The notes below the pieces were generated by a model. That model searched no databases. It was given only the letters and a program-made list of their open reading frames with translations, and was not told where the DNA came from. Shown here one piece after another: positions 1 through 64,000 of a stretch of DNA of 64,000 bases (position 1 is the first letter of the stretch; each line of letters starts with the position of its first letter). The stretch spans positions 1-64,000 of the forward strand of contig JACAEX010000078.1 in assembly GCA_013388635.1 (NCBI GenBank). Reading direction: 5' to 3'. A program made the translations under genes and the position numbers. Origin of the DNA: Syntrophaceae bacterium (GTDB lineage Bacteria; Desulfobacterota; BSN033; UBA1163).

Positions 1-456
1 CGTAAATGTCAGCCTTCGATATATGTAGCGCTAACGAAACCCTTTGATATAAATCGGTTCATTTCAGTAACCACCTACCGCATCATTCTATCTGAAACAG
101 ATTTTATTCCCCTCGAGGGGCGCGATAGAAAGGACGGGACATCCTATATTGCTCCTGTCAAGAGGGAAAACGAAAGGATTTTATCTTTTATAATAACGAT
201 AACTTAGAAAGTTGGTTTGACTGTGAAAACATTCCTCCCTTCGAATCCCATGGTGGATTTACGTTTGCCTCGACGAATCTCCCGCCAATGACGAACTCTG
301 AATCTAAGCGTTATCATGATCCGGCATGTCCCGCCAAAGTGGGACCACCCAGCATCCCTTATCCAGATTCCAAAGTTCAGCGAGAGGCCCAGCAATTGTC
401 CCGCACGAGGTCCCCAATAAGCCTCAATGTTGGTTCTCAGATCAAGAGGGACGGAG

Positions 457-576
457 ATGGACGGGGCATTCTATCACATCACCTCCCGAGGCGATGAACG
501 CAAAAAGATCTTCCGGATCGAAAAGGACCCCCTACAGAAAGCAGTCCAGCGTCTCAAGAGCAGGCTGGGTGAATAG
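457..576 (+). pseudogene. Remnant of REP-associated/IS200-like (Y1) transposase
   Basis: Manual translation from ATG 457 gives MDGAFYHITSRGDERKKIFRIEKDPLQKAVQRLKSRLGE*, which resembles the RAYT N-terminus (xMDGAxYHITSRGxxRxxIF) joined to a short C-terminal piece. Confidence 0.6.
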
Positions 577-632
577 TGTAGACCTGAACCCTCTTATCCA
601 GTAGTCTCTCTTCTGAAAAGGTTGGCAGGTTC

Positions 633-1217
633 TTAAGGTTTTATCGCTCTTCGGCCTTCTGAGAAGGCCTTTTCAGATATTTTTAAATTGATTTCTCGAA
701 ATCTCGGATGGGTCACTGTTTCGATGGCCTCCTTCAGCCTCTCATGAGAAAAAGGAAATCTGGGATGGGCAGAGGCAAAACTGATCAGGGCGATATTGGC
801 TGATTGGGCTGACCCAAGTTCCCCGGCCAGTTGATCCGCTCCGAATATATAAACCTCGATCCCCTTCTCTTTGAGGTAAGCTCTGATCTGCCTCTCCATA
901 TAATCCGGATCCGGAGCATTGATAAAACAGAGGCCGCCGTTCTGGCCATTTGTAGAGGGTTTGAGAAAGGGAAGGGTCCTGTAGGCCTCGTTCTTTTCAA
1001 GAGAGAGGAGAATGTCCGCACCTCCTCTTTTGACGAGGGGGCTGTTGAATTCTCCGATCTTCAAATAGGTGATCACAGACCCTCCCCGCTGACTCATCCC
1101 ATGATCTTCTGAACCGATCAGCGGGTATCCTTCTCGAAGCGCCATCTCGGAGAAGATCCGTGTGAGCAGGAGAACCCCTTGCCCCCCTACGCCGGATATA
1201 ATAATCTGGACGTTCAT
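633..1217 (-). CDS. iorB: Indolepyruvate ferredoxin oxidoreductase beta subunit
   Basis: MNVQIIISGVGGQGVLLLTRIFSEMALREGY...; adjacent to iorA; internal start chosen inside the 295-aa ORF. Confidence 0.85.
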   Translation of the reverse strand: MNVQIIISGVGGQGVLLLTRIFSEMALREGYPLIGSEDHGMSQRGGSVITYLKIGEFNSPLVKRGGADILLSLEKNEAYRTLPFLKPSTNGQNGGLCFINAPDPDYMERQIRAYLKEKGIEVYIFGADQLAGELGSAQSANIALISFASAHPRFPFSHERLKEAIETVTHPRFREINLKISEKAFSEGRRAIKP

Positions 1218-1297
1218 GATGTGCAGCTTCCCTTCACCCCTGCCTACCGGCAGGCAGGCTATCCCTCTCCCACCAGGGGAGAGGGGAATGGAGTGGC

Positions 1298-3406
1298 TCA
1301 ACTGACTTGGTAGATGGCTTCCTGAGCGCAAACCTCCATGCAGAGACCGCAGTCCACGCAGGTCAGTCGATTGATCTCCACGCGTCCGTCCTCTCTCCTG
1401 ACCAGAGAAGGGCATTCGAATCGTTTCAAGCAGAAACCACAGCCGATGCATGCACCCACAGAAGGCATCTCGATCGCAGAGGTCGGACACTCCACGACGC
1501 AGACGCGGCAACCGGTACATCTATCGTAATCGATGACATACCCACTCTCGGTTCTGGAGATCGCCTGTTCAGGACACTGGATCATACAGGTATCGCATTG
1601 AGCACAGGCCTCCTCCTGATACACAGGCAGAAGGGACCGATCCATCGCTCCGCTTTTCACCGGTGGAAGACCTTTCTCTGGTGGAGGAATATGACGGATC
1701 TCCACCTTGATCGGTTTGATCTTGAGCTGGTCCTTCTGATGGATGACACAGGGATAGCGGGCGATGAGAACCGCCATGCCACCGTCTCGCTGCTGAGTAT
1801 ATCGGTAAGCCTTCTCGGTTTCGCTGATCATCCCCTTGATATCATAGGGATTGACCACACGAATATATCTGACCCCACAGCCCTTGACCAGTTCTTCGAT
1901 CGAGAGAGATCTTCCAGGATGGCCATCAGCTGTGATCCCGGTTTCCGGAGTGGGTTGCATCCCTGTCATCGCTGTAGTCGAATTGTCGAGGATGACAAGA
2001 ACGAAGCGAGCCCCATTGTAGACCGCATTCAGAAGGCCCTGTGTCCCGGAATGGTAGAAGGTTGAGTCTCCAATGGTGGCGATGATGGGCATCTCTTTAC
2101 CATCTTGATGATAGGCTTGATACAGGCCGCTTGCAATGGTGATGGCAGCCCCCATGTCGTGACAGGTATCGACCGCTTCCATATTCATCCCCAGGGTGTA
2201 GCATCCGATGTCGCTGGGGAAGATACCGTTGGGAAAGGCCTTCTTAATGGCAAAAAAGGAGGCCCGGTGAGGACAGCCGGAGCAGAGGGTGGGTCGGCGA
2301 ACGGGCAGGCCAAGGCCAGCTACCATTTTTTCGAGAGATAGAGTGGATGTGCTCTCCTCTATGGGAATGGAGAATCTGCGGCAGAGATCCCCTATCACCT
2401 GAGCAATGGTTTCAGGAAGCATTTCTCCTTCGTTTGGAATGGTTCCATCCAATCGGCCGATCACTTTTGACTTGTCACGGATCTGAAGTTCGATGACCGG
2501 TTCGGTCTCCTCAAGGATCAGGAGGTGATCGCATTTCTGGAGGAAGGCCTCCACGATAGCATTGGGGAAGGGAAATGGAGTCCCTATCTTGAGGATGGGG
2601 ATCTCTTTCTGAAGGCCCTTCTCAAGGAGAATGTCCCTTGCGATGGCATACCCAATCCCACCGGCGATGATCCCTAAGACGGCTCTGTCCCGATCATTCT
2701 CGATGAAGTTGAGAGAGGTCATGGAGTTGAACTCTTCGGCGATATGCTTAAGCTTTGCATTGAGCTGCTTATGGAGGGTGAAACGAAATCTCGGTGTTGC
2801 GCTCCATCGCTCGGGATTGTGCTGAAAGGCTGCTCTCCTTTCCATTTTACGAACGGGATGAAAGGAGACGGTCTGCTGGGCATGAGAAACCCTCAGCACC
2901 GGACGGAGAATGACCGGGATCTGGTATTTCTCAGAAATTTCGAAGGCAGTGGGCAACATCTCCTGGGCCTCTCTCGGATTGGCAGGATCGAAGACCGGAA
3001 CCTTTGCAAACATGGCCATAAACCGGGTGTCCTGCTCCGTCTGGGAGGAGTAGGGCCCTGGGTCATCACAGACGACGATCACAAATCCGCCGATCGTTCC
3101 AATGTAGGCGGAACTCATGAGGGGATCGGCGGCCACATTGAGCCCCACCTGTTTCATAGCCACAGCAGCCCGTTTACCGGTGTATGAGACAGCGAGCGCA
3201 TTCTCGAAGGCCACCTTTTCATTGGTCGACCACTCCACGTAGATGTCGAGATCGTTCTCCTCCTTAAATCGAACCACAGCCGGCAGGATCTCTGAACTCG
3301 GGGTTCCGGGATAGGCGGCGAAGAATTGGCATCCGGCTTCTACAAGACCTCTTGCAATCGCTTCGTTTCCAAGAAGGACCCGTTTTTCTTTCTCCGACAT
3401 GATCAC
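1298..3406 (-). CDS. iorA: Indolepyruvate ferredoxin oxidoreductase alpha subunit with extended Fe-S C-terminus
   Basis: LLGNEAIARGLVEAGCQFFAAYPGTPSSEI...; TPP-binding region GDSTFYHSG; C-terminal Cys motifs. Confidence 0.9.
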   Translation of the reverse strand: MIMSEKEKRVLLGNEAIARGLVEAGCQFFAAYPGTPSSEILPAVVRFKEENDLDIYVEWSTNEKVAFENALAVSYTGKRAAVAMKQVGLNVAADPLMSSAYIGTIGGFVIVVCDDPGPYSSQTEQDTRFMAMFAKVPVFDPANPREAQEMLPTAFEISEKYQIPVILRPVLRVSHAQQTVSFHPVRKMERRAAFQHNPERWSATPRFRFTLHKQLNAKLKHIAEEFNSMTSLNFIENDRDRAVLGIIAGGIGYAIARDILLEKGLQKEIPILKIGTPFPFPNAIVEAFLQKCDHLLILEETEPVIELQIRDKSKVIGRLDGTIPNEGEMLPETIAQVIGDLCRRFSIPIEESTSTLSLEKMVAGLGLPVRRPTLCSGCPHRASFFAIKKAFPNGIFPSDIGCYTLGMNMEAVDTCHDMGAAITIASGLYQAYHQDGKEMPIIATIGDSTFYHSGTQGLLNAVYNGARFVLVILDNSTTAMTGMQPTPETGITADGHPGRSLSIEELVKGCGVRYIRVVNPYDIKGMISETEKAYRYTQQRDGGMAVLIARYPCVIHQKDQLKIKPIKVEIRHIPPPEKGLPPVKSGAMDRSLLPVYQEEACAQCDTCMIQCPEQAISRTESGYVIDYDRCTGCRVCVVECPTSAIEMPSVGACIGCGFCLKRFECPSLVRREDGRVEINRLTCVDCGLCMEVCAQEAIYQVS

Positions 3407-3517
3407 CTTTCTGCCTGCTCAAGGCCTCTCGTAGCCAGTCGCCCCGCCACCGAGAACTGAGGAGAAGGGGAAGGAGGGCGTGAAGAAATTTTAAACCATG
3501 CGATCGAGAATCTCAAC

Positions 3518-3790
3518 TCATCGCTTTTCTTCGTTTTTGCTCTTCCTGGCCTTTTCGACCAGTTCCACAATCGTCTGGATCCTCGTCTTGGCAGGAGAGG
3601 CAAGGGCGCGCTCGATCTGATCAACTGAGTAGTGTTCGTTCAGGAATGCTCGTATTGCGAATCTGAACTCCCAGCAGATGATGACTTGTCTGCAAGGAAG
3701 GCCTTCATTCACTGTGCGGCAGTATCGGAAGGGGACTTCTCCGCCCAATTGCGGGCATCGAATGGTAAGGGCATCGTGTTCCTCGATCAT
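3518..3790 (-). CDS. Small conserved hypothetical protein with Cys residues
   Basis: 90-aa ORF immediately upstream of iorA on the same strand. Confidence 0.5.
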   Translation of the reverse strand: MIEEHDALTIRCPQLGGEVPFRYCRTVNEGLPCRQVIICWEFRFAIRAFLNEHYSVDQIERALASPAKTRIQTIVELVEKARKSKNEEKR

Positions 3791-3825
3791 TTCATAAGTA
3801 TCTCAGCACCATCTCACCCAAAAAA

Positions 3826-3848
3826 TCCTGCGGGCCGAGCCCGCAGGA
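3826..3848 (-). terminator. Intrinsic terminator downstream of trpB-like gene
   Basis: Minus-strand TCCTGCGGGC-TCG-GCCCGCAGGA followed by TTTTTT; perfect 10-bp stem. Confidence 0.85.
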
Positions 3849-3856
3849 CGCTTGGA

Positions 3857-5248
3857 TTAAACAGGTTTTCCCTTTCTCATCATCTTTGGCTTGGGCAGGC
3901 CTTCCACTCCTTTAAGAGATTTCCTCATCTCCTCTTCCGGCAGTGGGTAATCGACCAGCTTTCCACTGAAATAGGAGTCATAGCCGCCCAGGTCCATCAG
4001 GCCATGGCCACTCCAGTTGAGCAGGATGACCTTCTCTTTTCCCTCCTCTTTGGCCCTCTTCGCCTCTTCAATCACTGTGCAGATCGCATGGCTGGTCTCA
4101 GGAGCTGGGATCGCCCCCTCGGTTCTCGCCCACTGGACAGCGGCGGCATAGGCCTCTAATTGGTTGTAAGCCCTTGGCTCGATCAGTCCCTCGATGATCA
4201 ATTGGCTGAGAAGAGGGGCGATACCATGGTATCGTAACCCTCCGGCATGGATCGGCGGTGGGATGAAGGCATGTCCGAGGCTATGCATGGGAAGAAGGGG
4301 GGTCGTGGCAGCGGTATCACCGAAGTCGTAAATGAAGGGAGCCCGGGTCATCGTAGGGCAGGAGGCTGGTTCTGCAGGGATGATGGTGATCTTGGCACCG
4401 TTGATCTTATCCAGAACGAAGGGGAAGGAGAGACCGGCAAAGTTACTTCCACCGCCTGCGCAACCTGTGACCACATCGACCTTCTTCTCTCCAAACTTCT
4501 CTAACTGTTTTTTTGCCTCGAGGCCGATGATCGTCTGGTGCATGAGGACATGGTTCAAGACGCTTCCCAATGAGTACCGCGTATCCTTGGAGGTGACCGC
4601 ATCCTCAATCGCCTCGCTGATGGCAATTCCAAGGCTTCCCGGAGAGTCCGGGTTTTCTTCTAAGATCTTTCTCCCTGCATTCGTATCTTTGCTCGGGCTG
4701 GGAACACAATTCGCTCCCCAGGTGTTCATCATCAGGCGTCGATAGGGTTTTTGATCATAGCTGATCCTCACCATGTAGACCTTACACTCCAATCCGTAAA
4801 GGCAACAGGCAAAACTGAGGGCGCTTCCCCACTGCCCGGCGCCGGTCTCTGTGGTCATCCGTTTGATCCCGAAGATCTTGTTATAGTAGGCCTGGGCAAC
4901 GGCCGTGTTGGGCTTATGGCTTCCCGGAGGGCTGACGCCCTCGTTCTTATAGTAGATTCTTGCAGGCGTTTCCAAAGCCCTCTCAAGGGCATAGGCTCGA
5001 TGAAGCGGGGTCGGTCTCCAGAGAAGGAGCTTCTCCATCACCCCATCAGGGATATCGATCCAGCGTTGCTGGCTGACCTCCTGTTCGATCAGGTTCATCG
5101 GGAAGACAGGAGCAAGATCCTGAGGACCGATCGGCTTTCCGGTTCCAGGATGGATGGGTGGCTGAAGGGGGGTTGGAAGATCTGCCTGGATATTATACCA
5201 TTGCTTTGGAATCTCATCCTCTCTGAGAAAAACCTTGAACTCCTTCAT
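3857..5248 (-). CDS. TrpB-like PLP-dependent enzyme (TrpB2 type)
   Basis: [64 protein letters not shown]. Confidence 0.85.
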
Positions 5249-5676
5249 AGGCTCCTCCTTCTGTTTTAAAAAATTTTCTTAAGTTTGAAGACAATTCACC
5301 CTCGTCTCCTTTTCTAAGTGATTGAGTAGAAGAGTACGGTCCCCCCCAAACTTGAATTTCCCAATATCAATAATTGACCGTATTGTCAAGAGATATTTGT
5401 TTGTTACGTCCTATCTTTGAAGGAATTTGAAAAGTAGGGGGGATGAGAGATTCAGTTAATCATTAACGGAGAACAAGGCCCAGCGATCCATCAGTTGCTC
5501 AGGAAATGTAAGTCTCAGGTAATGGTCAGGGTAAAGATGCCAGTTTAGTTGATGGGTTAGGTCATTGGTCTTAAAGATTTCAGCTTACGCCTTGCCTTTG
5601 CCCAAACTGGCTTCCTAAGCTTAACCCCAACCCTGATGACAAGGTCCGTTTTCATGGTTTGAGGGTGACGGAGCGG

Positions 5677-7434
5677 TCAGGTAAGGTTTTTCTGAAACAG
5701 TGGCTCCCTCGCCAACCTCAGTTCTAAGTCACATTGGAGACACCGTCTGGCCTCCTTTACGGCCTCTTCGTCATTGAAGGAACGGACGACCTCGGAAAAT
5801 GTATGACACCTTTCTGAAAGAGGTGATTTAGGTGGATCGGACCTTTTGAGATCGGCAAATCCCTTCTCTCTTTTCCCTGTATACGAAAGGTTGCCATCTC
5901 GCTCTGCAAGGGTTTCATCGATCGAGCCGTTACCGCCCAGAAACCTGTCGATCGAGCTTGCGGCCCTCCTTCCAGACTCAATGGCTTCGATGACACTGCT
6001 TGGGCCCTTGACTGCATCACCACCGGCAAAGACACCCTCAATGTTTGTCTTTAATGTAGTTGGATCGGCAGAAAGCGTTCCCGCATCGGAGCATCTGAGT
6101 TCTTCGAAGGTCCCTTCTCTGTCCAGTTGCTGACCGATAGCGATGATGAGATTGTCCGCATCTATTTCGAAATTTGAACCCCTCACCGGTATTGGAGACC
6201 GGCGGCCACTTTGGTCAGGGTCCCCTAATTCCATTCGGATGCACTCAATCCCCGTAAGTCGGCCATTCTTGCTCAGAATCTTGACCGGCGCTGTTAAAAA
6301 ATGGAAGGTCACACCTTCCTGCTCGGCTTCATCCACCTCTGCCCTCATCGCCGGCATTTCCGAGCGGGTGCGGCGGTAGAGAACGATAACTTTTTCAGCG
6401 CCAAGACGTTTCGCAACACGAGCAGCATCGATAGCACTATTCCCTCCACCTATGACGACCACCTTTCCCCGGAGGAGAATCCTTTCTCCCCCATTCACCC
6501 TTTCGAGGAATTCGATTCCCCAGAATAGGCCATCTGGGGAGGTACCCTCCAGATCGATTCTCCTGCTGGATTGTAGACCTGTGGCGACAAAGATCGCCTC
6601 AAAACCCTCTCTTTTCAGTTGGCCGAAATCGAAATCTCTTCCCAATTTTGTGTCTGTCTTGAGTTCGACTCCCAGGCTTAAAATCCGATCGATCTCCGAG
6701 TCGAGAACCTCGTCCGGCAGCCGGTAACGCGGGATTCCATACCTCATCATTCCTCCAGGCTTCGATCTCCCTTCGAAAACGGTAACCTGATGGCCTTTCT
6801 TTCTGAGGTAGAAGGCCGCTGTCAGACCGGCAGGACCTGCGCCGACCACAGCTGCCCGATGACCGGTATCCCCTGCCACTTTCAAGCCGACTTCAAGTTT
6901 AGCACCGGCTTTGTCAGCGGCATATCTTTTCAACGCACAGATGGAGATCGGTTGATTCACCTCTCCCCTCCGGCAGTCACGCTCGCATGGATGGGTGCAG
7001 ACGCGACCCAGGATTCCAGGGAAGGGGACCTTTTCGAGAATGACCTTGTAGGCCTGTTCAGGATTCCCCTGAGCGATCAGTCTCAGGTACCCGGGAACAT
7101 CGATCCCGGCAGGACATGCTTTTGTGCAGGCTGGCGGACCTTCGGGAACGTACTGCTCGGCCGAGATGGAGCGAATCGGCCTGATGATATCGAGGATTGC
7201 AATGCCATTGGGGCAGACGGTCTCGCATCTGGCGCAGGTGGTACAAAACCATGGAAGAGGAGAATCTGAGATCTGATCGATGAGGTCGAGCTCCACATGT
7301 CTGAGAATCCGTCGAATGTTGAAATCCTTCACACCGGTCATGGGACACGCTGAGCTACAGGTCCCGCATTGCTCACAGGTTCTGAACCTCTTCACATCGT
7401 TTAGCCTTTCCCTGAAGAGCGCACTCCTGTCCAT
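5677..7434 (-). CDS. HdrC-like 4Fe-4S domain fused to GltD/NfnB-like FAD/NAD(P) oxidoreductase
   Basis: [12 protein letters not shown] and [12 protein letters not shown] motifs, then [60 protein letters not shown]. Confidence 0.8.
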
Positions 7435-7447
7435 GGGGCATCCGTCC

Positions 7448-9568
7448 TCACGAAAGTCCGAGTTGTTTCACCATCTCTCTCATCAGAGCAGCGAACTTAG
7501 GCCCATCTGCCGCAGAGCACCAGGCAACCCAGAGCCTGGTCGGATCAAATCCTCTCTTTGTCAACTTCTTTTTGGCCCGCTCCATCCTGTTTTCGCAGGC
7601 ATAGTTGCCCGTGATGTAGTGGCAGGTTGGAAACTCACATCCCACGACCAGGACACCGGCCGCGCCCAGTTCGAAGGCACGTTCGATCAATTTGACGGGC
7701 ACTCTGGCTGAACACATCACCCTGATCAGCCTGCCATTGGGAGGGTACTGGAGTCTGCTCACGCCAGCCATATCGACGCCGCCCAGGGCGCACCAGTGGC
7801 AGACAAAACCGAGGATCTTTTCTCCCGGCTTCTCCTCAAGGGCTGCTTCCACCTGGGCAAGAAGCTGATCATCCGAGTAATGGACGATGGTGATACACTC
7901 CTTTGGGCAGTCGGCGGCGCAGAGGCCACATCCTTTGCACAGAGCCTTGATCACCGAAGGCTGTTGATCATCGCCCAATTGGATGGCGCTGAATGGGCAG
8001 TTCTTGTAACAGAGGCCGCATCTCGTGCACTCGGTTGGATCGATGTCTGCAACGATGCCTTCTGCCTCCACGTATCCTCTTTTCATAGGGATGGAGACCC
8101 TCATCGCCGCTGCAGTTCCCTCCTCAGAACTCTCCTTCAAATTTTTTGGAGACTTTGCGCATCCACAGAGCGCAATGCCCGCTGAGGGGAAATCGACCGG
8201 ACCGAGTTTAACGTGGGCTTCCTGGAAGAAGCCATCCGAATTGGCTGAGACCTTGAGGAGCCCCTTGATCTTTTCCACCGTGTCGTCTCCCTGAAAGGCA
8301 GTGGTGAGGACCAGGAGGTCAGATTTGATCTCTAGTTCCCTTCCGAGAAGAATATCGTGGACATGGACCGAGAGATTCCCGTTGGCACGGGTCACCACGG
8401 GATATCGATCGTCTGGAAATCTGACGAATTTAATCCCTTCTGATTTGGCCTGATCCAAGTCGAAATGTTCCTCCTTTACCATGCTGAGGTCTCTGTAAAG
8501 GATATGGATCCGAATCTCCCTGTTAATTTCTTTAAGGGCAAGGGCATTCTTGACCGAGATTGGGCATCCGAGGTTACAGCACCCCCGGGACTGGTTCTTC
8601 GAATTGACGCAGTTGATCATGACCACATCCTTGATCTTGAGTTCAGAGCGCGCCTGCCTGCCGGACAGGCAAGGGGCTCGGGGTTCGGGGTTTTTGGACA
8701 TTCCGATCAATATTTCCTCAAGCTGGAGCTGGGTGATGACGCGCGGATCCTCTCCATATCCGTATTGTCCTACTGGTTCGATCTCCCTCATCCCGGTCGC
8801 CACCACAATGGTGGAGATATCAAGAGTCTCCCTTCTGTTGTCCTCTTTTGACCTGATCGTCACCTTATAGTTGCCGATGTACCCTTGAACGGTTTCAATC
8901 TCTGTATTGGTGTAGACCTTGATATTTGGGTGGGATGTCACAAGGGCTGCTTTCGTCCTTGCGATTTCAGAGGCTGGGATCGTCTGATGGTGATGAGCCA
9001 CACGGCAAATCCTGTTCAATAGTCCGCCCAGTTGGACGTCCTTTTCTACCAGGACGGCACGGAAACCTTGATCCGCAATGTGAAGGGCAGCCGTCATGCC
9101 TGCTATTCCGCCTCCGATGATCATACAGTCCGTTTTAACGGGAAGCCTGACCTCTTCACCTTCTTCGAGGAGGATGGCTTTGGCCACACCCATTTTAACG
9201 AGGTCCTTTGCCTTTTGCGTGGCGATCTCCGGCTGACCCATATGGACCCAGGAGACCTGTTCCCTGATGCTGACGAATTCGAGGAGATAAGGGTTTAGCC
9301 CCGCCTCTTTGACCGATTGTTTGAAGAGGGGTTCGTGGGTCCTCGGCGTACAGGAGGCGATCACCACCCGGTTCAGCTGGTGCTGTTTGATGGCTTCCTT
9401 AAGCCGGGCCAGGTAATCGACGGAACACGACCACTTGCCCTCATCTGCAAAGGCCACGCCTTTGAGGCCCCTGGCGTACTCCACCACCTCTGGGACGTTG
9501 AGAAAACCTGCGATGTTTGACCCGCAGTCACAGATGAATACGCCTACCCTGACCGACTCATCCATCAC
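7448..9568 (-). CDS. HdrA-like flavoprotein with ferredoxin motifs and C-terminal MvhD-like domain
   Basis: [62 protein letters not shown]...MCSARVP...GCEFPTCHY. Confidence 0.85.
8655..8671. repeat. Palindromic repeat inside HdrA-like CDS
   Basis: TGCCTG-CCGGA-CAGGCA; a related palindrome TGCCTACCGGCAGGCA lies at 1241-1256 between iorA and iorB. Confidence 0.65.
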
Positions 9569-9569
9569 G

Positions 9570-10925
9570 TCAGCTCACCTCTTTTGTTAGGACCGCTTTC
9601 ATGCTTGCTGCAGAGGCCTGGACGACCGATTCAGAGATATCGATCGGACCTGTTGCGCCGCCGCAGAGATAGATCCCTTCAACGTTGGTTTCCAGGGGCG
9701 CAAAGAGAGGGTCCTTCTCTTTGAAGAACCCGAGGTGATCCAGTTCGAGGTTTAACACCTTTGCAAGGCTCTGGTTCCGATCGCTCGGGATCAGGCCTGT
9801 GGAAAGGACGAGCAGCTCCACCTCTTCCTTCTTCAGCTCCCCTGTCATCAGGTCCTCATAGCGGATCGTTAAATCCTTAGTGATCGGATCCTCAAAGACA
9901 TCGTAAGGTCTGGCCTTGACATATCTCACACCCTTCTCGATCGCCTTCTGGTAGAATCCCCAGAACCCCTTTCCGTACGCCTTGAGGTCATTGTAGAAGA
10001 TCGTCGTCTCTACGGAGGCATCATGTTCTTTGGTGATGATCGTCTGTTTGGTTGCGATCATACAGCAAACCTTCGAACAGTAGGGCAGGCCGTTGGCCAA
10101 TCCTCTTCCGGCACATTGAACCCAGGCGATCCTATGAGCATGTTTCTGATCGGAGGGTCTGATGATCTGTCCTGCGGTTGGCCCTCCTGCGTTCATCAAT
10201 CTCTCAAATTGGGTGTTCGTAATCACGTTGTCGTAGAGACCGTAACCGTACAGAGCTGAAGGAACAGGAGCATCCTGGATGCCCGTTGCGACAACGATAC
10301 TCTTTACCTCGATATCGATATTCTTATTCGACTGCCAGAGACGCACCGCATCTTTTCCTTCCTTCTTACAGGCGGCGACGCACAGGGCGATGGGGCATTC
10401 GCGACATTGGCTACAATCGACCACGCATCCTCCCACGCAGGCCCCTTTTTGACGGAGCTTGCCAAAACGACAGTCCGGATTGATATAGACCGCATTGGGG
10501 ACGGCCTGAGGGAAGGCGATGGAGATGAGCTTACGCATCCCGCCGATCTTCCCGTCCATCTGATCAGGAAGGCTGACCGGGCAGGCATCCACGCAGGCGC
10601 GACACCCCGTGCATTTCTCCTCATCGACAAATCTGGCCCTTTTCACCAGCCTCACCTTAAAGAGTCCGTTCCCTTTCTTAACCCTTCTGACCTCTGTGTT
10701 GGTCAGGATCTCCACATTGGGTTGATGGTTCACCTCGTACATGAGCGGAGCCTCGATGCAGATGGAGCAGTCATTGGTGGGGAAGGTCTTGTCCAGCCTT
10801 GCCATCATCCCGCCTATGCTGGGCGTGTCATCTACGAGATAGACCTGGATCCCGTACTTGGAGGCATTCAGGGCGCAGTTAATTCCGGCGATTCCTCCGC
10901 CGATGATCAATATGGATTCGGTCAT
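9570..10925 (-). CDS. HdrA-like FAD/Fe-S protein
   Basis: [67 protein letters not shown]. Confidence 0.85.
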   Translation of the reverse strand: MTESILIIGGGIAGINCALNASKYGIQVYLVDDTPSIGGMMARLDKTFPTNDCSICIEAPLMYEVNHQPNVEILTNTEVRRVKKGNGLFKVRLVKRARFVDEEKCTGCRACVDACPVSLPDQMDGKIGGMRKLISIAFPQAVPNAVYINPDCRFGKLRQKGACVGGCVVDCSQCRECPIALCVAACKKEGKDAVRLWQSNKNIDIEVKSIVVATGIQDAPVPSALYGYGLYDNVITNTQFERLMNAGGPTAGQIIRPSDQKHAHRIAWVQCAGRGLANGLPYCSKVCCMIATKQTIITKEHDASVETTIFYNDLKAYGKGFWGFYQKAIEKGVRYVKARPYDVFEDPITKDLTIRYEDLMTGELKKEEVELLVLSTGLIPSDRNQSLAKVLNLELDHLGFFKEKDPLFAPLETNVEGIYLCGGATGPIDISESVVQASAASMKAVLTKEVS

Positions 10926-11053
10926 GGCTCATCCCGTATCTAATACTTAACCCGATCTATTTCTTAATGGTCTGGAGGAGGGGAGAACGTCCCTCATTTT
11001 GGACTGAACCCGTTTGAAGCGATTCCAACGGAAGAGGCGTTTTTCAGGAGGGA

Positions 11054-11260
11054 TCATATCTCTGTTAAAATGATCGCCTTCGTTTCACACACAGCCAAAC
11101 AGGCCTGACACCCCAGGCAATTCTCAGGCCTTGCGGGAAGGGCTTTTTCTGATATCTCAAACACATCCCCCTGGCAAATCCTCACACATTCCCCGCAGCC
11201 CACACATTTTTCTTCGTCGACATGGACGAGATAAACTTCAAAGTCTTTGAATTCCCTCAC
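11054..11260 (-). CDS. 4Fe-4S ferredoxin
   Basis: CVGCGECVRICQ and CLGCQACLAVC. Confidence 0.8.
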   Translation of the reverse strand: MREFKDFEVYLVHVDEEKCVGCGECVRICQGDVFEISEKALPARPENCLGCQACLAVCETKAIILTEI

Positions 11261-11288
11261 CCTCAGGCCCTGATCACGACCGTGGCGT

Positions 11289-11717
11289 CTATTTTTTTCT
11301 ATTCTTGAACTCTTCCCATTTATAGTCGATCAGCTCGAGCAAGACGCCGTTCATCTTCTTAGGATGGATGAAGGCAAATTCGCAGTTCCGGAAAGGCCTC
11401 GCCCCTCCTATGAAAGGATACCCTTTCGCCTTTAACTCATCGATGGCTTGCCGGGTGTCGTCCACATTGAAACTGATGATCATCACACCCTCGCCCCTTT
11501 TCTCAACAAACTTGGCGACCTCACCATCCGGAGCGGTCGATTCCATCAGCTCAAATCCCACTTCACCCAACCAATATCTCGCCACCCGGATCTTCTCAAG
11601 CTCGTCGATATAGGCGTCATCAGGCCCTGATTTTCCCAGCACGGGTTCCCAGATCTTTCTCGCCTCGTCGAGGTTCTTGACGGCAATACAGATGTGATCG
11701 ACCTTGTTTACCTTCAT
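11289..11717 (-). CDS. Methylmalonyl-CoA epimerase-like (VOC/glyoxalase fold)
   Basis: VDHICIAVKNLDEARKIWEPVLG...HPKKMNGVLLELI. Confidence 0.75.
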   Translation of the reverse strand: MKVNKVDHICIAVKNLDEARKIWEPVLGKSGPDDAYIDELEKIRVARYWLGEVGFELMESTAPDGEVAKFVEKRGEGVMIISFNVDDTRQAIDELKAKGYPFIGGARPFRNCEFAFIHPKKMNGVLLELIDYKWEEFKNRKK

Positions 11718-11749
11718 TTGATCTCCTCACCCGGACGAACGCTCTCAGC

Positions 11750-11956
11750 TTAGAATGTGATCTTTCCAACAGAGACCGAGATCGCCTTATCCGGACAGAT
11801 ACAGCCGCATTCATTGCAGTCTTCACATAAAAACTCCGTGACGACCACCCTGTTGTCCTGGACCCGAATGGCTGAATCCGGACAGATCTCAACACAGAGG
11901 GGTTGGACAATTCCTCCGCACATGGTACATTTGTTTAAGTCCACTTGAGCAGCCAT
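11750..11956 (-). CDS. 4Fe-4S ferredoxin
   Basis: MAAQVDLNKCTMCGGIVQPLCVEICPDSA...CEDCNECGCICPDKAI. Confidence 0.7.
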   Translation of the reverse strand: MAAQVDLNKCTMCGGIVQPLCVEICPDSAIRVQDNRVVVTEFLCEDCNECGCICPDKAISVSVGKITF

Positions 11957-11973
11957 TTTCTCCACTCTCCTCT

Positions 11974-12498
11974 TCAAGCTTTGTACAATCTTCTCAGGCA
12001 GACCCCCTGTCCCCTCGGGATCGCCTTGAGCGTTTCGATCTTGTAGTTGACGTTGAAGAAGACGTTCACGTCCAGAAGGATCGTCTGCAGAATCTTATCG
12101 CAACATAGGACATCTTCTTCCATGGGAACCCCGTACTCCTTGGCAGAGGTCGGCCAGGGGCACCTCTCCCATCTGATGAAGGCCTCAAAGGGCTGACTTC
12201 CCTTCTCCACCTTGACTACGGCCCCATGATTGATCCATTGCCCGGCATAGCTGTTTGCCAGACTCATCAGCCAGACCTCTTCGCCCTTCAGCCAGTTGAG
12301 CCGGGGAAGAAAGCTCTTTCCGATCTCCGTCCCGATCACCTCAGCCGCTTTTAAGCTGACATCCAGAGGCTTGAAACCAGGACCAGCCACCTTCAGGGCT
12401 GCCTGCCGCCAGCGGTAGTAGGTCCGACCAATTTCATCCTGGGCGCTGTGAAGGTTTCCCCACAATCGACTTATCTCTCTCTCTGCATCGAATGCCAT
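11974..12498 (-). CDS. Hypothetical protein, possibly related to L-2-amino-thiazoline-4-carboxylate hydrolase-like family
   Basis: Conserved-looking 174-aa ORF between ferredoxin and OYE genes; family guess is weak. Confidence 0.5.
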   Translation of the reverse strand: MAFDAEREISRLWGNLHSAQDEIGRTYYRWRQAALKVAGPGFKPLDVSLKAAEVIGTEIGKSFLPRLNWLKGEEVWLMSLANSYAGQWINHGAVVKVEKGSQPFEAFIRWERCPWPTSAKEYGVPMEEDVLCCDKILQTILLDVNVFFNVNYKIETLKAIPRGQGVCLRRLYKA

Positions 12499-12577
12499 TT
12501 TTAACCTCCTCTCAGAGGGCTCCGAAAAAGTATGACCACTGGGATCAGAGATTCCAGAACTTCTCAGAAATCTCTCT

Positions 12578-14566
12578 TCAAATCCGAATGCCGATTCGGT
12601 AACCGTCATGGACCGCGCTTGAAAGGTTGCGGGGCACCAGGGCATCTCCGATGACAAAAAGTTCGATGCCTTCTCTTTGCACGACCTCTTTTAAACCAGG
12701 GTTGGCCTCCCTCTCCGTCATGACGACTGAATCGCATTTCACCGGAATCCGGTAGCCGTCGTAGGTCTTCACCATGACCTCGCCTTCTTTGATCTCTTCG
12801 ATGTCACAGTCGTTATAGGCCGTCACCCCGTTTTGTCTAAGGTAGATCATATACCGCCATTTGAAAGAGGGATTGACATCAAACCCGGCACTCTTATCCT
12901 TTCCAACGATGGTGACTTTTTTGCCTTGCTTGGCCAGGTAGAGGGCCACTCCGATGCCTGGCTTTCTATTTCCCCATACGACCACTTTATCGCCCACTTT
13001 GGCCTTCCCGCTTAATACATCCAACACATTCACCACGTTTGCTCTGTCCAAACCGATCCCCTTTGGCTTTGAGTAGATGGGGCCCGTAGCCAGGACGACG
13101 GAATCCGGCAGTTCCTCCTTAATCACCTCCTCTGTCACCTCTGTTCCCAGGTGGAAGGTGACCCCTGCCTTCTCGCACTGGGTCTTTTGGTAACGGATGC
13201 AGTTGAAAAGCTCGTCGTCGCCATAGGGAGCCTTTGAAGCCTCGATCAGAGTGCCTCCCAGCTCATTCCTCTTTTCATAGAGGTGGACCTCATGTCCTCT
13301 TCGAGCAGCTACATAGGCGCACTCCAGGCCTGCCGGACCTCCTCCCACGATCATGATCTTCTTTTTCTCCTCTGCGGGTTCAGGATCGGCGTACTTGGGG
13401 TCTGATTCATGGGCACAGACAGGGTTGATATAGCATGTCATGGGCGCATCACGGAAGAGGCGGGCAAGGCAGAGATTGCATGCCACACAATGACGTATAT
13501 CCTCTTCCCTGCCTTCCAGCACCTTCTTCGGCATGAGAGGGTCGGCGATCATCGGTCGACACATCTCCCACATGTCTAAGTGGCCATCCCCGATCGCCTG
13601 GTTGGGCAGATCGGGCTTGAAGAGCCGGTAGGCCATCTGGATCGGGACCTTCACATGCTCCTTGGCCCGTTTTGCTAAATGGATCCATGAGCCCATGGGA
13701 ACGTCTCGGCTGATCACGGGTACGATCGACTCCTGCCATCCAGCCGTCACACTGATGTAATCCACGCCTGCCTCTTCAGCGATCTTGTAAGTCTCCATCG
13801 ATTCCTCAGGACTGTTCCCGCGGACGTCATCGAGGAGTTCTTCTGCACAGAGCCGGATCCCTAAGGGGACATCCTTTCCGCAGAGTTTCTTCACCTCCTG
13901 AATGATCTCAACCACGAATCGCATCCTTCCTCGAATGTCTCCTCCGTATTCATCCGTTCGTCTATTTGTATAAGAGGATATGAAATTGGATATGAGGTAA
14001 CCCACGATCCCGGAGATCTCCATGATGTCGAAACCCGCCTCCAGCCCCCTTCTCGCTGCCTCCACGTGTTCCTTTACACACTGCTTGATATCCTGTTTCG
14101 TCATCTCCTGGACAGGCCGAAAGATCCTGAGGCGCTGGGGAACAGCAGAAGGCCCCTGACAGTATTGAACCTCGACGGCTCCGACCCGGCCGCAATGCAT
14201 CAGCTGGTAGCCAGCCACAGCCCTCTCGGCATGGATGGCCTCTGCCAGCCGTCTGAGACCAGGAATAAACTTATCGTCCCAGGCAGCAGCCTGACCCACA
14301 TATCCCTGGCCCTGCCGGTTTCTGTCCATGTAGACCCCCTGCATGGTGCAGATGCCACCCACCACACCTTTGGCTCTTTGACGGATATAGGCCACATCCG
14401 CATCGGTGATAAAGCCCTCGCGGGTATTTAAGTTGTCCTCAGTGGCGGCATACTTGATCCGGTTCGGAATGATCAGATTACCGATCTGAATCGGTTTGAA
14501 GAGATGAGGGTACTTCTTTGCTCCTGGGTATGATGAATAATCCCAATCGAATAGCAACTTAGCCAT
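12578..14566 (-). CDS. NADH:flavin oxidoreductase / 2,4-dienoyl-CoA reductase-type (OYE-FAD) enzyme
   Basis: HLFKPIQIGNLIIPNRIKYAATEDN, CVACNLCLARLF, IMIVGGGPAGLECAYVAARRGH. Confidence 0.9.
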   Translation of the reverse strand: MAKLLFDWDYSSYPGAKKYPHLFKPIQIGNLIIPNRIKYAATEDNLNTREGFITDADVAYIRQRAKGVVGGICTMQGVYMDRNRQGQGYVGQAAAWDDKFIPGLRRLAEAIHAERAVAGYQLMHCGRVGAVEVQYCQGPSAVPQRLRIFRPVQEMTKQDIKQCVKEHVEAARRGLEAGFDIMEISGIVGYLISNFISSYTNRRTDEYGGDIRGRMRFVVEIIQEVKKLCGKDVPLGIRLCAEELLDDVRGNSPEESMETYKIAEEAGVDYISVTAGWQESIVPVISRDVPMGSWIHLAKRAKEHVKVPIQMAYRLFKPDLPNQAIGDGHLDMWEMCRPMIADPLMPKKVLEGREEDIRHCVACNLCLARLFRDAPMTCYINPVCAHESDPKYADPEPAEEKKKIMIVGGGPAGLECAYVAARRGHEVHLYEKRNELGGTLIEASKAPYGDDELFNCIRYQKTQCEKAGVTFHLGTEVTEEVIKEELPDSVVLATGPIYSKPKGIGLDRANVVNVLDVLSGKAKVGDKVVVWGNRKPGIGVALYLAKQGKKVTIVGKDKSAGFDVNPSFKWRYMIYLRQNGVTAYNDCDIEEIKEGEVMVKTYDGYRIPVKCDSVVMTEREANPGLKEVVQREGIELFVIGDALVPRNLSSAVHDGYRIGIRI

Positions 14567-14982
14567 CTCGGCCTACCTCCTTCCCAAGACGCCTTGGAGT
14601 CTCCGTTGATCGAAAAAAGGATAAACTCAAATCATTTTGTTTCTAAGACGTGAATTGAGCGGTTCTCGCAGCTTCTATGGAAAACAGGCCCCCGCTTTAC
14701 AAGGCCTGCCCTTTCCCTCCTCTGATAAAACGCAGGGTCGTTCCGTGAAGATTCCGCCCGGCTCACCAGCCGGAATTTAAGAAGAAGATGCGAAATGTAC
14801 ATTGTATACAAAAATCCCTCTCCTCCTGTCAAGTGAAATTTTAAAGGGAGGGGTTCGCCTCTGCCGTACGGATCAGCCACTGAAGACTTTCAGTAATGAG
14901 AGGGATTGAGAGGTTGGTCAGAATCGATGATCGGGATTTGTTTCAACCCCTTTTTACAATCGGATCCACGCAGGGGATATGA

Positions 14983-16683
14983 TCAATTTAGAGTTGAAGA
15001 TCTGATTCCTCCCACCTTCAGCCGCAGCTTGTCTGCCGGGTAGATTCGATCTGTTCCCTGGAGACGATTCCAGGTTCTGATCTCCGCAATCGTGACATGA
15101 TACTTTTGGGCAATTCCCCAGAGCGTATCCCCCTCTTTCACAACGTAGATGATCTCCTTCTCCTTTGTCGGCCCGGGCGGTGGCTTTGAGGAGGATTGGC
15201 CACGATTTACCCTGATCTTCAGCTTATCTCCAGGGATGAGTTTCTTTTCGGGATGGAGATTGTTCCAGCGGCTGAGGGCGCCGATGTTGACTCCCATCTG
15301 GTTAGCGATGCTCCACAGACTGTCGCCCTTCTTGATGGTATAGGTGATCTCTTCATATCCGGAAGAGAGGTCTTTCAGGCTGTCCGCCTCCTTGGCAGTG
15401 GTGATAGGCTTTCGGTCCTGGACCATCGGAATAGGGATGAGAAGGTTTGTCCCGAGGCTCAGTCGGGTAGTCCTTTTTATCCGATTGATCTCGAGCATCG
15501 GTTCGATATTGACCCGGTATAATCTGGCAATGCCGGAGAGCGTATCCCCTTTCTTGACGACGTGCGTCTTGAACTTGAATCTCTGTTCAGATTGAAGGGC
15601 TTCAAAAGCCTTAACAAAGTGTTCCTTCTTCCCGAACGGGATTTTGATCTCGTACTCCGGAGGCTCCGGGGGGGTGCACCATCTCAATAGTTCGGGGTTC
15701 AGGTCTCTCAATTCTTCCAGTGAAATCTCGCAGGCCTTGGCGATCACCTGGAGGTCTGTCACCGCGGGGACTTTCACCTTTTCATATCGGAGGGGTTCTT
15801 CGTATTCGATGCCGATGAACCCATATTTTTCAGGATCTTTTGCGATGAGGGCAGCGGCGATCATCTGGGGGACATAGTCCCTTGTCTCTCGCTTTAAATA
15901 CTTGTACTTGGAAAGTTCCCAGAAGTCCTCTGTCCGGTACCGCTTCATCGCATTGACGATTTTTCTCTCCCCGGCATTGTAACCGGCTGCAGCGAGATAC
16001 CAGCATTCAAACATATCGTAGAGGTCCTTGAGATATTTCGCTGCGGCGATGGTCGACTTCTCGGGATCCCGTCTCTCATCGACCCACCAATTCACGTTCA
16101 GGCCGTAGCGTTTCCCCGTGAGATAGATGAACTGCCACGGGCCCGACGCCTTTCTTCTCGAGTAGGCATAGGGGCTGAACCCGCTTTCAATCAGGGCCAT
16201 ATAGACCAGATCTTCCGGAAGGCCCTTTTCCTTTAGCAGATTTTTCATGAACGGAATGTATTTCTCAGACCTGGCCAGCCAATTGGAAAAGATCTTCTTG
16301 GCTGTGGTTTGAAAGTACTGGATGAAATGTTCCACCTTGGCATTGATGACGATCGGGATATCGAAGTCAGGTTCCTTTTTTAAATGATTTTTTGGAAGTA
16401 TCTCGATGCTGAACTCGTCGTTCGATTCATCACTGATCGGAAGTTCCAACCCAGCCGCAGAGAGGCTGTAACCGTACACCGGGGAGGTGGAGATCCCCGT
16501 TTGAAAGGAGCTGGCTTCACTGGGAAAAAGCTCTTCCAACTCTGATTCGGTGAAGAGGGAAGGTGCTGTCCCGGTCATGGAAGAGAGATCGGTATGGTTT
16601 TTTTCGGGAAGAAGGCCAACCTGGGGTAAACAGGCTGAAGAGAGAAGCAGGATCATCCCTACCGACAAGATCTTGTGCACCAT
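14983..16683 (-). CDS. mltD: MltD-like membrane-bound lytic transglycosylase with three LysM domains
   Basis: Lipoprotein-like N-terminus MVHKILSVGMILLLSSAC; ESGFSPYAYSRRKASGPWQFI; three HVVKKGDTL/YTIKKGDSL/YVVKEGDTL repeats. Confidence 0.9.
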   Translation of the reverse strand: MVHKILSVGMILLLSSACLPQVGLLPEKNHTDLSSMTGTAPSLFTESELEELFPSEASSFQTGISTSPVYGYSLSAAGLELPISDESNDEFSIEILPKNHLKKEPDFDIPIVINAKVEHFIQYFQTTAKKIFSNWLARSEKYIPFMKNLLKEKGLPEDLVYMALIESGFSPYAYSRRKASGPWQFIYLTGKRYGLNVNWWVDERRDPEKSTIAAAKYLKDLYDMFECWYLAAAGYNAGERKIVNAMKRYRTEDFWELSKYKYLKRETRDYVPQMIAAALIAKDPEKYGFIGIEYEEPLRYEKVKVPAVTDLQVIAKACEISLEELRDLNPELLRWCTPPEPPEYEIKIPFGKKEHFVKAFEALQSEQRFKFKTHVVKKGDTLSGIARLYRVNIEPMLEINRIKRTTRLSLGTNLLIPIPMVQDRKPITTAKEADSLKDLSSGYEEITYTIKKGDSLWSIANQMGVNIGALSRWNNLHPEKKLIPGDKLKIRVNRGQSSSKPPPGPTKEKEIIYVVKEGDTLWGIAQKYHVTIAEIRTWNRLQGTDRIYPADKLRLKVGGIRSSTLN

Positions 16684-17024
16684 AGAAGGTCCCTCCTGAG
16701 AGCACAAAGAATTTTGCGAAGAGATGATAAGGCCGTGGCGTTTGCAAAAAAATGGCATAGATAGGTAAATTTTGTCAAGTTAAATTTTACGATTTTGAGA
16801 TCGTCCTCATCGGTCAACAATTTTGTAAGGAGATGTTCAAAGTTGTATTCCCCCCCTGTCCCCAGTTGTTTTTTCAATGGGTTCGTTCCTCCCTGTATTC
16901 AAGCGACTGATCAGTCGAAGATCGAGGGCCAGGTTGGTGAAAAATTTGTTAGAAACTTTATAGCAAGTATTATGCCAAAGTAGAGGAGAGACCCTCGATC
17001 CACCTCCATCCAGAACGATGATTC

Positions 17025-17963
17025 TCAAGGATCCATTCCCACTTTGATCGGGAGATCGGGGTCGGCCGACCACTCCACCCAGGATCCTCTATAGAGACGA
17101 ACATCCGGGTAACCCAGAACATATTTCAACGTGAAGTAAACGTGACTCGCCTCCCTTCCTGTGCGGCAGTGGACGATGATCCCTTTATCTCTTTCAATAC
17201 CGGCTTCCGAGAAGATCCTCTGGAGATCCTCCTTCTTCTTCCAGACCTTGATCTCATTCCCCTCCAGAGTCGTCTCCCAGAATATATTCCTGGCTCCAGG
17301 GATGTGACCCTTTCGTATTTCTTCACCCTCTTCACCACTATATTGTTTGGGTGGCCTTGCGTCGATGATCACCACATTCTTTGCCGAAAGCCGATCCCGA
17401 ACCCACTTCTTTTCCGCCAGCCTCCCCTGGATCACTTTCCCGGAAAAATGCTTAGGGGTAAGTTGCGGATAGTGCTGAGTGATGGGAAGTTTCTCCGAGA
17501 CCCATTTCTCCCAGCCTCCGTTCAGAACCCCCACTCTCTTGTGGCCTAAGAAATCCAAGGACCATGTTAGAAAGGTCGCATTGGGATTGGAACCTTCTGA
17601 ATAGATCACCACCCACATGGCATTGGAAAGGCTCAGGCTGTCGCCCAGCAACCTTTCCAGGCAGATCCGATCCGGCATCTGAGCGGGTATGCCATTTTGA
17701 GGGACACGAAGGTTCTCAAAGTGGAGGTAAACCGCATTGGGAATGTGCCCCTTGAGGTAGTCGAGAAAAGAGGTTCGCATGTCAACAATACGGATCGAGG
17801 GATGGTTCAACACATCCCTCAACTCCGCGGTTTCGACCAGCCTCGGATGGTCGAAGTTCTTAAAAGGAGGGGTCTTGGCATCAAGAGGGGATGAAAAAAT
17901 GAGAGCCGGGAGGAAGAGGACCAACCCGCTTAATTTCAAAAGAATGGACTTCCTTCTTTTCAT
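17025..17963 (-). CDS. Secreted rhodanese-like sulfurtransferase (tandem domains)
   Basis: VDMRTSFLDYLKGHIPNAVYL, VIIDARPPKQYSG...GHIPGARNI, IVHCRTGREAS; signal peptide. Confidence 0.85.
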   Translation of the reverse strand: MKRRKSILLKLSGLVLFLPALIFSSPLDAKTPPFKNFDHPRLVETAELRDVLNHPSIRIVDMRTSFLDYLKGHIPNAVYLHFENLRVPQNGIPAQMPDRICLERLLGDSLSLSNAMWVVIYSEGSNPNATFLTWSLDFLGHKRVGVLNGGWEKWVSEKLPITQHYPQLTPKHFSGKVIQGRLAEKKWVRDRLSAKNVVIIDARPPKQYSGEEGEEIRKGHIPGARNIFWETTLEGNEIKVWKKKEDLQRIFSEAGIERDKGIIVHCRTGREASHVYFTLKYVLGYPDVRLYRGSWVEWSADPDLPIKVGMDP

Positions 17964-17995
17964 ATGACCTCCTCTGACAGGAAAAATTGACGATT

Positions 17996-19474
17996 TCAAC
18001 TCGAGAGGCCCTTCTTCTCCATCACCCTCCGATAGAGTTGAAGGTAGGCCCCAGCCGATCTCTCCCAAGAGAAATCCGCCTCCATGGCATTCCTCTGGAG
18101 TTGTCCCCAGTGCTCGGGACGGTAGTAAAAACCGATGGCCGCCTTAATTTGATCGAGAAACTCCTTGGGATCGTAACGGGAGAATTTAAATCCATTCCCT
18201 CTTTTCGTGGCAGGGTCATAGTTCACGATGGTATCGTCCAGTCCGCCAGTAGCCCGCACAACCGGGATCGTCCCGTATTTCAGACTGTAGATTTGATTCA
18301 GACCGCAGGGTTCATACTTCGACGGCATCAGGAAGAGATCTGCTCCGGCTTCGATCTTATGAGCCAATCGGTTATCGTAAGCGATTCGGACCCCCGCCTT
18401 TTTGGGATATTTGCGAGCCACCTCAGTGAAGAGAATCTGGTATTTCTCCTCTCCTGTTCCAAGAAGCACGAAGCCCACATCGAGGGTGAAGAGCTCGTCG
18501 AGTATCTCTGCCAGCAGGTCGAACCCTTTTTGATCTGCCAGCCGGGAGATCATCCCTAAGAGGGGAGAGTGCTCAAGGGAGGGCGAGAGGTTGAATTCCT
18601 TGATCAGATCCTTTTTGCATGCTCTCTTTCCCGAGAGGTCCTCCGGGCTGTAACGAGCGATCAGGTGAGGGTCGTGAGAGGGGTCCCATTCCTGATAGTC
18701 CACGCCATTGAGGATTCCATAAAGGTCTTCCCTTCGCTTTCTCAAAATGCCTTCCAGCCCGTAACCATATTCAGGGGTTTGGATCTCTTCGCTATATTTT
18801 TGACTGACCGTGGTGATCGCATCGGCGTAGACGATCCCTGCCTTCATGAGGTTGATCCTTTCCCAAAATTCGATCCCCTCTGGGTTATACATCTCTCCGG
18901 GGAGACCGGTGAGGCTGAACTTCTCTTTCTTAAATATTCCCTGATAGGCGATGTTATGGATGGTGAAGACGATGGCTGTGCGAGAGAAAAGGGGATCCTC
19001 GCGGTAGATCGATCGCAGATAGGCCGGGACCAAACCGGTTTGCCATTCATGGTGGTGGATGACTTCAGGAGAGAACCCGATGCGCTGACAGAGGATGATG
19101 GCCGCTCTGGAGAAGAAGATGAAACGTTCTGCATTGTCGAAATAGTCCCCTTTGGGTGTGCTGTAGAGGTATTCCCGATCGTAGAACTCAGGACGGCCGA
19201 TGAAATAGACGGGGATGCCCTCCTTCAATTCGGCCTGATAGATTTCTGCCCTGAGCATCTCATCGCCGATGGGGACGTCCATCTCCATGGCCAGATATCG
19301 GAGAGGAAGGCCAGACTCTTTGACCATCCGGTAGTAGGGCATCACCATCTTCAACTCACATCCCAGGGGCTGGAGAAATTTGGGGAGGGCCCCTGCCACA
19401 TCGGCCAAACCGCCTGTCTTGGCAAAAGGGACAGCCTCAGGAGTCACAAAGAGGACGCGCAAGGGTCTGTTCAT
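17996..19474 (-). CDS. glgA: Glycogen synthase
   Basis: LRVLFVTPEAVPFAKTGGLADVAGALP, HHHEWQTGLVPAYLR, PSKYEPCGLNQIYSLKYGTIPVVRATGGL. Confidence 0.95.
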   Translation of the reverse strand: MNRPLRVLFVTPEAVPFAKTGGLADVAGALPKFLQPLGCELKMVMPYYRMVKESGLPLRYLAMEMDVPIGDEMLRAEIYQAELKEGIPVYFIGRPEFYDREYLYSTPKGDYFDNAERFIFFSRAAIILCQRIGFSPEVIHHHEWQTGLVPAYLRSIYREDPLFSRTAIVFTIHNIAYQGIFKKEKFSLTGLPGEMYNPEGIEFWERINLMKAGIVYADAITTVSQKYSEEIQTPEYGYGLEGILRKRREDLYGILNGVDYQEWDPSHDPHLIARYSPEDLSGKRACKKDLIKEFNLSPSLEHSPLLGMISRLADQKGFDLLAEILDELFTLDVGFVLLGTGEEKYQILFTEVARKYPKKAGVRIAYDNRLAHKIEAGADLFLMPSKYEPCGLNQIYSLKYGTIPVVRATGGLDDTIVNYDPATKRGNGFKFSRYDPKEFLDQIKAAIGFYYRPEHWGQLQRNAMEADFSWERSAGAYLQLYRRVMEKKGLSS

Positions 19475-19540
19475 GTTTAACCCGATTGCACAATGAGAAA
19501 ATTTGAATGGAAAGTAGTTACGCCATCATCGATTAAATCT

Positions 19541-19676
19541 CAATAACCAAACCCCAAACTCCAAATAAATTTCAATTACCAAATATTCAAATAACCAAAA
19601 GGGTTGTTCATCAGCAGGATTTTGGTCATTGAAGACTTGGTCATTATTTGATTATTGGTTTTTGGAATTTGGGTAT
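19541..19676. repeat. Imperfect inverted repeat in intergenic/3'-gene region
   Basis: Left arm AACCAAACCCCAAACTCCAAAT...AAATAACCAAAA, right arm TTTTGGTCATTG...TTATTGGTTTTTGGAATTTGGGTATTT. Confidence 0.6.
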
Positions 19677-20548
19677 TTTTCATCATCAGATATTTTGCTT
19701 CTTCTGGTCTCTCCCCAGAAGAGAGTCCGGTGAGGAAACGGGATCTCAATTCCCTTCTCGTCGAATCGATTCTTAATCCTCCTCCGAAGCTCCCTTCCCA
19801 CCTCCCACTGTTTCAGAGGTGCGGTCTTCACCATCATCCGGATGACCACCTCGGATTCCCCGAACTTCTCCACTCCCAGTATTTGAAGGGGTTCGAGGAT
19901 GGCGCTCTTGTACGGTTCCTCGGCCTGGAGTTCCTTTCCGATCTGGCCCAGCAGTTCGATCACCTGATCAATATCCTCCCGGTAGGAGATGCCCACGTCG
20001 AGAACGGACCGAGACCATTCTTTGGAGAGGTTGCTCACCACCTTGATCTCGCCGTTCGGGATGGTGTGGACCTTTCCTTCCAGATCCCTCAGCACGGTCC
20101 TCCTCAGACTTAACGATTCGACCAGCCCGGATACCCCGGCGACTTCAATCACATCCCCGATCCGGTACTGGTTTTCGAGGATAATGAAGAAGCCGCTGAT
20201 CACATCCTTGACCAGATTCTGGGCCCCAAAGCCGATGGCCAGGGCCCCGATGCCAGCAGTCGCCAGGAGAGGCGCCAGCTGGATTCCAAGCTCTCCTAAG
20301 ATCATGAGGATGGCGATGACCGAGAGGAAGATGAGAAAGGCGTGTCGGAGGATATCGCCTAAGGTATGGGCCCTCTTTCTCGCCTCGGCGGCCTGGAGGG
20401 GGTCCTTCTCTCGAACGAACCTCTCCATCCAGCCTATGATCCATTTGGACATCTGGGTGAGGATGATCAGGCCGATCAGGATTCCGAGGATCCTGATCCC
20501 TGACGTGGTCAGCCAGCTGGCAACCGCTTTGAGTATTTGATGCATGCA
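19652..20548 (-). CDS. MscS-family mechanosensitive channel
   Basis: ATAGIGALAIGFGAQNLVKDVISGFFIILENQYRIGDVIEV. Confidence 0.9.
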   Translation of the reverse strand, partial: CMHQILKAVASWLTTSGIRILGILIGLIILTQMSKWIIGWMERFVREKDPLQAAEARKRAHTLGDILRHAFLIFLSVIAILMILGELGIQLAPLLATAGIGALAIGFGAQNLVKDVISGFFIILENQYRIGDVIEVAGVSGLVESLSLRRTVLRDLEGKVHTIPNGEIKVVSNLSKEWSRSVLDVGISYREDIDQVIELLGQIGKELQAEEPYKSAILEPLQILGVEKFGESEVVIRMMVKTAPLKQWEVGRELRRRIKNRFDEKGIEIPFPHRTLFWGETRRSKISDDEKYPNSKNQ

Positions 20549-20594
20549 GACCTTCGCAAGCCAATACAAAATTCGGAATCCAATTCAGATCGGC

Positions 20595-20831
20595 CTATTC
20601 CCCTTTTTCCGTTTTCCGGATGGCCTTTTCCAGGCGATCCAGGGCATCAGCGGTCCTGTTTCTTAAGGAATCGGTCATGGTTATCAAATCGTCGATCTGC
20701 TTCTTCAGGTCAACCGAAGAGGTCTTGGCTTCCAGTTGGCGTTTCAGTTCCGCGGTTCCTCCTGTCCGCTGGTATGCGAGAATGGCGACGATGAGCGCGA
20801 CCACTGCGATAAGAAGCGTGATGGCTTCCAT
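20595..20831 (-). CDS. Small membrane-anchored coiled-coil protein
   Basis: MEAITLLIAVVALIVAILAYQR followed by charged helix. Confidence 0.6.
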   Translation of the reverse strand: MEAITLLIAVVALIVAILAYQRTGGTAELKRQLEAKTSSVDLKKQIDDLITMTDSLRNRTADALDRLEKAIRKTEKGE

Positions 20832-20833
20832 GA

Positions 20834-21535
20834 TCAGGGACCTCCTTCGATTTTTGAATTAAGATAATTTATCCCTTTTATATTTTCAATCGCTTCCTTT
20901 TCCGATCTCCTTTTCGACAGCGGGACGGAAAGATTGCGGGGGGTGACGATCCCGACGGACATGATCGCTTTGATCGCCTCTTCAATCGTCAGCTGAGAGG
21001 GAAGGACCTTTTCTTTAGGGAGGAAGAGAAGAAAGCCCTGGGGCGGGATGAAGGCCGTAGGAACGAAGACCGTCACCCTGGTCTGATCATTGAGATCGGT
21101 GATCTCGTTCGTGACAAAACCGAGCATGTGATTTCCTTCTTGAGGAAATTCTACAAAGACTGCCTGGCGAAAGGTGCCCCTCCGAGTTGCAGAAAAGGCA
21201 TCGGTCAGTTGTTTGGAGGCGGTGTAGATGTTCTTCACCACCGGGATGACAGTGAAGAGACGGTCCCCCAGGCCGACCAGTTGGCGGCCGAGGACATTGG
21301 TGGCGATCAGGCCGATCAGGTAGAGGAGTAGAAAGAAGCCGATGATCCCCAGCCCAGGCACGGAGAAAGTCCGTTGAAAGAGAAAGACGTTGACATGGGG
21401 CATCAGTGGGCCGAGGATATTATCCACGGTGTTAAAGACAAACTTCAAGACGAGGAAGGTGATGCCGAGGGGGAGGGCGGCCAGGACCCCTGCAAAGATC
21501 TTTGTCCGAAGATGTCTCAGGATTTTCTTCATCAT
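20834..21535 (-). CDS. DUF502 family membrane protein
   Basis: [30 protein letters not shown]...[25 protein letters not shown]. Confidence 0.85.
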
Positions 21536-23415
21536 GCCCTTTCCGCGGGCAGCTGAATGATCTTCTTCAGGTCTGCCTCTTCAACCACCTCCTTCTCCAG
21601 GAGGAGTCGAGCCAGCTCTTCGAGCTTATCCCTTTTTCCCGTCAGGGTCTCTTTCACCCTGGTGTAGGTCTCGTCGATGATCTTTTTCACCTCTGCGTCG
21701 ATCTGTTTTGCGGTTTCTTCACTATACTCCTTCGAAGAGAGAGAGGAGGGAAGAAAGAGGGGTTTCTTTTCCTTCTCGTAGGTGACATAACCCAGTTTTT
21801 CACTCATCCCGTATTCTTTCACCATACTGGTCGCGATATCCGTTGCCCGTAGGAGATCATTATGAGCACCGGTGGAGATCTCTCCAAAGGTAATTTCCTC
21901 AGCGACCCTTCCTCCCAGAAGGACGGCCAAACGGTCCAGAAGCTCTGTCTTGGTCATCAGGTAGCGATCCTCTGTTGGAAGCTGAAGCGTATAGCCCAGG
22001 GCAGAGATCCCCCTCGGGATAATGGAGATTCTGCGCACGGGATCGGCACTGGGCAGGAGAGAGGCCATGATGGCGTGGCCGGATTCGTGGAAGGCCACGA
22101 TCTCCTTCTCCTTCTTTGACATCAACCTTCGCTTCTTCTCCAGCCCGGCCACGACGCGGTCGATCGCCTCTTCGATGTCGGCCATCTCCACCGACTCCTT
22201 ATTCTTCCGGGCTGCGAGCAGGGCGGCTTCGTTGACAATATTGGCAAGGTCTGCGCCCACAAATCCAGGGGTCCTTGAAGCGATCACCTTCAGGTCTACA
22301 TCCGGAGATAACTTGACATTCCGGGTGTGGATCCTCAGGATCTCCTCCCTGCCCACGAGATCGGGTCGGTCGACAACGACGTGGCGGTCGAATCTGCCCG
22401 GTCTGAGAAGCGCAGGGTCCAGAATTTCAGGGCGGTTGGTGGCCGCCATGATGATCACGCCCGTATTCGGGTCGAAGCCATCCATTTCGGCCAGGAGCTG
22501 GTTGAGGGTCTGTTCCTGTTCGTCATGTCTGCCCAGGGGATTGACCCCTCTGGCCTTTCCCAGGGCATCGAGTTCATCGATGAAGATGATGCAGGGTGCG
22601 TGGGTTTGGGCCTGTGCGAAGAGATCCCTTACCCTTGCGGCTCCCACGCCAACGAACATCTCCACAAAGTCAGAGCCGCTGATCGAGAAGAAAGGGACAT
22701 TCGCCTCGCCCGCCACAGCCCTGGCCAGAAGGGTTTTTCCTGTCCCAGGCATCCCGACCAGGAGAACCCCCTTCGGGATCTTTCCACCGAGGCGCTGGAA
22801 CTTCCCTGGATTTTTGAGAAATTCGACCACCTCCTTTAACTCTTCTTTGGCCTCATCGATCCCAGCCACATCGGCGAAGCTCACCTTCTTCTCCTTCTCC
22901 GCATAGATCTTGGCCCGGCTCTTTCCGAAGGACATCACGCTCGTCTCCGGTCCGATGCGGGAGAAGAGGAGCCTCCAGACGACGAAGAAGAAGACGAGAG
23001 GCACGATCCAGGAGAGGAGATTCATCAGCCATTTGCTCTCCACCTTTCCAGTATACTTCACACGATGGGCCTCCAGCTCCTTCACCAGATCCGGATCCTC
23101 CACCCGGACGGTCTGAAACTTGCGGACGCCCTTCTCCGTCTCTCTGTCTCCAGCGATCGATTCCTGGGTGATGGTGAGTTCTTTAATCTTTCCAGCCCGG
23201 AGCGACTCCTTGAACTCGCTGTAGGGGATCACGTCCTCGGCCCTTCGGCTGACGATGTAATTCTGAATGAACAGGATGATGAGAAAGGCGATGACGAAGT
23301 ACCAGATCGTGAAATGGGTCTTTCTCAGGACCGGTTTCTTTCCACCTCTGGTCGGAGGCTCCTTGATCCGCAGGAGATCTCTCAAATTGGGAGGCGGTTT
23401 TTGATCTTTCTTCAT
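21532..23415 (-). CDS. ftsH: ATP-dependent zinc metalloprotease FtsH
   Basis: [48 protein letters not shown]. Confidence 0.97.
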
Positions 23416-24714
23416 CTATTGGTCTCCAAATACCCTCTGGAAGATGTGATCGACATGTTTGAGATGGCTTCGGACATCAAACGAAGCATCCAACTCCTCC
23501 GGCCTGACCAGGCGTCGGATAGCTTCGTCCTGAGAAAGAAGGGTCTTGAAATCCTCCCCCCTCTCCCAGACCCTCATCGCATTTCTCTGAACCACTCCAT
23601 AAGCTTCCTCTCTCGACAGACCTTTACGCGTGAGAAGGAGAAGGACCGACTCCGAAAAGATGAGACCTCCCGTCTTTTCAAGGTTGGCCTTCATATTCTC
23701 CGGATAGACGATCAGGCCCTCCATGATGGAGGAGAATCGGTTGAGCATATAGTCGATCAGGATGGTGGCATCGGGAGCGATCACCCGCTCCACAGAGGAG
23801 TGGCTGATGTCCCGTTCGTGCCAGAGGGCCACGTTCTCCAGTGCGGTGATGCTGTAAGACCGCACCAGACGGGCCAGGCCCGAGAGGTTCTCCGAGGAGA
23901 TCGGGTTCCTCTTGTGGGGCATGGCAGACGATCCTTTCTGGCCTTTGGAGAAGAACTCCTCAGCCTCCAGAACCTCGGTTCGCTGCAGGTGCCTCAGTTC
24001 TACAGAGAATTTTTCGATCGAGGTGGCGATGAGGGCCAGCGTCGTAAAGAACTCGGCATGGTGGTCCCTTTGAACAATCTGAGTTGAGATCGTGGCTGGT
24101 TTGAGACCCAATCGTTTGCAGACGAACTCCTCCACGAATGGATGGATATGGGCAAATGTCCCCACCGCACCGGAGATCTTGCCAACGCTGATCGCCTCCT
24201 TTGCCCTCTCCATGCGTAAGAGGTTTCGTTTCATCTCATCGTACCAGAGGGCCATTTTGAGACCGAAGGTGATGGGTTCGGCATGGACGCCGTGGGACCT
24301 TCCGATCATCACCGTCTCTTTATGCTCGAAGGCCTTCTCTTTCAGTATCTTTAAAACTCGAAGAGAATCCTGAAGGATGAGGTCAGAGGCCTCTTTCAGA
24401 AGCAGGGCCAGGGAGGTATCGAGGATATCTGAAGAGGTGAGGCCATAATGGAGGTATCTCGAGAGGGGACCGATCGATTCACCCACATTGGTCAGGAAGG
24501 CAAGCACGTCGTGTTTGGTCACCTTCTCAATCTCTTCGACCCGGCGGGCATCGAAGGAGGCTTTCTTCCTTATCTCTCTCGCCGCCTCTGCCGGAATTTC
24601 ACCCAGTTCTGACAGGGCCTCGCAGACCAGAAGCTCGATCTCCAGCCAGGTCTCATACTTTCTCTGGTCCGTCCAAATTCTTCCCATCTCCGGTCGAGTA
24701 TATCTTGGGATCAT
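23416..24714 (-). CDS. purB: Adenylosuccinate lyase
   Basis: RYTRPEMGRIWTDQRKYETWLEIE, GSSAMPHKRNPISSENLSGLAR. Confidence 0.95.
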   Translation of the reverse strand: MIPRYTRPEMGRIWTDQRKYETWLEIELLVCEALSELGEIPAEAAREIRKKASFDARRVEEIEKVTKHDVLAFLTNVGESIGPLSRYLHYGLTSSDILDTSLALLLKEASDLILQDSLRVLKILKEKAFEHKETVMIGRSHGVHAEPITFGLKMALWYDEMKRNLLRMERAKEAISVGKISGAVGTFAHIHPFVEEFVCKRLGLKPATISTQIVQRDHHAEFFTTLALIATSIEKFSVELRHLQRTEVLEAEEFFSKGQKGSSAMPHKRNPISSENLSGLARLVRSYSITALENVALWHERDISHSSVERVIAPDATILIDYMLNRFSSIMEGLIVYPENMKANLEKTGGLIFSESVLLLLTRKGLSREEAYGVVQRNAMRVWERGEDFKTLLSQDEAIRRLVRPEELDASFDVRSHLKHVDHIFQRVFGDQ

Positions 24715-24817
24715 CGATCAGCTCCTTACTGTCATTTTACTGGATGCAGTCGAAAAGTCAATAAGAAACGGGCTGCTTGGGTTGACAATCCATGGGTTGA
24801 AATGCATACTAAGTCCT

Positions 24818-25564
24818 GTGATCATAATCAAATCAGCCCGAGAGATAGAGCAGCTGAAGCGATCGAATGCCATCGTGGCAGAGGTCTTTCAGGAGCTGAG
24901 AAAGAAGGTTGTCCCAGGGGTGAGCACTCTGGAGCTGGATCGGATTGCCGAGGAGATCATCCTCTCACGGGGAGCCCTTCCGGCGTTTAAGGGTTATCGA
25001 GGATTTCCCGCAACCCTCTGCATATCGATCAATGAAGAGGTGGTCCATGGCATCCCCAGCCAGCGGCAGTTGAGGGAAGGAGACATTGTGAGTCTGGACG
25101 TGGGGGCAAAGCTGAATGGTTATTTCGGAGACGGGGCGATCACCCTTCCTGTGGGGGAGGTGGATGGGGAGGCCAAGAGGCTCCTTGAGGTGACGGAGAA
25201 GGCCCTTTATATTGGGATTGAGAAGGCAAGGGTCGGGAATCGTCTCTTCGATATCTCTCATGCCATCCAGAGGTGGGTGGAGTCGCATGGGTTCTCCGTG
25301 GTCAGGGATTTTGTGGGCCACGGCATTGGTATGGACCTCCACGAGGAGCCCCAGATCCCGAACTTCGGCTCCCCCCATCAGGGGCCGAGATTGGAGAAGG
25401 GGATGGTCTTCGCCTTAGAGCCCATGGTGAATGAAGGGACCTACGAGGTCAAGATCCTTCCGGATGGCTGGACCGTGGTGACGGCCGACGGAAAACGCTC
25501 GGCCCATTTTGAGCATACGATTGTGATCACCGGGGACGGGGCTGAAATCCTGAGCAAGCTTTAG
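24818..25564 (+). CDS. map: Type I methionine aminopeptidase
   Basis: IIKSAREIEQLKRSNAIVAEV, INEEVVHGIPSQRQL, HGIGMDLHEEPQIPNFG; GTG start inferred. Confidence 0.9.
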   Translation: MIIIKSAREIEQLKRSNAIVAEVFQELRKKVVPGVSTLELDRIAEEIILSRGALPAFKGYRGFPATLCISINEEVVHGIPSQRQLREGDIVSLDVGAKLNGYFGDGAITLPVGEVDGEAKRLLEVTEKALYIGIEKARVGNRLFDISHAIQRWVESHGFSVVRDFVGHGIGMDLHEEPQIPNFGSPHQGPRLEKGMVFALEPMVNEGTYEVKILPDGWTVVTADGKRSAHFEHTIVITGDGAEILSKL

Positions 25565-25647
25565 ACATGAGAATGACAGTGTACGTGTGAGTTGATTCCC
25601 GACTCACAATTCACGATTCACGATAGGGAGGAGGTTGGCAACCAAGT

Positions 25648-26640
25648 ATGTATCGAGTGGCTAAAGATATGATCGATTTGGTCGGGTATACGCCTCTGGT
25701 AAGGATCAACCACATCGTTCCCAACAAGAAGGTGAAGGTCTACGCAAAATTGGAACGGTACAACCCGGCGGGTTCGGTCAAGGATCGGATTGCCAAATAT
25801 ATGATCGAATACGGAGAGAGAGAGGGCCTCCTGACCAAAGATAAGATCGTCATCGAACCCACGAGCGGCAATACCGGAATCGCTCTGGCCATGGTCTGCG
25901 CGGTAAAGGGTTACCGGTTGGAACTGGTGATGCCGGAGACGATGAGCATCGAGAGAAGAAAGATCCTCACCGCCTACGGAGCCAAGATCGTTTTGAGCGA
26001 GGGGTCGAAGGGAATGGATGGGGCCATCGATCTGGCGATGGAGATGGCCCAGGATCCGAAGTATTACATGCCCTATCAGTTCAAGAATAAGTACAATGTC
26101 CTGGCCCACTATGAGACAACGGGCGAGGAGATATGGAAGGCCACCAGAGGCAAGGTGAGGATGTTTGTCGGAGGCTTGGGGACAACCGGAACTCTGATGG
26201 GTGTATCGAAAAGGCTGAAGGAGCATAATCCAGAGATCAGAATTGTGGGTGTGGAGCCATACCCCAATTCCATGATCCAGGGTTTGAAGAACCTCTCCTA
26301 TCAGTACGTGCCGGAGATCTACGATCCGAGCCGGTTGGATGAGAAGATCAATGTCACGGATGAGGATGCTTTTGAGATGGCGAGGGTTCTCACCATCCGA
26401 GAAGGGATCTTCTGTGGCATCAGTTCCGGGGCAGCGATGTGGGGGACGCTAAAAAAGGCAGGGGAATTGGATCAGGGGGTGATCGTCACCCTCTTCCCTG
26501 ACGGCGGGGAGAAATATGTGAGCACCCCACTTTACGAACCCAGCAAATGTTTCGAGTGTCTGAAAAAGCATAAGATCCCTACCTGCATGACCGAGGAATA
26601 TATCACCGCCTTGGAATGCATGGTGAAGAACGGCGGTTAA
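25648..26640 (+). CDS. Cysteine synthase / cystathionine beta-synthase-like PLP enzyme
   Basis: YTPLVRINHI...YNPAGSVKDRIA, PTSGNTGIALAMV. Confidence 0.9.
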   Translation: MYRVAKDMIDLVGYTPLVRINHIVPNKKVKVYAKLERYNPAGSVKDRIAKYMIEYGEREGLLTKDKIVIEPTSGNTGIALAMVCAVKGYRLELVMPETMSIERRKILTAYGAKIVLSEGSKGMDGAIDLAMEMAQDPKYYMPYQFKNKYNVLAHYETTGEEIWKATRGKVRMFVGGLGTTGTLMGVSKRLKEHNPEIRIVGVEPYPNSMIQGLKNLSYQYVPEIYDPSRLDEKINVTDEDAFEMARVLTIREGIFCGISSGAAMWGTLKKAGELDQGVIVTLFPDGGEKYVSTPLYEPSKCFECLKKHKIPTCMTEEYITALECMVKNGG

Positions 26641-27035
26641 GCCCTTCCCTTTTGGAGAGGTCTGGCTGAAGCCTGGATATACCGATCGAGGAGGGCCTCG
26701 AGACGGCTCCTATCCCAGCCAGCATAGGTCTCTTTCCCCTCGATGATGAAGGCAGGATAGGTTCGGATCCGGTGACGAATGGATTTATATATTCCTGCGG
26801 GAGAACAGATATCGATCAGTTTGATCAGCAGACGATGCTTGTAAAGACGTCTCAATTCTCGGATCCAGTCAGATAGTTTGAGCTCCTCTTCTTTTAGGTC
26901 CAAAGGATACTGGTCCATCTCATTCTGGTGGAGGCTCTGGTTCAGGCCCGCCTGGTCAAAGAAGACGGTGCACTGGCGGCAAAGATGAAATGTGGTAAGA
27001 AGTCCGGTAACAATTTCTAACGTGATGGGCTTCAT
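26637..27035 (-). CDS. Thioredoxin-fold-like small protein
   Basis: CRQC motif near N-terminus and ...RTYPAFIIEGKETYAGWDRSRLEALL C-terminus. Confidence 0.5.
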   Translation of the reverse strand: MKPITLEIVTGLLTTFHLCRQCTVFFDQAGLNQSLHQNEMDQYPLDLKEEELKLSDWIRELRRLYKHRLLIKLIDICSPAGIYKSIRHRIRTYPAFIIEGKETYAGWDRSRLEALLDRYIQASARPLQKGRA

Positions 27036-27155
27036 CATTTTCTCCTGCTTTTTTATAAAAAATAACACATGGGCTCAGGAGATTGCAAACCATGGCTTTT
27101 TATGCACCTGTGCAGAAGACTGAGGGCCACGGAGAGGGGAAGAAGAGGAGATGGG

Positions 27156-28001
27156 CTAAAGCTTATAATATATCAACTCGCGGGAATAGTACTTCACCTT
27201 GTTGATGAGGTTTTCCTCTTCCATTTTTGTCATGGGTTGAAAGGATCGTGCAATCCGGGCATTCATTTCGAGCTGCTCAATCGTCTCACAGCCAATCACA
27301 GCTGATGAAATCGGTTGGGTCAAGGCGAACCGAAGGAACTTTTCTAAAGAATCGATCCCAAAGATTTTGACAGAGATCCCTCCACAGAGGGTCTTCATTC
27401 CGAGTATCCCCATTCCCCTGGCCTGGGCCTTGGGCAGGATCTCGGCGAGGAAAGGCCGATAGTGGTGTTCGGCCGGATTGACAGGAAGGAGCACCGCATC
27501 AAAAGGGAAGAGATCGAGCGCCCTCGAGAGGACAGCAGCGTTTCGGTGGCCGGAGATACCGATCCATTTAACCAATCTATTTCGTCGGGCCACCTCAAAG
27601 GCCTCAACCGCCCCTTTGGGCCTAAAGAGTTGATCGAGGTCTTGAACGGTCCTCACGTCATGGACGATCCATAGGTCGAGATGATGGGTCTTCATGGTTT
27701 TGAGAGTGGTCTCCAGATGCTTTAAGGTACCGGCTGCTGTTCGTTCGTGTGACTTGCTGGCGAGGAATATCTCGCTCCTTCTCTCGCCCAGGGCCCTTCC
27801 ATAATAGGATTCGCTCCCGGCATAGGCTCGGGCCGATTCAAAGTAGGTAATTCCCAGGTCGATGGCCCGGCGGATGAGGGAGGTTGCCTCTTCTTCCCGG
27901 CCGAAAGACTTCAAGATGCCTTCCCCTCCAAGTCCGAGGATTGAGATCTCCGCTCCAGTCTTTCCCAGTGCTCTTTTTGGAAGAGCGGCCTCTTCCCCCA
28001 C
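27156..28001 (-). CDS. Aldo/keto reductase
   Basis: ALGKTGAEISILGLGGEGI, HLDLWIVHDVRT, IGISGHRN. Confidence 0.85.
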   Translation of the reverse strand: MGEEAALPKRALGKTGAEISILGLGGEGILKSFGREEEATSLIRRAIDLGITYFESARAYAGSESYYGRALGERRSEIFLASKSHERTAAGTLKHLETTLKTMKTHHLDLWIVHDVRTVQDLDQLFRPKGAVEAFEVARRNRLVKWIGISGHRNAAVLSRALDLFPFDAVLLPVNPAEHHYRPFLAEILPKAQARGMGILGMKTLCGGISVKIFGIDSLEKFLRFALTQPISSAVIGCETIEQLEMNARIARSFQPMTKMEEENLINKVKYYSRELIYYKL

Positions 28002-28146
28002 CCTCTGAGTAGCTCCTTTCCACTTTTTCTATGTGGTTTCCCTTACCATGAATTGATGGAAAATTCAACGATCTTTGCATGGAGCCAGCCCGGCTAATTT
28101 TCTATTGAATATTTTCTACAGCTTTAATAGACTTTGCTCAAATCCA

Positions 28147-28165
28147 GGGCCTTTCAGGCCCTTTT
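28147..28165 (+). terminator. Terminator-like hairpin in leader of PilZ gene
   Basis: GGGCC-TTTCA-GGCCC-TTTT, about 35 nt upstream of ATG 28198. Confidence 0.45.
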
Positions 28166-28197
28166 AAGCAGATGCCCTGTGTCAGGAGGAGGTCTCG

Positions 28198-28623
28198 ATG
28201 AATCGGACAAAGCGATCTGAGAGGAAGGAAGAAAAAGAGAGCAAGTTGCCATTTAAGAAAGGTATTGTGGCCATTGAGAGGAGGCAACATCCAAGACTGA
28301 ATCTTGAGCTTCCCATGGATTATGTTCGAGTTAACTCGAACGAGAACTATGGAGGAATCGTGGCCAATGCCAGTGAGGTGGGGATACTGGTCTACTTACC
28401 GGAAAAGGTGGAAATGGGGACTGTTTTGAAGATAGAAATCTTTTACGAAAAGGGGGCAGCGCTGGATTCGATCAGAGCCATTGCAAGAGTGGTTTGGTAT
28501 GATTTGCCCGCCCGGAAGAGGTGGGGTGAACGCCGATATGGGTTACGGTTTAAATCGATAGACAAGCGTAACTTTGACAAATTGCAAAAACTGCTAAGAG
28601 AGAGGGTGAAGACAAAAGGTTAA
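28198..28623 (+). CDS. PilZ domain protein
   Basis: ERRQHPRLNLELPMDYVRV...NASEVGILVYLPEKVEMGTVLKIEIF. Confidence 0.8.
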   Translation: MNRTKRSERKEEKESKLPFKKGIVAIERRQHPRLNLELPMDYVRVNSNENYGGIVANASEVGILVYLPEKVEMGTVLKIEIFYEKGAALDSIRAIARVVWYDLPARKRWGERRYGLRFKSIDKRNFDKLQKLLRERVKTKG

Positions 28624-28683
28624 AGAGGAAGACGGCCCGAGAACAAATGGAAGCCCTCTTTTCAAGAAGAAAAGGAATTTACT

Positions 28684-28757
28684 TGGTGGAGCTGATGGGG
28701 ATCGAACCCGGTGCGAGTCGATTCCGACCCACGACCTGTCGATCCGACCGCTCTCCC
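28684..28757 (-). pseudogene. tRNA-Ala-derived fragment (3' half plus aberrant anticodon arm)
   Basis: TGGTGGAGCTGATGGGGATCGAACCC matches tRNA-Ala 3' half, then an 18-nt foreign insert, then CCCACGACCTGTCGATCCGACCGCTCTCCC. Confidence 0.7.
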
Positions 28758-28771
28758 AAAATGTGAAAGTG

Positions 28772-29017
28772 CTAAAGAATTCCCTTCGCTCTCAACTCTA
28801 ATCTTCCTTTTATGGATTTAAAATATCTTTCTCTCTGGGCCGCCTCAGAGCGTGTGACATATTCTTCTTGATAAACAAGCCTCCAAGGTCTTTTCTTCCT
28901 TGTTGATAAACTCTTCCCCAAATTGTGTTCGGTAATTCTTTTCTCAAGGTTTGAAGTATGACCTACGTAAGAAGAACCAGTAAGCTCACTCTTGAGGAGA
29001 TATACAAAATAAGGCAT
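28772..29017 (-). CDS. GIY-YIG endonuclease domain protein
   Basis: MPYFVYLLKSELTGSSYVGHTSNLEKRITEHN. Confidence 0.9.
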   Translation of the reverse strand: MPYFVYLLKSELTGSSYVGHTSNLEKRITEHNLGKSLSTRKKRPWRLVYQEEYVTRSEAAQRERYFKSIKGRLELRAKGIL

Positions 29018-29036
29018 GACGGTCAGAAGGATTGAT

Positions 29037-29112
29037 TGGTGGAGCTGATGGGGATCGAACCCACGACCTCATGAATGCCATTCATGCGCTCTCCCAGCTG
29101 AGCTACAGCCCC
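29037..29112 (-). tRNA. tRNA-Ala(GGC)
   Basis: GGGGCTGTAGCTCAGCTGGGAGAGCGCATGAATGGCATTCATGAGGTCGTGGGTTCGATCCCCATCAGCTCCACCA; full cloverleaf. Confidence 0.97.
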
Positions 29113-29218
29113 ACTCGGTTTTCGAAGCTGTTCTTAAAAATATATGGATGAAAATCTTAACTACCTTAACGAGCCTGAAGGGCTCATGGACGCTCAATAA
29201 AATCTTTGGGCGGATCCC

Positions 29219-29267
29219 AACCCACGACCTGTCGATCCGACCGCTCTCCCAGCTGAGCTACAGCCCC
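29219..29267 (-). pseudogene. tRNA-Ala-derived fragment (5' half plus aberrant anticodon arm)
   Basis: GGGGCTGTAGCTCAGCTGGGAGAGCGGTCGGATCGACAGGTCGTGGGTT; anticodon arm is the 11-nt palindrome GTCG-GAT-CGAC. Confidence 0.7.
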
Positions 29268-29357
29268 ACAAAAATTCAAACTAACACAGCGCAAAATATA
29301 TTGTCAAATCGAATTTTTATTGACACGGAGAGCAGATTTTCTTATATTGAATTTTGT

Positions 29358-29446
29358 GCCGGAGTGGTGAAACTGGTAGACGCACGGGACTCAAAATCCC
29401 GCGGGGCCCAAACCCCGTGTCGGTTCGACTCCGACCTCCGGCACCA
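29358..29446 (+). tRNA. tRNA-Leu(CAA), CCA encoded
   Basis: GCCGGAGTGGTGAAACTGGTAGACGCACGGGACTCAAAATCCCGCGGGGCCCAAACCCCGTGTCGGTTCGACTCCGACCTCCGGCACCA. Confidence 0.97.
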
Positions 29447-29540
29447 ATTCCCAAAGTTTCCTTTATACTCCAACAGTTTCTTCTCTAGGCTTCAAATAAA
29501 TCCTGAACAATTCACCTTAGTCAGCGTTTCCCTGGTCTTC

Positions 29541-29843
29541 ATGACAGGCCGGTACATCGAACGTAAAGGAATAATTTTTGACAAAATTGCAGAAAAGGGA
29601 GACACTGATCAGGTGACCAAGCTTCAGAAAGAAAACCGGCAGCTCACGGAAAAGGCGGAGGCGTTAGAAGTCGTAGACTCGACTCTTCGAGGAGAATACA
29701 AGAAGGTAAGAAAGGCTTTGGAGTTTGTAATGGAGGTCGTCGAGGATATGGGTGAGGAGGAAGTAAAAGGGCATCTCCTTAAAAAGAAAAAAGAGCAATT
29801 AATGGCAGAGGGGGGCGGACATTCAGATCTACATCTGAAGTGA
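29541..29843 (+). CDS. Coiled-coil hypothetical protein
   Basis: In-frame ATG downstream of tRNA-Leu; charged helical sequence; the called 231-aa ORF runs through the tRNA and is not real at its N-terminus. Confidence 0.4.
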   Translation: MTGRYIERKGIIFDKIAEKGDTDQVTKLQKENRQLTEKAEALEVVDSTLRGEYKKVRKALEFVMEVVEDMGEEEVKGHLLKKKKEQLMAEGGGHSDLHLK

Positions 29844-29982
29844 GAAGATCCCTACCCAATGCGACAAAAAGTTAATAATTTTCAGAGAGTAAAGATCCCC
29901 CAAAAGATTTTGTGAATTGCTATAAAATTAAATTCTTGCTATAAATAGGTCAACTTGGAGAGGGGGTGTGAGGAAAACCCAG

Positions 29983-30135
29983 ATGAGTATCTTCGACCTT
30001 CGCCAATCCGTGATCGATAAATACAGCAAGTATGTCCAGAGTTTTCTCTCTATCGCGGATGAACGAATAAGAGCATTCATCGATGAATCCCTCTTAAAAA
30101 ACCAGACCCTTTGGCCAGATGAGTCTTTAAGTTAG
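29983..30135 (+). pseudogene. N-terminal remnant of a DEAD/DEAH-box (defense-type) helicase
   Basis: Manual translation MSIFDLRQSVIDKYSKYVQSFLSIADERIRAFIDESLLKNQTLWPDESLS*. Confidence 0.5.
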
Positions 30136-30161
30136 ATGAGACTATAAAAAGAGGTGATTTT

Positions 30162-30410
30162 ATGGCAAAAGAAATCGTGAGGGAAGAGATCATTAAAGAA
30201 GTATTTAAGGCAACGCCTCATCTTTTGAGGTTTCCGAAGGAGAGAATGTGGATCGACTATGATAAGGAAGCCGATGTCCTCTACATAAATTTCAAAAGAC
30301 CGCAGAAAGCAACAGATTCAGAGATGTTAAAGAGCGGCATCCTGATTCGATATCGAGGAGACCAGGTTGTAGGCCTGACGATATTAGAGGCCTCCCAGAG
30401 AAAAGGATAA
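30162..30410 (+). CDS. DUF2283 domain protein
   Basis: MWIDYDKEADVLYINFKRPQKATDSEMLKSGILIRYRGDQVVGLTILEAS. Confidence 0.85.
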   Translation: MAKEIVREEIIKEVFKATPHLLRFPKERMWIDYDKEADVLYINFKRPQKATDSEMLKSGILIRYRGDQVVGLTILEASQRKG

Positions 30411-30515
30411 TCAAAATCTCCAAGCGATCCCCGATGTGCCTGCCTGCGGGAAGGCGATTCCGCGAGGGCAGGAGAGAGGGATAGGGTCAGAAGGTCTCCC
30501 GGGAAAAGGTTCTCA

Positions 30516-30711
30516 GATGAACAGCTTATCCGTCGGTTCCATTGTTCGTTGTCGTAACCGTGAATGGGTCATCCTCCCCTCTCCTGATGAAAACCTGATC
30601 TTACTCCACCCCCTGACAGGAAGTGACAAAGAAGTCTGCTTACGATGGGGCAGGATCATGTTGACGGATATTTGCAAGATTCGGCCTAAAGAAAACACAC
30701 CAGAAAAGTGA
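30516..30711 (+). pseudogene. N-terminal remnant of SNF2-type (DISARM DrmD-like) helicase
   Basis: MNSLSVGSIVRCRNREWVILPSPDENLILLHPLTGSDKEV. Confidence 0.5.
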
Positions 30712-31223
30712 AAGGCGAGTGCGGGTGACGTTTCCGAAGCGAAAAATAACGGCAAGAATTCAACACCGCCGGCCGGATTTAAGTTGTTTCAGTATCAACG
30801 TTTTCTTCGTGCTATGCGTGATCTTGAGTAGATAGCGCCGTATTGGAAGGGAAAATGTCTGTAAATTATGACTTCAGGAAGAGGGACAATTGAAAGGGGA
30901 GAGCGATTAGAATACCACTTCACATTTCAAGGCCTGACACCCAGCCCTTATTGTTGTCACCTTGGATGGAAGGGTCGGTAGAGTTGAAGAGAAGGTAGAC
31001 CGGCTCGATGGAAAAATTGAGCAAGTTCACCAGGAATTAAATGGGGGTGGCCCGAAGAAGGCGGCGATACCATGTTCAACATCGAATTACGATTGCCTGG
31101 CACCAATATCTCTTATAAAATGCAAAAAATTGACCTTTTGATTGATTTTTGGTTAATATAGTTTTCACAAAATGGAGGGGGGACAGTCTCTTCTAACGAA
31201 GAACGAAAGGAAGGAGGTTAACG

Positions 31224-31676
31224 ATGGCAACGAAGGGCAATGACAAGGATCGGAGAGGAGTTTTAAAGTACATCGGCATGACGTTTTTGGGATTCGCAAG
31301 TTGGCCCTTCATCAGAAGGGCGACTGGGAATGCAGAGGCAGGAGTGTTTGCCGGTCTTTTCTTGAAGGATACGCCCACGGTTCAGATTCCTGCAGGATAC
31401 TACGACTCTGAATCCCAGCTCTTTATTGACTCAGAGACAAAAAAACCCGTCTTTGTTGCGCAGGCAGAAACGGAAGGAAGGCGTCTTTCGGAAAAGGAAC
31501 TTTCTGAGTTGTTGGAGGGGGATGGCTTCATCTCACTGAAGGAGTTCAAGAAACAGCAAGAAGAGATGATTAAAGTGAGGGGAAAGTCGACCCGATCGAC
31601 ATATACTTCCTTGAAGACGACCTTTTGTTGCCCAATTATCACAGACGAAAGATCGGATAATATTCCTGACGATTGA
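31224..31676 (+). CDS. Small exported protein, candidate RiPP (graspetide-like) precursor
   Basis: AAGGAGGT Shine-Dalgarno; DRRGVLKYIG twin-arginine-like N-terminus; GYYDSESQLFIDSETKKPVF segment; Ser/Thr-rich then acidic C-terminus; upstream of ATP-grasp gene. Confidence 0.55.
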   Translation: MATKGNDKDRRGVLKYIGMTFLGFASWPFIRRATGNAEAGVFAGLFLKDTPTVQIPAGYYDSESQLFIDSETKKPVFVAQAETEGRRLSEKELSELLEGDGFISLKEFKKQQEEMIKVRGKSTRSTYTSLKTTFCCPIITDERSDNIPDD

Positions 31677-31827
31677 CGGGAAAGCGTTTCGTATTTCTGA
31701 CCAACCCAGGACACTCTTTCAAAAACAGGGGTAAGCGGTTCTGCTGTTTGCCGGCATAAGACGCAGGCGGAGAAGGGGATGCCTGCTCTGTCTGCGTGCA
31801 TGAGCTATGCATGAAGAAGGTGAAACG

Positions 31828-32805
31828 ATGCCCGGCGGGTCTGACGATAAGATCCTGATTATCACCCAGGAGGTTGATCCCCATGCAGACCTCATGGTTG
31901 TTGAGCTTCGCCGGAGGGGGGTTAGCTGCCTCCGGTGGCATACGGCATCTTTCCCCTTGGAATCCTGCCTGACACTTCGTGTCAATGATGAGCGTGTCGA
32001 GGCATTACTTCGAATCAACGGAAGAGAGATCGATATCCGGGAGATTCGGAGCGTATGGTACCGGCGGCCCGAACCATTTCAGTTACCCTCTGCGCTATCC
32101 GCTGACGAGAAGTCATTTGCAGAGCGGGAAGTAAAATCATCGTTTTCCGGTTTTATGCAGATCACCGACTGGTTTTGGGTGAACCACCCGGACAGAATAC
32201 GGGTGGGTGCTTCCAAAATACTACAGCTCAAGGTTGCCAGGGAGGTTGGACTGCCCATCCCGAGGACTCTCATCACCAATGAGCCTGAGAAAGTAAAGCC
32301 CTTTTTCGATGAATGCAGGGGGCAGATGATTTATAAAGCCTTGAACTCCGGCTTTTTCCCTTCAGGAAAAGGGTGTTTGACCACGCCAATTTCCCGGGAC
32401 CATCTCAAGAAGTTGCATCTTATCAGAAATGCGCCCGGCATCTTTCAAGAATACGTCCCTAAAAGAATCGAACTTAGAGTGACCATCATCGGCCGGAGGG
32501 TGTTTGCTGCTGAGATCCATTCGCAGGATCATCCTGAGACCAAGGACGATTGGCGGGCAGCCGATGTGGAGAACGTTCGCCATTGTCCCCATGCATTACC
32601 TCACGACATTGAGGCAAAATGTCTGAAATTCATAGATCGCTTCGGTCTGGCCTTTGGAGCTGTGGATATGATTCTTACACCAGACGGCAGATATGTCTTC
32701 CTCGAAAACAACCCGAGTGGCCAGTTTGGATGGATTGAGGATCTTACAAGACTGCCGTTGACAGAGACGCTGGCAGAAATGCTCATTGCGGGTCAAATGA
32801 TTTGA
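31828..32805 (+). CDS. TgmB/MvdD-like ATP-grasp ribosomal peptide maturase
   Basis: KILIITQEVDPHADLMVVELRRRGV...REIRSVWYRRPEPFQLP...VFLENNPSGQFGWIE; start chosen at the SD-preceded ATG. Confidence 0.85.
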   Translation: MPGGSDDKILIITQEVDPHADLMVVELRRRGVSCLRWHTASFPLESCLTLRVNDERVEALLRINGREIDIREIRSVWYRRPEPFQLPSALSADEKSFAEREVKSSFSGFMQITDWFWVNHPDRIRVGASKILQLKVAREVGLPIPRTLITNEPEKVKPFFDECRGQMIYKALNSGFFPSGKGCLTTPISRDHLKKLHLIRNAPGIFQEYVPKRIELRVTIIGRRVFAAEIHSQDHPETKDDWRAADVENVRHCPHALPHDIEAKCLKFIDRFGLAFGAVDMILTPDGRYVFLENNPSGQFGWIEDLTRLPLTETLAEMLIAGQMI

Positions 32806-32845
32806 TAAGAGGCATAAGCGGGCAGAGACCCTAAAGGAGCAAGAT

Positions 32846-35686
32846 ATGCAACCGATTGGAAGAGGATCAGGGGCATATGCAGCGGAAAGGCCCTGGACCA
32901 TATGGCTGTCCGGGCTCCTCTTTTTAGTAAGCATGACAATTACGACGTTAGCGAGTGGTCAGGGCCGTTCTGTTCCTCAGTCCGTAGCTCCTTCAGATTT
33001 CATGCGTAAGTCTGTTGCTCCCTCGGATTTTACGGACATGTCTGTAGCCCCTTCCGATTTTCCAATGATGATGGATGTCGCTCCTTCAGATTTTTTCCGT
33101 CCTCAGCCACCGGTCTCGGACCCGCAGCAAGGATTACAGGATTTTCTGCCCTTGAGGTCGGCAGAGGAGTACCAGGGGGTGTGGAGAGGACTTGATCTGA
33201 GGGGCCCGGCTCCGGCTGATTTTGTGGCAATTCACGCTAATCGGGCAGTAGAGCTTTACCGGACTGCCAATTTTGATGAAGCGCGAAGGGAGATCCAGGA
33301 AGCGATCCACAAGGCGCGTGATCAGAAGGATACAGTCCGTTCCGCCGTGGCTTATGATTTCCGGGGGTTGATTGAGCGGATGCAGGGCCGGCTCACCGAC
33401 GCCATAGATAGCCACAGCAAGGCTGTTGAGCTTCTTGAGGAAAAGGGGGATGGGGCGGCCGATCTTCTTAACGCCAAGGGAAACCTGGCCATTGCCTGCT
33501 ATTACTATGGGGCATATCAAAAAGCACTCACACTCCTTACCGAGATACAGGAGGTCACAACCGATCCAATCATCCAGATCCGAGTGCTCAACAACAGGGG
33601 GCTCATCTACCAGGAAATAGGCCGCCTCGAACAGGCCCAGAAGGATTTTGCATTTGCAGCGCTGGCGGCTGAGGGTTCGAAGGATGATCAGCTTCGAGCA
33701 GAGTGTCTTAATAATCTCGCAAGGCTGACGGCAGTTAGGGGGAAGGTTGAAGAGGCGATTCAGATGTTAGGTGAGGCGCGGCGGCTCGCCAGGGGTCTTC
33801 CCCGGATGTCGAAACCATTGGAGGCAAATGTTCTGGACTCATGGGCCTATGTCCTGCTGGAGGCCGGTCGGTACGAACCCGCTCTGGCCAAGCTGAACGA
33901 GGCATTAGCCCTTGAGGAAAAAGCGCCGTCTCCCCTGATCAAGCCTGTAATTCACCTCAACCGGGGCCGGGCTCTTTCAGGACTTGGCCGGACGGCCGAG
34001 GCATTTGAAGAGTTCCAGAAAACGGAAAGGTTATCTCAGGAGATTGGATTGGAAGCTTTGCAGCGCCAGCTTCTCAGTTACCGTGGCGACCTGCACCGAA
34101 GGCTGGGACGTCTGGACGAGGCCATCAAAGATTATAAGTCGGCCATTGATATCGTCAGATCGACTCGAGAGCGCCTGACAGGCGAGACGGAAAAGGAATT
34201 CAGGACAACGACGCAACGGATCTATCGGAGCCTCGTCGAATCCCTGATCGCGCAGGAAAAGTTCGAGGAGGCCTTCGCCTATTTGGAAGAGAGTAAACTG
34301 AAAGTCTTACAGGACTCCCTGAGGAGAGTGCACCCAAGGTTGCAGGACCTCGATGCCCAGAAGAGGATCGAAGAGGCCAGGGGGATGCTTGACAGAGAAG
34401 AGGCACTCCGGCAACGGCTTCTGCGTGAGCGCGCGGCAGGAGCACCGGGGGAAGTGATCGAGAAAGTGGAGTCCCAGCTCAAGGAAGTAAAGAGGAATTT
34501 CCCCGGGGTCGTGGCAGACCTGAAGAAACGGTACGGAAACAGGTACGCTTCCTATGTGGGCATCCCCACTTCAACCTTTGCACGGCTGAAAGACCTGCTT
34601 CCGCCTGGAACGCTGCTGGTCGAGTTTCTTCCCACCCCTGACTTCTTGATTTTCTTTCTCGTCTCCAGAGACAATGACCTCGAATGGCGCCGAAACGATG
34701 AGGTGAAGGAAGCAGATCTCAACGGGGCGATCCAGCAGTATCGGGCTTTGGTGGAGAATGTGAGAGGGGTTCGCTCCTCGTGGCGCATCGATTCTTGGAG
34801 TGATCCAACATGGAAGGAACTCCGTGAAGCGACGGTTCGGCTCTATCTGGCCCTGATCGAACCAATCTCTGATCGTATCTCAAAGGCCGAGCGTGTGATC
34901 TTTGTTCCAGCAGGGATTCTCTATTATCTTCCCATCCATGCACTGGGAAAGGCGGATGAAGAGGGAGAGATCCAATACCTCATCGACCAGAAACCGGTGG
35001 TCTATCTCACGAATAGCGAGCTCTTGAGCATTGTTACGGAGCGGACGACCCTGCTGGAAGGGAAATCACTCTTTGCTCTGGGCAACCCGCCTTTTGAACA
35101 CACGGAACCCCTGCTTGATCCCCTCAAGAACGCAGAAGAAGAAGTGAATGCGGTAAAAAGGGTATTCGGCGAGAAGGCCTTCACCCTGGTCGGTCAGAAG
35201 GCGACTCGGCAAGCCCTTCTCGATATTCTTCGGCCCCCGGCTGGGAGGGTAGGGTTCGAGTTTATCCTGTTAGCCACCCATGCAATCCTTGATCCTCAGT
35301 CACCGGCCGATTCATGGCTTGCCCTGGATGGGACAAACAAGCTGACGGCCCAGGAGGTTCCAAACTTCGATCTCAGCAACGTCAGCCTGGTCACCTTAAG
35401 CGCATGTCAGACAGCGGTGGAATCAGACAGCCCCGGGAATGAGCTCATGGGATTGGCCCATTTCTTCAGCCAGGCCAGATCGCCTTCGATCGTGGCGAGC
35501 CTATGGTCGGTGGATGATATATCGACGCGCGACCTGATGGTGACGTTCCACAAGACCATGCTGGAGCAGAAAGTCCTTGACAAGGCCAGAGCGCTGCAAC
35601 AGGCCCAGAGGGCGCTGGCGACCAGGCCGGAGACCCGCCATCCCTTCTTCTGGGCTTCATTCATCCTGATCGGCGACTGGCGATAA
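32846..35686 (+). CDS. Secreted TPR-CHAT domain protein with N-terminal (S/D)VAPSDF repeats
   Basis: Signal-peptide-like N-terminus; multiple TPRs; CHAT motifs ILLATHAILDP and VTLSACQTAVES...GLAHFFSQARSPSIVASLWSVDD. Confidence 0.9.
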   Translation: MQPIGRGSGAYAAERPWTIWLSGLLFLVSMTITTLASGQGRSVPQSVAPSDFMRKSVAPSDFTDMSVAPSDFPMMMDVAPSDFFRPQPPVSDPQQGLQDFLPLRSAEEYQGVWRGLDLRGPAPADFVAIHANRAVELYRTANFDEARREIQEAIHKARDQKDTVRSAVAYDFRGLIERMQGRLTDAIDSHSKAVELLEEKGDGAADLLNAKGNLAIACYYYGAYQKALTLLTEIQEVTTDPIIQIRVLNNRGLIYQEIGRLEQAQKDFAFAALAAEGSKDDQLRAECLNNLARLTAVRGKVEEAIQMLGEARRLARGLPRMSKPLEANVLDSWAYVLLEAGRYEPALAKLNEALALEEKAPSPLIKPVIHLNRGRALSGLGRTAEAFEEFQKTERLSQEIGLEALQRQLLSYRGDLHRRLGRLDEAIKDYKSAIDIVRSTRERLTGETEKEFRTTTQRIYRSLVESLIAQEKFEEAFAYLEESKLKVLQDSLRRVHPRLQDLDAQKRIEEARGMLDREEALRQRLLRERAAGAPGEVIEKVESQLKEVKRNFPGVVADLKKRYGNRYASYVGIPTSTFARLKDLLPPGTLLVEFLPTPDFLIFFLVSRDNDLEWRRNDEVKEADLNGAIQQYRALVENVRGVRSSWRIDSWSDPTWKELREATVRLYLALIEPISDRISKAERVIFVPAGILYYLPIHALGKADEEGEIQYLIDQKPVVYLTNSELLSIVTERTTLLEGKSLFALGNPPFEHTEPLLDPLKNAEEEVNAVKRVFGEKAFTLVGQKATRQALLDILRPPAGRVGFEFILLATHAILDPQSPADSWLALDGTNKLTAQEVPNFDLSNVSLVTLSACQTAVESDSPGNELMGLAHFFSQARSPSIVASLWSVDDISTRDLMVTFHKTMLEQKVLDKARALQQAQRALATRPETRHPFFWASFILIGDWR
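32981..33094 (+). repeat. Four tandem (S/D)VAPSDF-encoding repeats
   Basis: 32981-33001, 33011-33031, 33041-33061 and 33074-33094 encode SVAPSDF x3 and DVAPSDF with different synonymous codons. Confidence 0.95.
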
Positions 35687-35822
35687 AGGCAGGGTACGGG
35701 ATCCGAGGCCCCTCGAACTTGTTCAAGAGGCATGGGGTCAGGCTTAAATAAATAAGTATTTTGGCTTCCACTCGTGATGGACTTCGGTGCATTCTTGATC
35801 CGAAAGATACGCATGGATCAGA

Positions 35823-35915
35823 CTTCCCCCGGTGAAACATTCAGCGTCCTGAAAGAAAAAGAGCAGAAACATTCCGGCTGATACCACACCCGCCACATGG
35901 GCTTCAAAGCACGGG
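35823..35915. repeat. Diverged direct repeat copy A flanking TA module
   Basis: ...GTCCTGAAAGAAAAAGAG...GATACCACACCCGCCACATGG..., related to copy B at 36682-36774. Confidence 0.6.
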
Positions 35916-35994
35916 GTAGATTGGAAGGAAGATATGAAGGATATGGAGTTAAGTGTCATTTTGTGCTATCCTATTTTTAGATGGGGAGGTGACC

Positions 35995-36225
35995 ATGAAG
36001 ACTCTCGACCGAATCACTTTTAATCCAGAAGTCATGGGTGGCAAGCCATGCATTCGCGGTCTCCGTGTCACAGTGGGGACAATCGTTGGTCTCATCGCAG
36101 CCGGGCGGACCAAGGATGAGATACTGAAGTTATATCCATATCTGGAGCCGAAAGACGTTGACCAAGCCCTCGCCTACGCTGCCTGGCGAGTTGAGGAGAT
36201 AGACGTCCCGGTCATTACCGCATGA
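35995..36225 (+). CDS. DUF433 antitoxin
   Basis: MKTLDRITFNPEVMGGKPCIRGLRVTVGTIVGLIAAG. Confidence 0.9.
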   Translation: MKTLDRITFNPEVMGGKPCIRGLRVTVGTIVGLIAAGRTKDEILKLYPYLEPKDVDQALAYAAWRVEEIDVPVITA

Positions 36226-36602
36226 AGATTTTGATCGATATGAATCTTTCCCCTGCATGGGTGTCAGTATTGGAAGAAGCAGGGCATACAGTCTGCCACT
36301 GGTCGACCATTGGCTCCTTGAAGGCTTCTGATAGCGAGGTTTTGTTATGGGCTAAAGCGAATGGATATTTGCTGTTCACCCATGACCTCGACTTCGGAGC
36401 AATCCTTGCTGCCACTGAGGCCGAAGGACCAAGCGTCATCCAAATTAGGGCACAAGACATCTCTCCTGAGCACGCAAAGAATTTGCTCCTCAACATCCTC
36501 AATAAGTTCGCCGAGAATCTTCTTCAAGGGGCTTTGATTTCGGTGGATGAAGAGAAATCAAGGGTTCGTTTGCTTCCTCTAAGAAAAGACAAAACGGAAT
36601 AG
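36222..36602 (+). CDS. DUF5615 (PIN-like) toxin
   Basis: MKILIDMNLSPAWVSVLEEAGHTVCHW...LLFTHDLDFGAIL; overlaps DUF433 gene. Confidence 0.9.
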   Translation: MKILIDMNLSPAWVSVLEEAGHTVCHWSTIGSLKASDSEVLLWAKANGYLLFTHDLDFGAILAATEAEGPSVIQIRAQDISPEHAKNLLLNILNKFAENLLQGALISVDEEKSRVRLLPLRKDKTE

Positions 36603-36681
36603 CACAACCAACGAAGTATTAGAAGAATGGTGGGAGCTGAAAGAGAAAAGGGTGAGACAAAACTTGGTGTCACAGAATTTT

Positions 36682-36774
36682 GTTTCCCCGGCAAACCCTT
36701 CCGAGTCCTGAAAGAGAAAGAGATTCGCCAATTCGCCTAATACCACACCCGCCACCTGGTATTTGAAGAACGGG
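36682..36774. repeat. Diverged direct repeat copy B flanking TA module
   Basis: ...GTCCTGAAAGAGAAAGAG...AATACCACACCCGCCACCTGG... Confidence 0.6.
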
Positions 36775-36991
36775 ATGCTCTGGTAGATTAGATGTGATAC
36801 TTTGGCGTAATTTAATCAATTTCTTCTCCTCTGCGAAATATTTCGGCCTACCTTTTGCAATGAGTGAATCCTGTCGGACAATCATTTTATATTAAATCTT
36901 GATATGAAAACCTTAAATTCCTTGGTGGAATTCATGGAAAATGTCAATAAGATACGGTGATTTCAATTGAAATTTATGGGAAAGTGAACAG

Positions 36992-37139
36992 ATGGGAAAC
37001 TTCTCAGGTGATGGGAAAGGGTATAAAGAGGAGTTGAAGGCGGATCTTAAAGAAGCAGAAGTCCACTTAGAACTTGGAAATGCCCTCTTTTCCAAAGGGC
37101 TAATCGATGAAGCAATGAAAGAGTATATGAAGCCTTAAG
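36992..37139 (+). pseudogene. Truncated/frameshifted TPR fragment
   Basis: MGNFSGDGKGYKEELKADLKEAEVHLELGNALFSKGLIDEAMKEYMKP*; the other frame continues ALRINPEESAAHNNG. Confidence 0.5.
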
Positions 37140-37176
37140 GATTAATCCAGAGGAATCAGCTGCCCACAATAACGGG

Positions 37177-37386
37177 ATGATCTTAAGGGATAGGGACAAT
37201 CCTTATCCGGTGGGCGTTCAGAAAGTGCAGGGACACAGGCGGCTCTACTGCGTTCGTGTAGGTCAATACCGTGTCGTTTATGCGATTGAGGAACAACGAA
37301 AATTAGTTTTTGGACTCAAAATCCCGCGGAGCCCAAACCCCGTGTCGGTTCGACTCCGACCTCCGGCACCAGTTTTCATCTGCTAA
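37177..37386 (+). pseudogene. RelE-like toxin fragment fused into tRNA-Leu-derived repeat
   Basis: NPYPVGVQKVQGHRRLYCVRVGQYRVVYAIEEQRKLVFGLKI is RelE-like; the following residues are encoded by the duplicated tRNA sequence. Confidence 0.7.
37312..37371 (+). repeat. Duplicate of tRNA-Leu 3' 60 nt (candidate att site)
   Basis: GGACTCAAAATCCCGCGGAGCCCAAACCCCGTGTCGGTTCGACTCCGACCTCCGGCACCA; one mismatch to 29387-29446. Confidence 0.95.
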
Positions 37387-37478
37387 GTTTTGACAAGATT
37401 ACTTGATAGGGTTAGTTTTTTTGACTTCTTCGGATAGGCAGCCTCACATAGGAAACAGCGATGGAGAAAGACGGTTTC

Positions 37479-37652
37479 TCAGTCAGTCTTTTTTGTTTGT
37501 TCGACTATTTCAATCCCTTCCTTAGCCATAGCTATGATCCCGTCGATTCCAAGTCTCATGATATGGTTTCGATAAGCTCGCGACTCCAAGTGCTCATGGA
37601 TGATCTCTGCTGTCCTCAGAATTGATTTCAGTATCTTTTCTATCTCTTCCAT
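37479..37652 (-). CDS. Small (57 aa) protein divergent to XRE regulator
   Basis: Manual translation MEEIEKILKSILRTAEIIHEHLESRAYRNHIMRLGIDGIIAMAKEGIEIVEQTKKTD*. Confidence 0.45.
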   Translation of the reverse strand: MEEIEKILKSILRTAEIIHEHLESRAYRNHIMRLGIDGIIAMAKEGIEIVEQTKKTD

Positions 37653-37791
37653 TGGTCAGCTCCCCCGTGCATCCTTGCTTTTCAAGGTGCTTCGTGCTAA
37701 ATGTGTTGAGTCTGGTTTGGCACCTTTTGAAGATAGGGGTTTATATTCCAAAAATAATATTTTGTCAAGATAAAAATTCCATAGAGAATAT

Positions 37792-38211
37792 ATGAAACGG
37801 CACGAATTAGGCATCCGTTTGAAATTATTGAGAAAGAATAGGACACAAAAAGAGTTCGCCTCCAAATATGGCATCCCTCAGGGCACTCTGAGTAAATACG
37901 AGCGTGGCAAATTGGAGCCAAGCGTAGACTTTTTAGCTGAGGTTTCCAGAAGGGAGGGTGTCTCTATCAACTGGATCCTCACGGGTGAGATGGATGAAAA
38001 AGCCAGGAAGTGGATGCTTCGCGAACCCGCAGCCGAATACCAGGCCTCACCGATCTCCACGCGAAAGATTCTGAGTAATGTCGTTGAAATCCTCGAAAGC
38101 GGCAATGAGGTGATCATTGAGGCACTAAAGGCGAATATCCGGGTTTACCTGGAGGCATTAAGGGCTTCTAAGGATGATAAGAATAAAGGTCGTACAAGTA
38201 AGCAGCCATAA
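37792..38211 (+). CDS. XRE-family (HTH) transcriptional regulator
   Basis: LGIRLKLLRKNRTQKEFASKYGIPQGTLSKYERGKLEPSVDFLAEVS. Confidence 0.9.
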   Translation: MKRHELGIRLKLLRKNRTQKEFASKYGIPQGTLSKYERGKLEPSVDFLAEVSRREGVSINWILTGEMDEKARKWMLREPAAEYQASPISTRKILSNVVEILESGNEVIIEALKANIRVYLEALRASKDDKNKGRTSKQP

Positions 38212-38439
38212 TTGTTGAAAAAATTAACAGTAATACGTTTACATTTTCAACAATGGAAATTGTAGAAATTTTAAACGGTTAAAAACGCAACAAGAAGTAT
38301 TGCAGAAATATTCAACACTACCAGGGTTCCTACCTCAGAGAGAAATTTTTTTTCTAACTCTCGCCGCCTAACTTCTAACCTATTGTAATTAAATTGAATT
38401 TTATCCACATTCGATTTTTTTATCCCGATATTTTCAACT

Positions 38440-38455
38440 TGGCCCGGTTTTTGAG
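38440..38455 (+). promoter_or_regulatory. Possible sigma-54-type promoter
   Basis: TGGCCCG-GTTT-TTGAG, compare TGGCACG-N4-TTGCA; mismatch at the -12 GC. Confidence 0.35.
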
Positions 38456-38519
38456 AATAGTCAAAAGTGAAAACTGAAGATGATCGGAACTTAAAACCAA
38501 CAAAGGAGGTCGAAAGAAA

Positions 38520-39215
38520 ATGGTAATTCTCTTAGTTGCCTTGACATTCCTCGCTGCAATTTTGATAAGGGCTTTGTTGAATCATCAGGCTCGTAAAAGA
38601 GCTGTGATCATGCCTAAGTTAGAGAGAGAGGGAGTGGCTCTCTCCCCGGCCTTGGCGAGTTCTGGTTCTGGAGGGATACCTCAGTTTCCCATTGGCATCT
38701 ATTATGATGATGGACATGCATGGGTGAGACTTGATGAAGGCAATAAGGCCAGGATCGGTCTTGATGATTTTACTCAACAGGTGATGGGAGATATCGATGA
38801 GATCGAAATTCCTCCGGTAGGCAGCCGATTGAACCGAGGAGAGGTGGCCTGGAGACTTCGTCATGGTGGACGAAAGTTGAGCCAATTGGCTCCCCTGGGT
38901 GGGACGGTGGTGGAAGTAAATCAAAGACTGAGTCGGGATCCTTCCCTCGCCAATCGTTCCCCTTATGAAGAAGGATGGATTCTGAAGATTCACCCCAAAG
39001 CCCTCACCAAAGAGATGCCAGAGTTGATGGACTCTTTTCAATTTAGAAAACACTTCGACCAAACTAAGGCAGAACTGAGATCCTTCTTCAATAATGAGGG
39101 GCTGGGAAGGATCTATGGTGATGGAGAAGAGGTGATCCGAGGAGCTGCTGAAAAATTGGACGAAAGATGGTGGAGGGTATTGGTCACCCAGTTGTTCCAT
39201 TCTTCTCCAGATTGA
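38520..39215 (+). CDS. Membrane-anchored GcvH-like domain protein
   Basis: YYDDGHAWVRLDEGNKARIGLDDFTQQVMGDIDEIEIPPVGSRLNRGEVAWRL...APLGGTVVEVN. Confidence 0.8.
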   Translation: MVILLVALTFLAAILIRALLNHQARKRAVIMPKLEREGVALSPALASSGSGGIPQFPIGIYYDDGHAWVRLDEGNKARIGLDDFTQQVMGDIDEIEIPPVGSRLNRGEVAWRLRHGGRKLSQLAPLGGTVVEVNQRLSRDPSLANRSPYEEGWILKIHPKALTKEMPELMDSFQFRKHFDQTKAELRSFFNNEGLGRIYGDGEEVIRGAAEKLDERWWRVLVTQLFHSSPD

Positions 39216-39247
39216 GTATTAAAAATTTAGAAAGGAGGATGATTCTG

Positions 39248-39397
39248 ATGGTACCGATCCTTGCAATATTGACCGTGATTACCTGTATCGGGATAAGGTC
39301 ACTGGCTCAAAGAATCAGACGGATCCATCTTGCTGAAGAAAGAAGAATAAGGAGGAGCCCATGGGGATTGACAGAAGAGGCTTTCTTAAAGTTTTAG
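39248..39397 (+). CDS. Small transmembrane protein
   Basis: MVPILAILTVITCIGIRSLAQRIRRIHLAEERR...; SD AAAGGAGG; overlaps next gene. Confidence 0.55.
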   Translation: MVPILAILTVITCIGIRSLAQRIRRIHLAEERRIRRSPWGLTEEAFLKF

Positions 39398-40236
39398 GTG
39401 GAGGAGTAGCAGGGGCAGCCCTGGGAAATCTTTTGACCCCAGGGAGACTCAGGGCAAGCGTAACATCTCACCCTACGGAGTTTGTCGGGGTCCTGGTCGA
39501 CACCACCCGTTGTGTAGGGTGCCGTTCCTGTGAAGCTGCCTGTGCAGAGGCAAACCATCTGCCCGTTCCAGATATAAGCGACACGTCCGTATTTGAAAAA
39601 GAGCGGAAAACGACGGTGAGCCAATGGACAGTTGTAAATCGTTATGAGACAGAGAAGGGAGAAGTATTTGTCAAGAGACAGTGCATGCATTGTAATCAAC
39701 CTGGCTGCGTAGCAGCCTGTTTGGTGAAGGCTATGGAGAAGAGAAAGGAAGGGCCTGTCACCTGGGATACCAATTGCATGGGGTGTCGATACTGCATGCC
39801 CTCCTGTCCCTTTGAAATCCCAAAGTTTGAATATCATAGTGCCGCTCCGAGAATTCAGAAGTGCAGTTTGTGCTGGGAGAGACTTCAAAAGGGGGAGAAA
39901 CCGGCCTGCGTGGAGAACTGCCCCGAAGAGGCGCTTCTTTTCGGCCCGAGAAGAAAATTGATCGAAGAGGCGAACAGCAGAATCTATAAAAACCCCGGGA
40001 GATACGTCACCCAGATTTATGGAGAGCATGAGGTCGGAGGGACAGGATACCTTTATCTATCCAAGGTTCCCTTCGAACAGATCGGTTTCAGAACCGATCT
40101 CGGGACGACCCCTTATCCAGAATATACCAAGGGCTTTCTCTATTCGGTTCCACTGGTCCTTCTGCTCTGGCCTGCATTTCTGATCGGGGTAAACGCCCTA
40201 ACAAAGCGGGAAGATGAAAGAAGAGGAGGGAGATGA
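39361..40236 (+). CDS. Tat-targeted 4Fe-4S ferredoxin subunit (HybA/DsrO-like)
   Basis: MGIDRRGFLKVLGGGVAGAALG; CVGCRSCEAAC, CMHCNQPGCVAAC, CMGCRYCMPSCPF, CSLCWERL. Confidence 0.9.
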   Translation: MGIDRRGFLKVLGGGVAGAALGNLLTPGRLRASVTSHPTEFVGVLVDTTRCVGCRSCEAACAEANHLPVPDISDTSVFEKERKTTVSQWTVVNRYETEKGEVFVKRQCMHCNQPGCVAACLVKAMEKRKEGPVTWDTNCMGCRYCMPSCPFEIPKFEYHSAAPRIQKCSLCWERLQKGEKPACVENCPEEALLFGPRRKLIEEANSRIYKNPGRYVTQIYGEHEVGGTGYLYLSKVPFEQIGFRTDLGTTPYPEYTKGFLYSVPLVLLLWPAFLIGVNALTKREDERRGGR

Positions 40237-41531
40237 AGATGAAGGAATTGGGCGAAACAGGAGAAATCAAAAGCTTAAAGGATTTTTGGGTCTTTATTCG
40301 CAATGAGCTGAAACCGAAGGGGAAGATCCTTACGACCTTTAATGTCATCTCCTTCCCGATCATCCTTCTCGGTGCTGTTCTTGTGGTCATCCGTCTGGCG
40401 AAGGGACTGGGTTCGGTTACCAACCTCTCGCAGGAATTTCCCTGGGGCATATGGATCGGATTTGATGTGATGGTAGGGGTCGCCTTTGCAGGAGGCGCTT
40501 ACATCCTTACCTTTGTGGTCTACATCCTCCGTTCTGAAAAATATCATCCTATCGTCAGGGCAACCGTGCTCAACGGGTTCCTCGCCTATGTCTTTTATGC
40601 GGGGGCCATTTTCCTTGATCTGGGTCGGTGGTGGAATATCATCAATCCCATCATCGGGAACAAATTCGGTGTCAACTCAGTGCTTTTCCTTGTCTCCTGG
40701 CATTTTCTCCTCTACATGATCTCTCTGTTTCTTGAGTTCTCTCCTGCTGTGGCGGAATGGCTTGGATTGAGAAGGGTCAGGAAGATCCTCGCTTCACTTA
40801 CCGTAGGGGCAGTCATCTTCGGCATTGCCCTTTCCACCCTCCATCAATCGGGTCTGGGTGCCCTGTTCCTGATGGCCAAGGATAAGATCCATCCCCTGTG
40901 GTATACCGAATTCATCCCGGTTCTCTTCTTTGTATCCAGCATCTTTGCCGGGCTTTCCATGGTGATTTTTGAAGGGACCATCAGCCACAAGGTCTTCGCC
41001 CGTCAGATCGACCCCGAGCATCACGAATCTTTTGATCATATTCTGATCGGTTTGGGAAAGGGATGCGCAGGGGCGTTGTTCGTCTATTTCTTCATGAAGA
41101 TTCTTATCCTTATCCATGGGAAACAGTGGTCTCTTTTAGGTACCCCCATGGGCACCTGGTATCTGGTTGAACTGATCGGTCTGGTTCTCCTTCCTTGCGT
41201 CCTGTTCCTGCACGGCGTGCGGTATCAAAACTTAACGGTCATCCGGATGGCGGCCATCCTTTCGATGCTTGGCATTATCATCAACCGGCTCAATTACTCT
41301 GTCATCGCCTATAAATGGTATGTGCCATTGAGCCAGAGATATTTCCCCTCGTGGATGGAGATTGTGATTACCCTTTCGATCATCTTCGCAGAGGTGTGGG
41401 TCTTCAGATGGGTCGTCAATCGGATGCCTGTGTTACGAGAATCCCCGGAATGGGCAACGGAAGAAAAGACCGTAAGGGAGAGTATGACGATGAGAAAGGA
41501 GGTCCCTCGATGGAAGGTTTCAGCTATGTAG
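40233..41531 (+). CDS. NrfD/HybB-type membrane subunit
   Basis: Polytopic; SQEFPWGIWIGFDVMVGVAFAGGAYIL, SFDHILIGLGKG. Confidence 0.9.
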   Translation: MKMKELGETGEIKSLKDFWVFIRNELKPKGKILTTFNVISFPIILLGAVLVVIRLAKGLGSVTNLSQEFPWGIWIGFDVMVGVAFAGGAYILTFVVYILRSEKYHPIVRATVLNGFLAYVFYAGAIFLDLGRWWNIINPIIGNKFGVNSVLFLVSWHFLLYMISLFLEFSPAVAEWLGLRRVRKILASLTVGAVIFGIALSTLHQSGLGALFLMAKDKIHPLWYTEFIPVLFFVSSIFAGLSMVIFEGTISHKVFARQIDPEHHESFDHILIGLGKGCAGALFVYFFMKILILIHGKQWSLLGTPMGTWYLVELIGLVLLPCVLFLHGVRYQNLTVIRMAAILSMLGIIINRLNYSVIAYKWYVPLSQRYFPSWMEIVITLSIIFAEVWVFRWVVNRMPVLRESPEWATEEKTVRESMTMRKEVPRWKVSAM

Positions 41532-42205
41532 ACATCTTTGCCACCAAACATATTGAATATCTGCTGGTCATCGGTTTTCTGCTATTCTTCACCCTTTTCT
41601 GGAAGTTTCTGAACAGACCTGCGAGATTGGTCCTCAGGGAATCGGAGCGGCTGATCCCTGCCATAAACGAATGGTTTCGCCTTCCGGAGGGGGTATATTA
41701 CCACTTGGGTCACAGCTGGGCGGTTCCAGAAGGTAAGGATGTGGTGAAGGTGGGCATGGACGATTTTGCCCAAAAATTGGTTGGCAAGGTCGATGGGATT
41801 CATGTCCCACACCCTGGATCAACGATCCATCAGGGAGAGAAGGGATGGAGTTTGAAGGTCGATTCAAAAGTGATTGACATGCTCTCTCCAGTCGATGGGA
41901 AGGTGATCGCCGTCAACGAAGAGATTCTTCATTCTCCTGAGACTATTAATCAGGACCCTTACAGCCATTGGCTGATGAAGGTGGAGACTCCAAAATTTTC
42001 AGTCAATAAGAGACACCTCCTTCAAGGAGCCATGGCAAGAAGATGGATGGAAGAGGTCAGGGAAAATTTGCTTTCAAGGATGAATTACAATCTCGGTCTG
42101 GTCTATCAGGATGGTGGTTTGCTGGTTGACGGCATGGCCAAACATCTGGATCGAGAGAGATGGGATGAGATTGTAAAAGATTATTTCCTGGTTTCTGAAG
42201 GGTAA
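41510..42205 (+). CDS. Membrane-anchored GcvH-like domain protein
   Basis: VYYHLGHSWAVPEGKDVVKVGMDDFAQKLVGKVDGIHVPHPGSTIHQGEKGWSLKV...LSPVDGKVIAVNEE. Confidence 0.8.
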   Translation: MEGFSYVDIFATKHIEYLLVIGFLLFFTLFWKFLNRPARLVLRESERLIPAINEWFRLPEGVYYHLGHSWAVPEGKDVVKVGMDDFAQKLVGKVDGIHVPHPGSTIHQGEKGWSLKVDSKVIDMLSPVDGKVIAVNEEILHSPETINQDPYSHWLMKVETPKFSVNKRHLLQGAMARRWMEEVRENLLSRMNYNLGLVYQDGGLLVDGMAKHLDRERWDEIVKDYFLVSEG

Positions 42206-42278
42206 GAAACGAAGAGATCTTCATCATAGACCCCTTCGAGGGTGATAGAAAATAGAACGGATTCATGGGGATAAGGGG

Positions 42279-43232
42279 ATGGATGAAAAAATAGATTTCC
42301 CGCAGAAGGAGACGGATCGCCCGATTGCTTCGAAGAAAGACCTCAAATGCGTCTGGATGACCGCAGGGCTCATCTCCTACAAACTCTGTAAGTATGACCT
42401 CCAGTGTGAGAGATGTCCCCTGGATTGGGAACTCAGAAATGTCTTCCCTGTTCCTCCCCTGGATTGGACCGTTCCCCAGGGGGTGGGACGTATGACCCCC
42501 GCAGAAACAGGCCCTGCTGCTCCTCGGGAGAGGGGTGAGTCAGGAGGAGAGAAGTTTTCCAAGGAGGAGCTTCCCCCTTCAAATATCAAGAGGTCGCTAT
42601 TTTACCATCCCGGACACACGTGGGTTAAGGTGGAGAAGACTGACGAGGTTCGTATCGGTTTGGATGATTTCTTAGGAAGAATCGTAGGCAAGGTCAAGGC
42701 GATCATCCTTCCTCTTCCTGGAAGCCTCGGTCACCGGGGAGAAAATCTCTGCCCGATCATCCAAGAGGAAGGTATTCTCCATGTGGTCTTCCCGGTCAGT
42801 GGGTGGGTCCTCTCGGTCAATCATAAGTTGAAAGACCAACCCCAGCTGATCACCCAAGACCCCTTTGGAGAGGGGTTTTTACTGACCATGAAACCCAGGA
42901 GTCTACGACGAGACCAGAGATATTTCCTCTCCGGCGACGAGGCCCTTTCCTGGTACCGGAAGGAATGGGAACGCTTTAAGATGGCACTGATTTCAGAAGT
43001 CCATTATGGACCGGAGCCCTATCGAAACGCTCCGATCCGAGCGAAAATGCTCAAGGCCTCTGTTATCTCAGAGCTGTGGAGAAAGCCAGGGGTGACGATG
43101 CAGGACGGAGAGATAAACCTCAGGGATATAAAAAAATCAATTGGCCCGGAACGATATGTTCAGCTGATCAGCACCTTTCTGCGGAAAGGAGAGGAGGATT
43201 ATCTTCAATGCAAATATAAAAAGCGGAGGTGA
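42279..43232 (+). CDS. Cys-rich N-terminal domain plus GcvH-like domain protein
   Basis: CVWMTAGLISYKLCKYDLQCERCPLDWEL; FYHPGHTWVKVEKTDEVRIGLDDFLGRIVGKVKAIILPLPG...FPVSGWVLSVN. Confidence 0.75.
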   Translation: MDEKIDFPQKETDRPIASKKDLKCVWMTAGLISYKLCKYDLQCERCPLDWELRNVFPVPPLDWTVPQGVGRMTPAETGPAAPRERGESGGEKFSKEELPPSNIKRSLFYHPGHTWVKVEKTDEVRIGLDDFLGRIVGKVKAIILPLPGSLGHRGENLCPIIQEEGILHVVFPVSGWVLSVNHKLKDQPQLITQDPFGEGFLLTMKPRSLRRDQRYFLSGDEALSWYRKEWERFKMALISEVHYGPEPYRNAPIRAKMLKASVISELWRKPGVTMQDGEINLRDIKKSIGPERYVQLISTFLRKGEEDYLQCKYKKRR

Positions 43233-43366
43233 CTTCAAATTCAAGATTGGATCGAAACTCTCTTACACTTCCTCTCATATCCATCCTGACTCTTTTTTGT
43301 CCCCTTTCCCGTTGATGGTGACTCAAAAATATGGTAGACATAGATAAACACCTTTAGGAGCAAAGA

Positions 43367-45007
43367 ATGCCCATCAAGAAGCTGTTGTTCTCAACGAGGA
43401 GCTTGAGCTTCAAGTTATACCTTCTTCTGGTCATCCTGTTGGTCATCTCCTTCACCGGGATCATGTACTTTAATATCACCTCCTACACCCGGCATCTCAA
43501 CGAGAGCGTGATTAATAGCGCCATTCAAGCCAGCGACCTGATCAAACGCTCCACCCGGTACTCGATGTTAAAGAACGATCGAGAGAACCTCTCCCAGATC
43601 ATCATGACCATTGCCAAGGAGAATGGAGTCGAAGGGATCCGGATTTATAATAAACCCGGGGGGATTGCCTTTTCAGACAACCTATCGGAGATCGGCACCG
43701 CAGTGGATAAGAAAGCAGAACAATGCTATGTGTGCCACGGGAAAGAACCTGCTCCCATTGTTCTCGCCCCTAAGAACAGGATTAGGATTTTAACCTCTCC
43801 CCAGGGTTATCGGATCCTGGGTCTGATCAATCCGATTGAGAATGAACCCGATTGCTATAACGCCGCCTGTCATGCCCACTCTTCCAAAGACAAACTTCTC
43901 GGGCTTTTGGATGTGAAGATGTCTTTGAAATCCGTAGATGAAGAGAATTATAAGACCCGGAAAAATATGATTCTCTTCTCATCGGTGATGATCTTTATTA
44001 CTGCCCTGCTCTTTGCCGGGTTCATCATCCGTCTCATCCATATGCCCATGCGGAAGCTTGCCAGAGGGACCAGGGAGGTTGCCAATTTGAATCTGGACTA
44101 TACCATCGATTTTAATTCCAAAGACGAAATGGGAGAACTGGCTCAATCTTTTAACCGGATGACCAAACAATTGAAGGCGGCCAACGAGGCGAATCAAGAG
44201 TGGTCCGCCACTCTGGAGAAGAAGGTCAAAGAAAAGAGTGAGGAACTGAAGAAGGCTCAAGCCCATATGATCTTAGTGGAGAAGATTGCCTCCCTGGGGA
44301 AACTTTCTGCTGTGGTGGCCCATGAGATCAACAACCCCTTATCGGGGATCCTCACCTATGCCAGTCTCTGCCTGAAGATGGCGCAGAATCATGCTCCTCT
44401 GTCACCCGAAGAGAGCAAATCCCTGATTAAATATCTAACCGTGATCAAAGATGAGACCAGACGCTGTGGCGAGATTGTCAAAAACTTGCTGGTTTTTGCC
44501 AAAAGGGACTTCGGGAAATGGACTGAGGAAAGTCTTCATAAAATTATTCGTAACAGCATCCAACTGGTCAAACATAATATCGAAATAAAAGAGCTGGAAC
44601 TGATTGAGGAATTTACCGAGGGGGATGATGTGATCTTTTGTGATGCGAGTGGCATTCAACATGTATTTATGGCTTTGTTCATCAATGCCATTGAGGCCAT
44701 GTCCAAAGGAGGAAGATTGAAGGTCAAGACCAGCCTCGTCAATCATGGGAATGAAGTGCAGATCGTCGTTTCTGATACCGGCTCCGGGATTTCGGAGGAA
44801 ATCCTTCCCCATATCTTTGAGCCCTTCTTTTCTACTAAAGAATCGAGCGGATTGGGCTTAGCGGTCGTATACAGGATTGTGGAGCAGCATGAAGGAAAGA
44901 TAGAGGTGGAATCCAAGCCCAATGAAGGAACGAGGTTTATTATCAACCTGCCCAGAAGGCCCCTTCGGATTAAAGAGGAGTTGGGAGCCGATGCCGTCAA
45001 GTCCTGA
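43367..45007 (+). CDS. Sensor histidine kinase with two c-type heme-like motifs in the extracytoplasmic domain
   Basis: CYVCH (43724-43738), CYNAACH (43853-43873), HAMP region, VVAHEINNPLSGIL, DTGSGISEEILPHIFEPFFSTKESSGLGLAV. Confidence 0.9.
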   Translation: MPIKKLLFSTRSLSFKLYLLLVILLVISFTGIMYFNITSYTRHLNESVINSAIQASDLIKRSTRYSMLKNDRENLSQIIMTIAKENGVEGIRIYNKPGGIAFSDNLSEIGTAVDKKAEQCYVCHGKEPAPIVLAPKNRIRILTSPQGYRILGLINPIENEPDCYNAACHAHSSKDKLLGLLDVKMSLKSVDEENYKTRKNMILFSSVMIFITALLFAGFIIRLIHMPMRKLARGTREVANLNLDYTIDFNSKDEMGELAQSFNRMTKQLKAANEANQEWSATLEKKVKEKSEELKKAQAHMILVEKIASLGKLSAVVAHEINNPLSGILTYASLCLKMAQNHAPLSPEESKSLIKYLTVIKDETRRCGEIVKNLLVFAKRDFGKWTEESLHKIIRNSIQLVKHNIEIKELELIEEFTEGDDVIFCDASGIQHVFMALFINAIEAMSKGGRLKVKTSLVNHGNEVQIVVSDTGSGISEEILPHIFEPFFSTKESSGLGLAVVYRIVEQHEGKIEVESKPNEGTRFIINLPRRPLRIKEELGADAVKS

Positions 45008-45037
45008 CCTATGGATGAATGGTGAGGGGGAAAGAGA

Positions 45038-46384
45038 ATGGATAACCAAGACATTGGCATTTTGATCGTGGATGATGAGTTTTCGGTTAGGGATTCCTTA
45101 TACAATTGGTTCAGAAGCGAAGGATATCGGGTCGATACAGCCCAAAATGGCATGGAGGCCCTGAAAAAGCTTCAGGAAAGTTCGTGGGACATCGTTCTGG
45201 TGGATATTAAGATGCCGGGGATGGACGGCATGGAGCTACAGAGACATATCAAGAAAATCGACAATTCACCCATTGTGATCATCATTACGGCCTATGCCAC
45301 AGTGGACACCGCCGTCGAAGCGATGAAAGAAGGGGCCTTCGATTATCTTTCCAAACCCATCGATCCCGATAAGCTCTCCATTTTAGTGCGCAATGCAGTC
45401 AATCAGAGGAGGCTGGTGGTTGAGAATCTTCAGCTCAGGCAAAAGGTGGAGGAGCTTTCTCTGCAGGACGAGATTATCGGGGAGAGCCCCCAGATGAAAA
45501 AAATCATGGAGACCGTAGAGGTGGTGGCCCAGACCGACGCCACGGTATTGATCCGCGGAGAAAGCGGAACGGGCAAGGAACTGATCGCCCAGGCCATCCA
45601 CAGCAAAAGCAACCGTAGATATTTCCCTATCATATCCATCAATTGCGGAGGGCTTTCTGAAGGCCTTCTGGAAAGCGAACTTTTCGGCCATGAAAAGGGT
45701 GCTTTTACGGGAGCCCAGTATAAAAGAAAAGGAAAGTTGGAGATGGCCAACGGGGGAACCATCTTCTTTGATGAAATCGGGAACATCTCTCTGAAGATGC
45801 AGATGGATCTGCTCAGGGTGATCGAAACCAAGCAGTTCACGCCGCTGGGGAGCAATAAGGTGATCAATGTAGATTTTCGAGTGATCGCTGCGACCAATAC
45901 CGATTTGGAGAAGGCGGTCGCGGAAAAAACCTTCCGGGAGGACTTCTACTATCGGCTCAATGTCTTTTCCATTGAAATTCCGCCCCTTCGGGAAAGGATC
46001 GCCGATATCCCGTTGCTCGCCCACTATTTTCTCAAGAAGTATGCCCGATCGATGAACAAGAACGTGACCGATATTTCACCCGAAGCGATAAAGATATTGA
46101 CCCAGTACGATTGGCCAGGCAATATCAGGGAGTTGAGAAATACGATCGAGAGGGCGTTGGTCGTCGTGGGGAAGAAGAATAGAATTGAGCCGGATGATTT
46201 AAGCCCCCTCTTCCTTTCTAAGGCAGGTACTCCGGAGAGAGACGCCCTGGAGGAGGTCGAAAAGGCTCACATCCAGCGAATATTGGAGCAAACCGACTGG
46301 AACATCTCTCGCTCTGCCGAGAGGCTGAAAATTGACCGTGTTACTCTCTACAATAAGATCAAAAAATATGGCTTACAGAGATAG
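45038..46384 (+). CDS. NtrC-family sigma-54-dependent response regulator
   Basis: ILIVDDEFSVRD; ESGTGKELIAQAIH; GAFTGA; C-terminal Fis-type HTH. Confidence 0.95.
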   Translation: MDNQDIGILIVDDEFSVRDSLYNWFRSEGYRVDTAQNGMEALKKLQESSWDIVLVDIKMPGMDGMELQRHIKKIDNSPIVIIITAYATVDTAVEAMKEGAFDYLSKPIDPDKLSILVRNAVNQRRLVVENLQLRQKVEELSLQDEIIGESPQMKKIMETVEVVAQTDATVLIRGESGTGKELIAQAIHSKSNRRYFPIISINCGGLSEGLLESELFGHEKGAFTGAQYKRKGKLEMANGGTIFFDEIGNISLKMQMDLLRVIETKQFTPLGSNKVINVDFRVIAATNTDLEKAVAEKTFREDFYYRLNVFSIEIPPLRERIADIPLLAHYFLKKYARSMNKNVTDISPEAIKILTQYDWPGNIRELRNTIERALVVVGKKNRIEPDDLSPLFLSKAGTPERDALEEVEKAHIQRILEQTDWNISRSAERLKIDRVTLYNKIKKYGLQR

Positions 46385-46389
46385 CCTTC

Positions 46390-46938
46390 ATGTCTTGTAT
46401 TGACATCGTACCGATCGGTGAGATAGAGGAAGGACTCCTTTTATTCCTCAGACAGAACCTCTCTCAAACTTTCAGAATACAGACCCGGATCCGCCATCGT
46501 TCTTTTGACCTTGCCTCTGTCTATGATTCTATGCGAAATCAGTATCACTCGAGCGGGTTGCTTCTCCAATTGATCAATGACGTTCCACCTGGGACCCTGA
46601 AGATCTTAGGGGTTACGGAATTAGACCTGTTCATACCTATCTTTACCTTTCTCTTTGGCGAGGCTCAGCTAAATGGGTTGGGCGCCTTGGTCTCCACCCA
46701 CCGACTTCACAATCAATTCTATGGGATTCCCGAAAATGAAGAGCTGTTAAGAGAACGCCTCCTCAAAGAGTCGATTCACGAATTGGGACATGCCTTTGGC
46801 CTCATTCACTGTTTTACCCTGAGGTGCGTGATGAACTCCTCCACCTATGTGGAAGAGATTGACCAGAAGTCGACCCATTTCTGTAATCTCTGCCAACAAG
46901 AGATTTTTAAAGGACGAAAAGAAGAGATATCCAGATGA
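46390..46938 (+). CDS. Archaemetzincin-family metalloprotease
   Basis: HELGHAFGLIHCFTLRCVMNSSTYVEEIDQKSTHFCNLCQ (HExxHxxGxxHCxxxxCVM...CxxC). Confidence 0.9.
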   Translation: MSCIDIVPIGEIEEGLLLFLRQNLSQTFRIQTRIRHRSFDLASVYDSMRNQYHSSGLLLQLINDVPPGTLKILGVTELDLFIPIFTFLFGEAQLNGLGALVSTHRLHNQFYGIPENEELLRERLLKESIHELGHAFGLIHCFTLRCVMNSSTYVEEIDQKSTHFCNLCQQEIFKGRKEEISR

Positions 46939-47113
46939 GATGAAGAACACCGGTGAGATCCCGTGTTCTCTATCAGACTTGTCTATCAAACGAAATGAAA
47001 GTATAATGTTCCTTACTTGTTTTTGCAGGGGGCCATGAGCTTATCCATCAGGCCCAGCCGCTCTGTGTGCGAATTGAGAAATTTATCCCGTTCAACAGGA
47101 GGTGAAACGATTC

Positions 47114-47425
47114 ATGATTCGGGCATTCAACAAACACTATCGGAAGGCCATCGATCTTTTGGAGAGTGCCTCGGGCAGTGAGAAGCTGGAGATGGCTGAG
47201 AAGATTTTGGAATGGTTCCGGGAAATACCGGAGGAGTATCTGATCTCTCTGGCCCTATTTTTTAATGAGGTGATTGACGACCTCGGAGATGAAAGCCTGG
47301 AGAAGATCAATTTGAAAGTGAAGCGAAAGAAGAGAGAAGAAGAGGAAGAACTTGAGGAGGAAGAGGAGTTTGAGGAGGAAGAGGAGGAGGAGGAGGAATA
47401 CGACGAGGATAAAGAGGATTATTAA
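47114..47425 (+). CDS. Small hypothetical protein with Glu-rich C-terminus
   Basis: MIRAFNKHYRKAIDLLESASGSEKLEMAEKILEWF... then poly-Glu tail. Confidence 0.5.
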   Translation: MIRAFNKHYRKAIDLLESASGSEKLEMAEKILEWFREIPEEYLISLALFFNEVIDDLGDESLEKINLKVKRKKREEEEELEEEEEFEEEEEEEEEYDEDKEDY

Positions 47426-47542
47426 TCCCCGAGCCCGCATGACATGCGGAGGCATCGGAGTCTCTCGGATGGAACAGCATTCATCCCCATGATAAATCAT
47501 GGGGCTTTTCACGGGGCAGGGGAAAGAGCTCAGGGAAACTTC

Positions 47543-48319
47543 ATGAAAATCGATATCAATCCGATCCTGCTGGAACTTGGTCCGATTCGATTGAGTTGGT
47601 ACGGGCTGATGTATGTGTTTGGGTTCCTCATCTCCTACCTCCTCGTCCGGTACCAGATGAAACGAAAGGATTTCGGTATTTCCAAACAGGAGGTGGAGAA
47701 CCTCTTTTTTTATCTGATCATCGGGTTGATGGTGGGCGCTCGTTTGGGGTATGTCCTCTTTTACGATCTCAGGGGGTACCTCGCCAACCCGCTCGAGATC
47801 TTTGCCATCTGGCACGGAGGCATGTCCTTTCACGGAGGCCTGATCGGTGTTCTCATCGTCGGGATCCTTTTCTGCCGAAAAAATCATAAATCCTTCTGGA
47901 GGATTGCCGACCTGATCATTGTCACGGTCCCTATTGGATTGGGTCTGGGAAGGATCGGAAATTTCATCAATGGAGAGCTCTATGGTCGGGTGACGCAGGT
48001 CCCCTGGGGGATGATCTTCCCAAGGGGTGGGCCGCTGCCTCGCCATCCCTCTCAACTCTATGAGAGTGCATTGGAGGGAGGGCTCCTCTTCTTAATCCTT
48101 TGGTTTTTCAAAGATAGAAAGCTTCCGGCGGGTGGCCGCTTAGCCCTCTTCCTCCTGTTCTACGGCATATTCCGTTTCTTCGTCGAATTTTTTAGAGAAC
48201 CGGATGCGCACCTGGGGTTTATCGTAGGCCCTTTTACAATGGGACAGCTTCTCACCGTCTTCATGGTCGCAGGAGGGTCGGTCCTGTTTATCCTTCTCCG
48301 GCGGAAGACTTCCTCTTAA
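47543..48319 (+). CDS. lgt: Prolipoprotein diacylglyceryl transferase
   Basis: LGPIRLSWYGLMYVFGFL, GGMSFHGGLIGVL, GRIGNFINGELYGR, HPSQLYES. Confidence 0.97.
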   Translation: MKIDINPILLELGPIRLSWYGLMYVFGFLISYLLVRYQMKRKDFGISKQEVENLFFYLIIGLMVGARLGYVLFYDLRGYLANPLEIFAIWHGGMSFHGGLIGVLIVGILFCRKNHKSFWRIADLIIVTVPIGLGLGRIGNFINGELYGRVTQVPWGMIFPRGGPLPRHPSQLYESALEGGLLFLILWFFKDRKLPAGGRLALFLLFYGIFRFFVEFFREPDAHLGFIVGPFTMGQLLTVFMVAGGSVLFILLRRKTSS

Positions 48320-48389
48320 AAATTATTTTGAAATAGCTTTTATAAGATAATTGACACAGAGAGATTAAAATGGTGCCCAGTCCTCCAAG

Positions 48390-50900
48390 ATGAAAGACGC
48401 CTATATAGCCATCCACGGCCATTTTTATCAGCCCCCGCGAGAGAATCCCTGGTTGGAGACCGTTGAAAGGGAGGAGAGCGCCTCTCCCTTTCACGACTGG
48501 AATGAGCGGATCACGTCCGAATGTTACCGTCCGAATGCGTATGCACGGATCGTCGATGGAGAGGGGAAGATCCTCCATCTCGTGAATAACTATTCCTTCC
48601 TCAGTTTCAATTTCGGTCCGACCCTTCTTTTCTGGTTGGAGGAGAAAGCCCCCACGGTTTATCAGAAGGTGATCGAGGCAGACCGGGAAGCGATCAGAAG
48701 ATTTGGCCATGGGAACGCCATGGCGCAGGCCTATAACCATATCATCATGCCGCTGGCCAGCGAAAGGGATCAGGAGACGGAAATCCTCTGGGGGATAGCC
48801 GACTTCGAGAAGCGATTTTCTCGGAGGCCAGAGGCCATGTGGCTTCCTGAGACTGCGGTCAACTCCTCCACGCTTCGACTTCTGGCCACACACGGAATGG
48901 AATACCTCATCCTGAGCCCTTTTCAGGCCCTGAGGGTGCGTCCCATCGGGGTTAGGAAGTGGAGCGACGTCTCCAGGGGCAGAATCGACCCGACCCAACC
49001 GTACCGATATTTCATCAAGGATGAGTCAGGCAAGAGGCATTCAGATCGGTTCATCGATATCTTTTTCTACGATGCGGCAATCTCAAATGAGGTTACGTTT
49101 GGGGATCTCTTGAAAGACGGGAATGCCCTGGTCGAGAGATTCGCTCGAGCCTACCAGGCTTCGAAGAGAAGGCCCCAGCTGATCCATATTGCTACCGATG
49201 GGGAGACCTACGGCCATCACAAAAAATTCGGTGAGATGGCCCTGGCCTATGCATTGAGGGAGGGGTTCCCTGGACGCGGATTGGAGATGGTCAACTATGC
49301 CACCTTCCTCAAACGGTTCCCTCCGATTTATGAGGTGGAGATCGATGAGGGCCCGAAAGGAGAAGGGACCTCCTGGAGCTGTGCCCATGGGATCGCTCGT
49401 TGGAAAGAGGATTGTGGTTGCAGCACAGGCGGGAAGCCTGGATGGAATCAAAAATGGCGAAGGCCGCTGAGGGAGGCGATTGACCTTCTAAGGGATGATC
49501 TGAGCGGGATCTTTGAAAGAGAGGGGGGAAGGATCTTCAGGGATGTGTGGGAGGCAAGGAATGGCTATATCGATGTGATTCTGGACCGTTCGCGGTCAGG
49601 TGTCAGCCGATTCTTCGATCGGTACGGAGTCAAGGGCCTTGACGAGGAGGCAAGAATCCGGGGTCTGAAACTCCTGGAGATGGAGAGGCATGCCTTACTG
49701 ATGTACACCAGTTGTGGTTGGTTCTTTGCGGATCTGGCAGGCCTGGAGACGGTTCAGATCCTTCTCTATGCAGCCAGGGCCATTCAACTGGCTGAGGAGT
49801 TAACCGGTCAGGAAATTGAAAAGAAATTCATTCAGAATCTATCCCGGGCGAGGAGCAATGTTCCCGCTATGGGAAATGGGGAGCAGGTCTATCAGAGACT
49901 GGTCAAGCCGAGATCCGTAACCCTAGATAGGGTGGTGAACCATTATGCGATCTTCTCTTTCTTTGATAATGAAGAAAGGGAGAAGAAGATCTTTTCCTAC
50001 CGGGTCGAGAGAGTGAATGAGGAGAGGGTGGAGAAGGAAGAGAGCAGATTGGCCCTGGGCCAGGTGAGGGTGATTTCGGAGATCATCCCAGAGTGCAAGG
50101 ACTTTCTCTTTGGTTTGATCTTCACCAAGGATGATGGCGTTCGAACCTGGGTGTCGGAATTGAGTGGAATGTCCAGTTTTGAGCTGCTACGGGAAAGAGG
50201 CCTTGAGAGCATTGAAAAGGGTAGGGAGGAGATGGCTAAGGTGCTTGCTTCTATTCTCGGAGGCCGGGTCCTAACGATTCGAGATATTTTTAAAGAAGAG
50301 AAGGAGAATCTCTTTCGGAAGATGGTCGCACATGGGATGGGGGAGCCTTCCAAGCTCTATGCCGAACTTTTTGGGGGATTGGAAAAGACGGGAAAAGGGA
50401 CAACCCAGAAGGGATCAGAGGCTGCTGATTGGGTTCGTTCAGCCGGAGAAGCGATGCTCAGCGAACGATTATTGCGTGAGATTGAAGCGCTGAAGAGCGA
50501 TTTTGAAGGGACGGTGAAAAAGGGAGAGATCGATGAGATCGTCCGTGAAGCAAAGGATCAAGGTTTTGAGCTGAAGACCGAAGAGGTGACTCTGATATTG
50601 AGCTCACGGTTGGAGGAGATGATGAGGGTCCTTCACAGGATGATGATCGGCTCACGGGTCGGTTCCGTTGAGGAAGAGAAGGAGAGGGTGGAGGAGGTGA
50701 TCAGGTTCTTGGCGGTGATCGAAAAATGGGGTTTTAGGCTTCAGAAAGAGGAGGCTCAGGCATTGATGAATGAATTATTGGAAGAGTATGTTTCGGCCCG
50801 TGAAAGGAGCTGGTGGGAAGGTGGTACGGAGAAACCATTCCCTCCCAATCTGATCACCCTGGGGGAAAAACTGGGCTTCAATGTGGAGAGGTTTTTATAG
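48390..50900 (+). CDS. GH57 / DUF3536-type glycoside hydrolase family protein
   Basis: YIAIHGHFYQPPRENPWLETV, AMWLPETAVNSSTLRLLATHGMEYLILSPFQA, HIATDGETYGHH. Confidence 0.9.
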   Translation: MKDAYIAIHGHFYQPPRENPWLETVEREESASPFHDWNERITSECYRPNAYARIVDGEGKILHLVNNYSFLSFNFGPTLLFWLEEKAPTVYQKVIEADREAIRRFGHGNAMAQAYNHIIMPLASERDQETEILWGIADFEKRFSRRPEAMWLPETAVNSSTLRLLATHGMEYLILSPFQALRVRPIGVRKWSDVSRGRIDPTQPYRYFIKDESGKRHSDRFIDIFFYDAAISNEVTFGDLLKDGNALVERFARAYQASKRRPQLIHIATDGETYGHHKKFGEMALAYALREGFPGRGLEMVNYATFLKRFPPIYEVEIDEGPKGEGTSWSCAHGIARWKEDCGCSTGGKPGWNQKWRRPLREAIDLLRDDLSGIFEREGGRIFRDVWEARNGYIDVILDRSRSGVSRFFDRYGVKGLDEEARIRGLKLLEMERHALLMYTSCGWFFADLAGLETVQILLYAARAIQLAEELTGQEIEKKFIQNLSRARSNVPAMGNGEQVYQRLVKPRSVTLDRVVNHYAIFSFFDNEEREKKIFSYRVERVNEERVEKEESRLALGQVRVISEIIPECKDFLFGLIFTKDDGVRTWVSELSGMSSFELLRERGLESIEKGREEMAKVLASILGGRVLTIRDIFKEEKENLFRKMVAHGMGEPSKLYAELFGGLEKTGKGTTQKGSEAADWVRSAGEAMLSERLLREIEALKSDFEGTVKKGEIDEIVREAKDQGFELKTEEVTLILSSRLEEMMRVLHRMMIGSRVGSVEEEKERVEEVIRFLAVIEKWGFRLQKEEAQALMNELLEEYVSARERSWWEGGTEKPFPPNLITLGEKLGFNVERFL

Positions 50901-51189
50901 AGGATTGGCCCACATCGTTCAACGCCCATCATAAGACGCAAGGGGTCAAACATTTCCTGTACGGTATAAGGCATTCCCATGGATGAAAATTCTTATTGAC
51001 TTCTATCCGTAGTTTTTAATAAACTTTTTTAGAGTTGGCGTCTCCAAGGAAAGCCTTTCAACTGAATGGGTGGGGCAGGAGAAGAGAGGGGTGGGAATAC
51101 GGATTCCCATGAAAGGAGGTGATGGGACTTATTACTCAGTGCTCAAATATTTTTTCACTTCTGGTTGATGTTTCAAAAGGAGGTCGATT

Positions 51190-52665
51190 ATGAACGAGGA
51201 AAAAAAGGGAAAAATGGTCTCTGGAGGCTGCGGACCTGACTTTGAAGTGGCGGATTTTCCAGAGCCGCCGCGGGATTTGACTCCCAGAAAACTCTTTGCC
51301 ATTCTGGGTCCGGCTGTCATTGCCCTTGGTGGTACGATCGGTGGAGGAGAATGGCTTGTCGGCCCCTCCCTCTTTGTTAAATGGGGCCTAACTCTTCTGT
51401 GGATCACCACGATTTCGTCCTTGCTTCAGACCTTCCTCAACCTCGAAATGGCTCGCTATACCCTTTATACAGGAGAACCGGTGACCGTTGGTTTTATGAG
51501 ACTCGCACCCGGAAAGGCATTCTGGGGATGGCTCTTCACCGTTGTGGGATTCTTAGAAAGAGGGCTTCCGGGATGGGCCCTCGGTGCAGCAACCGCCTTA
51601 GCTGCCTTTCAACTGGGTAAAATTCCCGGGGCTCCGGATAAGGGGACGGTCATTGTCTGGGGTTATGTCATCTTTGCTTCGTGTGTGATCCTGGTCTCAT
51701 TGGGTCGAAGAATTGAACGGACCCTCGAGTGGGCGAACTGGATCATGATGTTCGTCGTTCTCGCAGGGCTTTTAATACTCGATATCTTTATCGTTCCAGG
51801 ATCGGTCTGGCTGGAAGGCCTTGTGGGATTTGTCAGTTTTGGATCCATCCCAAAGGGCGTTGATCTGCTCCTCTTGGGTGCCCTTGTGGGTTACTCTGCG
51901 TACGGAGGGTTCGGTAACAACGCCATCACCAACTGGTACCGGGACAAAGGATACGGGATGGGTGGTAAGGTTGGATATATCCCGGCTGCCATTGGTGGAA
52001 AGATGATACACGTCTCGCCCGTTGGGAAGGTTGCCATGCCGACGGAGAAGAACGTTTCAAGCTGGAAGGGCTGGTGGAAGATTCTCAGCATCGACCAATG
52101 GGTGGTCTTCTATTTCGGGGCCATGCTCGGGATGTTCCTTCCTGGGATCCTTTACTGTGGAGTGCTTCCCAGGGGTGAGGCCCTTCCAAGCTGGGGGATC
52201 GCTGCCTCAACGGCCAGCGGTCTCATATTAAAGCTTGGCAATTTTGGGTGGTTCCTCGCCCTCTTCTTTGGGTTCTGGATTATGTATTCTACAGCTGTTA
52301 GTAACGTGGACCTGGTCGTCCGACAGGCTACGGATATGCTCTGGTTTGCATCGCCGGGTGTCAGAAGATTTTCAAAGGAGGACATTCGGAGGATCTATTA
52401 TCTCTTGCTGATCGTGTTTATCATCTGGGGTTTATCCTTTGTGAATATCACCCTTCCTCTGATCATCTTTGCCATCAGCGCCAACATTGCCAACCTTACC
52501 ATGGCCCTCTCTGCGATCCTCACAATCCGTCTGAATCGGAAGTTCCTTCCCAAGGAGTTTCGACCGGCGGTGTGGAGAGAGGTCATCCTTGTCCTGAACC
52601 TGATCTTCTTCGGGTTCTTCTTCGGGGTCTTTCTCCTCAATCGATTTTTCGGTCTCAAGTTCTAA
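51190..52665 (+). CDS. Nramp-like transporter with atypical TM1 motif
   Basis: KLFAILGPAVIALGGTIGGGEWLVGPSLFVKWGLTLLW; polytopic membrane protein. Confidence 0.75.
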   Translation: MNEEKKGKMVSGGCGPDFEVADFPEPPRDLTPRKLFAILGPAVIALGGTIGGGEWLVGPSLFVKWGLTLLWITTISSLLQTFLNLEMARYTLYTGEPVTVGFMRLAPGKAFWGWLFTVVGFLERGLPGWALGAATALAAFQLGKIPGAPDKGTVIVWGYVIFASCVILVSLGRRIERTLEWANWIMMFVVLAGLLILDIFIVPGSVWLEGLVGFVSFGSIPKGVDLLLLGALVGYSAYGGFGNNAITNWYRDKGYGMGGKVGYIPAAIGGKMIHVSPVGKVAMPTEKNVSSWKGWWKILSIDQWVVFYFGAMLGMFLPGILYCGVLPRGEALPSWGIAASTASGLILKLGNFGWFLALFFGFWIMYSTAVSNVDLVVRQATDMLWFASPGVRRFSKEDIRRIYYLLLIVFIIWGLSFVNITLPLIIFAISANIANLTMALSAILTIRLNRKFLPKEFRPAVWREVILVLNLIFFGFFFGVFLLNRFFGLKF

Positions 52666-52674
52666 TGACCTTCA

Positions 52675-52708
52675 GGCCCATCGTCCTTACTTATTCGGGC
52701 GATGGGCC
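52675..52708 (+). terminator. Terminator-like hairpin after Nramp-like gene
   Basis: GGCCCATCG ... CGATGGGCC followed by TCTTT. Confidence 0.6.
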
Positions 52709-52935
52709 TCTTTATGTGACCTCGAACTGCTTTTTTTACAGGGATCGAATTCTGAAGGCTCCTCAAACCCCTGCCTGATCTTGTCTCCATTCCCTGGAAC
52801 CTCTTGAAAGAGCTCGTCCCAGGCGCGGTCCATCTTCTCTTTCATCTTCTGGAGTTCGCCCAAAAAAGTGATTCCCCATTCCACGAGTCGTTCCTCCTTT
52901 TTTTCTAAAGGGATTGATTGATCAGCACGGGCCAA
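52687..52935 (-). pseudogene. Possible truncated Hsp20 N-terminal fragment
   Basis: ERLVEWGITFLGELQKMKEKMDRAWDELFQEVPG resembles the N-terminal extension of some Hsp20 proteins; no alpha-crystallin domain. Confidence 0.3.
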
Positions 52936-53094
52936 AACGGCCGGGCTGACTTGATGGATTAAACTTTTGCATAAACCTCAACATTACTGAAATGGTGAGA
53001 AAAGTAAATAGGGCGAATCCTGTATTTTCTTGAAGGAAAAGCAGTATCTGGGTTTCACCCCATAAGGGAACCTCTAATAATTCCCGATCCGTTA

Positions 53095-53135
53095 CTCCCG
53101 CCCCGTATTAAGTACGGGGTAAACTCCGGCGGGAG
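53095..53135. repeat. Nested palindrome (REP-like)
   Basis: CTCCCG-CCCCGTA-TTAAG-TACGGGG-TAAACTCCGG-CGGGAG, followed by CTGGATTCCTGGTTTCGCAGGAATGACA. Confidence 0.7.
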
Positions 53136-53460
53136 TCCAGTTATTTCAAGACCCTCTGGATTCCTGGTTTCGCAGGAATGACATTTTTAGAAGGTAGCCA
53201 TAAGTTTTGACCCCACCGACTGGAGCAATTCGGAAATACCCTATTTTTCCCTATAAAATATACGACATACCCCATGGGCTCTTCAGCCCATTTTGAATAG
53301 AATCGAGATGAGAAACCTCCAATAAATCTTTTGAAAATCCTGGTGAAGAGGAGCGGGATTTGTGGTATAAAATAAAAATAGAACAGGCGGCCATGTGACG
53401 AAATAGATGGGTTTGAAACTGACTTAACCTAACTCTATTATCAGAAGGGAGGATGCGTCT

Positions 53461-53865
53461 ATGGAATGGTTAAAAAGCCTGGGTGTTTTGGTCGGACGAA
53501 TTCTTCTGGTTTTGATCTTTCTTCAGTCCGGCATAGGGAAGATCGAAAATTTCCAAAAGACCGCACAGTATATGGCCAGTTATGGCATGCCTTTTACCAA
53601 TTTCTTTCTCGTCGGCGCCATCTTCGTTGAACTCATCGGTTGCCTCGCCGTCATCTTAGGATTTTCCACCCGGCTTGGAGCTGTCCTGCTCCTTGTTTTC
53701 TTGATTCCCACCACCCTCATTTTTCACACCAATTTTTCTGATCAGATTCAAGTGATCATGTTCATGAAGAATGTGAGCATCTTTGGAGGATGCCTTCTCC
53801 TTCTGTCGTTTGGAGGAGGGCGGTTCAGTTTAGACTACCTTTTGAGGGGAAGAAAGGGGAAATGA
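53461..53865 (+). CDS. DoxX family membrane protein
   Basis: GRILLVLIFLQSGIGKIENFQKTAQYMASYGMP. Confidence 0.85.
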   Translation: MEWLKSLGVLVGRILLVLIFLQSGIGKIENFQKTAQYMASYGMPFTNFFLVGAIFVELIGCLAVILGFSTRLGAVLLLVFLIPTTLIFHTNFSDQIQVIMFMKNVSIFGGCLLLLSFGGGRFSLDYLLRGRKGK

Positions 53866-54875
53866 AGCCTGGCTGCTGGAGGATCTGGTGGAAGGCCTTC
53901 CGGTTTCATTACACCACCGCCAGCTTTATGCCGGGGATATTAGGAGGGGTGATCGCCTGGACCTATGATGGTCAATTTCATCCGGGGTATTTCCTCCTGG
54001 TGATGCTGGGTCTTCTCCTCAATCATCTGGCCCTCAATATGACCGATGACTATTACGACTTCCACCATTTGGTCGATCTTTTCGATTCTCATGGTAATCC
54101 TTATTCAGGCGGAAGCGGGGTCCTTTCAAAGGGCTGGATCACTCCTGGCCAGATGCGAGATGTCTTTGTCAGCTTTTATGTCATTGCGATCGGGATCGGA
54201 ATATTCTTAGGAGTGTTGAGAGGCACTTTTGTTCTTCTCCTTTTGATCTTTGGCTTTTTCTGTGCCTACTTTTATACGGCCCCTCCCATTCGATTCGGTT
54301 ATAGGGGACTCGGGGAGATCGCTCAGCTTCTCTGCTTCGGCCCGGGAATCGGTCTGGGAGCTTATTATGTGCAGGCGCAGAGGCTTTCCTGGGAGGCCTT
54401 CTGGGGAACGCTTCCCTTCGGGATCATGCTCTTCTCGATGATTACGATCAACGAGATTCCCGATTACCTTGAAGACCGGCGGGCAGGAAAATTGAACCTG
54501 GTGGCCCGCTTCGGCAGGAAGGCTGGGATGAGACTTTTTATCCTGAGCCTCATTTCTGCTTATGGGGCCATTCTGATCGGCATCCTTTTGGGAAGGGTTC
54601 CTGTTATTGGACTGCTCGGTCTGCTGACCCTCCCTATTGCCTACCGAACGGTTTCGATTCTAAGAAGGCATTATGAGGAACCGGCTAAAATGGCGCCTGC
54701 CAATCTCGGAATGATCTGTACCCATAACTTCACAGCCATCCTGCTTATCGTTGCCTACTCCTTCGAGGGATTTAAGAAGGATGCCTTATCAGCCTCTCTT
54801 CTGCCTTTGATCGTATTGATCGTGCTTTATCTTCCGGTTGCGGCTTTGATCAAGAAAGCGATTTCTTCCCGGTAG
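53862..54875 (+). CDS. UbiA-family prenyltransferase
   Basis: NMTDDYYDFHHLVD...GGSGVLSKG; NEIPDYLEDRRAGKLNLVARFG. Confidence 0.9.
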   Translation: MKPGCWRIWWKAFRFHYTTASFMPGILGGVIAWTYDGQFHPGYFLLVMLGLLLNHLALNMTDDYYDFHHLVDLFDSHGNPYSGGSGVLSKGWITPGQMRDVFVSFYVIAIGIGIFLGVLRGTFVLLLLIFGFFCAYFYTAPPIRFGYRGLGEIAQLLCFGPGIGLGAYYVQAQRLSWEAFWGTLPFGIMLFSMITINEIPDYLEDRRAGKLNLVARFGRKAGMRLFILSLISAYGAILIGILLGRVPVIGLLGLLTLPIAYRTVSILRRHYEEPAKMAPANLGMICTHNFTAILLIVAYSFEGFKKDALSASLLPLIVLIVLYLPVAALIKKAISSR

Positions 54876-54930
54876 AAGAACCTGATGGGGGGAGAAAGGG
54901 TGTTGCTATTTTAGAAAGGAGGGAAGCTTC

Positions 54931-55203
54931 ATGACGAAAGAGGAGTTTTATCTTTTGGAGTTCACGGGTGCGGAGTGACCTCACTGCCACAAGATGGATC
55001 CTCTCGTGGAGAGGTTAGAAGAAGAAGAGGGCATCAGGGTAGCCAGATTAGAAGTCTGGCATAACGAAGCCAATGCCAAATTGATGAGGGAGTACGACAA
55101 GGGTTATTGCGGTGGTGTTCCGTTCTTCTTCAACAAAAAGACGGGTAAATGGATCTGCGGCTCGGCAGACTATGAACGATTGAGGAAGTGGGCACTCGAA
55201 TAA
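54931..55203 (+). CDS. Thioredoxin-like selenoprotein (UGA at 54976-54978 read as Sec)
   Basis: MTKEEFYLLEFTGAE-U-PHCHKMDPLVERLEEEEGIRVARLEVWHNEANAKLMREYDKGYCGGVPFFFNKKTGKWICGSADYERLRKWALE; SD AAAGGAGGG upstream; TGA sits at the first Cys of CPHC. Confidence 0.85.
55000..55014 (+). promoter_or_regulatory. Putative bacterial SECIS apical stem-loop
   Basis: CCTCTC-GTG-GAGAGG, perfect 6-bp stem, 3-nt loop starting with G, 21 nt after the UGA. Confidence 0.75.
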
Positions 55204-55239
55204 GAAATTCAAAATTCAAAATTTGAAGAAAGGAACCCC

Positions 55240-56310
55240 ATGAGTCTTTTTGAGGAGTATCATCCCTTAACAGGGAAGATGTTTCAGATTCTCAAAGCCG
55301 ATGGAACCCTTGTGTCTGGTCAGAAGCCGCCGATCAGTGATCAGGAGATATTTGCCCTCTATAAGAAGATGCTCTTCATCCGCCTCGCTGACCAGAGGGC
55401 CTTGATGCTTCAACGTCAAGGCCGGTTCGGGACCTATGCGCCAATCTGGGGTCAGGAGGCCTGCCAGGTTGGAAGCGCTTATGCGCTTCAAAAAGGGGAT
55501 TGGGTCGTTCCTGCTTTCAGGGAGATTGGGGCAACCTTGATGATGGGGATTTCCCTGAAGAGTTTCTATCTCTACTGGATGGGAAATGAGATGGGAAGTC
55601 GCGCGCCAGAGGGAATGAACGTCATGCCTGTTTCAGTCCCCGTCGGAACCCAGACGCTCCATGCAGTTGGGGTGGCATGGGCAGCCAAGCTGAGGGGAGA
55701 AAAGGTCGTCGCCTTAGTCTTCTTCGGAGACGGAGCGACCTCCAAAGGCGATTTTCATGAGGCGATGAATTTTGCAGGCGTCTTTAAGACGCCAACGGTA
55801 TTCTTCTGTCAGAATAATCAATTTGCCATCTCCGTTCCAAGGTCTCTTCAAACTGCTTCGAAGACGATCGCCCAAAAGGCGATCGCTTATGGATGCGATG
55901 GCATTCAGGTGGATGGAAATGATCTCTTCGCCGTCTATCTGGCAACCAAGGAGGCAGTGGAGAAGGCCCGTTCTGGAGGGGGTCCTACATTGATTGAAGG
56001 GGTGACCTATCGTTTCGGGCCTCACACGACAGCCGATGATCCCACAAAATATAGGACCGAGGCAGAGATCGAACCTTGGAAGCCCTTGGATCCGTTCGTG
56101 CGGTTGAGGTTCTATCTCGGGGAGAAAGGGATGTGGGACGAGGAGATTGAGAATCGGCTAACCGCGGAGGCCCAGAAGGAGATCGATCAGGCGGTGAAAG
56201 ATGCGGAGGCTGTACCCTCACCGCAGGTTGAAGAGATCTTTCAATACGTCTTCGCAGAGATGCCCCATCCGTTAAAAGAGCAATTGGAGTATCTAAAATC
56301 AACTTTGTAA
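55240..56310 (+). CDS. pdhA: Pyruvate dehydrogenase E1 component alpha subunit
   Basis: RADQRALMLQRQGRFGTYAPIWGQEACQVG; FFGDGATSKGDFHEAMNFAG. Confidence 0.95.
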   Translation: MSLFEEYHPLTGKMFQILKADGTLVSGQKPPISDQEIFALYKKMLFIRLADQRALMLQRQGRFGTYAPIWGQEACQVGSAYALQKGDWVVPAFREIGATLMMGISLKSFYLYWMGNEMGSRAPEGMNVMPVSVPVGTQTLHAVGVAWAAKLRGEKVVALVFFGDGATSKGDFHEAMNFAGVFKTPTVFFCQNNQFAISVPRSLQTASKTIAQKAIAYGCDGIQVDGNDLFAVYLATKEAVEKARSGGGPTLIEGVTYRFGPHTTADDPTKYRTEAEIEPWKPLDPFVRLRFYLGEKGMWDEEIENRLTAEAQKEIDQAVKDAEAVPSPQVEEIFQYVFAEMPHPLKEQLEYLKSTL

Positions 56311-56315
56311 GTTAA

Positions 56316-56437
56316 ATCCGAAGCACGAAATCCGAAATTCGAAACAATTTCAAATGACCAAAATTCAAAATTCTAAATTGGATGATGAAGTAAGTTTAAG
56401 AAATTTGGTCATTTGGATTTAGGATTTGTTTCGGATT
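56316..56437. repeat. Imperfect inverted repeat between pdhA and pdhB
   Basis: AATCCGAA...TCCGAAATTCGAAACAATTTCAAATGACCAAAATT / AAATTTGGTCATTTGGATTTAGGATTTGTTTCGGATT. Confidence 0.7.
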
Positions 56438-56540
56438 GGTCCTTAACGGACACTTCGCCCGATATTCGAATGTCGAGCTTTGAGAAACCTGTTTGGGTCT
56501 TCCGGCAGATAGGGGATTGGGGTTAGAGGAGGTTCTGGCG

Positions 56541-57518
56541 ATGGCCAAATTGAATATGGTGGAGGCGATCAATTTAGCTCTGCGAGAGGAGATGGAGAGG
56601 GATGATCGGATCGTAGTGCTGGGTGAGGATGTGGGAAAAGAGGGTGGTGTCTTCCGTGTGACCGATGGGCTTCAAGCAAAATTTGGGAAGGATCGGGTGA
56701 TCGACACACCACTGGCAGAGACCGGAATTGTGGGCACGGCCTTCGGCATGGCCGTCTATGGGCTCCGGCCGATTGCGGAGATCCAATTTGAGGGGTTCAT
56801 CTTTCCCTGTCTCGATCAAATCAACAATCACATCGGTCGAATTCGAAACCGGTCGAGGGGAAGATTTACCTGCCCTCTGGTGATCCGATCCCCTTATGGA
56901 GGCGGCATCCACGCCCCCGAACACCATTCAGACAGTCCTGAGGCCATCCTGGCCCATATCCCAGGGATAAAGGTCGTCATTCCCTCTACTCCCTATGAGG
57001 CCAAAGGCCTCCTGATCTCTTCGATCCGAGATCCAGATCCTGTGATCTTCTTCGAACCCAAGCGGATCTACAGGGCCATCCGGGAGGAGGTTCCTGAGGG
57101 CGAATACAGCATCCCCCTCGGAAAGGCGAGGCTGGTTCAAGAGGGCAAGGATGTGACCGTGATCGCCTGGGGAGCGATGGTGAGGGAAGCCCTGAATGCC
57201 GCTGAGCAGTTGAAGGCGGATAAGATCGATGTGGAGGTGATCGATCTGAGGACGATCTCACCGATCGATTCAGAGACCATTGCCGCCTCGATTCGGAAGA
57301 CCGGAAGGGGGGTTATCGTTCACGAGGCAGCCAAGACCTGTGGCCTTGGAGCAGAGATCATCGCCCTGATCAATGAGAAGGCCCTTCTCTCTCTTCAAGC
57401 ACCGATTGAAAGGGTGACAGGCTTTGATATTCCCGTACCTCTTCCGAAGACCGAACATTACTATCTTCCCAATCCCAAAAGGATTGCTTTAGCTGTGAAG
57501 AAGGTGATGAGCTTTTGA
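56541..57518 (+). CDS. pdhB: Pyruvate dehydrogenase E1 component beta subunit
   Basis: MAKLNMVEAINLALREEMERDDRIVVLGEDVGKEGGVFRVTDGL. Confidence 0.95.
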   Translation: MAKLNMVEAINLALREEMERDDRIVVLGEDVGKEGGVFRVTDGLQAKFGKDRVIDTPLAETGIVGTAFGMAVYGLRPIAEIQFEGFIFPCLDQINNHIGRIRNRSRGRFTCPLVIRSPYGGGIHAPEHHSDSPEAILAHIPGIKVVIPSTPYEAKGLLISSIRDPDPVIFFEPKRIYRAIREEVPEGEYSIPLGKARLVQEGKDVTVIAWGAMVREALNAAEQLKADKIDVEVIDLRTISPIDSETIAASIRKTGRGVIVHEAAKTCGLGAEIIALINEKALLSLQAPIERVTGFDIPVPLPKTEHYYLPNPKRIALAVKKVMSF

Positions 57519-57598
57519 AAGGAATGATGGAATGGCGAAATAGTGGGTTTTAAAAAAACATCATTCCAATACTCCAATTAGACTTGTTTGGAGGCTTT

Positions 57599-58852
57599 AT
57601 GGCTTTTGAATTCAAATTTCCTGATATTGGAGAGGGATTGACCGAAGGCGAGATCGTCCGCTGGCTGGTGAAGGAGGGGGATGAGGTCAAGGAAGGCCAG
57701 CCTCTGGTCGAGGTTGAAACGGACAAGGCCCTTGCAGAGATTCCTTCTCCAAGGACCGGAGTAATTCTGAAGATACTGGCTCCGGAGAAGGAGATCGTCA
57801 AGGTCGGGCAGGTGATCGTCATCTTTGGAGAGAAGGGAGAATCTCTTGCGGTGCCGTCTCCAAGGCCATCGGTCGGAGTGGTAGGCGAATTGGAAGAGGC
57901 CCCTGAGGAGGCTCCTGCTCTGAAAGCGAGGCCTGAGCCAGTGAGGCTGGCCTTGGTGAGCGAGCATGCATTGGCCACGCCGGCGGTGAGGGCCCTGGCA
58001 AAAGAGCTGGGCGTGGATATAAACAGAGTGAAAGGCAGCGGGCCTGAAGGTCGTGTGCTGGAGAAGGATGTCCGCCTGGTGGTAGAAGGAAAGGAGAAGC
58101 CAGTCGAGCAGGTGAAGGTTCCCAGGAAGGTTAAGAAGTACGACATGTACGGATACATCGAACATATCCCCCTCCGAGGTGTTCGGAGATCGATTGCCAA
58201 AGCGATGGTCAAATCGAAATATACCGCGCCCCATGTGACCGCAATGGATGAAGCGGATGTCACAGAGCTATGGAAGATCAGGGAGAAGGAAAAAACGGTG
58301 GCGGAGAAGAAAGGGATCCGGTTGACCATCCTTCCATTCATTGCGAAGGCCGTGATCGCCGGTCTGATCGAGCATCCTTATCTCAATGCATCGCTGGATG
58401 ATGAGAATGAGGAGATCATTCTGAAAAAATATTACAACATCGGCTTTGCCACCGATACGCCCGAAGGTCTGATGGTCCCTGTGATCAAGAATGCAAAGGA
58501 TAAGTCGATCCTCCAGCTTGCAGAGGAATTGACCCAGCTCGCCGAAAAGGCGCGCAACCGGACGATCGATTTGGCCGATCTGAAGGGCGGGACCTTTACC
58601 ATTACCAACTACGGGGCCTTGGGCGGGATTTATGGCACCCCGATCATCAACTATCCCGAGGTGGCCATTCTGGGCGTGGGAAAGATCAAAGACACACCGG
58701 TGGTGAGGGAAGGGAAGATTGAGATCCGAAAAATTCTTCCCCTGGCTCTCTCCTTCGACCATCGGGTGGTCGATGGCGGGGAGGCCACAAGATTTCTTAA
58801 CACGGTCATCGCCCGGCTCGAAGACCCTGACCTGATTCTCCTGGAGAGTTAG
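57599..58852 (+). CDS. pdhC: Dihydrolipoamide acyltransferase (E2)
   Basis: FKFPDIGEGLTEGEIVRWLVKEGD...VETDKALAEIPSP; LSFDHRVVDGGEATRFL. Confidence 0.95.
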   Translation: MAFEFKFPDIGEGLTEGEIVRWLVKEGDEVKEGQPLVEVETDKALAEIPSPRTGVILKILAPEKEIVKVGQVIVIFGEKGESLAVPSPRPSVGVVGELEEAPEEAPALKARPEPVRLALVSEHALATPAVRALAKELGVDINRVKGSGPEGRVLEKDVRLVVEGKEKPVEQVKVPRKVKKYDMYGYIEHIPLRGVRRSIAKAMVKSKYTAPHVTAMDEADVTELWKIREKEKTVAEKKGIRLTILPFIAKAVIAGLIEHPYLNASLDDENEEIILKKYYNIGFATDTPEGLMVPVIKNAKDKSILQLAEELTQLAEKARNRTIDLADLKGGTFTITNYGALGGIYGTPIINYPEVAILGVGKIKDTPVVREGKIEIRKILPLALSFDHRVVDGGEATRFLNTVIARLEDPDLILLES

Positions 58853-59042
58853 AAGCTCAGGCACGAAAAGAATCAGCCGCTCCTTTTTCCCCTGCCGCTT
58901 TACGCCTTGCTAATGAGACATTTTTACTTGACAAAAATCTGCGTGGCAGATTGATATCAGATTATTCTGAAGGGACTGCGGTTGGAATTGAGACCTCGCC
59001 TCTATTTTTAGAATTCCGCATCAGAATCTCCATTTTTTTCTC

Positions 59043-59090
59043 TTGACATCTCTAAAAAATGGTTCTATAAATGGTCTACAAATGTTGACC
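59043..59090 (+). promoter_or_regulatory. Predicted sigma-70 promoter with overlapping dyad (candidate LexA operator)
   Basis: TTGACA (59043-59048), N17, TATAAA (59066-59071); GGTC-N10-GACC dyad 59073-59090 at the predicted TSS. Confidence 0.5.
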
Positions 59091-59116
59091 TAAATGGGAG
59101 AGCGTGAGGAAGAGCA

Positions 59117-59737
59117 ATGGAAGAAGAATTGACGTCAACTCAAAAAAATGTCTTAAATTTTTTGAACCGTTTCCTGAAGGATAAAGGGTTTCCGCCAACA
59201 CTTCGGGAGATTGCTTCTCACTTTGGATTGAAGGGGCCCAGGGCACCTCAAAAAACGCTCCATATCTTGGAAAAGAAAGGATACATCCGGAGAGTCCCAG
59301 GAGGTTCGAGGGCAATTGAGATTTTGAGCCCCCCTCCTATCCAGAGAACCCGGGTCTTTTCTGTCCCGATTGTGGGAAGGGTGAAGGCAGGCGAACCCAT
59401 CCTCGCCATCGAAAATATCGAAGGGCATATCCAGATCGATCGAACCTTTGTCTCCTCAGAGGATGTCTTCCTCCTTCGGATTCAGGGAGATAGCATGATC
59501 GAGGCCCATATTCAGGATGGGGATTTTGCCTTGGTGAAGCCCCAGTCCAGTGCAGAGAACGGAGAGATCGTTGTCGCCTTGATTGAGGATGAGGCGACGA
59601 TAAAAAGAATCTTCCAAAAGAGGGATTTGGTCCGTTTGGAACCTGCCAATTCCAATATGGAGCCGATTGTTGTCAGGAAAGGAGAGAAGAAAGTCACCAT
59701 CGTCGGAAAAGTCATCGGGATTTTTAGAAAACTTTAA
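59117..59737 (+). CDS. lexA: LexA repressor
   Basis: LTSTQKNVLNFLNRFLKDKGFPPTLREIASHFGL; VPIVGRVKAGEPI; GDSMIEAHIQDGD. Confidence 0.95.
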   Translation: MEEELTSTQKNVLNFLNRFLKDKGFPPTLREIASHFGLKGPRAPQKTLHILEKKGYIRRVPGGSRAIEILSPPPIQRTRVFSVPIVGRVKAGEPILAIENIEGHIQIDRTFVSSEDVFLLRIQGDSMIEAHIQDGDFALVKPQSSAENGEIVVALIEDEATIKRIFQKRDLVRLEPANSNMEPIVVRKGEKKVTIVGKVIGIFRKL

Positions 59738-59862
59738 CCCAAAGGGTTCCAGGGGACAAGGGTTCAAGTGGTTAAATGAAATTCTGAAGAACCCTATTAG
59801 ATTTTTTATTCCATAAACCTTCGACCCCTTGACCCCCCGAATCCTTGAGCCCTTGTGCTTTT

Positions 59863-61014
59863 ATGGATCGCATTATTCTCCATATCGATATGGATGCCTT
59901 CTTCATCTCGGTGGAGCAGAGGGACGATCCAGGCTTACGTGGAAAGGCCGCAGCGGTTTGTGGCTCACTTTCTCGGGGTGTGGTCACCTCTGCCAACTAC
60001 GAGGCAAGGCCTTATGGGATACGGGCTGGAATGCCGATTCAGGAGGCAAAGAGGAGATGCCCTCAATTGATCCTTGTTGAGGGGGACCATTCCAAATATA
60101 CGGAGGCAGCTTCCCGGATTTTTGCGATTCTAAAGGATTATACACCCCTTGTTGAAATTGCCTCCATTGACGAGGCCTATCTCGACATCACCCGATCCCA
60201 ACTCCTCTTCAAGTCTCCTCTCCATATCGCCCGATCGATCAAAGACCGAATTCGAGAAAAGGAGAAACTGACATGTTCCATTGGAATTGGCCCTAATAAA
60301 CTTCTTGCCAAGCTTGGAAGCCGTCTGAAAAAACCGGATGGACTTGTGATGATCGAAAAAGAGAGGGTTGAAGAGATATTAAAGGATCTCCCTGTTTCAG
60401 ACCTCTTTGGCATCGGTCCGAAACTTACGGAAGGGTTGAATTCGATGGGGATCTTCACCTGTGGCCAATTAGGAAGGTGCCCTGTTTCCCTGCTGAACAG
60501 GCGGTTTGGAGTGATCGGCAAACGGCTTCAGGAGATGGGGTTGGGATTGGATGATAGCCCGGTCGTGCCTTTTGATGAAGAGGAAGAAGCAAGGTCGATC
60601 AGCCACAGTGTCACCCTCGAAGAGGATTCCTCTGATTCGAATCTCCTGAGAAAAGTCCTCCTTCAGCTTTCGGAAAGGGTTTCGAGGAGGATGCGCCGGG
60701 ATTCTTTCTATGGAAGGAGGGTGACCTTGACCATTCGTTATTCCGATTTCTACACCTTCACCAAACAGAAGACCCTTTCCCAGTGGATCAATAGCGGGAA
60801 CGAGATATTTCATCATGCCACCGAGATTTTCGAATCGATCCTCCATCCTAAACCGATTCGGCTCTTAGGGGTTGGGATGTCCCTATTGAAAAAGGATTGG
60901 TGCCAGTTGGATCTCTTTGAGAAGAGGGATAAGAAGGACAAGTTGCTGAAGGCCATGGATCGAGTCAACGAACGCTTCGGAGACTGGACATTGACCTGGG
61001 CCTCGCTCCTCTAA
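59863..61014 (+). CDS. dinB: DNA polymerase IV
   Basis: ILHIDMDAFFISVEQRDDPGLRGKAAAVCG; SIDEAYLDIT; SIGIGPNKLLAKL. Confidence 0.95.
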   Translation: MDRIILHIDMDAFFISVEQRDDPGLRGKAAAVCGSLSRGVVTSANYEARPYGIRAGMPIQEAKRRCPQLILVEGDHSKYTEAASRIFAILKDYTPLVEIASIDEAYLDITRSQLLFKSPLHIARSIKDRIREKEKLTCSIGIGPNKLLAKLGSRLKKPDGLVMIEKERVEEILKDLPVSDLFGIGPKLTEGLNSMGIFTCGQLGRCPVSLLNRRFGVIGKRLQEMGLGLDDSPVVPFDEEEEARSISHSVTLEEDSSDSNLLRKVLLQLSERVSRRMRRDSFYGRRVTLTIRYSDFYTFTKQKTLSQWINSGNEIFHHATEIFESILHPKPIRLLGVGMSLLKKDWCQLDLFEKRDKKDKLLKAMDRVNERFGDWTLTWASLL

Positions 61015-61225
61015 ATGTTGAATTCGGATTCTGGACTGGGGATGAACGAAGAAGATCGTACTCCAGGAACGGCTGACGGGATCAGGGATTCCTCGCATTC
61101 CAAATCTGGCTTTTTCACTGTTTCGAAAATTTGACAGAGGTTGAGGAAAAGATGTAGATTTCAACTGGGAATTGATCAGAAAAGCGTATAGCAAATGGTC
61201 TCTTCAGAGCTAAGGGGGTGAGGGG

Positions 61226-61708
61226 ATGGAGCTTTCTCCGAAGACCATTGAGCATTTTCGCAACCCTAAGAATGTGGGGGAGATTGAGAACCCGGAGGGA
61301 ACGGGCGATATCCTTAATCCGGTTTGTGGAGACAAGACCGTTCTTTATCTGCGGATCAGAGAAGGGGTGATTGAGGATGCCAAATTCCTTTCTTTTGGAT
61401 GTGCGGTAACCATTGCCTCTGCCTCTGTCTTTACTGAGAAGATCAAAGGGCAGAGGATCTCTGAATTGCTTTCAGGAACCGATGAGGGGATCATCAGGCA
61501 GCTGATCAGCCTGATCGAGGGCGAGCTGGGAGAGATCCCTCCTGCAAAGCTTCACTGTCCGCCAGCCACGGTTCAGGTCTTCCTTGAGGCGGTCTCCAGA
61601 TACCTGGAGAAAGAGGGAGAAGCCCAGATGAGTTCAAGAATAAAAGGCTTGATCCCGAAGGTATCGGAGTACTACCAGAGGGGGGAAAAGGCAGAAGAGG
61701 CCGTCTGA
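61226..61708 (+). CDS. IscU/NifU-like Fe-S scaffold protein
   Basis: FRNPKNVGEIENPEGTGDILNPVCGD...FLSFGCAVTIASAS...LHCPPATVQ. Confidence 0.9.
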   Translation: MELSPKTIEHFRNPKNVGEIENPEGTGDILNPVCGDKTVLYLRIREGVIEDAKFLSFGCAVTIASASVFTEKIKGQRISELLSGTDEGIIRQLISLIEGELGEIPPAKLHCPPATVQVFLEAVSRYLEKEGEAQMSSRIKGLIPKVSEYYQRGEKAEEAV

Positions 61709-61724
61709 TTTTCTTCTTTCTCTT

Positions 61725-62516
61725 TCATCTGAGATCGTACTCCAATAATCTCGCGAATCTAAATCCCCTCTTTCTTAGCTCCGGGATGGCTGCCATGAGC
61801 CCTTCCGCTGTTTCACCTTCAGGATGGTTCATGTGCATGAGAATGATGGAGGAAGCGGGAGCACGGAGGAGGGCATTTTTTACTTGATCTTTTGAGTAGG
61901 TTGCACCTCCATCTCCGGGAAGACTGAAACTGACGACTTCATAACCCAGGGCCCTGGCCACCTCCACGCCGATCTCATCACAGTAGGACGTTCCAGGTCG
62001 GTAATATCTCGGTCTTCTACCTGTGAGCTCCTCAATTTTTATGGCATTCCCTTCTATCTCGTCCACGAGCTCAGCCACGCTGCCCGTCCCTTTTATCCCA
62101 TGAGCGGATCGGCCGTTGACCGAGCAGGGTTTATGGTTTAACCCATGATTTTCAATTTCAAAGAGCGGATGGCTTACCAATTCGTTAAAAATGGCACCAT
62201 TCGCACGAATCCAACGACCGCTTATAAATAAGGTGGCAGGGAGATTTTGATTTTTCAGGTACTCGATCAACCTGGCATCGTATCCAGTGCCACGTATTCC
62301 CCCACAGGCATCAAAGGTTAATGCCAACACTTTCTGATCTGTCTTCAGCCTGGTTCTAACGCCTGTTACCCTCACTCCCCATTCTTTTGGGGACCTCCCC
62401 GTGAAGGCCGAGACGATCTCAGCCTTTGTTCTTGTTTGCTGACATTGTCCGATGTCGATATTCTGGAGAAGGAATAAAGAGAGAAGGGTTAACCCGATCC
62501 GAAGGGTTCTGTTCAC
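61725..62516 (-). CDS. Secreted polysaccharide deacetylase
   Basis: KVLALTFDACGG...NLPATLFISGRWI...EIENHGLNHKPCS...RYYRPGTSYCDE. Confidence 0.9.
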   Translation of the reverse strand: MNRTLRIGLTLLSLFLLQNIDIGQCQQTRTKAEIVSAFTGRSPKEWGVRVTGVRTRLKTDQKVLALTFDACGGIRGTGYDARLIEYLKNQNLPATLFISGRWIRANGAIFNELVSHPLFEIENHGLNHKPCSVNGRSAHGIKGTGSVAELVDEIEGNAIKIEELTGRRPRYYRPGTSYCDEIGVEVARALGYEVVSFSLPGDGGATYSKDQVKNALLRAPASSIILMHMNHPEGETAEGLMAAIPELRKRGFRFARLLEYDLR

Positions 62517-62674
62517 CTCTTCTTTTTAACCTGTCGTTCAGGAGTTCTGCAACATCATGGTTGACAATCCCTTCCCGTTCGTCTATTCTTTAGCTATCGG
62601 GCCGTCGGGCCCGATTTCTTTATTTCATAAGCAGAGGATCGTGGGGCTGTCTGATAGGCTCGATCGGAGAAGAA

Positions 62675-63478
62675 GTGATCAGGATCGGAACCAGCGGCTT
62701 TTCATTCCCGGATTGGAAGGGAACGGTTTATCCCATCGGTATTCGAGAAGGGGATATGTTAACCTTTTATGAGAAAGAGCTGGGATTTAATGCCCTGGAG
62801 GTGAACTTCACCTACTATACGCTTCCCTCCCAGAGGAGTTTTGAGGCGATGTCGAAGAAGACCTCCAGGGAGTTCGAATTTGTTGTGAAGTGTTTCAAGG
62901 GGATGACCCATGAAATTCGTGATGCTCAAACCGGTGCGAGGTTGAATAATCAGGAGATCTTTGAGAGGTTTAAGTACAGCCTCCTCCCTTTGAGCGAGGA
63001 AGGGAAGCTGGCGTGCGTCCTGGCCCAGTTTCCGTACGGGTTCTTTCCCAATCGGGAGAACCTCGAGTATCTTGGGGAGTTCAAGGAGAGGATGGGAGAT
63101 ATGCCGCTGGTCTTCGAGTTTCGAAATCGGGCATGGGTGGGAGAGCCGACCTTTCAATTCTTAGAGAGGAATGGGATCGGATTCTGCATCGTTGACGAAC
63201 CCAAGCTACCCAAGCTGATGCCCTTCGTTCTGAGGACCACCTCTGACATGGCCTACTTCCGGTTTCACGGCAGAAATCCAAATTGGTTCAATGTTCCGAT
63301 GAAGGTTCGGTATGATTACCTCTACAGCGAAGCGGAGTTGAAGGAGTTTGTTCCTGAGATCCAAGCGATCTCCCGGAAGACTGCAAAGACTCTGATCTTT
63401 TTTAACAATTGTTATTCAGGTTCCGCGGCAAAAAATGCAGCGCAGATGGCCCGGCTGCTCATGGAGCAGCAGCCGTGA
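62675..63478 (+). CDS. DUF72 family protein
   Basis: IRIGTSGFSFPDWKGTVYP...LEVNFTYYTLPSQRSFEAM; GTG start. Confidence 0.9.
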   Translation: MIRIGTSGFSFPDWKGTVYPIGIREGDMLTFYEKELGFNALEVNFTYYTLPSQRSFEAMSKKTSREFEFVVKCFKGMTHEIRDAQTGARLNNQEIFERFKYSLLPLSEEGKLACVLAQFPYGFFPNRENLEYLGEFKERMGDMPLVFEFRNRAWVGEPTFQFLERNGIGFCIVDEPKLPKLMPFVLRTTSDMAYFRFHGRNPNWFNVPMKVRYDYLYSEAELKEFVPEIQAISRKTAKTLIFFNNCYSGSAAKNAAQMARLLMEQQP

Positions 63479-63522
63479 GTCAACAGTACTCAACACTCTG
63501 AACTGCGACGGAGGAGCAAACC

Positions 63523-63900
63523 GTGATTGAGATCGATTTTGAGAAAGGTGAGGGTCTGATACCGGTGATCGTTCAGGACGCATCCACGAATGAGGTGCTG
63601 ATGTTGGGTTATATGAACCGGGAGGCATGGGAGAGGACGCTTGCCACAAAACGATCAGCGTTCTGGTCGAGGTCCCGGAAGAGACTTTGGGTCAAAGGAG
63701 AGACGTCAGGCCATTTCCAGGAGGTTAAGGAGATCTTTCTCGATTGTGACGGGGATGCCCTCCTGTTAAAGGTGGATCAGGTGGGAGGGGCTGCCTGCCA
63801 TACAGGTTTTCGAAGCTGTTTCCACCACCGGTACGAGAACGGCGGGTGGAAGACTTTCGGAAGGAGAGTTTTTGATCCAGAGGAGGTATATAAAAAGTGA
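63523..63900 (+). CDS. hisI: Phosphoribosyl-AMP cyclohydrolase
   Basis: [50 protein letters not shown]. Confidence 0.95.
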
Positions 63901-64000
63901 AGGTACTGAAGCTTGGGATTCCAAAAGGAAGTCTGGAGAATGCGACGATCGAACTTTTTAAAAAATCAGGGTGGAAGATCTCGGTCAGCTCCCGGAGCTA
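63897..64000 (+). CDS. hisG: ATP phosphoribosyltransferase, 5' part (runs off window)
   Basis: [34 protein letters not shown]. Confidence 0.85.

Follow-up and report, generated by a model that had tools for sequence, protein, structure and literature searches.

Our analysis suggests that the window (the whole stretch of 64,000 nucleotides that was analysed) carries a three-gene cassette in which a putative Tat-exported graspetide precursor and a graspetide-type ATP-grasp ligase are combined with an exported TPR-CHAT protein (Table 1). We tentatively favour, at somewhat less than an even chance, the reading that this cassette serves to produce a graspetide, export it and process it, with the CHAT protein as the protease of the last step. 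The identities of the precursor and the ligase, the export signals on the precursor and the protease, the catalytic dyad, the co-inheritance of the trio and its island setting are all well supported by the sequences.

Table 1. Positions in the window of the three genes, their parts and the island boundaries
Feature	Position	Strand	Basis or remark
tRNA-Leu (CAA), left island boundary	29358..29446	+	ARAGORN
attL-like repeat, 3' part of tRNA-Leu, 63 nt, with CCA	29387..29449	+	direct repeat
Shine-Dalgarno AAGGAGG of precursor gene	31211..31217	+	sequence; 6 nt before ATG
Putative Tat-exported graspetide precursor, 150 aa	31224..31676	+	orthologue L012:7507-7962, 57% identical, full length
Predicted twin-arginine signal aa 1-39, RRGVLK, AEA↓G cleavage site	31224..31340	+	L012 comparison, Tat pattern; TatC in genome
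Graspetide-type leader aa 40-79, motif VFAGLF..P..Q.P.GYYD.ESQL..D	31341..31460	+	similar block in precursors encoded next to graspetide ligases elsewhere
Variable linker aa 80-118, where cleavage may occur	31461..31577	+	42% identity vs 69-70% in leader and core
Predicted core aa 119-150, TSLKTTFCCPIITDERSDNIPDD	31578..31673	+	T128, T132, D141, D145 fit TxxxTx(6-10)Dx(1-4)D
Graspetide-type ATP-grasp ligase, 332 aa	31807..32805	+	Pfam, NCBIfam, PDB matches; start perhaps ATG 31828
Exported TPR-CHAT protein, 946 aa	32846..35686	+	Pfam, homologue alignment
Four VAPSDF repeats, aa 47-52, 57-62, 67-72, 78-83	32984..33094	+	just past signal peptide
CHAT domain; H812 at 35279-35281, C854 at 35405-35407	34838..35677	+	Pfam, Csx29 alignment
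attR-like repeat, copy of tRNA-Leu 3' end, 97% identical	37312..37374	+	63-nt direct repeat, sequence context

Island setting and recurrence of the trio

The first-pass annotation had described three consecutive genes on one strand inside a mobile element, and both points stand. The three open reading frames were confirmed, spaced 130 and 40 bp apart, and a 63-bp repeat of the tRNA-Leu 3' end bounds a 7.9-kb island in the source genome, where the trio is accompanied by a DUF2283 gene and a DUF433/DUF5615 pair (Pfam). Integration into a tRNA gene typically leaves a duplicated 3' end such as the 63-nt one of tRNA-Leu at both flanks, and so the setting is supported as a tRNA-borne island and a putative mobile element. 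No integrase was found among the island ORFs scanned, and the dinucleotide composition of the island does not depart clearly from that of other windows. A sigma-70-like site lies at 31130-31159, such sites being hardly above chance (4 observed against 2.4 expected).

The ligase scan of GTDB genome contigs found a second trio with the same gene order on JACPAM010000122.1 (locus L012) of the genome G401, Deltaproteobacteria NC_groundwater_231, from another class of the same phylum. The genes at this locus encode, in order, a sigma factor, a zinc-finger anti-sigma factor, an M48-TPR peptidase, the precursor, the ligase and the TPR-CHAT protein, the last of which is cut off by the contig end. Another G401 contig opens partway through a CHAT domain, which is closest to that of the window, and a trypsin/HtrA-like protease is encoded further along it; we infer that this contig continues the L012 CHAT gene. 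The identities between the window and G401 are 63-74% for the ligase, 57% for the precursor and 57% over 291 columns for the CHAT domain. The two genomes form strongly supported pairs in the trees of both proteins (97/95 for the ligase and 100/100 for CHAT), and in the CHAT tree this pair sits on a long stem apart from 13 other CHATs of the phylum. In G401, about 41 aa are missing from the ligase, whose gene also carries a frameshift, and the CHAT gene is split by another frameshift; either decay or an assembly error would account for this.

The pairing of ligase and CHAT, proposed from the window sequence at first pass, thus recurs in one further genome, within a trio of unchanged order, so a lack of recurrence cannot be held against it, thin as a sample of two genomes is. 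The search covered roughly a thousand genomes of the phylum and found no third trio, which gives two genomes in all, the match in G1034 having the same place and score as that in G401. In 390 genomes from another class, the search was likewise negative.

The putative precursor and the ligase

The TgmB/MvdD-like ATP-grasp ligase recognised by the first-pass annotation is borne out by both profile and structure searches. The protein matches the Pfam family ATPgraspMvdD (PF21068, the MvdD pre-ATP-grasp domain) with an E-value of 7.6e-15 and 55.5 bits against a cut-off of 27, and it has six PDB matches, among them 5ig8, 5ig9, 7mgv, 7m4s and 7drm. The closest solved structures, i.e. 5ig8, 5ig9, 7mgv and 7m4s, are microviridin-type, with E-values of 5e-50 to 2e-45 (up to 2e-46 for the first three). 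In NCBIfam the ligase falls between TIGR04187, MvdD and MvdC, scoring 287.8 against the cut-off of 350 for TIGR04187 and also below the cut-offs of TIGR04184 and TIGR04185. The motifs ELR, DWR and FLE.NP are kept, and the homology to the L012 ligase begins at the second candidate start in Table 1.

The 150-aa first protein was originally noted for its excellent Shine-Dalgarno sequence and its twin-arginine-like signal, and both features are upheld. Its N-terminus, MATKGNDKDRRGVLKYIGMTFLGFASWPFIRRATGNAEA followed after the predicted cleavage site by GV, agrees with a Tat signal and an AxA site. The signal reads DRRGVLK in the window and NRRGFLK in L012, with an uncharged stretch next and the cleavage sites AEA↓G and ANA↓G, respectively. 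When 2776 candidate starts from the window and the loci were screened with a strict Tat pattern, only three different proteins matched it, namely the precursor, its orthologue and one unrelated protein; no more than 0.03% of shuffles did so. The features of a Tat substrate are present, i.e. the twin-arginine motif, a moderately hydrophobic h-region, the AxA site and a genomic TatC, the last encoded in both trio genomes. The window precursor falls short of the Tat profile TIGR01409 at 11.6 bits, and its L012 orthologue scores 16.7. A HybA-like iron-sulphur protein encoded at 39361 in the window carries a motif of the same kind, DRRGFLK.

Our preferred reading of this protein is a graspetide precursor whose leader is preceded by a Tat signal, since the predicted leader is common to other graspetide precursors and the C-terminal core is conserved and rich in Thr and Asp. 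The identity to the L012 orthologue is 46% in the signal, 70% in the leader, 42% in the linker and 69% in the core. The fuller form of the leader block common to the two proteins is GVFAGLFL.DTP..QIP.GYYD.ESQL..D. Small ORFs just upstream of the graspetide ligases at loci from other bacteria (L004, L013, L014, L016 and L017) encode a similar leader block in which Y60-D61 is invariant, and the one from Pseudonocardia (L013) is a recognised TIGR04186 precursor (1.8e-10). A profile of the two precursor sequences (A1) also found a small precursor-like ORF with the same leader block in the genome G636 (3.0e-5). Neither the window precursor nor its L012 orthologue matches the TgmA-type profile TIGR04186 itself, and no Tat, RiPP or other family profile of the Pfam or NCBIfam type is above cut-off for the precursor.

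The C-terminal end of the core in L012 is TSLRTTGCCPIITDRESDTISDD, and the residues T126, T128, S129, T132, T133, T140, D141, S144, D145, D149 and D150 are identical in the two proteins, so that candidate hydroxyl acceptors and acidic donors for graspetide crosslinks are both conserved. The arrangement TxxxTx(6-10)Dx(1-4)D is the signature of branch-1 graspetides (PMC8939145); by itself it occurs in 5-15% of shuffles and is not significant. The AlphaFold model of the precursor, built from two sequences, has a pLDDT of 44 and is too poor for use. Relatives of the precursor were absent from plasmids at E 1, and the ligase and precursor profile searches of viral contigs found no relatives. A precursor match in G921/G1055 (3.2e-4) contains internal stops and was taken as chance.

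The TPR-CHAT protein and what the cassette may do

The third protein had been described as an exported TPR-CHAT protease with a His/Cys dyad, and the data agree with this description. It carries an N-terminal hydrophobic signal, TPRs and a CHAT domain above the Pfam cut-off (PF12770, 2.1e-55). H812 in LLATHA and C854 in LSACQT align with the catalytic H615 and C658 of Csx29, and both are kept in all or nearly all homologues. Mutation of H615/C658 abolishes the activity of Csx29 (PMC10028731).

Export from the cytoplasm is predicted for the precursor and the protease, whereas the ligase needs ATP and stays inside, and hence we would expect modification first, Tat export second and the action of CHAT outside. 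The ATP-grasp ligase would bind the precursor leader (aa 40-79) in the cytoplasm and link Thr/Ser (or Lys) side chains of the C-terminal core with its Asp/Glu residues. Once crosslinked, the precursor would leave folded through Tat, signal peptidase would cut at the AxA site, and a leader-linker-core protein would arrive in the periplasm. The Sec-exported TPR-CHAT protein would recognise it there, cut the linker and free the crosslinked core. Several points are inferred: that crosslinks form, that folding or crosslinking is the reason for the use of Tat, that CHAT cuts the precursor, and the eventual activity and biological role of the peptide.

Two points make us prefer cleavage of the precursor by CHAT: CHAT proteins in known systems have substrates as their neighbours, and a further cut would be needed after that of signal peptidase. 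In the characterised CHAT and caspase-like systems, Csx29-Csx30 (PMC10028731) and the gasdermin-linked proteases, the neighbouring gene reportedly encodes the substrate. A precursor, a synthetase and a protease also make up a standard RiPP gene set. Many of the other TPR-CHATs in the phylum have signal peptides, and they have no ligase within about 1.5 kb. Since signal-bearing TPR-CHATs are common in the phylum without a nearby ligase, leader removal would not be the ancestral job of the CHAT protein. A broader possibility, which we hold with more doubt than confidence, is a new class of graspetide system: a macrocycle-stabilised protein rather than a free peptide would be exported folded by Tat, and the periplasmic TPR-CHAT protein would be switched by the product or activate it. 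Such a peptide-protease circuit outside the cytoplasm would be unprecedented in both RiPP and CHAT systems.

The first-pass annotation had suggested that the peptide controls the protease, and processing of the peptide is at least as plausible as such control. In that case the exported crosslinked core would be dedicated to the periplasmic TPR-CHAT protein, as its inhibitor or as an allosteric regulator, and the protease would target other envelope proteins. We consider this unlikely, but it is the alternative to which the known activity of graspetides points, as every graspetide characterised by 2022 was reported as a protease inhibitor (PMC8939145). Exported TPR-CHATs occur alone, so that the graspetide looks like an added regulator, and the G401 trio is flanked on one side by an exported M48-TPR peptidase with sigma and anti-sigma genes and on the other by the contig with the HtrA-like protease. 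On the other hand, the characterised graspetides inhibit, to our knowledge, serine proteases and not caspase-fold ones, and the neighbours of CHAT proteins in known systems are substrates.

Compared with processing by CHAT, it is improbable that the graspetide pair and the CHAT gene are independent cargo which travel together without interaction, the peptide being processed by housekeeping proteases. The unrelated DUF genes on the island fit such a view, and many graspetide loci have no dedicated protease, NosP acting in trans (PMC13039773). However, the trio keeps its order in another class, and the ligases and CHATs of both loci are sister pairs. Genome-wide, moreover, the trio ligase is the only graspetide ligase and the trio CHAT is the only CHAT protein, the two are adjacent, and the precursor and CHAT both have export signals.

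A competition module is less probable still; here the mature peptide would be a secreted toxin or signal against other bacteria, and the TPR-CHAT protein would be the immunity protein or receptor of the producer. The mobile and patchy distribution is in line with it, but no dedicated outer-membrane exporter was seen among the island genes scanned. A defence role, also raised at first pass, found no support: PADLOC gave no informative match, returning a generic TPR model (3.2e-8) and a weak Csx1/Csm6 hit (4e-4), and anti-phage defence was set aside.

The four VAPSDF repeats of the TPR-CHAT protein match perfectly at the protein level although 19 of 36 codon pairs are different, in every case synonymously; this suggests selection on the peptide sequence. 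We had considered them as a multi-core substrate and demoted this to a rival reading, as no counterpart of the repeats was found in plasmids and they are not kept in L012. It is very improbable that the ligase esterifies Ser and Asp of these repeats with the 150-aa protein as a leader or partner in trans: their apparent selection and the resemblance of VAPSDF to the microviridin segment KYPSDW speak for it, but the L012 orthologue has APSPAFP/APSPAMP without Asp at this position, the leader motif is absent from CHAT, and CHAT enters Sec unfolded.

Relation to known systems

We found no described system that matches the cassette in the searchable literature, in agreement with the first-pass annotation. 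No paper in that literature combines graspetides with a CHAT domain. CHAT, caspase and twin-arginine do not appear in the main texts of the two genome-wide graspetide surveys (PMC8939145 and PMC13097080), and CHAT and caspase are absent from PMC10885120. The papers that combine RiPP, precursor peptide and twin-arginine concern lanthipeptides and bacteriocins, judging by their titles and abstracts. In the searchable literature, neither graspetide precursors that bear a Tat signal nor a CHAT partner for a graspetide appear to have been described. If our reading is true, this would be the first graspetide on two counts, as far as that literature goes: export by Tat and a link to a caspase-fold protease. 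It would bear on which proteases mature graspetides and on what the exported TPR-CHATs, recurrent in the phylum, act on. The cassette has three genes and both predicted partners lie outside the cytoplasm, and it should therefore be directly testable in E. coli.

The trio resembles the graspetide systems (microviridin MvdC/MvdD, fuscimiditide/TgmB and branch 1; Makarova et al. 2022, PMC8939145) in its MvdD-type ligase, its separate upstream precursor gene, the YD leader block and the T/D core TxxxTx(6-10)Dx(1-4)D. It differs from them in the precursor, which has 150 aa and a twin-arginine signal ahead of the leader, and in its partner, an exported CHAT protease. TPR proteins are listed among the graspetide-associated genes, where their role is unclear (PMC8939145). 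No ABC transporter or C39 peptidase was seen near the trio.

Two further comparisons concern the TPR-CHAT protein. The TPR proteins of FxSxx-COOH and HaaA cyclophane RiPPs (NF040586 and NF041717) are likewise RiPP-linked and give weak matches in the TPR region, but the scores are far below the cut-offs and cover the TPR repeats only; no radical SAM enzyme was seen among the neighbouring genes examined. Csx29 of Craspase (type III-E CRISPR, PMC10028731) shares the TPR and CHAT architecture and the aligned His/Cys pair, whereas Csx29 is cytoplasmic and RNA-activated and the trio CHAT is predicted to be exported. Membership in the Csx29/CRISPR family was rejected (E 0.16; NF041237 31.8 bits against a cut-off of 300), and no cas genes or CRISPR effector (a Cas7-11 partner) were found among the neighbouring genes examined.

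The mode of export is closest to that of bufferins and other MNIO-modified RiPPs (PMC12452194), in which a precursor modified in the cytoplasm likewise carries a general export signal and does not rely on a dedicated exporter. These systems use an MNIO enzyme, cysteine chemistry and Sec, in contrast to the predicted Tat route of the trio. Signal peptides on bacterial RiPPs are described as rare, and the Sec ones are documented in MNIO systems (PMC12452194).

Island boundaries and repeats

The 7.9-kb island is enclosed by two 63-nt copies of the tRNA-Leu 3' end, and no integrase was found inside it. It also holds two 92-nt direct repeats, 74% identical, which are perhaps remnants of duplicated small genes. 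Downstream of the signal peptide of the TPR-CHAT protein, VAPSDF occurs four times as the same peptide encoded by synonymously differing codons, with a variant, PAPADF, further on at aa 121. The VAPSDF repeats are not conserved in the orthologue.

Coordinates of the features
Feature	Locus	Position
tRNA-Leu 3' ends	window	29387-29449; 37312-37374
VAPSDF repeats	window	32984-33094
92-nt repeats	window	35824-35915; 36683-36774
GcvH/redox operon	window	38520-42205
Sigma factor to M48-TPR peptidase	L012	3589-7472
HtrA-like protease	L023	1692-2654
Putative precursor	L014	7568-8015

Neighbouring genes

A sigma factor, an anti-sigma factor and an M48-TPR peptidase lie upstream of the second trio (L012), and an HtrA-like protease is encoded on a contig apparently continuing this locus (L023). 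The setting is protease-rich and envelope-stress-like. The window also carries an odd lipoate-type/redox operon, in which a GcvH-domain protein is encoded on either side of a Tat-type iron-sulphur protein and a membrane protein resembling NrfD. At least the first of the two GcvH-domain proteins has a hydrophobic segment at its N-terminus.

Putative precursors in other genomes

Genome G636 encodes a graspetide-like precursor of about 86 aa (L022/L025), and no similar ligase turned up within about 10 kb of it. The putative multicore graspetide precursor of genome G212 (L014) has repeats of the type TxTxxxRE(S/Q)(D/E)D and lies upstream of a ligase with 38% identity to the window ligase.
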